Source: Candidatus Faecalibacterium faecigallinarum | Lineage (GTDB): Bacteria; Bacillota; Clostridia; Oscillospirales; Ruminococcaceae | Direction: 5' to 3' | DNA length: 40,112 nt | Assembly (NCBI GenBank): GCA_019119685.1 | Contig: DWWN01000013.1 | Span: forward strand, 1 to 40,112 | Notes under the pieces: model-generated | What the model was told of the DNA's origin: nothing | Seen by the model: the letters and a program-made list of their open reading frames with translations, nothing else | Databases searched by the model: none | Shown here: in pieces, positions 1 to 40,112 of the stretch | Numbering within the stretch: the stretch's first letter is position 1 | Layout: each line of letters starts with the position of its first letter | Program-made: the position numbers and the translations under genes

Positions 1-2
1 CA

Positions 3-475
3 GTTGCGGTGCCCTGCTTTTGCTTCGGGCGTCGCTACGCCCTCGCAAAAGACAGACCGCTGCCCCTGCTCCGCTTCGGCTGTTTCTGCCGCAGGCAGCG
101 CCTCAGCTGCGCAGTCCCGCACGCGTGGGAGCCTCCCCTCTCCGTCACAGCGCAAAGCGCTGTGCCACCTCCCCCGCGGGGGAGGCAAGCGTACCTGCGT
201 CGGTTTTGGCAAAGTTTGTGGTAAGGAAAAGCTGAAAAAACTTCGTCTTACCACAAAGTTTTCCTTTGCCCACGGGCGTAAACTTGGCTCTCCCTCCGGG
301 AGAGCTGGTGAGACGCCCGCAAGGGCGGCGAGACTGAGAGGGGAGCCTCCCACGCGTGCGGGACTGCGCAGCTGAGGCGCTGCCTGTGGCAGAAACAGCC
401 GAAGCGGAGCAGGGGCAGCGGTCTGTCTTTTGCGAGGGCGTAGCGACGCCCGAAGCAAAAGCAGGGTACCGCAAC
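3..475. repeat. Large imperfect palindrome (140-bp inverted arms)
   Basis: Bases 3-142 and 336-475 are inverted copies of each other with only about three differences, one of which (11/467) would be a G-U pair in RNA. The centre (143-335) holds a smaller palindromic element also found at 16907-17108. Open frames here are mirror images of one another (similar proteins from both arms on opposite strands), as expected of a palindrome and not of genes. No ribosome binding site or recognisable protein is present. The left arm begins close to the window edge, so the repeat may extend further. There is no gene in 1-583. Confidence 0.85.
133..348 (-). repeat. Dispersed palindromic element, family A copy 1
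   Basis: Two hairpin-rich ends (CTCCCCCGCGGGGGAG and CTCTCCCTCCGGGAGAG cores, each beside CTTGGCTC- and GAGAGGGG-like motifs) face outward from an AT-richer centre containing GGTAAG...CTTACC. The same order of blocks, reverse-complemented, occurs at 16907-17108, so this is an inverted copy of a mobile or dispersed intergenic element. It resembles a non-coding MITE-like unit; no transposase is nearby. Confidence 0.75.
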
Positions 476-540
476 CGTGCCGCCGCAGGCGGCGGAGAGG
501 GCCAGAACAGAGAGGGGAGCCGCTAGGCGCGGGAGAGGCA

Positions 541-580
541 TAATAAAGGCCCGGACTATCGAGCGTCCGGGCCTTTATGG
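541..580. terminator. Bidirectional rho-independent terminator
   Basis: A 12-bp stem AAAGGCCCGGAC / GTCCGGGCCTTT with an 8-base loop lies just past the stop codon of the minus-strand regulator gene at 584. It is followed on the minus strand by an A/T-rich TTTATTAT run. Confidence 0.75.
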
Positions 581-583
581 TTT

Positions 584-955
584 TCAGATCACGTTTTCCA
601 GTAGTTCGGCCAGGGTGACGCCGTAGAGCTGGGCCAGCAGGACGAGGTTGGACATGGTGGGGTCGGTCTCGCCTGTCTCCCACTTTGAGACGGCCTGCCG
701 GGACACACCGAGGCTCTCGGCCACAAATTCCTGGGTCATTTTGCAGCGGGTGCGGTGGTCTTTGAGGGTCTCGGACAGGGTCTTGCGGACGGCGGCGGTC
801 TCCTTCTTCACCTCCTGGGCGCGGGCGTGGGTCTTGATGTAGAGCCACAGGGCCCGGATGCACAGGATCATCAGGACCACCGGTATCACAAAGACAGCGG
901 CCAGGATGAAGAAGGCTAAAAACATTCCGACAAGTTCGATCGCAGCAAGTTTCAT
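584..955 (-). CDS. Membrane-anchored Xre-family regulator
   Basis: 123 residues. Residues about 8-38 form one long hydrophobic segment (a membrane anchor). A charged linker with predicted coiled-coil character follows (about 40-65), then a C-terminal helix-turn-helix of the Xre/Cro type (about 66-120, with the recognition region SRQAVSKWETGETDP). An N-terminal anchor with a C-terminal HTH reverses the order of the Xre protein at 35475-36014. The start is supported by GGAGC about 10 bases before ATG. The upstream sequence 1000-1050 holds several TTGGTTGC/GCAAC inverted motifs that could be its own operators (inference). Its targets are unknown. Confidence 0.8.
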   Translation of the reverse strand: MKLAAIELVGMFLAFFILAAVFVIPVVLMILCIRALWLYIKTHARAQEVKKETAAVRKTLSETLKDHRTRCKMTQEFVAESLGVSRQAVSKWETGETDPTMSNLVLLAQLYGVTLAELLENVI

Positions 956-1024
956 AACGATCAGCTCCTTTCTTTTGGTGGCTCCAGCCTACCAGAAAGG
1001 GCCGGTTGCATCCACCAACTATCC

Positions 1025-1051
1025 CGCAACTTTTGGTTGCGGAACGCAGAT
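1025..1051. promoter_or_regulatory. CCGCAAC / GTTGCGG hairpin upstream of the Xre gene
   Basis: A 7-bp inverted repeat (CCGCAAC...GTTGCGG) lies between the stop of the LytM-like gene and the start of the Xre gene. Further TTGGTGG and GGTTGC motifs are close by. There is no T-run, so it is more likely an operator than a terminator. This assignment is inferred from position only. Confidence 0.35.
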
Positions 1052-1054
1052 GCG

Positions 1055-2383
1055 TCAAAATTCTTTCCAGAACAATCCCCCGCTGGTCTGGAACAGGGGC
1101 CAGGGGCTGATGCTCTTGCTGCCCAGCTTGAAGTCCATGGTCAAAGTCTCCCCCACCGGGCCCAGGGCGTCCCCGCGGGCGACGGTCTGCCCCGGCTGGA
1201 CGTGGATGCTGCCCAGGCCATACAGGTAGCTGCGCAGGCCGCAGCCGTGGTCGATCACCACCGTGTTGCCGGTCAGGCCTAGATTCTGGGCCACCGCCAC
1301 TACCCCGTCGGCGGGGGCGCGCACCGGGTCGCCGGGGATGGTGTAGAGCAGCGTCGAGTTGGACTGCCCCGCTCGGGCCCCGCTCATCACCTTGGTTTGG
1401 CCGTAGTCCAAAAGGACGGTGTACAGCTCCACCGGGCACAGGAAGGCCCCGTGCCACATCTTTTCCCGGGCGGGGGCCTCGTAGAGGGACCAGATCACGC
1501 TGCGGAACTCCTCGGCAGCGCCGTCGGGGGCGGGCGGGTCGGGCTGGGCCTCGGCCTCGCCAAAGGACTTGGCCGTCACCACCAGGGTGAGGGGCAGGGT
1601 TTCGCCGTTCACGGTGACGGCGATGTCGTGGCTGCCGGCCGAGGCGTTGTAGGCTGCGGGGATATAGCACCGCCAGCCCGCCGGGCTGCGGACGCACTGG
1701 ACGCTGCCGAGGTCGGTCTCGACGGCGGGGGTGCCGCTGCCCACCATGCCGCTGATCTCGAGGGCGGCCACCCCGCCCTGCTCGATCCGCTGGGCCGAAA
1801 GGGTCAGCTCGGCCGAAGCCTGGATGGTGAACCGGAAGGCGTACCGGTAATACCCCGCCGGCCGGGCCGGCCGCTCCAGGCCGCTGCCCGGCAGGACGGC
1901 CCCGTCGGAGGGCTGGCCGAAACCGACGTCGGTCATCCCCACAGGCAGCCGCCAGACCGTCAGCTCGGCCTTGTATTCCCCGTTGGCGGGGTAGAGGAAG
2001 GCCGCATAATCCTCCACCGGGCCGTCGAAATAGGCCGCGTCCCCCATGCCGTCGGCGGTGATGCGCAGGGTGGCGTATGTAGCCCATTCGGGCAGGGTGA
2101 TCTCCGGGTGGGCCTCATAGAGGACGCCCAGTTTTTCCACCGACAGGGTGGAAGGGCTGTAAAAGGCCTTGTCCAGCATCCCGCCCACCAGCGGCACCCG
2201 CCAGCGGCTGCCGTTCACCGTCAGGGCCGCCCCGCCAAACTGGGCGTCGGGGGCGGGCAGGCTGCCGCTGGTGGTAAAAGCGTAGCTGGCCGCCATCACC
2301 GCCCCCAGCAGGACGGCCACCCCCAGCGCCACCCCCAGCAGCCACAGCAGGATCTGCCGGATAATATGCAATACGGTCCGCAT
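1055..2383 (-). CDS. Membrane-anchored, degenerate LytM/M23-like protein
   Basis: 442 residues. An N-terminal membrane segment (about 10-35) is followed by a long extracytoplasmic part with a beta-rich, Ig-like stretch (about 185-270). The C-terminal region (about 330-435) has the layout of a LytM/M23 peptidase (PVRAPADGVV, VVIDHGCGLRSYLYGL, VQPGQTVARGDALGPVG). The zinc ligands appear lost: there is no HxxxD motif before the conserved GxPVxAPxDG-like block, and the usual HLHF is replaced by LTMDFKLG. It is therefore probably a catalytically dead scaffold, as known for some SpoIIQ/EnvC-type proteins. The start has a clear AGGAGG 7 bases before ATG. It could be a divergent SpoIIQ-like partner of the nearby SpoIIP, but that is only inference. 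Confidence 0.75.
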   Translation of the reverse strand: MRTVLHIIRQILLWLLGVALGVAVLLGAVMAASYAFTTSGSLPAPDAQFGGAALTVNGSRWRVPLVGGMLDKAFYSPSTLSVEKLGVLYEAHPEITLPEWATYATLRITADGMGDAAYFDGPVEDYAAFLYPANGEYKAELTVWRLPVGMTDVGFGQPSDGAVLPGSGLERPARPAGYYRYAFRFTIQASAELTLSAQRIEQGGVAALEISGMVGSGTPAVETDLGSVQCVRSPAGWRCYIPAAYNASAGSHDIAVTVNGETLPLTLVVTAKSFGEAEAQPDPPAPDGAAEEFRSVIWSLYEAPAREKMWHGAFLCPVELYTVLLDYGQTKVMSGARAGQSNSTLLYTIPGDPVRAPADGVVAVAQNLGLTGNTVVIDHGCGLRSYLYGLGSIHVQPGQTVARGDALGPVGETLTMDFKLGSKSISPWPLFQTSGGLFWKEF

Positions 2384-2424
2384 ACCGATTCCTCCTCTTT
2401 CTCACGTCCGCACACATTCAGAGA

Positions 2425-2473
2425 AACAGAAAGGGCGCACCGAAAGGGAGCAGAATGTCCCCCGGTGCGCCCT
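2425..2473 (-). terminator. Rho-independent terminator
   Basis: An 11-bp stem AGGGCGCACCG / CGGTGCGCCCT, followed on the minus strand by TTTCTGTTTC, ends the small membrane-protein gene that stops at 2521. It also separates that gene from the LytM-like gene. Confidence 0.8.
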
Positions 2474-2520
2474 GAATCCATTTTTGCCAGGGCATGGATA
2501 CCCTGTTGAAGCCGCGCTGC

Positions 2521-2862
2521 TTACTCGGCGGCGTCCTCGCCGTCCTCACCGGCGGCAGGCTCTGCGGCGTCCTCGGCGTCAGCGGGGATGGCCTCGTCCT
2601 CCCCGAACAGCAGACGCTCGTATTCGTCCAGCTCCTTCTCACGGCGGCGGAGGTAGACAGCCACGGCGGCCAGTGCACCGGCGACGGCGGCCAGCGCTGC
2701 GATGACGGCGATCAGACAGGATTTCTTCATAGGTCGAGCACTCTCCTTTTCACGCGCAAGGCGTTTTTTCAAGTCATGGTACCGGTCGGCGAGGCGGAGC
2801 AGCAGCCGCAGCCCCCAGGACAGGGCCGTCAGCATATGGACAGAAAGTTTGAGCATCAACAT
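2521..2862 (-). CDS. Small hypothetical membrane protein with acidic tail
   Basis: 113 residues from ATG 2862, which has AGGAGG 9 bases upstream. A hydrophobic/amphipathic N-terminal segment is followed by a basic stretch (RLADRYHDLKKRLAREKE). Then comes a clear membrane segment (LIAVIAALAAVAGALAAVAVYL), an acidic EKELDEYERLLFGEDE motif and an alanine/glutamate-rich tail. An internal ATG at 2730 (MKKSCLIAV...) with a weaker GGAG would give a 69-residue single-span protein and is a real alternative. I do not recognise the family. It lies between mutY and the LytM-like gene with its own terminator. Confidence 0.6.
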   Translation of the reverse strand: MLMLKLSVHMLTALSWGLRLLLRLADRYHDLKKRLAREKESARPMKKSCLIAVIAALAAVAGALAAVAVYLRRREKELDEYERLLFGEDEAIPADAEDAAEPAAGEDGEDAAE

Positions 2863-2968
2863 AACAGCCGCCCTCCTACCCGGCAGGGGCAGCATTCGGC
2901 GCATACCCCCGGAATATCTCTATTATACCCGCAGCGAAGCAAAATTACAACCGTAAAGGCCAAAATTT

Positions 2969-4024
2969 CTATGCTTCCAGCAGAAATTTGCGGTAGGCTT
3001 TGAACGCGCCGGGCAGGGCGTAGCGGCCTTCGAGGCCGTCGCGGCCCGCCCAGACGCAGCCGCTGGGGGCGGGCTGGTCCGGCACGGTGAGCTTCCAGCC
3101 GCTCATCCGCCACTCCACATGGGTGAAGATGTGCTTGGCCGCGGGCAGGGGCGCGGGCTCGCCGCTGCCGGGGTCGAGCCCCAGGGCGGCCAGCGCCTGC
3201 CGCACCGCCGGACCGTCCAGCTGCAGGCCTTCAAACGCGGGTGGCTGCCACAGCCCGGCCAGCAGGCCGCCTTCCGGCCGTTTTTGGAGCAGCCATTCGC
3301 CGGTCGCAGCGTTCTGGACCAGGGCCACCGTCACCGGCAGGACCCGGCGTGGCTTGGGCGCGGCCTTGCAGGGCAGGGCCTCGGCGGCGCCGGCTTTGCG
3401 CCCCTCGCAGAGGGCGGCCAGCGGGCACTGGGCGCACAGCGGCGCGCCGCCCGGCAGGCAGACCAGCGCGCCCAGCTCCATCAAAGCCTGGTTGTAGTCG
3501 CCGGGGGCGTCGGGGGGCTGGTGCTCCATCACCCGCTGGGTGAACCGCTTTTTGACGGCGGGGTCGGTGATGGGGCCGCTGTCGTTGTACAGCCGGGCGA
3601 ACACCCGCAGGACGTTGCCGTCCACCGCGGGGGCGGCCAGCCCGAACCCAATGGAAGCGATGGCCCCGGCGGTGTAGGGCCCGATGCCGGGCAGGGCCAG
3701 CAGGGCGTCATAGCTGGCGGGCAAATGGCCGCCGTACTGCCGGCAGACCTGCTGGGCGGCTTTCTGCATACTGTGCACCCGGCGGTAATAGCCCAGCCCC
3801 TCCCACAGCTTGTCCAGCCGCTCGGGCGGGCAGGCCGCCAGGGCCGGGATGTCGGGCAGCTCCCGGATAAAGCGCTCGTAATAGGGCAGGGCCGCGGCCA
3901 CGCGGGTCTGCTGCAGCATGATCTCGCTGACCCAGATGTGGTAGGGGGTGGGGTCGTCCCGGAAGGGCAGGCTGCGCCGGTTCCGGTAAAACCAGTCCAA
4001 AAGGGCGGGGGCAATCTTTTCCAC
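2969..4024 (-). CDS. mutY: A/G-specific adenine DNA glycosylase MutY
   Basis: 351 residues. It removes adenine mispaired with 8-oxoguanine in base excision repair. The sequence shows the catalytic-Glu block SEIMLQQTRV (about 33-42), the helix-hairpin-helix LPGIGPYTAGAIASIGF with the catalytic Asp in VDGNVLRV, a four-cysteine iron-sulfur loop (CLPGGAPLCAQCPLAALC), and a C-terminal NUDIX-like domain that reads 8-oxoG. The first possible start (TTG 4030) lies one base after the ribosome binding site, so GTG 4024, seven bases after GAGG, is preferred. It is downstream of asnS but separated from it by a terminator. Confidence 0.93.
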   Translation of the reverse strand: MEKIAPALLDWFYRNRRSLPFRDDPTPYHIWVSEIMLQQTRVAAALPYYERFIRELPDIPALAACPPERLDKLWEGLGYYRRVHSMQKAAQQVCRQYGGHLPASYDALLALPGIGPYTAGAIASIGFGLAAPAVDGNVLRVFARLYNDSGPITDPAVKKRFTQRVMEHQPPDAPGDYNQALMELGALVCLPGGAPLCAQCPLAALCEGRKAGAAEALPCKAAPKPRRVLPVTVALVQNAATGEWLLQKRPEGGLLAGLWQPPAFEGLQLDGPAVRQALAALGLDPGSGEPAPLPAAKHIFTHVEWRMSGWKLTVPDQPAPSGCVWAGRDGLEGRYALPGAFKAYRKFLLEA

Positions 4025-4040
4025 AGTCAAACCTCGTTTA

Positions 4041-4079
4041 CAAAAGAGCCCGTCCGGCTGGCGGGTGCAGACGGACGGG
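4041..4079 (-). terminator. asnS terminator
   Basis: The stem CCCGTCCG / CGGACGGG, followed on the minus strand by CTCTTTTG, lies between the asnS stop and the mutY start. Confidence 0.75.
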
Positions 4080-4126
4080 ACACAGAAGAAAAATGCAGCG
4101 CTAGGAACCCCGGCGGCGGAACGTTG

Positions 4127-5515
<1,389 letters not shown>

Positions 5516-5550
5516 ACGTTTCCTCCATGCAAGTGCACACGATTTTGATC

Positions 5551-5718
5551 TGTCCGGCCAGGCGGCGTGTACGGCTGGCTGGACACCGACAGGGAAATTT
5601 TCCGGCGAGAGTGTGCGAGGCGCAGCCGAGTGCATGGTCCGGCGGAAAATTTTGTCGGAAGGAGAATCCAAAGGGGGAAACATTTCTGTCTTGCGCAGGC
5701 AGAAATGGGTCCCTCTTT
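5551..5718 (+). repeat. Dispersed three-hairpin element, family B copy 1
   Basis: It contains three successive inverted repeats: GTCCGGCCAG..CTGGCTGGAC, AAATTTTCCG..CGGAAAATTT (with a small inner GGC-GCA-GCC hairpin), and CATTTCTG..CAGAAATG. The same order, spacing and orientation recur at 36058-36233. This copy lies inside the asnS leader between the T-box terminator and the start codon. Unlike copy 2, its first hairpin has no T-run on the minus strand, which fits the need for transcription to pass into asnS. Confidence 0.8.
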
Positions 5719-5723
5719 GACAT

Positions 5724-6027
5724 GAAAAAAGACAGCTTTTGCCCTTTCTCCAGGGCGAACAAGCTGTCTTGTAATGTCCGCGGTGCCACCTGAATTCACC
5801 GGCCGGCGGCCGGTCTCGTTATGCTCCGTCCCGTCCAAAGCAGGATAAGCACTCCCCTTCTAACGCTGGGGCGGGCGGCGCGCCTACTGCCCGTCTTGCG
5901 CACAAAGCGGGGTTCAGCTTGCAGCTCCCGGGTGTTCTTTCGCTTCCCCTGCGGGCAGGCTTCACAGCGCCGCCTGCTCTCTGGGCCGTCGTGGGGGGAG
6001 GTACTTTTCCCGATCAAGGCTTTTCAT
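5724..6027 (-). promoter_or_regulatory. T-box riboswitch, asparagine specifier
   Basis: Read on the minus strand, the leader has the Stem I GA-motif CAGAGAGC, then GAACACCCGGGAGC with AAC (5934-5936) in the specifier position, which is an asparagine codon. The T-box AGGTGGCACCGCGG follows at 5778-5791, then a terminator (AAGACAGCTT..AAAGCTGTC with TTTTTT, 5724-5771). Uncharged tRNA-Asn should pair with AAC and the T-box and prevent termination. The specifier matches the downstream asnS exactly. Confidence 0.95.
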
Positions 6028-6033
6028 GCTGGA

Positions 6034-6062
6034 ACTATAGCATATCTGCGCGGGTTTGTCAA
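6034..6062 (-). promoter_or_regulatory. Promoter of the asnS T-box leader
   Basis: -35 TTGACA (6057-6062), 17-base spacer, -10 TATAGT (6034-6039) on the minus strand. It overlaps the last codons of spoIIP. Confidence 0.8.
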
Positions 6063-7183
6063 CCGGCCCCTGTAAAAAGGGAGGCCAGGGCGTTGGCGGC
6101 CAGCTGCCCGGCGTAGAGGGCCTCGTTGAGGTTGTTGCCGTGGGTGCCGATCTCGATCAGCAGGCTGCCGGTGGTCAGGTCCTGGTTGTAGAACCGGTAG
6201 CTGAACAGGACCGGCCGGGTAAAGCCGGGGTACATCCCTTCCATGGCCCCCTCCCAGGCGGCGGCAAAGCGCAGGTTCTGCCGCCAGTTGGGCAGGGAGA
6301 CGGTGGACCCGTTGTCGCACCCGCAGATCAGCATGACCTGGGCGGCCTTGCGGCCGTTCACCTCCGCCACCGGGGCCACGCGGGTGCCGTCCTCCTTTTC
6401 GATGGCGTCCCGGTGGACGTCCAGCACCACCTTGATGCTGGGGTACTGGGCCAGGTACTGCTGGACCACCGCCCGGCTGTTGGCATAGCTGCCGGTGTAG
6501 CTGGGGTAGTCGTTCAGCGTCTCGTCGTGGAGGGTGTGGATGCCGGCGGCGTTGAGGGTGTCGGCCATGACGGCCCCCACTGCGCACATATTGGCGGCCC
6601 GGTCGGTGGTGCGGGCCCCGTCCCCCGGCAGGAACCACAGCCCTTCGGCGGGGCGGTAGCACTCGGTGGCGTGGGTGTGCATGATGAGCACCTGGGGCTC
6701 GGGGCTGTTCAGCTCGATGGCAAAGGGCAGAGGGTTCTGGACTTCAGCCGCCACCTCGGCGGCGGAAACGCTGGTGTTGTTCTTGATGGTGCCGGCGGTG
6801 CAGGCGATGTACTTTTCGCCGCTGCCCTGCCCGTAGGAGGTCTCGGTCACGGCGCCGGCGTCGGCGGGCTTGTCGGCGTCGGTCAGCAGGGGGACCAGAT
6901 ACCGCTCGATGGCGGTGGAGTCGAGCGCGGGCGCGGGCGCTGTGGAGGAGGCCGGGGCTTCGCCGGCGCTGTCGGCGGCGGGGGCCTCCCCTGCCGCCTG
7001 CCTGCCCCATTCCAGGGCGGTGCGCAGGGCGGGCAGAGGGCCCACCAGCGCCCCGGCCAAAGCCAGCGCCGGGCCCCGGCCCCAGATGGTCAGGGCCAGC
7101 ATCACCGCCGCCGCAGCCAGGGCCGCCCGGCCTGTCCCCGGGCCGGCCCGGCTTGGCTTTGCCTGCCTGTGCTCCTGCTGCAT
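6059..7183 (-). CDS. spoIIP: Stage II sporulation protein P (peptidoglycan hydrolase)
   Basis: 374 residues. In spore formers SpoIIP works with SpoIID and SpoIIM to thin septal peptidoglycan during engulfment, using amidase and endopeptidase activity. A basic N-terminus and one membrane segment (about 22-50) lead to an Ala/Pro-rich linker, then the SpoIIP domain (about 150-370) with MHTHATECY, LDVHRD and LLIEIGTHGNNLNEA, which supply the zinc and catalytic residues. ATG 7183 follows a GGGGGCGGG site; the frame is open a few codons further upstream. It lies 62 bases after gpr on the same strand, the usual gpr-spoIIP operon. Confidence 0.93.
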   Translation of the reverse strand: MQQEHRQAKPSRAGPGTGRAALAAAAVMLALTIWGRGPALALAGALVGPLPALRTALEWGRQAAGEAPAADSAGEAPASSTAPAPALDSTAIERYLVPLLTDADKPADAGAVTETSYGQGSGEKYIACTAGTIKNNTSVSAAEVAAEVQNPLPFAIELNSPEPQVLIMHTHATECYRPAEGLWFLPGDGARTTDRAANMCAVGAVMADTLNAAGIHTLHDETLNDYPSYTGSYANSRAVVQQYLAQYPSIKVVLDVHRDAIEKEDGTRVAPVAEVNGRKAAQVMLICGCDNGSTVSLPNWRQNLRFAAAWEGAMEGMYPGFTRPVLFSYRFYNQDLTTGSLLIEIGTHGNNLNEALYAGQLAANALASLFTGAG

Positions 7184-7245
7184 CCGCCCGCCCCCTTTCC
7201 CGTGGTGATACACACCATTTGTATGCGGGGCGGGGAGGATCTATG

Positions 7246-8031
7246 TCACTGGCTGGCCAGCCAGCACAGCTGGTTGACGGTCAGGCGGGGCTGCAGGGCC
7301 CGGTTGATGGCCGCCCCCAGCAGGGCCGCCCCGTGGGCGATGACGCTGTCCAGCGCGCGGGGCGCGACCACCAGGTCCCGGCCTTCGGCGGCCTCCATCA
7401 GGGTGGGGATGCCCGCCGCGATGACCGGCAGACCCAGCCCGGCGGCGTCCAGATGGCGGCCGCTGCGGGGCTGGGCCGGCGCAAGCCCGGTGTCGGACAG
7501 CTGGATGGTGCGGCCCAGCCGCTCGGGCTCGGCGGTGCACAGGCTGTCCACGCAGAGGAGGGCCGCGGGCCGCACCGCCTCCACCAGGGCCGCGGCCAAA
7601 GCCTGCAGGCTGATGCCCGCCGCCTGGGACACCCCCGGCGCCACCGCCGCCACCGGCCGGATGCCCCGCACCGGCAGGACGTGGCCCATCGTGACCAGGA
7701 TGTGCTGGACGGTGCGGGGGCCCAGGGCGTCGGCCGTCACCCGGCGGTTGCCCACCCCCAGCACCAGCACCGGCCCGGCCGGGGGCAGCAGGGCGGCCAG
7801 CTCGGCCGCCGCCGTCTCGATGAGGGAGACATCCCGCTCGTCCAGCAAATGGAGGCTGGGGGTCTCCAGTGTGACGTAGCGGCCCCGCGGCCGGGCCAGG
7901 CCGTCCCGGGCCACCTCCACCCGGGTGATGGTCACCCCGCCCCGCCGGACCGACGCCAGCCGCACCCCGCCGTCGCCGCCGGCCTCCTGTCCGGAGCCGA
8001 AAAGCTCGTCCGCCATGTCTGTATAGCGCAT
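7246..8031 (-). CDS. gpr: Spore germination protease GPR (short form)
   Basis: 261 residues. GPR degrades small acid-soluble spore proteins at germination. It matches the family at RYTDMADEL (propeptide cleavage-like site), VLGVGNRRVTADALGP and RTIQLSDTGLAP, and in the block LGLPVIAAGIPT. It is clearly shorter than the roughly 370-residue Bacillus enzyme (recalled), with loops and C-terminus trimmed. The start ATG has AAAGGAGG seven to nine bases upstream. It is first in an operon with spoIIP and divergent from rpsT. I found no convincing forespore promoter in the AT-rich gap. Confidence 0.9.
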   Translation of the reverse strand: MRYTDMADELFGSGQEAGGDGGVRLASVRRGGVTITRVEVARDGLARPRGRYVTLETPSLHLLDERDVSLIETAAAELAALLPPAGPVLVLGVGNRRVTADALGPRTVQHILVTMGHVLPVRGIRPVAAVAPGVSQAAGISLQALAAALVEAVRPAALLCVDSLCTAEPERLGRTIQLSDTGLAPAQPRSGRHLDAAGLGLPVIAAGIPTLMEAAEGRDLVVAPRALDSVIAHGAALLGAAINRALQPRLTVNQLCWLASQ

Positions 8032-8120
8032 TTTGCCGCCTCCTTTGGCCGGGTTTGGGCCCGCCTTTTGGCCAAAGTGTGGGCAAATAAAAATTTTTCA
8101 AACAAAATTTCAAAAAAAGC

Positions 8121-8149
8121 TTGCGCAGATGCGGCGAATATGGTATCAT
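8121..8149 (+). promoter_or_regulatory. rpsT promoter
   Basis: -35 TTGCGC (8121-8126), 17-base spacer, -10 TATCAT (8144-8149), about 40 bases before the rpsT start. The rest of the gap 8032-8188 is AT-rich. Confidence 0.65.
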
Positions 8150-8188
8150 AAGATGCGCTGTTATAGGTAGCCAAGGAGGTGGAACGAA

Positions 8189-8449
8189 TTGCCTAACATC
8201 AAATCTCAGAAGGACCGCGTTGTCCAGTCTGCTGCAGAGCGGGCACACAACAAGGCCATTAAGACCAACCTGAAAACAGTCGTCAAGAAGGCAAACGCTG
8301 CCATCGATGCCAAAGCCGCTGACAAGGACGCAACTGTCCTGGCTGCTGTTTCCGCGATCGACAAGGCCCGCGCCAAGGGCGTGCTGAAGAAAAACACCGC
8401 GTCCCGCAAGATCAGCCGTATGGCCAAGCGCGCCAACAAGGCAGTCTAA
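8189..8449 (+). CDS. rpsT: 30S ribosomal protein S20
   Basis: 86 residues, lysine- and alanine-rich, the normal size for S20, which binds 16S rRNA and helps early 30S assembly. The N-terminus PNIKSQKDRV and the C-terminal SRKISRMAKRANKAV are typical. The start codon is TTG, placed 8 bases after a perfect AAGGAGGT. No in-frame ATG lies nearby, so the rare start is real; TTG starts are known for S20 genes in other bacteria. It is divergent from gpr. Confidence 0.97.
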   Translation: MPNIKSQKDRVVQSAAERAHNKAIKTNLKTVVKKANAAIDAKAADKDATVLAAVSAIDKARAKGVLKKNTASRKISRMAKRANKAV

Positions 8450-8454
8450 GCCGC

Positions 8455-8745
8455 TCACGACTGGTTCGATACGATTGACGAGCAAAGCTCTCCGCGCCAC
8501 TCATCCGGCAGGAGAGCTTTTGTTTTTGCTGTCTCCAGCAGGCCGTCGGGGCCGGGCGCAGGCTCGGGCAGGCAGGCCCAGGCCAGGGCATACCCCAGGC
8601 AGACCGCCCCTGCAAGGAGCAGCGCCGCCGGCCCATAGCCGGGGCCGCGGCCGCAGAAAGCGGCCCACAGCCCCTGCCCCGCCCAGAAAAAGGACGGCAG
8701 GCCGGCCAGCGCCGCCGACAGACCAAAGCAAAACCAACGGAACAT
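8455..8745 (-). CDS. Possible small membrane protein after spoVAE
   Basis: 96 residues from ATG 8745, which has AAGGGGG about nine bases upstream. Two hydrophobic segments (FRWFCFGLSAALAGLPSFFW and GPAALLLAGAVCLGYALAWACL) are followed by a tail that runs through the rpsT terminator hairpin on the opposite strand. No family recognised. It lies 80 bases downstream of spoVAE on the same strand and could be the last gene of that operon. The overlap with the terminator lowers confidence. Confidence 0.4.
   Translation of the reverse strand: MFRWFCFGLSAALAGLPSFFWAGQGLWAAFCGRGPGYGPAALLLAGAVCLGYALAWACLPEPAPGPDGLLETAKTKALLPDEWRGELCSSIVSNQS
8484..8527 (+). terminator. rpsT terminator
   Basis: The stem AAAGCTCTCC / GGAGAGCTTT, followed by TGTTTTTG, lies just after rpsT. 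Confidence 0.85.
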
Positions 8746-8825
8746 ATGTAAACGCCCCCTTTTGCCCTCCAGCATACAGCGGCAGAGGCGCGAAGGCGCG
8801 TGTTGTGTGTCGAGACCGGGGGCAG

Positions 8826-9182
8826 TCAGTTCTGGTCCCGGCTTTTGCCCAGCAGCGCGGCGATGACCCCGCACAGCAGGCTGGCGGTGATGCCGGCGGC
8901 CCCCGCCCGCAGCCCGCCGGTCAGGCAGCCCAGCAGGCCCTGTTCGGCCACGGCCTGCCGCACCCCCTGGGCCAGCAGATGCCCAAAGCCCAGCAGGGGG
9001 ACGCTGGCCCCCGCCCCGGCAAAGTCGGCCAGGGGGCCGTACAGCCCCAGCGCCGACAGCGCCACCCCGGCCACCACATAGCCGGTGAGGATGCGGGCGG
9101 GGGTCAGGCTGGTGAGGTCCACCAGCAGCTGTCCGGCGGCGCAGATGGCCCCGCCCACCAGGAATGCCCAGAGATAATTCAT
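8826..9182 (-). CDS. spoVAE: Stage V sporulation protein AE
   Basis: 118 residues with about four membrane segments (LWAFLVGGAICAAGQLLVDL, ILTGYVVAGVALSALGLYG, GCLTGGLRAGAAGITASLLCGVIAALLG). SpoVA proteins build the channel that moves dipicolinic acid into the forespore and out at germination. It belongs to the same membrane family as SpoVAC. Its ATG overlaps the spoVAD stop by four bases and GGAGGG lies upstream, so the two are translationally coupled. Confidence 0.9.
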   Translation of the reverse strand: MNYLWAFLVGGAICAAGQLLVDLTSLTPARILTGYVVAGVALSALGLYGPLADFAGAGASVPLLGFGHLLAQGVRQAVAEQGLLGCLTGGLRAGAAGITASLLCGVIAALLGKSRDQN

Positions 9183-10216
9183 GCCGAACCCTCCTTCCAG
9201 GCGGGGCTGGCCAGCTCCACCAGGTGCGCGACGGCGGGGATGCTTTCCTTCTGCAAAAAGGTGGTCTGGCTCATCAGCGCCCCGGTGGCGATGAAAAGGA
9301 CCCGGCCGAGCTTGCCCTGTTCCAGCTGGGGCAGGATGTGCCCGCACAAAACGCTGGCGCAGCACCCCGGCCCCGAGGCCCCGCTGTGGACTTTGGGGTC
9401 CCGGCCATAGAGCAGGCAGCCGCAGTCCTCGTGGTGGAGGGGGCCTATCCCCTCCGCTTCCAGCAGCTCGGCCAGCAGGGCGCTGCCCACCCGGCCGAGG
9501 TCCCCGGTGTAGATGCAGTCGAAAGCGGCGGGGGGCGTGCCGGTGTCCCGCAGGTAGCGCAGGAGGGTGGCCGCCGCAGCCGGGGCCATGGCGGCCCCCA
9601 TGTTGGTGATGTCCCTGACCTGGTAGTCCTGCACCCGGCCAAAGGTGACGCCCCGCACCCGGACGCCCTTGCTGTCCGGGCTGGCCGGCCGCAGCAGGCA
9701 GCAGCCCGCCGCGGTGGCGGTCCACTGGGCGGTGGGGGTGCGCACCGCCCCGTAGCACAGCGGGGTGCGGAACTGGCGCTCGGCGGCGCAGAAGTGCCCC
9801 GAGGCCATGGCCAGCACCCCTTCGGCCATCCCGCCGGCGCAGAGGGCCGCCCCCAGCCCCAGCGCTTCGGCCATGGTGCTGCACGCCCCAAACAGCCCCG
9901 CATAGGGCACGCCCAGCTCCCGCATGGCGTAGCTGGACGCGGTGCACTGGGCCTGCAGGTCCCCTGCCAGGGCCAGGCTGACCGTGTCCTCGGCCGCGCC
10001 GCCCTTGCGCAGGCAGAGCCGGGCCGCCCGCAGCTGCAAAGCCCGCTCGGCGGCCTCCCAGTTTTTCTGGCCGAACAGGTTGTCCCCGCTCAGCTCGTCA
10101 AAGGCGGCGGCCAGAGGGCTTTCGCTCTCCTTTTTGCCGCCCACCGCCGCGTGGGCCGCGATGACCGGCGGCGCGGGAAAAAGCAGGGTGTCCCCCTGCC
10201 GCAGGGCTTTTTCCAT
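9179..10216 (-). CDS. spoVAD: Stage V sporulation protein AD
   Basis: 345 residues with a thiolase / ketoacyl-synthase-like fold; in Bacillus SpoVAD binds dipicolinic acid. The GDNLFGQKNWEAAE block, the conserved cysteine region GLFGACSTMAEAL and the TNMGAAMAPAAA segment are family features. The start ATG follows AAGGAGCG. It lies between spoVAC (78 bases upstream) and spoVAE (overlapping), the conserved clostridial spoVAC-AD-AE order. Confidence 0.95.
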   Translation of the reverse strand: MEKALRQGDTLLFPAPPVIAAHAAVGGKKESESPLAAAFDELSGDNLFGQKNWEAAERALQLRAARLCLRKGGAAEDTVSLALAGDLQAQCTASSYAMRELGVPYAGLFGACSTMAEALGLGAALCAGGMAEGVLAMASGHFCAAERQFRTPLCYGAVRTPTAQWTATAAGCCLLRPASPDSKGVRVRGVTFGRVQDYQVRDITNMGAAMAPAAAATLLRYLRDTGTPPAAFDCIYTGDLGRVGSALLAELLEAEGIGPLHHEDCGCLLYGRDPKVHSGASGPGCCASVLCGHILPQLEQGKLGRVLFIATGALMSQTTFLQKESIPAVAHLVELASPAWKEGSA

Positions 10217-10294
10217 CCGCGATCGCTCCTTCCTGTTGTATTTTTGGTCGAGCCGCCCGCTTTTTGCAATTTTTTCCTTCCGGCGGGCGTATCT

Positions 10295-10738
10295 CTATAA
10301 GAGGGTGGACACCCACAGCGCCAGCCCGTAGACCGCCGAAGCCAGGGTGCCGTAGACGATGACCGGGCCCGCGATGGTGAACATCTTGGCCCCGGTGCCG
10401 GTGACGCAGCCCTCCGGGCGGAACTCGATGGCCGCGCTGACCACCGCGTTGGCAAAGCCGGTGATGGGCACAAGGCTGCCCGCCCCCGCCCGCAGCGCCA
10501 GCTTCTGGTACCACCCCAGGGCGGTCAGGAGGGCGGAGAGGGCGATCAGGGTGCAGCTGGTGAGGGTGCCCGCCGTCACAGCGTCCGCGCCGGCCAGCAG
10601 GTAAGCCTGGCGCAGCGCCTCCCCGATGGTGCAGATGCCGCCCCCGATGCAGAACGCCCACAGGCAGTCCCGCCCCAGTGGAGAGGGCGGCCCGGCCCGC
10701 CGCACCCGGCGGCCGTATTCTTCCGGTGATAGACCCAT
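10295..10738 (-). CDS. spoVAC: Stage V sporulation protein AC
   Basis: 147 residues. Conserved FCIGGGICTIGEALRQAY and GSLVPITGFANAVVSAAIEFRPEG blocks and about four membrane segments identify SpoVAC, the mechanosensitive-type channel component of the dipicolinate transporter. The chosen start gives the usual N-terminus (MGLSPEEYG...). The ribosome binding site is weak (GCGAGGCG). A candidate forespore promoter lies at 10765-10794. Confidence 0.93.
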   Translation of the reverse strand: MGLSPEEYGRRVRRAGPPSPLGRDCLWAFCIGGGICTIGEALRQAYLLAGADAVTAGTLTSCTLIALSALLTALGWYQKLALRAGAGSLVPITGFANAVVSAAIEFRPEGCVTGTGAKMFTIAGPVIVYGTLASAVYGLALWVSTLL

Positions 10739-10764
10739 ACAATCATTCGCCTCGCTTTTGTGGG

Positions 10765-10794
10765 CAGTATGCCCGCCCGGCGGGGGGAATATCC
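10765..10794 (-). promoter_or_regulatory. Candidate sigma-G-type promoter for spoVAC-AD-AE
   Basis: On the minus strand GGATA (10790-10794), an 18-base spacer and CATACTG (10765-10771) approximate the sigma-G pattern GNATR-N17/18-CATNNTA. The position (27 bases before the start codon) and the gene content both fit forespore control. Inference from consensus only. Confidence 0.5.
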
Positions 10795-10825
10795 GTCTTT
10801 TGGAACAGATCGAGAGGTTTTTGTT

Positions 10826-11758
10826 ATGCAGCAGCCCATGCCGCCGTATCCCCATCATGATCCGCACCATCCGCCCCGCCGCCGTCTGACGCGGGCCGAA
10901 ATGCGCCGCCGTCGCCGCCGCCGTGCCATCCGCCGGCTGGCCGTCCTGTTCTGCGCCCTGGCGCTGGTGGTGGGCGGCGTCTCCTTCGCCGTGACCCGCC
11001 TGGCTTCGGCCGGGCCGTCGGCCTCAGCCGCTTCCCCCGCCCCGGCGGAGGGGGAAAACATGGCCGCCGGCTCCTCCCAGAGCCAGGCTGCCAGCAGCGC
11101 GCCTGCCGCGCCGCAGAACGCCCTGGGCCTGACCGCTGCTGAGGCGTCCGCCATGCTGGCCGACCCCCGCATGGTGCTGGTGAACCATCAGGTACCCATG
11201 CCCGAGGACTACACCTTTGACACCAAGGAGTGCGGTTCGGCCACCGCCATCAACAAGACCCTGCAGACCGAGGCGGCCGACGCTTTCCTGGAGATGCAGG
11301 CCGCTGCGGCTGCCGACGGCATCACCATCTGGATGCAGAGCGGGTACCGCAGCGTCGATTACCAGACCACCCTCTATAACAACAAGACCCAGCAGTTCCT
11401 GGACCAGGGCTACGACGAGCCCACCGCCCGCGAAATGGCGGCCAACGTCGTCAACCCGCCCCGCTACTCGGAGCACAACTGCGGCCTTGCCGCCGACCTG
11501 AACTGCCCCGAATACACCGCCCTCGAGCCCGGCTTTGAGGACACGGCCGCCTTCGACTGGCTGTGCCAGCACGCCGGGGACTACGGGTTCATCCTGCGCT
11601 ACCCCAAGGGCGAAGCCGCCGAGGCCGTGACTGAGATCACCTATGAGCCGTGGCACTGGCGGTATGTGGGCCCCGAGAACGCCGCCCGCATCAACGCCAG
11701 CGGCCTGATCTTCGAGCAGTACATCGCTGAGCTGCAGTCCATTGCCGCGGCGGGGTAA
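10826..11758 (+). CDS. VanY-type D-alanyl-D-alanine carboxypeptidase
   Basis: 310 residues. A very basic cytoplasmic start (runs of Arg, about 19-38) precedes one membrane segment (about 39-62) and an Ala/Ser linker. The VanY/DacB-type domain (about 120-305) carries SGYRS (172-176), SEHNCGLAAD (H217 and D224 as zinc ligands) and EPWHWRYVG (E274 catalytic, H277 zinc). It trims the terminal D-Ala from peptidoglycan stem peptides outside the membrane. Start ATG 10826 has GAGAGG nearby. It is divergent from spoVAC. A housekeeping carboxypeptidase is more likely than a resistance gene, since no vanHAX genes are present. Confidence 0.92.
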   Translation: MQQPMPPYPHHDPHHPPRRRLTRAEMRRRRRRRAIRRLAVLFCALALVVGGVSFAVTRLASAGPSASAASPAPAEGENMAAGSSQSQAASSAPAAPQNALGLTAAEASAMLADPRMVLVNHQVPMPEDYTFDTKECGSATAINKTLQTEAADAFLEMQAAAAADGITIWMQSGYRSVDYQTTLYNNKTQQFLDQGYDEPTAREMAANVVNPPRYSEHNCGLAADLNCPEYTALEPGFEDTAAFDWLCQHAGDYGFILRYPKGEAAEAVTEITYEPWHWRYVGPENAARINASGLIFEQYIAELQSIAAAG

Positions 11759-11818
11759 AACGCAGGTAAACAGGTTGTGAAAGTTTCGGGGCCGGCCCGT
11801 TTTGCCCCCGGGTCCAGA

Positions 11819-11847
11819 TTGCATTTTGCCGCCCGATATGATAAGAT
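11819..11847 (+). promoter_or_regulatory. Promoter of the lipoprotein gene
   Basis: -35 TTGCAT (11819-11824), 17-base spacer, -10 TAAGAT (11842-11847), upstream of the 11931 start. The rest of the gap 11759-11930 shows nothing else. Confidence 0.6.
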
Positions 11848-11930
11848 AAGGCATACCCGCAAAAACAGAGGTTTGAACCCTGCGCCCGGTGCGCAGAATC
11901 TATAAAACGAGAGAGAAGGAAAAAGAACTT

Positions 11931-12506
11931 ATGATGAAACGCAACGTTTTCGCCTGGATGGCCGTTTTGGCCCTCTGTGCCGCCCTGCTGACAGGCTGCG
12001 GCGGTTCTTCCTCCAGCGCGCCGGCTTCTTCGGCCGCTCCGGCGTCGGAGCCTGCTTCCAGCGCAGCTGAGGCGCGCACCGGCGAGGAGAACGGCGCGGT
12101 GGATCTGGACGCCGCCGTCAGCCGCCTGCTGGAAGCAAACCCCATCTCCAACCAGTTCGAGATCGCGGCCATGAACATCGAGTACGACTATATGCTGTCC
12201 CCCGACGACGTGGCCGCCTACAAGGGCGTCAAGAGCAACGACAACGGCGACGCCGGCCTGGTGCTGGTCATCCAGCCCGCCGCGGGCAAGGCGGAGGCGA
12301 TCTGCGAGGCCCTCGAGACCTATAAGCAGGATCAGGTGGCCTTCTACGGCAACTACACCGAGTTCGGCCAGGCCCAGTCCAATGTGGAAAACGCCATTAT
12401 TTCGGGCCGGGACGGCCTGGTGGTGATGGTCATTGCCTCCAACGAGAGCAGCGGCGACCTGTCCCAGGCTGTGGACGACGTGATGAACGAATACGCGCCC
12501 CAGTAA
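11931..12506 (+). CDS. DUF4358-type lipoprotein
   Basis: 191 residues. A lipoprotein signal with lipobox LTGC (Cys 23) is followed by a Ser/Ala-rich linker (24-55) and a compact domain with PISNQFEIAAMNIEYDYMLSPDDV and a C-terminal SGRDGLVVMVIASN strand. This is the pattern I know as DUF4358, commonly next to MBOAT/DHHW genes in Firmicutes. The molecular function is unknown. It should sit on the outer face of the membrane. ATG 11931 is preferred over an upstream in-frame codon because AGAAGGA lies just before it. The next genes are the MBOAT-DHHW pair. Confidence 0.8.
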   Translation: MMKRNVFAWMAVLALCAALLTGCGGSSSSAPASSAAPASEPASSAAEARTGEENGAVDLDAAVSRLLEANPISNQFEIAAMNIEYDYMLSPDDVAAYKGVKSNDNGDAGLVLVIQPAAGKAEAICEALETYKQDQVAFYGNYTEFGQAQSNVENAIISGRDGLVVMVIASNESSGDLSQAVDDVMNEYAPQ

Positions 12507-12517
12507 CGATCCCCTTC

Positions 12518-12550
12518 AGAGCCGGTGCCCTGCGGCATGGGCTCTTTCTT
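12518..12550 (+). terminator. Terminator-like hairpin
   Basis: AGAGCC..GGCTCT with an inner GTGCC/GGCAT stem, then TTCTTTG. It lies between the lipoprotein gene and the MBOAT gene and may reduce read-through. Confidence 0.6.
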
Positions 12551-12580
12551 TGATTTTCCGACCCGGAAGGAGATACCGCC

Positions 12581-13999
12581 TTGATCTTCAGCTCGATCAT
12601 CTTCCTGTTCCACTTTCTGCCCTTCACCCTGGCGGCCTATTATATCGCCCCGCCCAAGGCAAAGAACACCGTCCTGTTCATCTGCAGCCTGGTGTTCTAC
12701 TGCTGGGGCGAGGTCCGGTTTTTCCCGGTGATGCTGGCCCTCATCCTCATCAATTACCTGTGCGGCCTGGCCATCGCCCATTTTGAGGGCAGGCCGGGGC
12801 TGCGCCGGCTGTTTTTGGGGCTGGCCCTGGTGGGCAGCCTGGGGATGCTGTTCTATTTCAAGTACGCAAATTTTGTCCTGGAGAGCGCCAACGCCCTGCT
12901 GGGGACAAGCTTTGCCCCCATCGAGGGGATCAGCGTCCTGCCGCTGGGCATCAGCTTTTACACCTTCCAGACCCTTTCCTACACCATCGACGTCTACCGC
13001 CGCGATGTGGCGTCGGAAAAGAACATCATCGACTTCGGGGCCTATGTGGTCATGTTCCCGCAGCTGATCGCCGGCCCCATCGTCAAATACCGCGACGTGG
13101 CGGCCCAGCTGCACGTCTACAAGCACCGCTACAACATCGCCCAGATCGAGGAGGGCATGACCATCTTCACCTTCGGCCTGGCCAAAAAAGTGCTGCTGGC
13201 CGACGCGGTGGGCGCCCTCTGGACCGACATCATCGGGGTGGCGGACGACGCTTCCATCACCTTTGTGGGGCTGGCAAACGCCTCCACCGGGCTGGTGTGG
13301 CTGGGCATCCTGGCCTACAGTTTCCAGCTGTACTTCGACTTTTCGGGCTATTCCATGATGGCCATCGGCATGGGCAAGATGATGGGCTTCGAGTTCCCCC
13401 AGAACTTCAACTACCCGTATATCTCGGCTTCCATCACCGAGTTCTGGCGCCGCTGGCACATGACGCTGTCCAGCTGGTTCCGGGAGTACGTCTATATCCC
13501 CCTGGGCGGCAACCGCAGGGGCCTCAAGCGCCAGATCTTCAACCTGTTCATCGTCGAGCTGCTGACCGGCATCTGGCACGGCGCCGACTGGAATTTCATC
13601 TGCTGGGGCCTGTATTACTTTGTGCTGCTGGCGGTGGAAAAGCTGTTCCTGCTCAAGCACCTGCAGAAAGGCCGGGTCTGGCCCCACCTGTACACCCTGT
13701 TTTTTGTGGTGGTGGGCTGGGCCATGTTCGTGGGCAACGACCCCGGCGTCCAGTTCGGGCTGCTGTTCCAGAAGCTGTTCGTCCCCAGCGGCGGCGTTTC
13801 GGCCCTGTATTTCCTGCGGAATTACGGCGTGCTGCTGATCGTCTCTTTCATCTGCTGCACCCCGCTGATCGAAAAGGTCTGGGACGTGCTGCGGCGGCGC
13901 AGCTGGAGCCGCGTGCTGACGGTGGGCGTGCTGCTGGTGATCTCGACGGCCTACGTGGTAGGCAGCACCAACAGCCCGTTCCTGTATTTTAACTTTTAA
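12581..13999 (+). CDS. MBOAT-family O-acyltransferase
   Basis: 472 residues with about ten membrane segments. YTIDVYRRD and the VMFPQLIAGPIVKY block are typical of AlgI/DltB/PatA-like membrane O-acyltransferases. The invariant histidine is H333 in GIWHGADWN. These enzymes pass acyl groups across the membrane to a surface acceptor, working with a partner such as AlgJ or a DHHW protein. The start is TTG 12581, eight bases after AAGGAG; no ATG fits. The following DHHW gene is the expected partner. The acceptor is unknown and could be a wall polymer, a polysaccharide or, speculatively, the secreted proteins next door. Confidence 0.92.
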   Translation: MIFSSIIFLFHFLPFTLAAYYIAPPKAKNTVLFICSLVFYCWGEVRFFPVMLALILINYLCGLAIAHFEGRPGLRRLFLGLALVGSLGMLFYFKYANFVLESANALLGTSFAPIEGISVLPLGISFYTFQTLSYTIDVYRRDVASEKNIIDFGAYVVMFPQLIAGPIVKYRDVAAQLHVYKHRYNIAQIEEGMTIFTFGLAKKVLLADAVGALWTDIIGVADDASITFVGLANASTGLVWLGILAYSFQLYFDFSGYSMMAIGMGKMMGFEFPQNFNYPYISASITEFWRRWHMTLSSWFREYVYIPLGGNRRGLKRQIFNLFIVELLTGIWHGADWNFICWGLYYFVLLAVEKLFLLKHLQKGRVWPHLYTLFFVVVGWAMFVGNDPGVQFGLLFQKLFVPSGGVSALYFLRNYGVLLIVSFICCTPLIEKVWDVLRRRSWSRVLTVGVLLVISTAYVVGSTNSPFLYFNF

Positions 14000-14073
14000 G
14001 ACGCAATCTGTGTCCGGGGGCTGTACGCGCGTGCCGTCCAGCCCGGACGAATGTAGAACACAAGGAGGCAGCT

Positions 14074-15255
14074 ATGCAGCAGCATAAGCGCAGACGAAAA
14101 GGCGGGCTGATCCACTACCCGGTGCTGATCCTGTTCAGCGTCTTTTTTGTGGGGATGTTTCTGCTGGACTGCGTCACCCCCGACCGCACGGTCAGCGAGC
14201 TGGAAAACACCACCCTGACCCAGCGCCCCAAAGTGACCGCGCAAATCTTGTCCTCTGCGGGGCTGAACCGGTTCTTCGACGATTACACCCAGTATACGAA
14301 AGACCAGATCCCCGGCCGCGACGCCTGGATCAGCCTGCAGAGCTTTGTGGAGACGGCTCTGCTCCAGAAGACCCAGAGCGGTGGCATCCTGCTGGGGGAT
14401 AAAGGTCAGATGTTTGACCGCACCTACGGCCTGGTCTCCAGCGAGGAGCGCACCCTGCCGCGCAACATTGCAGCGGTGGCTTCGCTGGCGGCCCGCTGTC
14501 CCGGCAAGGTGTATGTGATGGTGGCCCCGGCGGCCTCCTCCATTTACCCCGAGCGGGTGCCGGCCCACGCCCCCCTGCTGCAGGAGGAGAGCTATCTTGG
14601 CCAGATCCAGGCGGCGGTGGAACAAGCCGGCGGCGTCTACCTGCCGCTGGAAGACGCCCTGTCCGCCCACAAGGACGAGTATATCTACTACCGCACCGAC
14701 CACCACTGGACCACCCAGGGGGCCTATTACGCCTACAGCGAGCTGTGCGGCGCTTTGGGCCTCGAACCCTTTGACCGGGCGGCGCACACCGCGGTGGATG
14801 TGCCCGACTTTTACGGCACCTTCTATTCCCGCGCCCGCACCTGGAATGCCCAGCCCGACACCCTGACCTATTACGATCTGGACAACCCCCTGACCATTTA
14901 CACCGTCACCGGGCCCGGGATGCCCACGGAAGGGCAGACCACCGGCCTGTACGACCTGGACAAGCTGGACGTGTACGACAAGTACGCGGCGTTCCTCCAC
15001 GGCAACAACGGCCTGAGCCGGGTGGAGGGGGACGGCGAGGGCCGCATCCTGGTCATCAAGGACAGCTACGCCAACTCGTTCGTCCCCTTCCTGACGGCCA
15101 ACTACGCCCAGATCGACGTGGTGGACCTGCGCAACTACAACTACGGCCTGGACGGCCTGATCGCCGAAAACGGCTACGACCAGATCCTGGTGCTCTACAG
15201 CTTTGACAGCTTCAAGAGCGACCCCTACCTCTACCGGGCCGGCATCGAGGGATAA
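14074..15255 (+). CDS. DHHW-family extracytoplasmic partner of the MBOAT enzyme
   Basis: 393 residues. One N-terminal membrane segment (about 12-33) is followed by an extracellular SGNH/AlgX-like domain. The family motif DHHW is at 209-212 (YRTDHHWTTQGAYY), and VIKDSYANSFVPFL supplies the Ser-containing block near the C-terminus. These proteins act with MBOAT transferases in O-acylation of surface polymers (known for AlgJ/AlgX and PatB-like partners). Start ATG has AAGGAGG six to eight bases upstream. The 74-base gap to the MBOAT gene suggests one transcript, ending at the hairpin at 15254-15280. Confidence 0.9.
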   Translation: MQQHKRRRKGGLIHYPVLILFSVFFVGMFLLDCVTPDRTVSELENTTLTQRPKVTAQILSSAGLNRFFDDYTQYTKDQIPGRDAWISLQSFVETALLQKTQSGGILLGDKGQMFDRTYGLVSSEERTLPRNIAAVASLAARCPGKVYVMVAPAASSIYPERVPAHAPLLQEESYLGQIQAAVEQAGGVYLPLEDALSAHKDEYIYYRTDHHWTTQGAYYAYSELCGALGLEPFDRAAHTAVDVPDFYGTFYSRARTWNAQPDTLTYYDLDNPLTIYTVTGPGMPTEGQTTGLYDLDKLDVYDKYAAFLHGNNGLSRVEGDGEGRILVIKDSYANSFVPFLTANYAQIDVVDLRNYNYGLDGLIAENGYDQILVLYSFDSFKSDPYLYRAGIEG

Positions 15256-15280
15256 AAGCGGAAAACGGGCATCCGCTTTT
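15254..15280 (+). terminator. Terminator-like hairpin after the DHHW gene
   Basis: The stem AAAAGCGGA / TCCGCTTTT begins at the DHHW stop codon. The T-run is short. It separates the acylation genes from the promoter of the peptide array. Confidence 0.55.
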
Positions 15281-15344
15281 CACAAAATTGCAGGGCGATT
15301 TCTATAAAAGCTGCTCAAATTTCGCACTATTTTCAAGGAAACTA

Positions 15345-15373
15345 TTGAGCATTCTCTCACAATGTGGTAAAAT
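15345..15373 (+). promoter_or_regulatory. Promoter of the double-glycine peptide array
   Basis: -35 TTGAGC (15345-15350), 17-base spacer, -10 TAAAAT (15368-15373). Upstream an ACTATT motif is repeated (15326 and 15341) and GCTCAA/TTGAGC form an inverted pair (15314-15319 and 15345-15350), so a regulator site is possible. The surrounding DNA is AT-rich compared with the window. Confidence 0.7.
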
Positions 15374-15460
15374 GAAGCTGAGCCCTAGGAGATTGTGGGG
15401 GAATCTGTTTTGCGGGCGGGCCGGCGGGCTGCGCCCTGATTGGCAAAGGAGATTTTACCT

Positions 15461-15853
15461 ATGAAAGACACCATTCGTTATCCCGAACATTTCGCCCCCA
15501 TCGCGGAGGAGGAAATGGTCTACCTGGACGGCGGCAACGTGCTCGACAACGTCGGCAATGCCATTGACGGCGCTGTAGATACCGCCACATCCGCCCTGAA
15601 CGTTCTGGGCATTGTCGCCACTGTGGTGGGCGTCTGTGTGCTTGGTTCCAGCTATATCTGGGGCATCCGGCAGGCCGATGCCTGGCTGGACAACAACGCT
15701 GAGGGCAACATCTTCACCATTCTGGGCAGAGCCATCGACGACCTGGGCGCAGATATGTCCCAGTCCCTCTCCCACTTCACCCGCGACCTGGTAGCCACCA
15801 TCACGGTGGTGGGCCTGTGGCCGCTGAGCATCCCGCTGCTGATCCTTGGCTGA
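15461..15853 (+). CDS. Double-glycine-leader secreted protein 1 (MAM-like leader)
   Basis: 130 residues from ATG 15461, nine bases after AAAGGAG; an upstream TTG in frame has no such site. Residues 1-25 are a leader ending EEEMVYLDGG, with hydrophobic residues at -4 (L), -7 (M), -12 (I) and -15 (F) from the cut, the pattern read by C39-peptidase ABC exporters. The predicted mature part (26-130) has two hydrophobic segments (about 45-69 and 110-129) joined by a polar loop with WLD (75-77) and a single Cys 59. First gene of three related ones behind the promoter at 15345. Function is unknown; it could be a bacteriocin-like peptide or a MAM-type effector. No exporter gene is visible in the window. 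Confidence 0.85.
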   Translation: MKDTIRYPEHFAPIAEEEMVYLDGGNVLDNVGNAIDGAVDTATSALNVLGIVATVVGVCVLGSSYIWGIRQADAWLDNNAEGNIFTILGRAIDDLGADMSQSLSHFTRDLVATITVVGLWPLSIPLLILG

Positions 15854-15964
15854 TTTATTTTTGGTTGCAAACGGTTGCATTTCTGCGCGGATCTCATCCA
15901 CGTGCAGGTTGGAATGTATCCGTTCTCAATAAACCTAATCTTTGCAAAGAAAAGGAGCATTATT

Positions 15965-16357
15965 ATGGAAATGACCGTTCGTATGCCCGCTAATTATAAT
16001 GTTCTGAGCGAGAATGAAATGACCTACACCACTGGCGGTGCTTGGACCGACTGGTATGCCGGCCTCAACGTTGCTGGTGATGTGGTAGGCGCAGTCATGA
16101 CCGGCGTCATGATCGTCAACTGGCTGGATATGCTGGGCGGCGCCCGCAACTGGGTCGCAGCCAACAAGACCAATGATCTGGTCACCAACCTCGAGAATGG
16201 CGTCAAGGCCTGGGTCGATTACACCAGTGCTTCGGCTTGGAATGCTGTCCGCAGCATCGCCGCAACCATCACTGCAGTTGGCGGCACCGTTCTGATCGGC
16301 GGCATCGGCATCCCCTATGGCCTGATCGGTACTGCTGCAGCTCTCCTCACTGCTTAA
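15965..16357 (+). CDS. Double-glycine-leader secreted protein 2 (MAM-like leader)
   Basis: 130 residues, exactly the length of protein 1. The leader (1-25) contains MPANYNVLSENEMTYTTGG. From memory the F. prausnitzii anti-inflammatory protein MAM has MPANYSVIAENEMTYVNGG, 14 of 19 identical. Spacing fits C39 processing (T -4, M -7, L -12, Y -15). The mature part is Trp-, Ala- and Gly-rich with hydrophobic segments at about 37-55 and 97-129, a WLD motif (53-55) and no Cys. ATG 15965 follows AAAGGAG. The 111-base gap from gene 1 shows no clear terminator, so co-transcription is likely. Codons (CGT, GTT, GGT) look like those of highly expressed genes. Confidence 0.88.
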   Translation: MEMTVRMPANYNVLSENEMTYTTGGAWTDWYAGLNVAGDVVGAVMTGVMIVNWLDMLGGARNWVAANKTNDLVTNLENGVKAWVDYTSASAWNAVRSIAATITAVGGTVLIGGIGIPYGLIGTAAALLTA

Positions 16358-16385
16358 TGTAGGAGGGCCTACCAAAGACCTACTT

Positions 16386-16431
16386 AGGCGGCGGTCTTCT
16401 GCCCTGCGGGAGAAGGCTGCCGCCTTCTTTT
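16386..16431 (+). terminator. Terminator after peptide gene 2
   Basis: AGGCGGC..GCCGCCT stem with an inner stem, then TCTTTTAT. The gap 16358-16508 otherwise holds only the leader of gene 3. Confidence 0.75.
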
Positions 16432-16508
16432 ATAATAGGTGCCTGCGGAATTAAACAGCCCGGCGATGGGTCTGTTTAAGATAATTTTTGCGGAAAAGGA
16501 GTATTACT

Positions 16509-16835
16509 ATGGAAATGACCGTTCGTATGCCGGCCAATTATAACCTGCTGGCCGAAGAAGAAATGACCTATACCACCGGTGGTGCGACCGCCGTAGAAGC
16601 TCTGTGCGCATGGATTGTTCCTTTCTATGGTTGGTATAAGGCTTCCACCGATATCCGTGATTACCGTCGGAAAAATCCTGATAGCTGGTTGGATACTGGT
16701 CTGGATTATTTTGTCAACCATATGGGAAGCAATGTTACGAATATGCTGTATGATATTGCTTGCGCTTCGTGGTTTGTCTCTATCTGCCTGACTGGTATTG
16801 GCTTGGTTCCGACGGCTTTGATTATTTTCTCTTAA
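16509..16835 (+). CDS. Double-glycine-leader secreted protein 3 (MAM-like leader)
   Basis: 108 residues from ATG 16509 after AAAAGGAG. Its 25-residue leader is nearly identical to that of protein 2, in protein and in DNA (shared ribosome binding site context included), while the mature 83 residues differ strongly. The layout is kept: hydrophobic segment about 28-44, polar loop with PDSWLD (57-62), C-terminal hydrophobic segment about 83-107. Cysteines at 33, 85 and 93. Base composition is the most AT-rich of the three. The conserved leader with divergent cargo suggests leader duplication or cassette exchange. Function unknown. Confidence 0.85.
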   Translation: MEMTVRMPANYNLLAEEEMTYTTGGATAVEALCAWIVPFYGWYKASTDIRDYRRKNPDSWLDTGLDYFVNHMGSNVTNMLYDIACASWFVSICLTGIGLVPTALIIFS

Positions 16836-16858
16836 GAGAGATGAATTAAAATTTAATT

Positions 16859-16906
16859 AGGCGGCGGCTTCCCCCATATACGGGGCGGGCCGCCGCCCAT
16901 TTTTTG
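16859..16906 (+). terminator. Terminator after peptide gene 3
   Basis: The stem GGCGGCGGC / GCCGCCGCC followed by CATTTTTTG. It closes the three-gene array. Confidence 0.9.
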
Positions 16907-17108
16907 CTCCCCTCTCAGGCGCTTCGCGCCAGCTCTCCCGGAGGGAGAGCCAAGTACACGCCCGTGGATAGAGAAAAACTTTGCGGTAATACGATGTTTT
17001 TGCAGCTTTACCTTACCGTGCAGTTTGCTATGATGGACGCAGGTACACTTGGCTCCCCCCGCGGGGGAGCTGGCACAGGGTGCGCAAGCGCCCTGTGACT
17101 GAGAGGGT
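16907..17108 (+). repeat. Dispersed palindromic element, family A copy 2
   Basis: The left hairpin block (GGCGCTTCGCGCC then CTCTCCCGGAGGGAGAG) and right hairpin block (CTCCCCCCGCGGGGGAG then CACAGGG..CCCTGTG) face each other around a centre with GGTAA...TTACC. The blocks match those at 133-348 in the opposite orientation. This copy lacks the extra 140-bp arms of copy 1. No coding potential. Confidence 0.75.
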
Positions 17109-17168
17109 ATAAAAAGGGCCCCGAGAGCCTTGACGGCTTCCGGGGCCTTTTGCTGTGTTTATGCTGCT

Positions 17169-18347
17169 TTATTTATTGTTGGTGTTGAGGATGTCTTTCA
17201 GCTTGCGAAAAAATCCCTTGCGCTTTTCGTAGTTGTCGTCTTTGAGGGTGCCCTCGAATTTTTTCAGGGCCTCGCGCTGGGTCTTGTTCAGCTTTTTGGG
17301 GATCTCGACGTCGCACTTGACGTACATGTCGCCGCGGCCGCGGCCGTTCAGATACTGGATACCCTTGCCGCGCAGGCGGAAGGTGGTGCCGCTCTGGGTG
17401 CCCTCGGGCAGGGTGTATTCCACCTTGCCGTCGATGGTGGGGACGGTGATGTTGTCGCCCAGCACCGCCTGGCTGAAGGTGATGGGGATGGTGACCCAGA
17501 CGTCGTAGCCGTCCCGCTGGAACAGCTCGTCGGGCCGCACCGTGACCATGACGATCACATCGCCGGCGGGGCCGCCGTTGGCGCCGGCGTCGCCCATGCC
17601 CCGCAGAGCAAAGCTCTGGTCGTCGTCAATGCCCATCGGGATGCTGACCTCCAGGGTCTTTTTGGTGGCCACCCGGCCGCTGCCGTGGCAGACCTTGCAG
17701 GGGTTTTTGATGATCTTGCCCTTGCCGCCGCAGCGGGTGCAGGGCTGCTGGCTCTGCATGACGCCAAAGGGGGTGCGCTGCTGCTGGATGACATAGCCGC
17801 GGCCGCCGCAGTCGGGGCAGGTCTCGGGCTGGCTGCCGGGGGCGGAGCCGCTGCCGTTGCACTCGGTGCAGGTCTGCTGCCGGGTGATGGTGATGTTCTT
17901 CTTGCAGCCGTGGACCGCCTCGTCAAAACTGAGGGTGATCCGCACCCGGATGTCCTGGCCCTTGCGGGGGGCGTTGGGGTTGGCGCGGGCGCTGCCGCCG
18001 CCGAACCCGCCAAAGCCGCCGCCGAAGATGTCCCCAAAAATGTCTCCCAGGTCCACCCCGCCAAAGCCGCCGAACCCGCCGCCTGCGCCGCCGCCCTGGC
18101 TGGCTGCGTAGTTGGGGTCTACGCCCGCAAAGCCGAACTGGTCGTAGCGCTTGCGCTTTTCAGGGTCCGACAAGACCTCGTGGGCCTCGTTGATCTCCTT
18201 GAATTTTTCCTCGGCGGTCTTGTCGCCGGGGTTGTAGTCTGGGTGGTATTTCAGCGCCAGCTTACGGTAGGCCTTCTTGATCTCCTCATCCGTGGCTGTC
18301 TTGGACACCCCCAGGACCTCGTAATAGTCACGTTTTTCCTGTGCCAT
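17169..18347 (-). CDS. dnaJ: Chaperone protein DnaJ (Hsp40)
   Basis: 392 residues. It stimulates the DnaK ATPase and delivers unfolded clients. The N-terminal J domain has YHPDYNPGD (the HPD triad). A Gly/Phe-rich linker (about 80-115) is followed by a zinc domain with four CxxCxGxG repeats ([32 protein letters not shown]) and the C-terminal substrate-binding domains. Start ATG 18347 ([14 protein letters not shown]) has AGAGGTGAG upstream. Last gene of the hrcA-grpE-dnaK-dnaJ operon. Confidence 0.97.
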
Positions 18348-18381
18348 TTCCACTCACCTCTCGCCGCCAGCTGCGCTGGCC

Positions 18382-18426
18382 TTAAAACCGGCAAATGCCG
18401 CCCCGGAAAACCGGAGCGGCTTTGCC
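18382..18426 (-). terminator. Hairpin between dnaK and dnaJ
   Basis: A long stem (GGCAAA-GCCGC-CCGG paired with CCGG-GCGGC-TTTGCC around an AAAA/TTTT loop), followed on the minus strand by GGTTTTAAGG. It may be a partial terminator or processing signal that lowers dnaJ relative to dnaK. The rest of 18427-18515 contains another G/C-rich hairpin but no gene. Confidence 0.5.
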
Positions 18427-18515
18427 TTTATCCGGCGGACGTCCGGCTGGGCGCCTGCCCGTTCTGCCTGTGCCTCCCGCCGGTTTGGCCGGGGGGCAGG
18501 GGCGTTTTCTCTTGT

Positions 18516-20348
<1,833 letters not shown>

Positions 20349-20441
20349 AATAAAGGCTCCTCTCTCAAAGCTCTGTGTGGATTCGGTGTATGATACAATC
20401 GCAGTGTGTTACGGGATATCGCTTGTAAAATGCGGGGCGGA

Positions 20442-21104
20442 CTATTCGGCCACCACCACGGTGGCGTGGCGGACGATCTTGTCGCCCAGCTTGTAGCCCT
20501 TCTGGTAGACGGTGACGACGGTGCCGCTCTCCTGCCCTTCTTGGGCGGGCACCTGCTGCACGGCGTTCATCAGGTTGGGGTCGAAGGGTTTGCCCAGCAC
20601 TTCCATCTCCTCGACCCGCAAAGTCTGGAAGGCTTTGCCGGCTTTTTCCAGCGTCATGGTGACGCCCTTCTTGTAGTTCTCGTCGGCGCAGGGGGCATTG
20701 GCTGCCATTTCCAGAGTGTCCAGAATGGGGATGATCTGCCCCACCGCGTAGGAGACGCCGTCGTTGAACTTCTGGTCGGCCTCCCGGCTGGTGCGCTTGC
20801 GGTAGTTGTCGTACTCGGCGGCCACCCGCAGCAGCTGATCCTTCAGCTGGGCGGCGTTCTTTTCGGCGGCGTCCAGCTTGGCCTTCAGGGCCTCGGCCTC
20901 GCGGTTCTTCTTGTTGAACCAGCCGTCCTTTTTCTTGGGTTCGTCCTTGGCGGCCTCAGCCTCGGGGGCTGCGGCGGCCTCGCCGGACCCGGCGCCGGGA
21001 GAAGCGGGCTGTTCTGCCGCCGTCTCGGCGCTGCCGTCCTGGACCTTGTCCGGCTCGGGGGTGCCGGCTTCGGCCTCAGGGGCCTTTTTGGTTTCTTCGC
21101 TCAT
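20442..21104 (-). CDS. grpE: Nucleotide exchange factor GrpE
   Basis: 220 residues. It releases ADP from DnaK. An acidic, Ala/Glu-rich N-terminal extension (1-60) is followed by a coiled coil (about 65-105; LKAKLDAAEKNAAQLKDQLL), RVAAEYDNYRKRTSRE and the C-terminal beta domain (MNAVQQVP..., GYKLGDKIVRHATVVVAE). AAGGAGG lies before the ATG. Twenty bases separate it from the hrcA stop. Confidence 0.96.
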   Translation of the reverse strand: MSEETKKAPEAEAGTPEPDKVQDGSAETAAEQPASPGAGSGEAAAAPEAEAAKDEPKKKDGWFNKKNREAEALKAKLDAAEKNAAQLKDQLLRVAAEYDNYRKRTSREADQKFNDGVSYAVGQIIPILDTLEMAANAPCADENYKKGVTMTLEKAGKAFQTLRVEEMEVLGKPFDPNLMNAVQQVPAQEGQESGTVVTVYQKGYKLGDKIVRHATVVVAE

Positions 21105-21124
21105 CTGCGCTCCTCCTTATTTGG

Positions 21125-22174
21125 TCACGGCCTGCCGCGGTACGGCGCGGCCTGTGGTGCGTCTTTTCGTTTGCCTGCCATCCCCTCGCCCAGCTCGTCG
21201 GCGAAGGCTTCCAGCAGGGGGATCACCTTGCTGAAGGGCATCCGGGTGGGGCCGACCAGGGCCACCGACCCGTACAGCCCGCCGCCCACCAGGTACCGGC
21301 AGCTGACCACCGACAGCCCGGGGATGCGGGGGTCCATATCCTCCCCCAGCAGGACGCTGGTGCCCTCGGCGGGGGCTGCGATCAGCCGGGCCGCCGCGGC
21401 CTCGTCGTTGAGCAGGGTGAGGATGGTCTGGACTTTGCCCTCCAGCTGGGGCCAGTTGAGCAGGAACGGCTCGCCGCCCAGGTAGACCCGGGGGTTGGCG
21501 GATTCCTGCAGGATAGCGGCTGCGGCGCTGACCACCGGCACCAGCGCGGGCTCAATCTGGCTGCAAAGGTCAGCCAGAACCCGGCGGGACAGGTCCACCG
21601 CCGCCACAAAGGTCAAATTGCGGTTGAGCAGGGCAGCCAGCTGGGAGGCTTTCTCCCGCGTCAGGCCGTCCCGCACCCGGGCCACCCGTGTGCGGACGTA
21701 GCCCGCCGAGGTGACGGCCAGGATGGCTGCGGCGTTGCGCCCCACCTGCACTACCTCGAAATGGGCGATGCACAGATCGTCGGCGCAGGGGGTGCTGACC
21801 GCGGCGGTGTAGCCGCTCATCTGGGCCAGCGCCTTGACCGCGCCCTGGGCCAGCCGGTCGGGCTCGTGGTCCAGACTGGCGAACACGCTGTCCACCCGGG
21901 CCCTTGCCACACGGTCCAGCGGCTGGCTGTCATCCAGCAGGTGGTCGATGTAGTAGCGGTAGCCCTTGGCGCTGGGCACCCGGCCGGCCGAGGTGTGGGG
22001 CTGTTCCAAAAGGCCCAGCCGCGTCAGGGCCGCCATCTCGTTGCGCAGCGTCGCGCTGGACACCGCCATATCAAAATAGTTGGCAAGGACGCTGCTGCCC
22101 ACTGGTTCGCCCTCGACGCTGTAGAGGGACACGATTGCCCGCAGCACACGCTGCTTGCGCTCATCCATTGCCAT
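21125..22174 (-). CDS. hrcA: Heat-inducible transcription repressor HrcA
   Basis: 349 residues. It binds CIRCE and represses class I heat-shock genes. N-terminal winged helix (about 1-80: RKQRVLRAIVSLYSVEGEPVGSSVLANYF, SSATLRNEMAALTRLGLLEQPHTSAGRVPS) and a C-terminal GAF-like domain. First gene of the operon; AAGGAGG nine bases before the ATG. The CIRCE lies 32 bases upstream, so it controls itself and the chaperones behind it. Confidence 0.97.
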   Translation of the reverse strand: MAMDERKQRVLRAIVSLYSVEGEPVGSSVLANYFDMAVSSATLRNEMAALTRLGLLEQPHTSAGRVPSAKGYRYYIDHLLDDSQPLDRVARARVDSVFASLDHEPDRLAQGAVKALAQMSGYTAAVSTPCADDLCIAHFEVVQVGRNAAAILAVTSAGYVRTRVARVRDGLTREKASQLAALLNRNLTFVAAVDLSRRVLADLCSQIEPALVPVVSAAAAILQESANPRVYLGGEPFLLNWPQLEGKVQTILTLLNDEAAAARLIAAPAEGTSVLLGEDMDPRIPGLSVVSCRYLVGGGLYGSVALVGPTRMPFSKVIPLLEAFADELGEGMAGKRKDAPQAAPYRGRP

Positions 22175-22205
22175 GCTGTCCTGCCTCCTTGTCTTGACTG
22201 GATTC

Positions 22206-22232
22206 TTAGCACTCGCTCTCTTTGAGTGCTAA
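22206..22232. promoter_or_regulatory. CIRCE operator (HrcA site)
   Basis: Perfect TTAGCACTC-N9-GAGTGCTAA. It lies immediately downstream of the -10 box of the hrcA promoter. Confidence 0.99.
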
Positions 22233-22236
22233 GTTT

Positions 22237-22264
22237 ATTATATGCAAATCCGGGCCGCTGTCAA
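22237..22264 (-). promoter_or_regulatory. Promoter of hrcA-grpE-dnaK-dnaJ
   Basis: -35 TTGACA (22259-22264), 16-base spacer, -10 TATAAT (22237-22242) on the minus strand. Both boxes are consensus, as expected of a strong sigma-A promoter held down by a repressor. Confidence 0.93.
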
Positions 22265-22396
22265 GGGGGTGGCAAAAAAGTTTTCAATTCTGTCATAAAT
22301 TCAGTGTGGCGGGACGGAGCGCGGCTCGGGTATAATCTCCACTTTCTTACAAATACTATCTGCACACCCCAATCAACGGAAAGCGAGGGAATCATT

Positions 22397-22939
22397 ATGA
22401 AGGCAACCGGCATTGTCCGCCGCATCGACGAGCTGGGGCGGGTGGTCATCCCCAAGGAGATCCGCCGCACCCAGCGCATCCGGCGGGGGGACCCGCTGGA
22501 GATTTTTACCACCGGCGACGGCGAAGTCATCTTTAAGAAGTATTCTCCCATCGGGGAGCTGCACAGCACGGCCGGCCAGTACACCGACGTGCTGAACAAA
22601 AGTTTCGCCCTGACGGCCTTTGTCTCGGACCGGGACCACATCATCGCGGTCAGCGGGGCGGGCCGGCGGGAGATTGCCGACCGGGCCGTCAGCCAGCCGC
22701 TCGAGCGCCTGATGGAGAACCGCCGCCCCTACCTCAGCGAGGGCGTGCCCGAACAGGCGGTGCTGCCCTGTGAGGGGGCCGACCGGGCTATCCTCTGCGC
22801 CTGGCCCATCGTGGCGGCCGGGGACGTGACCGGCGCGGTGGGCCTGCTCACCGACGACCGCACCGAAAAGCCCGACGCCGCCCACCAAAAGGCGGTGTCG
22901 GTGGCGGCGGCTTTCCTGGCCAAACAGATGGAGGAATAA
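22397..22939 (+). CDS. spoVT: Stage V sporulation regulator SpoVT (AbrB family)
   Basis: 180 residues. The N-terminal AbrB swapped-hairpin DNA-binding domain (1-52: MKATGIVRRIDELGRVVIPKEIRR) is followed by a GAF-like domain (about 56-178), the SpoVT layout. In spore formers it modulates forespore (sigma-G) genes. ATG 22397 follows GAGGGA. A TATAAT at 22331-22336 may be its -10 box. It is divergent from hrcA and followed by a strong terminator. Its presence agrees with gpr, spoIIP and spoVA in the window. Confidence 0.94.
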   Translation: MKATGIVRRIDELGRVVIPKEIRRTQRIRRGDPLEIFTTGDGEVIFKKYSPIGELHSTAGQYTDVLNKSFALTAFVSDRDHIIAVSGAGRREIADRAVSQPLERLMENRRPYLSEGVPEQAVLPCEGADRAILCAWPIVAAGDVTGAVGLLTDDRTEKPDAAHQKAVSVAAAFLAKQMEE

Positions 22940-22960
22940 CCCCCGGCCCCGGCAGAAACG

Positions 22961-23002
22961 AAAACTGCTCCCCCATCCGCAGCGGACGGGGGAGCAGTTT
23001 TT
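22961..23002. terminator. Bidirectional terminator
   Basis: The stem AAAACTGCTCCCCCATCCGC / GGACGGGGGAGCAGTTTTT separates convergent spoVT and the DJ-1-type gene. Confidence 0.92.
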
Positions 23003-23014
23003 GTGGTGCATTTC

Positions 23015-23590
23015 TCAGCGGTGGCTCTTGTACAGCAGGCTGTGCTTATAGGCGATGGCCTTCTGGATGCGGGCGGCCTCGTCGGGGCCGGCCAGCTGGC
23101 GGACCAGCTCGAGCCCGAAGGGGATCGCGCCGCCCAGGCCGTAGCTGGTGGTGATGTTGCCGTCCACGACGACCTCCTGGTCCAGCACTTCCGCGCCGGC
23201 CAGCTTGTCCTGGAAGGAGGCGTGGGCGGTGGCCTTGCGGCTCTCCAGCAGGCCCAAGTCGGCCAGGATGCTGGGGGCGGCGCAGATGGCGGCCACCTTC
23301 TTGCCGGCGGCGGCCTGGGCCTTGACGGCGCCGGTCACGGCGGCGCTGGCGGCCAGGTTGGGGGTGCCGGGGATGCCGCCCGGCAGGACCACCAGGTCCA
23401 CATCGCTGTAATCGACATCTTCGGCCAGGGCGTCGGCGGTGATGGTGACCTTATGGCTGCCGGTGACGGTCAGGCTGCCCGAAGCGGACGCCACCGTCAC
23501 CTCCACCTTGGCCCGGCGGAGAAGATCGACGACGAGAAGGGCCTCGCATTCCTCGGTGCCCTCGGCGAAAAAGACGACTGCTTTGCTCAT
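23015..23590 (-). CDS. DJ-1/PfpI-family protein
   Basis: 191 residues, full length for the DJ-1 (ThiJ) subfamily. It keeps the nucleophile region KVAAICAAPSIL (Cys), the acidic residue in EGTEECEA (Glu) and the TAHASF histidine region. Members act as glyoxalases/deglycases or redox-sensing chaperones; the exact substrate cannot be read here. Start ATG has AAGGAGG upstream. It is 17 bases after the YerC-like gene and probably co-transcribed with it. Confidence 0.92.
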   Translation of the reverse strand: MSKAVVFFAEGTEECEALLVVDLLRRAKVEVTVASASGSLTVTGSHKVTITADALAEDVDYSDVDLVVLPGGIPGTPNLAASAAVTGAVKAQAAAGKKVAAICAAPSILADLGLLESRKATAHASFQDKLAGAEVLDQEVVVDGNITTSYGLGGAIPFGLELVRQLAGPDEAARIQKAIAYKHSLLYKSHR

Positions 23591-23607
23591 GGATGGTTAC
23601 CTCCTTG

Positions 23608-23907
23608 TTACAGTTGCTCGGTGTCCGGCCGGCTTTCCTCTACCAGCTGGCGCAGCAGGCTGTCCTGGGCGGACAGCACCCGGTTGACCCGGCTGATGAT
23701 GGCGCTGGAAGCGCCGGTCCGCTCCTTGATGTCGGTGTAGATGCGCTTGTCCACAAGCATCTCGGCGATGTCGTAGCGCTGTTCCATCGCGCTGAGCTCG
23801 GAATAGCTGCACACATCCTGGAAGAAGCGGTAGCACTGTTCCGGCGTTTCGAGCTTGAGGATGGCCTGGTACAGGCCGGACTTACCGGTCGGATGATCTT
23901 TTGCCAT
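23608..23907 (-). CDS. TrpR-like YerC/YecD-family regulator
   Basis: 99 residues. LYQAILKLETPEQCYRFFQDVCSYSELSAMEQRYDIAEML and the helix-turn-helix TDIKERTGASSAIISRVNRVL identify the TrpR-fold YerC/YecD family, small DNA-binding proteins of unclear target. ATG 23907 with GAGGAG is preferred over an upstream ATG. It heads a two-gene unit with the DJ-1-type gene. Confidence 0.9.
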   Translation of the reverse strand: MAKDHPTGKSGLYQAILKLETPEQCYRFFQDVCSYSELSAMEQRYDIAEMLVDKRIYTDIKERTGASSAIISRVNRVLSAQDSLLRQLVEESRPDTEQL

Positions 23908-23950
23908 GGTGTTGCTCCTCACTGTCTATGCGGTTCATTGCTTTAGTGTA

Positions 23951-23979
23951 AGTGTAAACCAAACCCGGCAAAAATGCAA
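23951..23979 (-). promoter_or_regulatory. Promoter of the YerC/DJ-1 unit
   Basis: -35 TTGCAT (23974-23979), 17-base spacer, -10 TACACT (23951-23956) on the minus strand. Confidence 0.65.
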
Positions 23980-24007
23980 TCATTATTTGTAAAGAGCGTG
24001 CGAAAAA

Positions 24008-24499
24008 TCAGAGAAATTTTTCCATCGGGGTCAGGTCCATCAGGATGCCGTCCACGTCGGCGGGCTCGGGCGCGCCGGGACGGTAGCCCCGCTCCTTGAA
24101 AAAGGCCAGCACCGGCAGGGCTTTGGTGTGCACCTCGGCCCGGACGCGGCCCTTGCCGTCGCTGCGGGCCAGCCGCTCGCAGGCAGCCAGGATGTCCCGG
24201 CCCATAGCCTTGCCGCGGTAGGCGGGCAGCAGGTACAGGTGCAGCAGGTGCAGGGCGGTGTTTTCCATCTTCCAGGCGAAATAGCCCACCGGCTTGCCCC
24301 CCAGCTGGACCACAAAGTAGTTGACGCCGCCGTCAATGTCGGCCTCGATGGCGTCGGCGCTCTGCAGTTTGTCGATCAGGGCGGCCAGCTGTTTGGGCGG
24401 GTAGAATTTTTTGTAGCACTCCTGCCACAGCTCGGCGGCGAGGTCGGCGGTCAGATGGATGTATTTGGCCTTGGCGACCAGCTTGTAATCAGGCTTCAT
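24008..24499 (-). CDS. GNAT-family N-acetyltransferase
   Basis: 163 residues. Acetyl-CoA-binding motif A is LYLLPAYRGKAMGRDIL; upstream VNYFVVQLGGKPVGYFAWKM and downstream VRAEVHTKALPVLAFFKERGYR fit the GNAT fold. Substrate unknown. ATG follows GAAAGGAA. Last of three minus-strand genes (nitroreductase, pentapeptide protein, GNAT) with gaps of about 30 bases, so likely one operon. Confidence 0.9.
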   Translation of the reverse strand: MKPDYKLVAKAKYIHLTADLAAELWQECYKKFYPPKQLAALIDKLQSADAIEADIDGGVNYFVVQLGGKPVGYFAWKMENTALHLLHLYLLPAYRGKAMGRDILAACERLARSDGKGRVRAEVHTKALPVLAFFKERGYRPGAPEPADVDGILMDLTPMEKFL

Positions 24500-24528
24500 A
24501 GCGTTCCTTTCAGATGGTGGTGTTGGTT

Positions 24529-25218
24529 TCAGCGGATGTCCAGGCCCAGCAGGCGGGCCAGTTCGGCGGCCTGGATGGGGTCCACGATGGCGCCCCGCAG
24601 CTCCCGCAGGCTGTCGCCGGCGGTCAGGCCGCTGATGCGGCAGCGGCGCAGGTCCAGCCCGCGCAGGCTGGCGCTGGTCACGCAGGCCCCGGACAGGTCG
24701 GCGTCATCCAGAACGAGAGCGTTCCAGCGCAGGCCGGACAGGTTGGCCCCGGCCAGGCTGGTGGCTTCCAACCGGGCGTATTCCAGCCCCGCGCCGTCCA
24801 GACGCAGGCCGTCCAGCCGGCCGTCGGTGCAGGCAAAGTCCCGCAGGCGCGCCCCGGCCAGATTGCAGCCCAGGGCTTTGACCCCTTCCCAGCGGCAGCG
24901 CAGCAGGCTGCCGTCGTACCACTGGGCCCCCGACAGGTCGCAGCGGCGGAACAGGCAGTCGGTGAAGGCTGCCCGCCGCAGCCCGGCCCCGGTCAGGCGG
25001 CAGTTCTCCAGGATGCAGCAGCTCAGGGTCAGGCCGTCCAGGTCCTCCCCGGTCAGGTCGGCGCCGCGCAGCAGCAGGCCGGCTCCTTCCTCCTCCGCCC
25101 CGGCCAGGGCGTAGAGACGGGCCGCGGCCTCGGGGCCTTCCAGCAGAGCGAGCCCTTGGCCGCCGGCCGCCACCCGCGGCGGGGCAGGCGGGCGGGGATG
25201 TGGTTTCGTGTTCTTCAT
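24529..25218 (-). CDS. Pentapeptide-repeat protein
   Basis: 229 residues. From about residue 45 to 205 it is a run of A(D/N)LxG-type five-residue repeats (LRGADLTGEDLDG, NLAGARL, SLAGANLSGL, DLSGACV), which form a right-handed quadrilateral helix. It ends with LRGAIVDPIQAAELARLLGL, a C-terminal helix seen in Qnr/McbG-like members. Some such proteins mimic DNA and protect gyrase, but no resistance function can be claimed here. No clear ribosome binding site precedes ATG 25218, so coupling to the upstream nitroreductase or a different start is possible. Confidence 0.8.
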   Translation of the reverse strand: MKNTKPHPRPPAPPRVAAGGQGLALLEGPEAAARLYALAGAEEEGAGLLLRGADLTGEDLDGLTLSCCILENCRLTGAGLRRAAFTDCLFRRCDLSGAQWYDGSLLRCRWEGVKALGCNLAGARLRDFACTDGRLDGLRLDGAGLEYARLEATSLAGANLSGLRWNALVLDDADLSGACVTSASLRGLDLRRCRISGLTAGDSLRELRGAIVDPIQAAELARLLGLDIR

Positions 25219-25251
25219 AGGCGGTCAAAACAGGGCCGGACGCGGCCCGGG

Positions 25252-25779
25252 TCAGACCCGGACGACGTAGTCGGCCTTGCGGGGGGCGGCGGGCTTGGGC
25301 TCGGCGGCGGGGTAGCCCAGGATGCAGAAGCCCACCCCTTCCCAGTCGCCTTCGATGCCCCACCGGCGCAGCAGGGCCTTGCCCTCATCGGTGGCAAAGA
25401 TCTCGCGGGCCCGGTTGATCCAGCAGCTGCCCAGCCCCAGGCTGGCGGCGGCGTTCATCAGGTTGCCCATCACCAGGCTGCCGTCCTGCTGGGCGGTGGG
25501 CCGGTGGGCGTCGGCCAGCACCAGCAGATAGGTGGGCGCGCCGTACATGGGGTCGGCGCCCTCCCGGCCCATGACGGCGGCGTTCATCCGGGAAAGCTCG
25601 GCCCGGGTGGCCGCATCCTGGATCACCACGATCTTGGGGCTCTGCAGGCCCATGGCGGTGGGGGCGTAGGTGCCGGCCTCCAGCACGGCGGCCAGTTCGG
25701 CCTCGGTGATCTGGTCGGGCTTGTAGGCGCGGCAGCTGCGGCGGGTCTTTAAGGTTTCAAGGGTCTCATTGGTCAACAT
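25252..25779 (-). CDS. Nitroreductase-family flavoprotein
   Basis: 175 residues from ATG 25779, which has AAAGGAGG upstream; the longer open frame is not supported. The FMN-binding signature is KTRRSCRAYKPDQI at the start, then AGTYAPTAMGLQSPKIVV, LGLGSCWINRAREIF and GYPAAEPKPAAPRK, typical of NfsA/FRP-like reductases of gut clostridia. It reduces nitro or quinone compounds with NAD(P)H; the physiological substrate is unknown. First gene of a probable three-gene operon. Confidence 0.9.
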   Translation of the reverse strand: MLTNETLETLKTRRSCRAYKPDQITEAELAAVLEAGTYAPTAMGLQSPKIVVIQDAATRAELSRMNAAVMGREGADPMYGAPTYLLVLADAHRPTAQQDGSLVMGNLMNAAASLGLGSCWINRAREIFATDEGKALLRRWGIEGDWEGVGFCILGYPAAEPKPAAPRKADYVVRV

Positions 25780-25802
25780 CAGGACATACCTCCTTTTGAA
25801 AC

Positions 25803-25831
25803 AGTATACCGCACCGCGCCCCGGAAAGCAA
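25803..25831 (-). promoter_or_regulatory. Promoter of the nitroreductase operon
   Basis: -35 TTGCTT (25826-25831), 17-base spacer, -10 TATACT (25803-25808) on the minus strand. Confidence 0.7.
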
Positions 25832-25852
25832 TCCAGCAGCCCGCAGCGAAAA

Positions 25853-25890
25853 CAAAAAGGAGCCCGGCTGCTTTGGCGCAGCGGCTCCTT
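25853..25890 (-). terminator. gntR-type gene terminator
   Basis: The stem GGAGCCGCTGC / GCAGCCGGGCTCC, followed on the minus strand by TTTTTGTTTT. Confidence 0.85.
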
Positions 25891-25915
25891 TGCACTTGCG
25901 GACACGGGGGCGGGT

Positions 25916-26656
25916 TCACTCCGCTTTCTTGCCGCGGCGGCTGGCCGTGTCCTGGAAGCGGAAATATTCGGGGTGATAGTGGGAGACGGTGTATTCAAAC
26001 AGGATGCCGTCGGCGTTGAAGGCCTGGTTCGTCACCACGGCCAGGCAGTCGTAGCTGCCCATATCGAGGTAGAGGCGGTCGGCAGGGGTGGCGCGTTCCA
26101 CCGTGATGGTCCGCTTGCTGGTCATGATCTGGACGCCCAGCTCCTTTTCCAGGTAGGCGTAGATCGACTGCTCGGCCGCCTCTGGGGTAAGTGTGGGGAC
26201 CACCGACCGCAGGAAATAGCTGACTTCCAGCACCATGGCGCGGCCGTCGATGATCCGCACCCGCTCTACATGGTAGACGTCGGCCCCGGGCGGGAAGCCG
26301 CTGGCCGCGGCCATGGCTCCGTCGGTCTGGGTCATGGAGAAATGGACCACCCGCGTCTGGTAGCTGGTCCGGCAGCGGAGCGCCGTCTCGCGGAAGCTCT
26401 CCATCCGGCCCAGGGTAAAGGGGGCCCGGGCTACGGGTACGGGGCGGTAGAGCACGCGCACCCCCTTGCCCTGGATGGCCTGGACATAGCCGGCTTCGAT
26501 CAGGCCGGCCAGGGCCCGCCGCACGGTGTTGCGCGAGCAGCTGTACACGGCCACCAGGGTGTTCTCGGAGGGGACGAGGGACTGGTAGGGGTACTCGCCC
26601 GATTCGATCTTATATTTTAAATCGCGATAGATATCACCGAACTTGGAACGGGGCAT
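25916..26656 (-). CDS. GntR/HutC-family transcriptional regulator
   Basis: 246 residues. N-terminal winged helix (about 1-72: FGDIYRDLKYKIESGEYPYQSLVPSENTL, CSRNTVRRALAGLIEAGYVQAIQGKGVRV) plus a UTRA effector-binding domain (about 90-235; YHVERVRIIDGRAMVLEVSYF, ADGILFEYTVSHYHPEYFRF). The overall form resembles TreR-type sugar-phosphate repressors. No sugar operon adjoins it in the window, so the effector is not known. An 11-bp perfect inverted repeat over its -10 box suggests autoregulation. Confidence 0.92.
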   Translation of the reverse strand: MPRSKFGDIYRDLKYKIESGEYPYQSLVPSENTLVAVYSCSRNTVRRALAGLIEAGYVQAIQGKGVRVLYRPVPVARAPFTLGRMESFRETALRCRTSYQTRVVHFSMTQTDGAMAAASGFPPGADVYHVERVRIIDGRAMVLEVSYFLRSVVPTLTPEAAEQSIYAYLEKELGVQIMTSKRTITVERATPADRLYLDMGSYDCLAVVTNQAFNADGILFEYTVSHYHPEYFRFQDTASRRGKKAE

Positions 26657-26753
26657 AAAGGCCTTCCTCTCTGCTGCCTACCTGCAGCCCCGGCGGGCGG
26701 GCCTGCCGGCCCGGCGTGGGATGCAAACACGGATGAGGCGGGAAAAACCCGCT

Positions 26754-26784
26754 GTTTTTGCTGTTACCAGTTTACAGCAAAAAC
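26754..26784. promoter_or_regulatory. Probable operator of the GntR regulator
   Basis: Perfect inverted repeat GTTTTTGCTGT (26754-26764) / ACAGCAAAAAC (26774-26784) with a 9-base spacer. It covers the -10 TAAACT of the minus-strand promoter. Operator assignment is inference from symmetry and position. Confidence 0.7.
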
Positions 26785-26797
26785 ACGCAAAAATCAA
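26769..26797 (-). promoter_or_regulatory. Promoter of the GntR gene
   Basis: -35 TTGATT (26792-26797), 17-base spacer, -10 TAAACT (26769-26774) on the minus strand, inside the inverted repeat. Confidence 0.7.
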
Positions 26798-26848
26798 CCC
26801 GTAATTTTGTGCGGCCTGCCAAAAAGTGAGAAAAATAGCCATTTAGGC

Positions 26849-26946
26849 TTGACTTGTGTGCACAGGTGTGATATATATAACTTTATATCATTGTATAAAC
26901 AAGTGGCCTGCAACGCGCGTTTTGACGGAAAAACGCGCCTTTTTTG
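26849..26946 (+). ncRNA. Candidate short RNA or attenuated leader before trxA
   Basis: A promoter (TTGACT 26849-26854, 17-base spacer, TATATA 26872-26877) is followed only about 40-60 bases later by a terminator (GCGCGTTTT / AAAACGCGC, 26915-26938, then TTTTTT). A transcript of roughly 60 nt would result. No open frame fits. It could be a small RNA or an attenuator upstream of trxA. Evidence is sequence pattern only. Confidence 0.45.
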
Positions 26947-27052
26947 CCTTTCCCGCTCGGTGACGCAGTTACGGAAAAACGCCGCCCGTTTCGGCTATAC
27001 TGTAAGCGTAAAAAACAAAACGCCCCGCATAATGTTCTGGGAGGTAAAAGAT

Positions 27053-27361
27053 ATGTCTGTTGTCACCATTACAAAAAACAATTTCGCAGCCGAAGTTCTG
27101 AACAGCGACAAGCCCGTCCTGCTGGATTTCTGGGCCAGCTGGTGCGGCCCCTGCCGGATGCTCTCCCCCATCGTGGACCAGGTGGCCGACGAGCGGCCCG
27201 ACGTCAAGGTGGGCAAGGTCAACGTGGATGAGCAGCCCGACCTGGCCGCACAGTTCGGCGTCATGAGCATCCCCACCCTGCTGGTCTTTAAGAACGGCAA
27301 GCTGGTGAACCAGTCGGTGGGCAGCCGCCCCAAGGCCGGCGTGCTGGCCCTGCTGGACTAA
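27053..27361 (+). CDS. trxA: Thioredoxin
   Basis: 102 residues, normal thioredoxin length. Active site WCGPC (30-34), cis-proline in SIPTLLVF, FWASWCGPCRML context. It reduces protein disulfides using thioredoxin reductase, which is not in the window. ATG 27053 follows GGGAGGT by seven bases; the upstream open frame is not needed. A second promoter element (TATACT near 26996) may lie between the candidate short RNA and the gene. Followed by a strong terminator. Confidence 0.97.
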   Translation: MSVVTITKNNFAAEVLNSDKPVLLDFWASWCGPCRMLSPIVDQVADERPDVKVGKVNVDEQPDLAAQFGVMSIPTLLVFKNGKLVNQSVGSRPKAGVLALLD

Positions 27362-27435
27362 AGTCCTTTTACGGCATCTCATTTTGAACAGGCGGCCCGC
27401 CCGTGGCCGGCCAGGGAAAACTCTCCTATTGGTTT

Positions 27436-27479
27436 GCCCCCTCTTTCGTTGCAGTGGACGGAGGAGGGGGCCGTTTTTG
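27436..27479 (+). terminator. trxA terminator
   Basis: The stem GCCCCCTC / GAGGAGGGGGC followed by CGTTTTTG. Confidence 0.85.
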
Positions 27480-27503
27480 TGCACTTTTTCGGGCATCTTA
27501 TCA

Positions 27504-27532
27504 TTTACTTTCATCTTGTGATGTGCTATCAT
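27504..27532 (+). promoter_or_regulatory. brnQ promoter
   Basis: -35 TTTACT (27504-27509), 17-base spacer, -10 TATCAT (27527-27532), about 35 bases before the start codon. Confidence 0.6.
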
Positions 27533-27567
27533 GAATAAAATGTAATACAAGACGGAAGGTGCTTGGT

Positions 27568-28920
27568 ATGAAAACGAAACTCTCTTTCCGGGAACTGCTG
27601 GCGGTGGGCAGTATGCTGTTCGGGCTGTTTTTCGGGGCGGGCAACCTGATCTTTCCCGCCTCGATGGGCCAGCTGGCGGGCAGCCGGGTCCTGACGGCTT
27701 CGGCGGGATTGCTGGTCACAGGCGTGGGCCTGCCCCTGCTGGGGGTGGCGGCGCTGGGCATCAGCCGGTGCGACGGCCTGGCCGCCCTCACCCGCCGGGT
27801 GGGCAAAAACTACAGCCTGTTCTTTACCTGCCTGCTCTACCTGACCATCGGGCCCTTTTTCGCCATCCCCCGGTGCGCCACCGTCCCCTTTGAGGTGGGC
27901 GTGGCCCCGGCGCTGGGCGGCGGAGGAGGCCAGGGGGCGCTGGCCCTGTTTTCGCTGGTGTTTTTTGGGGCGGTGCTGTGGTTTTCCCTGCGGCCGGGCA
28001 AGATCCTGACCTGGGTGGGCAAGGTGCTCAACCCGCTGTTTCTGGTCTGCCTGGCGGTGCTGGTGGTGACGGCCCTGGTCAGGCCCATGGGCCCGCTGGA
28101 CGCCGCCGCCCCCGAGGGCGCGTTTGCGCAGTCGGCCTTTGTGGGCGGCTTCCTCGAGGGATACAACACCATGGACGCTTTGGCGGGCCTGGCGTTCGGC
28201 ATCGTGGTGGTGCAGGTCATCCGGGGCCTCGGCGTCACCGAGCCGGGCGCGGTGGCCGTCAACACGGTGGCTGCCGGCTGCCTGGGCTGCGGGCTGATGG
28301 GGGTCATCTATCTGGCGGTGGCCGTGGTGGGCGCGGAGAGCCGCGGGCTCTACCCGGCGGCCTCCAACGGCGGCGAGGCCCTGCTGACCATTGCCCGGCA
28401 CTACTTCGGGGCTTTCGGCGCGGTGATCCTGGCCGTGACCGTCACCTTTGCCTGCGTCAAGACGGCGGTGGGCCTCATCACCAGCTGTTCCCAGACGTTC
28501 TGCGAGCTGTTCCCCCACGGGCCGTCCTACCGGGTGTGGGCGGTAGGGTTCTGCCTGTTTTCGTTCGGGGCGGCCAACTTCGGCCTGGAGACCATCCTGG
28601 CATGGGCCACCCCGGTGCTGATGTTCCTGTATCCCCTGGCCATCACCCTGATCCTTCTGTCTTTGGCGGGGGGCCTGTTCGGCAACGACCGCCGGGTCTA
28701 CCTGAGCGTGACCGCTTTCACCCTGCCGGCGGCGGTGCTGGACCTGCTCAAAGCCCTGCCCGCCGGGGCGCAGGCGGCGCTGCCGCTGGGCGGGCTGCTG
28801 GACGCCGCCGGGCGCTGGCTGCCCTTCTATTCGCTGGGGCTGGGCTGGGTCTGTCCCGCCCTGGCCGGCCTGGCCGTGGGGCTTGTCTGGCGGGCGGCAA
28901 AAAGCGCGCCGCGGACGTGA
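27568..28920 (+). CDS. brnQ: Branched-chain amino acid transport protein BrnQ
   Basis: 450 residues with about 12 membrane segments. The N-terminus GSMLFGLFFGAGNLIFPASMG is the hallmark of the LIVCS (BrnQ) family, which imports Leu, Ile and Val with sodium or protons. GFLEGYNTMDALAGLAFGIVVVQVIRGLG is a second conserved block. ATG 27568 follows GGAAGGT. It is a stand-alone gene bounded by its own promoter and terminator. Confidence 0.95.
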   Translation: MKTKLSFRELLAVGSMLFGLFFGAGNLIFPASMGQLAGSRVLTASAGLLVTGVGLPLLGVAALGISRCDGLAALTRRVGKNYSLFFTCLLYLTIGPFFAIPRCATVPFEVGVAPALGGGGGQGALALFSLVFFGAVLWFSLRPGKILTWVGKVLNPLFLVCLAVLVVTALVRPMGPLDAAAPEGAFAQSAFVGGFLEGYNTMDALAGLAFGIVVVQVIRGLGVTEPGAVAVNTVAAGCLGCGLMGVIYLAVAVVGAESRGLYPAASNGGEALLTIARHYFGAFGAVILAVTVTFACVKTAVGLITSCSQTFCELFPHGPSYRVWAVGFCLFSFGAANFGLETILAWATPVLMFLYPLAITLILLSLAGGLFGNDRRVYLSVTAFTLPAAVLDLLKALPAGAQAALPLGGLLDAAGRWLPFYSLGLGWVCPALAGLAVGLVWRAAKSAPRT

Positions 28921-28925
28921 TCCAT

Positions 28926-28963
28926 AAAAGGCTGCTGCACCATCACGCGTGCAGCAGCCTTTT
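28926..28963. terminator. Bidirectional terminator of brnQ and pulA
   Basis: AAAAGGCTGCTGCAC / GTGCAGCAGCCTTTT, between convergent genes. Confidence 0.92.
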
Positions 28964-29000
28964 GCTGTTTGTTGTTACTTGGGTCTGGGCCTTGCCGCCC

Positions 29001-30956
29001 TCACACCTGCCCGAGGATGGTCGCGCTGTAGGGCAGCAGGACGGTGGAGCCGGTGCGGATGATCTCGCTGCCCCGCCACAGGCTGGAAGAAACGCCGTCG
29101 CACAGCAGCCGCCAGCGGCCTTCCGGCAGGGGGACGGTGGCCTCCTGCGCGGTGGGGTTGTAAAAGACCGCGATCTCGGGCCAGGCCGCGCCGTCGCCGT
29201 CGGCGGCTTCCAGGTGCCAGCCCTCCAAAGGCGGCTCCAGCGAGAAGAATTCGATGGCGTGGGCGCTCTCGAGCTTGCCGTCCCCCAGCCGCGGGAAGCG
29301 GGCCCGCAGGGCGATCAGCCCGCGGTAGTAGTCCACCAGCCCGTGGAAGCGGCTGGCCCGGCTCCAGCTCAGCTGGTTGATGGAAGCCGGGGAGCGGTAG
29401 CTGTTGTGCAGGCCCTTTTTGGTGCGGGCAAACTCCTCGCCCGCCAGCATAAAGGGGGTGCCCATGCAGGTCAGATAGATGCCGGCGGCCAGCCGGTTCT
29501 GGGCCAGGATGACGTCGGGGGCGGCGGCGTAGTCCGGCTTTTTGTATTTGACGGCCATCAGCTTATCCCACAAAGTCAGATTGTCGTGGGCCGACACATA
29601 GCTGATGATCTGGCTGGGGGCGCGGGGGTTGACCCGGTCCTGCAGGCACCAGGCCCCCACCGCCGAGCCGATGTCCCAGAAGGCGTCCTGCCTGCCCTCC
29701 ACATAGCCGGGGCTGCGCGCCTCGAAGCAGTTGCCCTTGATGGCGTCCCGGGTGTCGTCGCTGAACACCCCGATCCGGGTGCTCAGCATCTGGAGGTTGG
29801 CCTTGTTGGCCTCATACCGGCGCAGCATACTCTGCCCGCCCTGCCAGGGCTCGCCGTACATCAGGATCTCCTGGCCCCGCGGCAGCTTATCCAGGGCGGC
29901 GCGGATCTCGTTCATGGTGTCCACGTCGAACAGGCCCATCAGGTCGAAGCGGAAGCCGTCGATGTGGTACTCTTTGGCCCAGTAGAGGATCGAGTCGATC
30001 ATATAGCGGCGGGCCATGGGCCGCTCGCAGCAGAACTCGCACCCGCAGCCGCTGCCGTTGGACAGGGTGCCGTCCGGGTTCTGGCGGAAGAAATAATACG
30101 GGACGGTGTCGTTCAAGACGTTCTCGTGGCGGTACATATGGTTGTACACCACGTCCATCACCACGCCGATGCCCGCCTTGTGGAGGGCGGCCACCATCTG
30201 CTTGAACTCCTTGATCCGCACTTCGCCGTGGTAGGGGTCGGTGGAATAGCTGCCCTCGGGGACATTATAGTTGGTGGGGTCGTACCCCCAGTTGTACTGC
30301 AGCCGGAGGGGCCGGGCCTCGTCCACGCTGCCAAAGTCGAACACCGGCATCAGCTGCACATGGCTGACGCCCAGGCGGCGCAGGTAGTTCAGGCCGGTGG
30401 GACAGACGTTGTCCCCGGCCAGGGTGGTGCCCTCCTGGGTAAAGGCCAGGTATTTGCCCCGCCACGGCCGGGCAAACCCGCCGTCCGGGTCCCAGGAAAA
30501 GTCCCGGACGCTCACCTCCCAGATCACCCGCCGGGAGGAGGGGATCACCGGCCGCCGGTCGAACTGCCAGCCCGAAGGGTCGGTGCGGCGCAGGTCCACG
30601 ATCATGCTGCGGACACCGTTCACCCCCGCCGCCCGGGCGTAGGGGTCGCCCGTCTCCCGCACCTGGCCGTTCACCCGCACCGAAAAGGTGTAGTAAAGCC
30701 CGTGCTGGTCCCCGGGCAGGTAGACGGTCCAGCAGCCGTGCTCCCGCCGTTCCATGGACAGCGAGCCGATGCAAAAGCCCTTGTCCCCCTGGCGGTAAAG
30801 GTTGACCATCACCTGCTCGGCCGTGGGGGCCCACAGCCGCAGCCGGGTGCCCTCACGGGTATAATCGGGGCCGAGCGGGCCGTCATAGAGGTATTCCTTC
30901 TCAAACCGCTCGCTGTCATAGTAGGCCCGCAGGCTCTTGGGGGTCTTTACGCTCAC
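29001..30956 (-). CDS. pulA: Type I pullulanase (GH13 glycogen/starch debranching enzyme)
   Basis: 651 residues. It cleaves alpha-1,6 branches in pullulan, starch or glycogen fragments. A CBM48-like N-terminal domain (about 25-130) precedes a GH13 barrel with the pullulanase signature YNWGYDPTNYNVPEGSYS, DVVYNH (region I), GFRFDLMGL (nucleophile Asp), MYGEPW (acid/base Glu), YVSAHDN (third Asp) and a C-terminal beta domain. No signal peptide, so it acts inside the cell. GTG 30965 lies one base from the AAGGA site; GTG 30956, ten bases away, is preferred. Divergent from the AAA gene. Confidence 0.95.
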   Translation of the reverse strand: MSVKTPKSLRAYYDSERFEKEYLYDGPLGPDYTREGTRLRLWAPTAEQVMVNLYRQGDKGFCIGSLSMERREHGCWTVYLPGDQHGLYYTFSVRVNGQVRETGDPYARAAGVNGVRSMIVDLRRTDPSGWQFDRRPVIPSSRRVIWEVSVRDFSWDPDGGFARPWRGKYLAFTQEGTTLAGDNVCPTGLNYLRRLGVSHVQLMPVFDFGSVDEARPLRLQYNWGYDPTNYNVPEGSYSTDPYHGEVRIKEFKQMVAALHKAGIGVVMDVVYNHMYRHENVLNDTVPYYFFRQNPDGTLSNGSGCGCEFCCERPMARRYMIDSILYWAKEYHIDGFRFDLMGLFDVDTMNEIRAALDKLPRGQEILMYGEPWQGGQSMLRRYEANKANLQMLSTRIGVFSDDTRDAIKGNCFEARSPGYVEGRQDAFWDIGSAVGAWCLQDRVNPRAPSQIISYVSAHDNLTLWDKLMAVKYKKPDYAAAPDVILAQNRLAAGIYLTCMGTPFMLAGEEFARTKKGLHNSYRSPASINQLSWSRASRFHGLVDYYRGLIALRARFPRLGDGKLESAHAIEFFSLEPPLEGWHLEAADGDGAAWPEIAVFYNPTAQEATVPLPEGRWRLLCDGVSSSLWRGSEIIRTGSTVLLPYSATILGQV

Positions 30957-30998
30957 TGTCCTCACATCCTTACTGTAACCGGAAAAAAGTTGCTCTCT

Positions 30999-31018
30999 CT
31001 TTACAGTATATTGTAAAG
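30999..31018. promoter_or_regulatory. Inverted repeat in the pulA promoter region
   Basis: CTTTACA (30999-31005) / TGTAAAG (31012-31018) with a 6-base spacer, 43 bases before the pulA start. On the minus strand it contains TATACT, so it could be an operator over the pulA -10 box. Inference. Confidence 0.5.
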
Positions 31019-31077
31019 GACGCGGGCGTGCTTTGCAAGAGCTGTTCCTGGATAATTTTTGTTTTTGGGCCGCCGCC

Positions 31078-31106
31078 TTGCCAAACCGGCCCCCGCCCGT
31101 TATACT
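31078..31106 (+). promoter_or_regulatory. Promoter of the AAA ATPase gene
   Basis: -35 TTGCCA (31078-31083), 17-base spacer, -10 TATACT (31101-31106). Confidence 0.75.
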
Positions 31107-31161
31107 GGAAAGCAGAAACGAAGAACGCTGTCCCCCGGGACAGGGAGAAGGAGGCGCCGCT

Positions 31162-33234
31162 ATGGGCTACAACGACGATTGGGAAAACTTGATGAACAGT
31201 GTGTTCGGCCCCGGAGGGCGGATGCGCGCCGGCGGCGTCCCGGCCGGCAAGGGCAAGGAGGAAGCAAAGCCCGCCGCAAAGCCTGCCCGCCCCGCCACCC
31301 GGACGGAGGCCCCCGACCTGAACAAGGCCCTGCTGGAACAGCAAAAGACCCTGGACAAGCTGCTGAAAAAGCAGAACGAAGCCCTGCGCGCCCAGGACGT
31401 GTCCACCAAACAGGCGCTGGAGGACAGCCGCCAGCTGCTGCGGGACATGGAGGCCGACGGCCTGCTGGCCCGGGGCGCGGCCGACACCCCGCCCGAGCAC
31501 CTGGGCAGCTTTGAAGGGCTGGCCGCCGAGGTCAAGCAGACGGTGCTGGGTCAGGACGCCTATGTGGACGCCCTGGTCCGGGCCATGCGCCGGCCCTTTG
31601 TGCTGGGCATGGAGGGCCAAAAGGCCCGCAATGTGATCCTTTTGTGGGGGCCTTCGGGCACGGGCCGCCACTTTGCTCTGGAGGAGACGGCCCGCCGGAT
31701 GGCGGCCCGCGGCCTGCTGCAGAGCGACCAGATGGCCCGGATGGACCTGGCCCTGTACGCCGACCCCGGCGCCGAAAAACTCTTCCTGCAGGACCTCTAC
31801 GCCGCGCTGAACGCCCCCGGCGAAATGGTCCTCTTTGACCATTACGAGAGCTGCTGCCCCGCCTTCCTCAAGACGCTGGCCGACCTGGCGGTGAAGGGCG
31901 CGGCTCCCCTGGCCTCGCGCTACCTGGTCAACCGGGAGGGCATCCTGGTGGACGCCGGCAGCGCCCTGGCGGCGGGGGCGGTCAGCCGGATCACCCCGCG
32001 GGGCAAGTACCTGATCTTTTTCTCCCACAAGGGCCGGGAGGAGATGGCCGGGCTGCTGGGCGCGGGCTTTGTGGCAGCCCTGGGGGATGTGTGCAGCACG
32101 CAGCCCTTTACCCAGGAGAGCCTGCAGGCCCTGGCAGCCCGCCTGCTGAACGAGCTGGCCCGCCGCTGCGCCCGCCAGCTCCAACTGACCCTCACGGCCG
32201 GCGAAGACGTGCGGGACTATGTCGTCAGCCAGCACACCGGCAAGCTGGGGGCCGCGGCCCTGTCCGGCTGCTGCGAGCGCATCTTCCGGGCGCTGAGCGA
32301 ATACTGCCTGCGGCAGGACAGCTTCCAGCCGGGAAAGGCCGCGCTGGACGTCCGGGACGGGGCGCTGCGGTTTTCCATCAACGGCAGCGAGCCGGCCCCG
32401 CTGGCCGACCTGCTGCCCGCCGCCTGGGACGGCGGGACCGAGCAGGTCAAGCGGGAGCTGGATGCGCTGGTGGGCCTGGACGAGGTCAAGCAGTACGTGT
32501 TCGGCCTGGCCGACAATGTCCAGGTCCAGAAGCGGCGGGCGGCCGCCGGCCTCAAGACGGCCAGCCTGTCCATGCACATGATCTTTACCGGCAACCCCGG
32601 CACCGGCAAGACCACCATCGCCCGGCTGGTGGCCAGGTACCTGAAGGCCATCGGCGCGCTGCGGGGCGGCCAGCTGGTGGAGGTCAGCCGGGGGGACCTG
32701 GTGGGCCGCTACACCGGCCACACCGCCCCGCTGACCAACAGCGTCATCGAGAGCGCGCTGGGGGGCGTCCTTTTCATCGACGAGGCTTACAGCCTCTACC
32801 GCGGCGAGCAGGACAGCTTCGGGCTGGAAGCCATCGACACCCTGGTCAAGGGGATGGAGGACCACCGGGACGACCTGGTGGTGATCCTGGCGGGCTACAC
32901 CCGCGAGATGCAGCAGTTTCTCTCGGCCAACAGCGGCCTTGCCAGCCGCTTCCCCAACCAGATCGAGTTCCCCGACTACACCGCCGACCAGCTGCTGGAC
33001 ATCACCGTGTCGCTGGCCTCGGCCCGCGGCTACCGCCTGGACGACAGCTGCACCTTCCCCCTGCTGGGCTACTACCAGCGCCGCCAGGCGGCGGACAGCC
33101 GCACCGCCGGCAACGGCCGGCTTGCCCGCAACACCCTGGAAAAGGCCATCTACAACCAGAGCCGCCGCCTGGTGGCCGAGCCCGACGCACCTCTGGACCT
33201 GATCCAGGCGGGCGACCTGGAACTGGATGAATAA
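31162..33234 (+). CDS. Two-module AAA+ ATPase, CbbX/SpoVK-like C-terminus
   Basis: 690 residues from ATG 31162 with AAGGAGG upstream. Order: Ala/Lys-rich N-terminus (20-50), coiled coil (about 51-100), a first AAA-like module (about 115-400) with Walker A GPSGTGRH (163-170; Lys replaced by Arg) and a weak Walker B MVLFDHYE, then a second module (about 450-690) with GNPGTGKTT (477-485), VLFIDEAY (D540, E541) and SRFPNQIEF sensor/arginine region, the CbbX/SpoVK type. The first module looks ClpB/C-like but probably cannot hydrolyse ATP. The role is unknown; CbbX relatives remodel protein complexes. Confidence 0.88.
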   Translation: MGYNDDWENLMNSVFGPGGRMRAGGVPAGKGKEEAKPAAKPARPATRTEAPDLNKALLEQQKTLDKLLKKQNEALRAQDVSTKQALEDSRQLLRDMEADGLLARGAADTPPEHLGSFEGLAAEVKQTVLGQDAYVDALVRAMRRPFVLGMEGQKARNVILLWGPSGTGRHFALEETARRMAARGLLQSDQMARMDLALYADPGAEKLFLQDLYAALNAPGEMVLFDHYESCCPAFLKTLADLAVKGAAPLASRYLVNREGILVDAGSALAAGAVSRITPRGKYLIFFSHKGREEMAGLLGAGFVAALGDVCSTQPFTQESLQALAARLLNELARRCARQLQLTLTAGEDVRDYVVSQHTGKLGAAALSGCCERIFRALSEYCLRQDSFQPGKAALDVRDGALRFSINGSEPAPLADLLPAAWDGGTEQVKRELDALVGLDEVKQYVFGLADNVQVQKRRAAAGLKTASLSMHMIFTGNPGTGKTTIARLVARYLKAIGALRGGQLVEVSRGDLVGRYTGHTAPLTNSVIESALGGVLFIDEAYSLYRGEQDSFGLEAIDTLVKGMEDHRDDLVVILAGYTREMQQFLSANSGLASRFPNQIEFPDYTADQLLDITVSLASARGYRLDDSCTFPLLGYYQRRQAADSRTAGNGRLARNTLEKAIYNQSRRLVAEPDAPLDLIQAGDLELDE

Positions 33235-33261
33235 CGGCGCCTGCAAAACAGAGCGCAACAG

Positions 33262-33312
33262 AAAAGGCCCCGAACCGCGCATCCCGCAAGGGACGCCGGC
33301 CCGGGGCCTTTT
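33262..33312 (+). terminator. Terminator of the AAA ATPase gene
   Basis: AAAAGGCCCCG / CGGGGCCTTTT around a G/C-rich loop. Confidence 0.8.
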
Positions 33313-33320
33313 CCCGCACC

Positions 33321-33366
33321 AAAACAAAAGTTCTGTAGGCCTCCACCACAGAGGCCTGTCTTTATT
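33321..33366. terminator. Second terminator hairpin (faces MATE gene)
   Basis: AGGCCTC-CACCACA-GAGGCCT, with T-rich sequence on both sides (GTCTTTATTG on plus; AACTTTTGTTTTG on minus), so it can stop transcripts from both convergent genes. Confidence 0.75.
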
Positions 33367-33421
33367 GTATGCGATTTAAGGGAAAGCGTCAAGGGAAATT
33401 TTTTGGAAAGGCGCACGGTGC

Positions 33422-34762
33422 TCAGGTTTCCCACGCCAGCAGCTTTTTCCGGCGGGCCAGATAGTAGCCGATGCCGGCGGCGTCGGCCAGGGCCCACCCG
33501 ATGGGCACCGCCCACCAGATACCGGTGACGCCCAGCGGGGTAGCGGACAAAAGGTAGGCCAGGGCAACACGGGTGCCCAGCGAGATGACGGTGAGGACCA
33601 CGCTCATCCCCGGCTTGCCCAGGGCGCGGTAGAGGCCGTACAGGAGGAACAGGCACCCGATGCCGCAGTAGAACGCCCCCTCGATGTGGAGGTAGAGCAC
33701 CCCCTCGGCGATGACGGCGGCCTCGCCGGCCTCCACAAAGAGGCCCATCAGCGGCCCGGCAAACACCCAGACCAAAGCCGACAGCACGATGCCGAAGCCC
33801 ACCGAAGCGGCGGCCGCCCCTTTCAGGCCGGCGCGGATGCGGTCAGACTGTTTCGCGCCGTAGTTCTGGGCGATGAAGGTGGAAAAGGCGTTGCCGAAAT
33901 CCTGCACCGGCAGGTAGGCGAAGGAGTCGATCTTGACCGCTGCCGCAAAGGCCGCCATGATGGTGGGACCGAAGCTGTTCACCAGCCCCTGCACCATCAG
34001 GATGCCCAGGTTCATCACCGACTGCTGGACGCAGGTCAGGAAGGAATAGCTCGCCACCTCCCGCAGGCAGGCGGCGCGGAGGTGCAGGTGCCGGCCCAGG
34101 CCCCGGAACTCGCTGCGGCGGGCCAGGGTGTAGATCAGGATGCCGATGCCCGAGACGTACTGCGAAATGACGGTGGCCTCCGCCGCGCCGGCCACGCCGC
34201 GGCCCAGCCCCAGCACGAACCAGAGGTCGAGCACGATGTTCAGCAGGGCCGACACCGCCAGGAAGGCCAGCGGCACGACGCTGTTGCCCACCGCCCGCAG
34301 GAAAGAGGCGAAATAGTTGTACAGAAAGACGGCCGGGATGCCGGCAAAGATGATGGCCAGGTAGCTGCGCATCAGCCCCCAGACCTCGTCCGGCACCTGC
34401 AGAAAGATCTGGATCAGGTCCAGACAGGCAAAGGCGGCGATGTTCAGCACCACCGTCACCGCCGCGATCAGGACAAAGGAAGACACAAGGCTCTCCCGCA
34501 GGCCGTCGCCGTCCCGCCGGCCGAAGTGCATCGAAAACAGCGCCCCGCTGCCCATGCACAGCCCCAGCAGGATGGAGGTCAGGAAGGTCATCAGGGAATA
34601 GGACGAGCCGACCGCCGCCAGCGCGCCGGTGCCGACGAAGCGGCCCACGATCAGGGTGTCGGCCACGTTGTAGCACTGCTGCAGCAGATCCCCCAGGATC
34701 ATGGGGATCGCAAACAGCAGCATCGAGCGCATGACCGGCCCGCGTGTCAGATCCTGGTTCAT
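33422..34762 (-). CDS. MATE-family efflux protein
   Basis: 446 residues with 12 predicted membrane segments in two similar halves. RSMLLFAIPMILGDLLQQCYNVADTLIVGRFVGTGALAAVGSS is the MATE N-terminal hallmark. It exports cationic or drug-like compounds in exchange for sodium or protons; the substrate is unknown. ATG 34762 follows GGAG by ten bases. Divergent from an Lrp-type regulator that may control it. Confidence 0.94.
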   Translation of the reverse strand: MNQDLTRGPVMRSMLLFAIPMILGDLLQQCYNVADTLIVGRFVGTGALAAVGSSYSLMTFLTSILLGLCMGSGALFSMHFGRRDGDGLRESLVSSFVLIAAVTVVLNIAAFACLDLIQIFLQVPDEVWGLMRSYLAIIFAGIPAVFLYNYFASFLRAVGNSVVPLAFLAVSALLNIVLDLWFVLGLGRGVAGAAEATVISQYVSGIGILIYTLARRSEFRGLGRHLHLRAACLREVASYSFLTCVQQSVMNLGILMVQGLVNSFGPTIMAAFAAAVKIDSFAYLPVQDFGNAFSTFIAQNYGAKQSDRIRAGLKGAAAASVGFGIVLSALVWVFAGPLMGLFVEAGEAAVIAEGVLYLHIEGAFYCGIGCLFLLYGLYRALGKPGMSVVLTVISLGTRVALAYLLSATPLGVTGIWWAVPIGWALADAAGIGYYLARRKKLLAWET

Positions 34763-34808
34763 CAAACGTCATCTCCAAACCGAAAGTTTTATCTTACGTT
34801 TCGCAACC

Positions 34809-34837
34809 ATTATACCCCCGCCGTCTGCCAAAGTCAA
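34809..34837 (-). promoter_or_regulatory. MATE gene promoter
   Basis: -35 TTGACT (34832-34837), 17-base spacer, -10 TATAAT (34809-34814) on the minus strand. Confidence 0.85.
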
Positions 34838-34844
34838 CACGCGG

Positions 34845-34873
34845 TTTCCTTTTCGGCCCGGCGGTGGTATACT
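34845..34873 (+). promoter_or_regulatory. Promoter of the Lrp-type gene
   Basis: -10 TATACT (34868-34873) with a weak -35 TTTCCT (34845-34850) at 17 bases; it is back to back with the MATE promoter. Confidence 0.55.
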
Positions 34874-34906
34874 GGGGGCGAACCATATCACAAGGAGGCG
34901 TTCGCC

Positions 34907-35365
34907 ATGTTTTTGGAGGGTCTGGACGCGCTGGACCAGCGCATCGTCCAACTGCTGATCGAGAATGCACGGATGTCTTACTCCGACATCGGGCAGGCGG
35001 TGGGCATCTCGCGGGTGGCGGTCAAGGCCCGCATCCAGGCGCTGGAGCAGCGGGGGGTCATCGAGGAATACACCACCATCATCAACCCGCAGAAGATCGG
35101 CGGCGCGGTCAGCTGCTACTTTGAGATCGAAACGCAGCCCGACGCCCTGCCCGAAGTGACCCGCCGTCTGGCCGAAAACGAGACCATCACCCAGATCTAC
35201 CGGGTCACCGGCAAGGACAAGCTCCACGTCCATGCGGTGGCGTCCTCCAGCGAGGAGATGGAAAAGCTGATCCACGAGGTGATCGACCCGCTGCCCGGCG
35301 TGGTCAGCTGCAGCTGCAACATCATCCTGTCCCGCATCAAGGATATCAAGGGCCTGCGGTTATAA
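34907..35365 (+). CDS. Lrp/AsnC-family regulator
   Basis: 152 residues, normal Lrp size. N-terminal HTH (about 5-60: LDALDQRIVQLLIENARMSYSDIGQAVGISRVAVKARIQALEQRGVIEEY) and C-terminal RAM/ASNC ligand domain (about 68-148). The RAM domain binds small molecules, usually amino acids. ATG 34907 has AAGGAGG upstream. Divergent promoters with the MATE gene suggest the two are linked in regulation. Confidence 0.93.
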   Translation: MFLEGLDALDQRIVQLLIENARMSYSDIGQAVGISRVAVKARIQALEQRGVIEEYTTIINPQKIGGAVSCYFEIETQPDALPEVTRRLAENETITQIYRVTGKDKLHVHAVASSSEEMEKLIHEVIDPLPGVVSCSCNIILSRIKDIKGLRL

Positions 35366-35474
35366 GACATTGGCCGGACATGAAATGTCCGGCGCCGGAA
35401 ACGGCGGTTCCCGGCCTGTGTCGTGGCGCCGGGGGCCGCCGCGCGGTATGCTGGAACAGAAAGGAGACGGCGTC

Positions 35475-36014
35475 ATGGATCAGAAAAAGATCGGGGCTTT
35501 TCTCAAAGCCCTGCGGGCCGAAAAGGGCCTTACCCAGGAACAGCTGGCCGAGAAGATGCTGGTGTCCAGCAGGACGGTGTCCCGCTGGGAGACCGGCTCC
35601 AACCTGCCCGACCTGAGCGTCCTGGTCGAGATCGCGGACTTTTACGGCGTCGAACTCCGGGAACTTCTGGACGGCGAAAGGAGGCCGCATACCATGCAGG
35701 AACAGACAAAACAGGATACCCGCGACACCCTCCAGATCGCGGCGGGGTATTCCGCCGAGGTGAACCGGCAGCTCACCCGCAACCTGAACGGGATGGCCTG
35801 GCTGGGGGTAGCGTCGTTTGCCCTATACGGCGCGCTGGAGCTGCTTGGCCTGGCGGCGGAGGGCTGGACGATGTATCTGGCGGACTTTGCCCTGGGAGCG
35901 GCCTTCGGCATCCTGCTGGGGCTGGCCCTGATGACGGGGCCGGCGGGCAGGCTGCTGTTCCGCCTGAAAAGAAAACTCTTGGGGAAAGACGCCGCCGGAA
36001 CGAACGAGGGCTGA
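35475..36014 (+). CDS. Xre-family regulator with C-terminal membrane segments
   Basis: 179 residues from ATG 35475 with AAAGGAG upstream. N-terminal HTH (about 1-65: KIGAFLKALRAEKGLTQEQLAEKMLVSSRTVSRWETGSNLPDLS), a polar linker, then two hydrophobic segments (about 108-128 and 134-155) and a basic C-terminus. This is a common Firmicutes type of membrane-tethered Xre regulator; the signal and targets are unknown. An internal ATG at about 35694 is not needed. Confidence 0.88.
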   Translation: MDQKKIGAFLKALRAEKGLTQEQLAEKMLVSSRTVSRWETGSNLPDLSVLVEIADFYGVELRELLDGERRPHTMQEQTKQDTRDTLQIAAGYSAEVNRQLTRNLNGMAWLGVASFALYGALELLGLAAEGWTMYLADFALGAAFGILLGLALMTGPAGRLLFRLKRKLLGKDAAGTNEG

Positions 36015-36051
36015 CACTCTACCCTTACAGCACAGCGTCTCCCCGACTATT

Positions 36052-36092
36052 AAAAAAGTCCCGTCCAGCCGACATGTGCGGATGGACGGGAC
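36052..36092 (-). terminator. Trigger factor gene terminator (part of repeat B)
   Basis: The stem GTCCCGTCCA / TGGACGGGAC (36058-36092) with TTTTTT following on the minus strand (36052-36057). It is the first hairpin of repeat family B copy 2. Confidence 0.85.
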
Positions 36093-36233
36093 ACATACAG
36101 GGAAATTTGCCGCTGAGAGTGTGCGAGGCCGCAAGGCCGAGTGCATGGTTCAGCGGCAAATTTTGTCCCCAGGGGGATATTAGGGGGAAGGAATTTCTGT
36201 CCTGCGCAGCAGGCAGAAATGGGTTCCCCCTAA
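36058..36233 (+). repeat. Dispersed three-hairpin element, family B copy 2
   Basis: Same three hairpins in the same order as 5551-5718: GTCCCGTCCA..TGGACGGGAC; AAATTTGCCGCTGA..TCAGCGGCAAATTT with an inner GGCC-GCAA-GGCC; ATTTCTG..CAGAAAT flanked by GGGGGAA..TTCCCCC. One stem pair differs by a G-C to T-A exchange that preserves pairing. Located between the tig stop codon and its terminator. Confidence 0.82.
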
Positions 36234-36242
36234 AGTATAGTT

Positions 36243-37544
36243 TTACGCTTGGATCTCCTTGACGGTGGAGTGCTGGATGACCCAGTCGGCGGCCCGGCGG
36301 ATGGCCTCGTTGCGGCGGAAGGCCCGCAGGTCGGTCTTTTCCTTGACCTCCTCCAGGGTCTTTTTGGCCATCTCGGCCCGCTGGGCCAGCTGGGCGTCCA
36401 CCTCGGCGTCGGTGGGGAGCAGGCCCTCGGCGCCGGCGATCTGGAGCAGGGCCATCCGGGCGCGGGTGTTCCGCTCGGCGGCCTTGCGGACGGCGGCCTT
36501 GAACTCGTCGCGGGTCTGGTGCACCTGGCCCAAATACTTGTCCAGGCTCATCCGCTGCATCTGCAGCTGCTGCTGGAAGGACTGCATCTCAGCGTGGTAG
36601 GCGTTCTCCACCAGGATGTCGGGCAGCTCGCCCTGGGCGGCGTCGGCCAGCATCATCAAGATCTGGTTGCGGGCATGGTTGACCGCCGCGGTCCGCTTGC
36701 GCTTGGCCAGCTGGTCGTGCACCTGGGTGCGGTATTCCTCCATGGTGTCCACCTTGCCGGCCTTCTTGGCAAAGTCGCTGTTCAGGGCCGGCAGCTGGCG
36801 GATGCAGACGTCGATGACCTTGATCTTAAAGACGGCTTCCTTGCCGGCCAGGTCCTTGGCGTGGTAGTTGGCGGGGAAAGTGACGTTCAGATCGAACTCG
36901 TCCCCTGCCTGGTGGCCGATGATGCCCTCCTCAAAGCCGGGGATCATCCGGCCGCGGCCCAGCTCGATGGCCTGCTTGGTGGCGCTGCCGCCGGGGAAAG
37001 GCTCGCCGTTGACGTAGCCGGTGTAGTCCATGTGGACGATGTTGCCCTTGACGGCGGGGCCCTTGTGGGGCACCAGCTCGGCAAAGCCGGCGCGGCGGCG
37101 CTCGATCACCCGCTCCACCTCTTTGTCGGTGGTGGCGGGGATGGTGCAGCTGACCTCAAAGCCCTGGGTCTTGCCCAGCTCCAGGGTGGGCTGCAAAGCG
37201 ACGGTGGCGGTGGCCACAAAGCCGTCCTCTTTCTTGACGCTGACCAGGTCGTAGCTGGGCTCGTCCACCGGGGTCAGGTTCTGCTCAGCCAGGGCCTTTT
37301 CATACAGGCCGGGGACGTCCCGGTCCATCAGGTCGTTGATGGCGTCGTACCAAAAGACGTGCTCTCCTCGGTCGGCCTCGATCTGGGCGCGGTCGGCCTG
37401 CCCTTTGGCAAAGCCCTTGATCGTAAAGGTATCCCGCGTGCGCTCATAGACAGCCTCGGCGGCCTCCTCCAGCTCTGCGGCCGAGGCGCTGAAGGTCATT
37501 TTGCAGACGTTCTTTTCAGGCGTTTCTACACTTACCAGTTTCAT
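36243..37544 (-). CDS. tig: Trigger factor (ribosome-associated chaperone)
   Basis: 433 residues, full length. N-terminal ribosome-binding domain (1-115), FKBP-type PPIase domain (about 150-240: VHMDYTGYVNGEPFPGGSA, IELGRGRMIPGFEEGIIGHQAGD) and a helical C-terminal chaperone domain. The ribosome-docking signature GFRxGxxP is changed to GFAKGQADR (44-52): Arg 46 is Ala and the Pro is gone, so ribosome contact may be weaker. Helical content and overall fit to TF are clear. The strand, size and context give no sign of a pseudogene. It could be a second, ribosome-independent trigger factor paralogue. Confidence 0.93.
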   Translation of the reverse strand: MKLVSVETPEKNVCKMTFSASAAELEEAAEAVYERTRDTFTIKGFAKGQADRAQIEADRGEHVFWYDAINDLMDRDVPGLYEKALAEQNLTPVDEPSYDLVSVKKEDGFVATATVALQPTLELGKTQGFEVSCTIPATTDKEVERVIERRRAGFAELVPHKGPAVKGNIVHMDYTGYVNGEPFPGGSATKQAIELGRGRMIPGFEEGIIGHQAGDEFDLNVTFPANYHAKDLAGKEAVFKIKVIDVCIRQLPALNSDFAKKAGKVDTMEEYRTQVHDQLAKRKRTAAVNHARNQILMMLADAAQGELPDILVENAYHAEMQSFQQQLQMQRMSLDKYLGQVHQTRDEFKAAVRKAAERNTRARMALLQIAGAEGLLPTDAEVDAQLAQRAEMAKKTLEEVKEKTDLRAFRRNEAIRRAADWVIQHSTVKEIQA

Positions 37545-37600
37545 GTCGATGTTACCCTCCGTGCGGCCCCATGCGGGCGCGATGTAGTCAATTTGAAATT

Positions 37601-37633
37601 ATTATAGCACATCCGGCGCAAAAGCGGTATAAT
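37601..37633. promoter_or_regulatory. Divergent -10 boxes of tig and sdaAB
   Basis: A TATAAT facing tig (37601-37606, minus) and a TATAAT facing the serine dehydratase genes (37628-37633, plus) lie 21 bases apart in AT-rich DNA. The -35 boxes are weak (TACCGC, TAGCAC), so an activator is possible. Confidence 0.6.
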
Positions 37634-37706
37634 AAAATTGGATTTTTCTGCGGGCGGGGCCATCCAGCCGCCCAAATTTGCAGCGAAAGGCTAGGTTTGA
37701 CACACA

Positions 37707-38372
37707 ATGCGCCTGTTTGACGTTCTGGGTCCGGTCATGATCGGGCCCTCCTCCAGCCATACCGCCGGCGCGGCCCGCATCGGCCGGACGGCCCGCCAGC
37801 TTTTGGGCGAGGCGCCTGTCCGGGCCGACATCGGGCTGTACGGCAGCTTTGCCACCACCGGCCGGGGCCACGGCACCGACCGGGCCATCGTGGCCGGGCT
37901 GCTGGGCATGAAGCCGGACGACCCCCGCCTGCCCGACAGTTTTGCCCTGGCCGAACAGGCGGGGCTGGCGTTCGACATCCACCCGGTGGAGCTGCGCGCG
38001 GCCCACCCCAACACCGCCGTCCTGGCGCTGGAAGGGCCCACCCGCCGGCTGAACCTGTCCGCCGCCTCGGTGGGGGGCGGGCGCATCCGGGTCACCTCCA
38101 TCGACGGGGTGGCCGCCGACTTTGGCGGGGACGCCAACACCCTCATCATCCACAACGACGACACCCCCGGCTGCATCGCCGAGGTGGCGCTGGCGCTGGC
38201 CCGGCGGCAGATCAACGTGGCCTCCATGCAGGTGTTCCGCTCGGCGCCGGGCGGCGAAGCCGTGATGGTGCTGGAATGCGACAGCCACATCCCCGCCCCG
38301 CTGGAGTTCCAGCTGACGGCGGTGCCGGGCATCCGCAAAGTCACCTGCCTGAACGTGGACGATAAAGCATAA
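37707..38372 (+). CDS. sdaAB: L-serine dehydratase, beta subunit
   Basis: 221 residues. With the alpha subunit it turns L-serine into pyruvate and ammonia using a [4Fe-4S] cluster. N-terminal signature VLGPVMIGPSSSHTAGAARIG; TTGRGHGTDRAIVAGLLG; C-terminal ACT domain (about 145-221: NTLIIHNDDTPGCIAEVALALA). The ribosome binding site is weak. First gene of a three-gene operon with gaps of about 14 bases. Confidence 0.95.
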   Translation: MRLFDVLGPVMIGPSSSHTAGAARIGRTARQLLGEAPVRADIGLYGSFATTGRGHGTDRAIVAGLLGMKPDDPRLPDSFALAEQAGLAFDIHPVELRAAHPNTAVLALEGPTRRLNLSAASVGGGRIRVTSIDGVAADFGGDANTLIIHNDDTPGCIAEVALALARRQINVASMQVFRSAPGGEAVMVLECDSHIPAPLEFQLTAVPGIRKVTCLNVDDKA

Positions 38373-38386
38373 AAAGGAAACAGAAC

Positions 38387-38635
38387 ATGGAATACAGATA
38401 CGACACCCAGCTTTTGATCGACGGCAAAAACATTGATGAGGACGCCGTCAACGACTATATCCGCAGCCACTTTGCAGGCGACTGCCTGCTGACCGTCGGG
38501 GATGAGGACACCCTCAAGCTCCACTTCCATACCAACGAGCCCTGGCGGGTGCTGGAATACTGTGCCAGCCTGGGCGAGATCTATGACATCGTGGTAGAAG
38601 ACATGGACCGGCAGGCGCGGGGCCTGCGGGGCTGA
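38387..38635 (+). CDS. Small FakA/DAK-type domain protein in the serine dehydratase operon
   Basis: 82 residues. YRYDTQLLIDGKNIDEDAV, GDCLLTVGDEDTLKLHFHTNEPWRVLEYCASLGEIYDIVVEDMDRQ resembles the middle domain of fatty-acid kinase FakA (YloV, DAK family; consensus GDSLVVVGDDDLIKVHVHTNDPGKVLEYA recalled in part). Here it stands alone, without kinase domains. ATG follows GGAAACAG. It lies between sdaAB and sdaAA and is probably translated with them. The role is unknown; such small genes are annotated elsewhere as dihydroxyacetone-kinase-related. Confidence 0.8.
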   Translation: MEYRYDTQLLIDGKNIDEDAVNDYIRSHFAGDCLLTVGDEDTLKLHFHTNEPWRVLEYCASLGEIYDIVVEDMDRQARGLRG

Positions 38636-38649
38636 AGGAGGGAGCGGAT

Positions 38650-39534
38650 ATGTCCTTTTTATCCTGTGCCGAAATGCTCACCTATGCCCACGAGCAGGGC
38701 TGCACCCTGGCCGAGGCGGTGCTGCGCAGCGACCTGGCCGAGAGCCGCCTGACCGAGGAGGACAGCCGGGCCGAGATGCGCCGCCTGTGGCAGGTGATGC
38801 AGGCCACCAGCCGGGAGTATGAGCCGGCCTGCCGCAGCCGCAGCGGCCTGGTGGGCGGGGACGCCGCCAAAGTGGAGCAGGCCGCCGCCGCAGGCAGGCT
38901 GCTGGGCGGGGACTACCTGGCGGCGATGACGGCGGAAGCCCTGAAAACAGCCGAGTGCAACGCCTGCATGAAGCGGATCGTGGCGGCCCCCACAGCGGGC
39001 AGCTGCGGGGTGCTGCCGGCGGTGCTGCTGCCGCTGGCCCGGGCCGGCGAGGCCGGCGACGAGGCGATCTGCGAGGCGCTGTATGTGGCGGCCGGCTTCG
39101 GGCAGGTGATCGCCGCCCGGGCCACCCTGGCCGGCGCTGAGGGCGGCTGTCAGGCCGAGGTGGGCGCCGCCAGCGCCATGGCCGCCGCGGCCCTCTGTTA
39201 CCTGAAAGGCGGCACGCCCGCGGCCTGTGCGGCCGCGGCGGCCATGGCCCTGGGCAACCTGCTGGGCCTGGTCTGCGACCCGGTGGCCGGCCTGGTGGAA
39301 GTGCCCTGCGTGAAACGCAACGTGGTGGGCGCAGTGAACGCCGTGGCCTGCGCCAACATGGCCCTGTCCGGCATCGACAGCGCCATCCCCTGCGACGAAG
39401 TGATCGACGCCATGGGCAGGGTGGGCCGCCAGCTCTCCCCCGACCTGCGCGAGACCGGCCAGGGCGGCCTCGCCGCCACCCCCACCGGCCGGGCCATCGC
39501 CCGCCGTTTGGCCGCCGAAGCCGGCGGCGTCTGA
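38650..39534 (+). CDS. sdaAA: L-serine dehydratase, alpha subunit
   Basis: 294 residues. SGLVGGDAAKV, APTAGSCGVLPAVLLPLA, GAEGGCQAEVGAASAMAAAAL and CDPVAGLVEVPCVKRN carry the cysteines that hold the [4Fe-4S] cluster and the substrate loop. It forms the two-chain enzyme with SdaAB. AAGGAGGG lies before the ATG. The gene ends about 40 bases before the tRNA promoter; no clear terminator separates them. Confidence 0.96.
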   Translation: MSFLSCAEMLTYAHEQGCTLAEAVLRSDLAESRLTEEDSRAEMRRLWQVMQATSREYEPACRSRSGLVGGDAAKVEQAAAAGRLLGGDYLAAMTAEALKTAECNACMKRIVAAPTAGSCGVLPAVLLPLARAGEAGDEAICEALYVAAGFGQVIAARATLAGAEGGCQAEVGAASAMAAAALCYLKGGTPAACAAAAAMALGNLLGLVCDPVAGLVEVPCVKRNVVGAVNAVACANMALSGIDSAIPCDEVIDAMGRVGRQLSPDLRETGQGGLAATPTGRAIARRLAAEAGGV

Positions 39535-39572
39535 ACTTTTTGGCCCGCCCCAAAATTTTTTCAAAAAACCTG

Positions 39573-39601
39573 TTGACAAACCGTCCCGCTGATGGTAAAA
39601 T
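39573..39601 (+). promoter_or_regulatory. tRNA-Arg promoter
   Basis: -35 TTGACA (39573-39578), 17-base spacer, -10 TAAAAT (39596-39601), 37 bases before the tRNA. GTTCCG/CGGAAC inverted motifs follow it. Confidence 0.9.
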
Positions 39602-39637
39602 ATATTTCGTTCCGAGCGGAACACGAACGGAACGTAT

Positions 39638-39714
39638 GCGTTGGTAGCTCAGCTGGATAGAGTGACTGACTACGAATCAGTAGGCCGGGGGTTCGAGTCC
39701 CTTCCATCGCACCA
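39638..39714 (+). tRNA. tRNA-Arg (anticodon ACG)
   Basis: 77 nt cloverleaf: acceptor GCGTTGG / CCATCGC (one U-U mismatch), D stem GCTC/GAGT, anticodon stem ACTGA/TCAGT with loop CTACGAA (anticodon ACG, 39671-39673), 5-base variable loop, T stem GGGGG/CCCTT with TTCGAGT, and encoded CCA. The ACG anticodon normally becomes ICG and reads CGU, CGC and CGA. Confidence 0.95.
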
Positions 39715-39721
39715 AACCAAG

Positions 39722-39773
39722 AAAATCCGAACTTTTTTCCAATAGGAGAAGGGTTCGGATTTTTAATTTTTTT
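39722..39773 (+). terminator. tRNA-Arg terminator
   Basis: AAATCCGAAC / GTTCGGATTT followed by TTAATTTTTTT. Confidence 0.88.
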
Positions 39774-39779
39774 AAGAGT

Positions 39780-39953
39780 ATGAAGCAGGGCGGTCTTATG
39801 TATATGATAAACAACCTCTTATGGTCTTCTTTTGGGAAGTTGCCGGGAGATGTCTTATTTCTTCTGATTTGGATTGTGTTGCTCCCACTGCAGGTGTTCA
39901 CTATTGAGATCTGGGCGGCGCAACTGGTTAGTTCTTGCACTCCATACCTATAA
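39780..39953 (+). CDS. Doubtful 57-residue hydrophobic reading frame
   Basis: An open frame from ATG 39780 to TAA 39953 encodes 57 residues, with a central hydrophobic stretch (GDVLFLLIWIVLLPLQVFTIEIWAAQLV) that could span the membrane. No good ribosome binding site is present and the DNA is AT-rich compared with the window. It lies between the tRNA terminator and an IS end, so it may be a remnant or noise. No family recognised. The rest of 39954-40043 holds only the IS end. Confidence 0.25.
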   Translation: MKQGGLMYMINNLLWSSFGKLPGDVLFLLIWIVLLPLQVFTIEIWAAQLVSSCTPYL

Positions 39954-39985
39954 TTCTATAAGTAATCTCCTATTCAAAGAAACTA

Positions 39986-40112
39986 GAGCGTGTTTTAAAA
40001 CCCGGAAGTTGTGTGCAAAGTGCCAATATGGTAAACTCATAATATGAGAAGACATGAATTAAGCGAAGCACAATGGAACAAAATCAAAGATTTGCTGCCC
40101 CCAGAACGAAAA
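39986..40112 (+). mobile_element. Left end of an IS5-family insertion sequence (partial)
   Basis: GAGCGTGTTTTAAAA (39986-40000) is a typical IS5/IS427-type terminal sequence, next to CTAG, a target often duplicated by such elements. A transposase gene starts 58 bases inside. The element runs off the window. Confidence 0.65.
40044..40112 (+). CDS. IS5-family transposase, N-terminus only
   Basis: 23 codons from ATG 40044 to the window end. HELSEAQWNKIKDLLPPER is the start of the N-terminal domain found in IS5-type transposases (D/N-ELTDEQW-x-x-LxxLLP type). The catalytic region is outside the window, so whether the gene is intact cannot be judged. Confidence 0.8.
   Translation, partial: MRRHELSEAQWNKIKDLLPPERK

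Follow-up and report, generated by a model that had tools for sequence, protein, structure and literature searches.

Three tandem genes in the window, a stretch of 40,112 nucleotides from Candidatus Faecalibacterium faecigallinarum, encode small proteins (P1, P2 and P3) whose double-glycine leaders are akin to the leader of MAM. We consider it moderately probable that P1, P2 and P3 are old paralogues on the MAM export route, that is, helical envelope proteins exported beside MAM by a C39 ABC exporter (PCAT). We infer cleavage, export and an envelope location as follows. The C39 domains of the PCAT of this genome would recognise the leader and cut after its GG, and the PCAT, probably together with an HlyD adaptor, would export the helical, hydrophobic mature parts of 83–105 residues. 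After export these would stay within the cell envelope or on its surface and there accompany MAM as accessory components or as alternatives to it. Leader cutting and export are the most likely course given the leader and PCAT findings and general knowledge of PCATs, while retention of the cargos in the envelope appears most likely by analogy with MAM.

The three-gene array and its leaders

The array is located on contig C24 of a draft genome of 2.06 Mb that is 84.9% complete, and the nearest named relatives in the search were Faecalibacterium genomes. Two of these bear names that hint at chickens, namely Candidatus F. intestinigallinarum, with a match 76% identical to P2, and Candidatus F. gallistercoris. 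The sequence-only reading had described three genes of 130, 130 and 108 residues, each with a 25-residue leader ending in GG, and its coordinates and lengths proved exact. The array and its surroundings display the following features:

12581–13999, plus strand: MBOAT acyltransferase gene (Pfam PF03062), a conserved upstream neighbour by synteny
14074–15255, plus strand: DHHW/AlgX-like SGNH gene (Pfam PF14286, PF16822), a conserved upstream neighbour
15461–15853, plus strand: P1, 130 residues; leader 15461–15535, mature part 15536–15850
15461–15535, plus strand: P1 double-glycine leader, E 0.0095 against the MAM-only leader profile
15965–16357, plus strand: P2, 130 residues; leader 15965–16039, mature part 16040–16354
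15965–16039, plus strand: P2 double-glycine leader, E 3.5e-10 against the same profile
16387–16432, plus strand: probable terminator 3′ of P2, a G+C-rich inverted repeat followed by a T-rich stretch, recognised by eye and absent from the terminator scan
16509–16835, plus strand: P3, 108 residues; leader 16509–16583, mature part 16584–16832
16509–16583, plus strand: P3 double-glycine leader, E 2.6e-8 against the same profile
16883–16908, plus strand: terminator-like site 3′ of P3, from the terminator scan
17169–18353, minus strand: dnaJ, the downstream neighbour, followed by dnaK and grpE

The scan gave six terminator-like sites in the 2-kb region against 2.4 ± 1.1 expected, and Rfam at the gathering threshold gave no match in 15200–17200. 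An intergenic repeat of about 200 bp with palindromic parts lies at 16895–17115 and 136–316 of the window, with further copies at L104:4351–4547, L008:14925–15178 (in the mam/PCAT cluster) and L144:3307–3620. Pieces of it are about 70–100% identical between copies, and it looks like a MITE-type element.

The leaders of P1, P2 and P3 take the top three places among 656 stop-to-stop segments of the window in a search with the MAM-only leader profile, at the E values listed above, and the next segment follows at E 8.6. This bears out the MAM-type leader proposed for all three proteins. Eight distinct MAM leaders went into the profile, among them the leaders of this genome's own pair of mam genes, and the array sequences were left out of it. 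The P1 leader is weakly MAM-like compared with those of P2 and P3, a point counted against the export reading. The MAM start cited in the sequence-only reading, MPANYSVIAENEMTYVNGG, belongs to a gene of the present genome itself (L008:12079–12468) and is indeed identical to P2 at 14 of 19 positions. Hydrophobic residues had been claimed at four leader positions and are present at three of them, namely −7 (Met in all three proteins), −12 (Ile, Leu and Leu) and −15 (Phe, Tyr and Tyr), while position −4 is Leu in P1 alone and Thr in P2 and P3. All three leaders display the features of the PCAT-substrate leader test, which are the double glycine, Glu at −8 and hydrophobic residues at −7 and −12. 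A loose double-glycine expression is unspecific, with six matches in the window against 2.3 ± 1.6 in shuffled sequence.

Within one genome P2 and P3 share 68–89% of the 19-residue leader core and about 22% of the aligned cargo columns. Homogenisation of the leaders by gene conversion was considered and found no support: the leader-core DNA identity of P2 and P3 is 0.76 within genomes (16 arrays), and between genomes it is 0.72 across types and 0.75 (P2) and 0.70 (P3) within type.

The exporter and the distribution of leaders and arrays

A C39 ABC exporter had been predicted to lie outside the array, and the genome search found one on another contig (G000:C48). This PCAT comprises C39, ABC_membrane and ABC_tran domains (Pfam) and carries Gln8, Cys14 and His92, the residues that passages of PMC12184118 name for the F. 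duncaniae PCAT. Directly 3′ of its gene comes a pair of mam genes, encoding 129 and 127 aa, one of which begins with the MAM start cited above; an ORF without a Pfam hit, an HlyD adaptor and a Big_2 protein follow. PCAT, leader genes, Pfam-less ORF, HlyD and Big_2 recur as a conserved cluster in and outside Faecalibacterium (L008:9628–16743; L085–L088). A serine-recombinase-like gene, recognised by eye, is located a few kb before the PCAT (L008:4740–6368), near a sigma-factor-like gene (6510–7271). The count of MAM-leader genes found in the genome is six, one of them on contig C52.

Among the 31 genomes of the genus, 27 (this one included) have three to seven leader genes, 151 in total; the leader profile used for the counts in genome, genus, family and order (A3) includes leaders of this genome. 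Leaders and a full PCAT occur together in 26 genomes, neither occurs in four and leaders only in one (Fisher p = 1.6e-4, uncorrected for relatedness or shared ancestry). Genome G020 was counted as without PCAT because the C39 match there is weak and lies in a frame of 293 aa. The leader-only genome (G025, 77% complete), where no PCAT was found, is counted against the export reading, as is the fact that within the genus the array is unlinked to the PCAT locus.

At least two adjacent genes of the P1/P2/P3 family are present in 25 of the 31 genomes, so that tandem genes beside acylation genes, which the sequence-only reading had put forward as a new arrangement, turned out to be widespread. A further genome, G004, has one such gene, near a contig end, and none was found in G018, G019, G020, G024 and G026. 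The P1 type occurs in 23 of the 31 genomes (rows at E ≤ 1e-23). Across the 26 genomes the array is made up of P1-P2 (eight genomes), P1-P3 (eight), P1-P2-P3 as here (five) or P3-P3 (two), with P1-P2-P2, P3-P2-P3 and P1 alone in a single genome each. The DHHW/AlgX-like gene precedes the array in all 14 distinct neighbourhoods examined; thus, the acylation-gene context is stable and no invention of this genome. In 13 neighbourhoods the MBOAT gene in turn precedes the DHHW/AlgX-like gene, the stretch of G009 ending too early, and dnaJ is found downstream of the array in 12, being absent from the fetched stretches of G003 and G014. Genome G003 has seven leader matches, and its MAM opens with precisely the 42 residues of the peptide that has been reported from F. 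duncaniae, thus making the idea of a shared leader testable in the reference species.

Five of 396 genomes of the family, belonging to three other genera, carry MAM-type leaders, and in all five a PCAT is present on the same contig as the leaders. For four of these loci the fetched stretch was wide enough to show a single cluster of PCAT, leader genes, ORF, HlyD and Big_2, in which the PCAT is 63–66% identical to that of this genome. Against the MAM-only profile, seven of the nine non-genus leaders reach E 5.1e-5 or better, while the L087 pair misses it (0.24 and 0.29). The cargos of these leader proteins cluster with none of the genus. The search of 394 genomes of the order added one more genome, from another family, with a weaker leader match.

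Tagged proteins are present in most genomes of the genus, and MAM therefore looks like one of several cargos of one machine. A wider reading is offered tentatively, as a serious possibility that falls short of being probable. The MAM leader would be a genus-wide label, by which a PCAT-HlyD-Big_2 machine would export three to seven proteins in each genome. These would come from cargo families without mutual kinship, such as MAM, the P1/P2/P3 family and others, and would jointly form a composite, fast-changing protein coat of Faecalibacterium; the machine would be older than MAM and would carry other cargos in related genera.

Kinship, structure and selection of the mature parts

The mature parts of P1, P2 and P3 are hydrophobic and carry charges of −7, −2 and −2, and that of P1 contains two strongly hydrophobic segments. 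The three cargos are of common descent: profile comparison with hhalign gave probabilities of 97.96% for P1-P2, 96.76% for P2-P3 and 94.89% for P1-P3, with reversed controls of these pairs below 1%. In contrast, comparison with 14 MAM cargos gave 0.38, 0.34 and 0.14% for P1, P2 and P3, and the motif published for MAM, MMMPAN-x(8,11)-V-x-GG, is present in 0 of 58 P1/P2/P3-family proteins against 12 of 14 MAMs. By sequence comparison, P1, P2 and P3 are mutual paralogues whose cargo family is distinct from MAM, and their membership of MAM is rejected on account of the unrelated cargo and the absent motif. The proposal of MAM-like effectors served by a C39 exporter encoded elsewhere therefore stood as to leader type and exporter and failed as to the cargo, which has no detectable kinship to MAM in profile searches. 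A WLD motif had also been thought common to the three proteins; the triplets sit in different columns of the cargo-family alignment and thus do not constitute one shared motif.

In the cargo tree P1 is a single clade (support 96/93), and P2 and P3 need two changes each. The L026 cargo was left open by the type rule and counted as P3, and L070_P2, typed by the rule, falls with P3 in the tree on a very long branch. In all, 105 distinct leader proteins, taken from fetched loci in which the dnaJ-side array is over-represented, fall into 17 cargo clusters. The set comprises the leader matches that reach the GG end with a Met at least 17 residues before, a subset of the 151 matches. The largest clusters are P1/P2/P3 (58 proteins), MAM (14), the C52 type (11) and short proteins of 49–54 aa (six), while the remaining 16 proteins, nine of them from other genera, are spread as singles or pairs over 13 clusters. 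The short MAM-leader proteins (mature part 49–54 aa; L042, L044, L068, L096, L101 and L106) come from other Faecalibacterium genomes and are of bacteriocin size. The C52-type proteins (mature part 115–126 aa; L116, L104, L102, L123, L045, L099, L121, L043, L107, L112 and L097) may share a remote ancestry with MAM, to judge by an hhalign probability of 59% at E 9.3e-5.

In a search of 396 genomes of the family, strong matches to the cargo profile are confined to the genus, and the four weak matches elsewhere, at E 6e-5 to 4e-4, sit in frames of 592–670 aa. A search of solved structures with the cargo sequences gave E 0.19 or worse. Six of 20 members matched the Pfam family QslA, at best with E 0.0019 and 18.2 bits where the cut-off is 25, and these matches were treated as chance. 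The pooled P1/P2/P3 cargo profile resembles part of the membrane domain in a set of ten ABC exporters of our own (L144–L153) with a probability of 30% (E 5.5e-4), and the single cargos gave 18% for P2, 2.9% for P1 and 0.3% for P3, with reversed controls below 1%; the likeness is weak, and an origin of the cargo from such a domain is left as a hint.

The AlphaFold2 model of P2 is mainly helical, with a mean pLDDT of 66 and about 80 for residues 41–100, and in its comparison with the PDB none of the 13 hits was better than E 5.8, so that no fold match resulted. The P1 model (pLDDT 48) is too poor for use. The two hydrophobic segments of P1 and the predicted, mainly helical core of P2 would suit a membrane-associated protein.

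Purifying selection is seen wherever it is measurable, with dN/dS below 1 in every close-pair comparison that could be computed (P3 cargo against L010 gave no value); thus, the array genes look real, and no diversifying selection was seen. P2 evolves fast, with 40% cargo identity to its counterpart at L015. Codon adaptation (CAI z, against a background that includes some unverified frames) is 3.4 for mam1, 0.3 for P1, 0.4 for P2 and −3.9 for P3. Codon usage that is average (P1 and P2) or low (P3) lends no support to high expression of the MAM kind and suggests that P1–P3 are made in smaller amounts than MAM, which is likewise counted against the export reading.

Other explanations and comparison with known systems

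The main rival is bacteriocin action, which the sequence-only reading had named as an alternative. P1, P2 and P3 would then be unmodified class II-like bacteriocins of one, two or three components, exported by the PCAT, and the make-up of the array would vary with strain competition. A double-glycine leader, a PCAT and an HlyD adaptor are the usual bacteriocin export set, and the leader type, PCAT and HlyD found here match it. The variable make-up of the array over 26 genomes and the fast evolution of P2 also favour this explanation, as do the similarities of P2 to LcnG-beta (E 0.031) and Bacteriocin_IIc (E 0.077) in Pfam, although these matches are sub-threshold and include the leader. The best bacteriocin-family score, that of P2, is 14.8 bits against a cut-off of 29.4, and NCBIfam returned no hit for the array proteins. 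Class II bacteriocins are usually cationic, and their mature parts are shorter than those of P1, P2 and P3; the mature parts here are acidic. Furthermore, no immunity gene is evident in 15256–17168, where the other frames, judged by eye, overlap the three genes or are short with a TTG start. The presence of the array in 26 of 31 genomes, its conserved surroundings in 14 neighbourhoods and dN/dS below 1 where measurable likewise argue against this explanation, which we regard as unlikely on balance.

It is distinctly improbable that P1, P2 and P3 are host-facing immunomodulators like MAM, released by envelope turnover. The kind of leader and the probable exporter are as for MAM, whose variants differ in the degree of NF-kB inhibition (PMC8836110) and which is reported to be protective in colitis as a purified recombinant protein (PMC12797504), but the mature parts are without sequence kinship to MAM. 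A role as signalling peptides or other small secreted, pheromone-like factors is very improbable: some PCATs do export peptide pheromones (PMC8836110), yet the mature parts have 83–105 residues and are hydrophobic, the P2 model is mainly helical and no regulator or kinase gene was seen among the immediate neighbours. Least credible of all are vestigial leaders on small proteins that enter the membrane from the cytoplasmic side, for although P1 types average 2.0 transmembrane-like segments and the pooled cargo profile is weakly like ABC exporter membrane domains, the leader is better conserved than the cargo in P2 and P3 and co-occurs with the PCAT.

The reading we prefer, paralogues exported beside MAM, bears on how MAM is studied, since work on this important gut commensal treats MAM as an effector that stands alone. 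At least ten MAM clans are known in Faecalibacterium (PMC8836110; PMC12184118), and in F. duncaniae MAM is reported to exceed all other envelope proteins in abundance, with processing by a PCAT proposed (PMC12184118). The leader motif has been used to define MAM, and a strict-motif search reported 257 MAM-like proteins (PMC12184118). If the leader is common to unrelated cargos, strict MAM motif searches miss many proteins of the route, as they miss all 58 P1/P2/P3-family proteins because the published motif is absent from them. Removing the PCAT would then not be equivalent to removing MAM, and effects on envelope and host that have been attributed to MAM would need re-examination for other cargos. 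P1, P2 and P3 have no mention in the titles and abstract beginnings of open-access PubMed Central papers among the matches listed, and the main-text portions covered of PMC8836110, PMC12184118, PMC9674144 and PMC12797504 describe no non-MAM cargo that shares the MAM leader.

P1, P2 and P3 belong to the same genus as MAM, have its leader type and GG site, are of similar size with a hydrophobic cargo, and probably depend on a PCAT as it does. In contrast, their cargos are unrelated to that of MAM by profile comparison and the published motif is absent, their array lies near dnaJ-dnaK rather than at the PCAT locus where the mam genes are found, and their codon adaptation is average (P1 and P2) or low (P3). 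Similarly, they share with class II bacteriocins (LcnG-beta, PF11632; Bacteriocin_IIc, PF10439) the leader type and the kind of export machine, and differ in their sub-threshold Pfam scores, the lack of an evident immunity gene, their acidic nature and an array present in 26 of 31 genomes. The pneumococcal rtg system, described in the text covered of PMC7018657 as a multi-substrate PCAT locus, likewise employs a PCAT for double-glycine peptides. In contrast to rtg, the candidate substrates in Faecalibacterium are encoded at dispersed chromosomal sites and represent several cargo families that are unrelated to one another.
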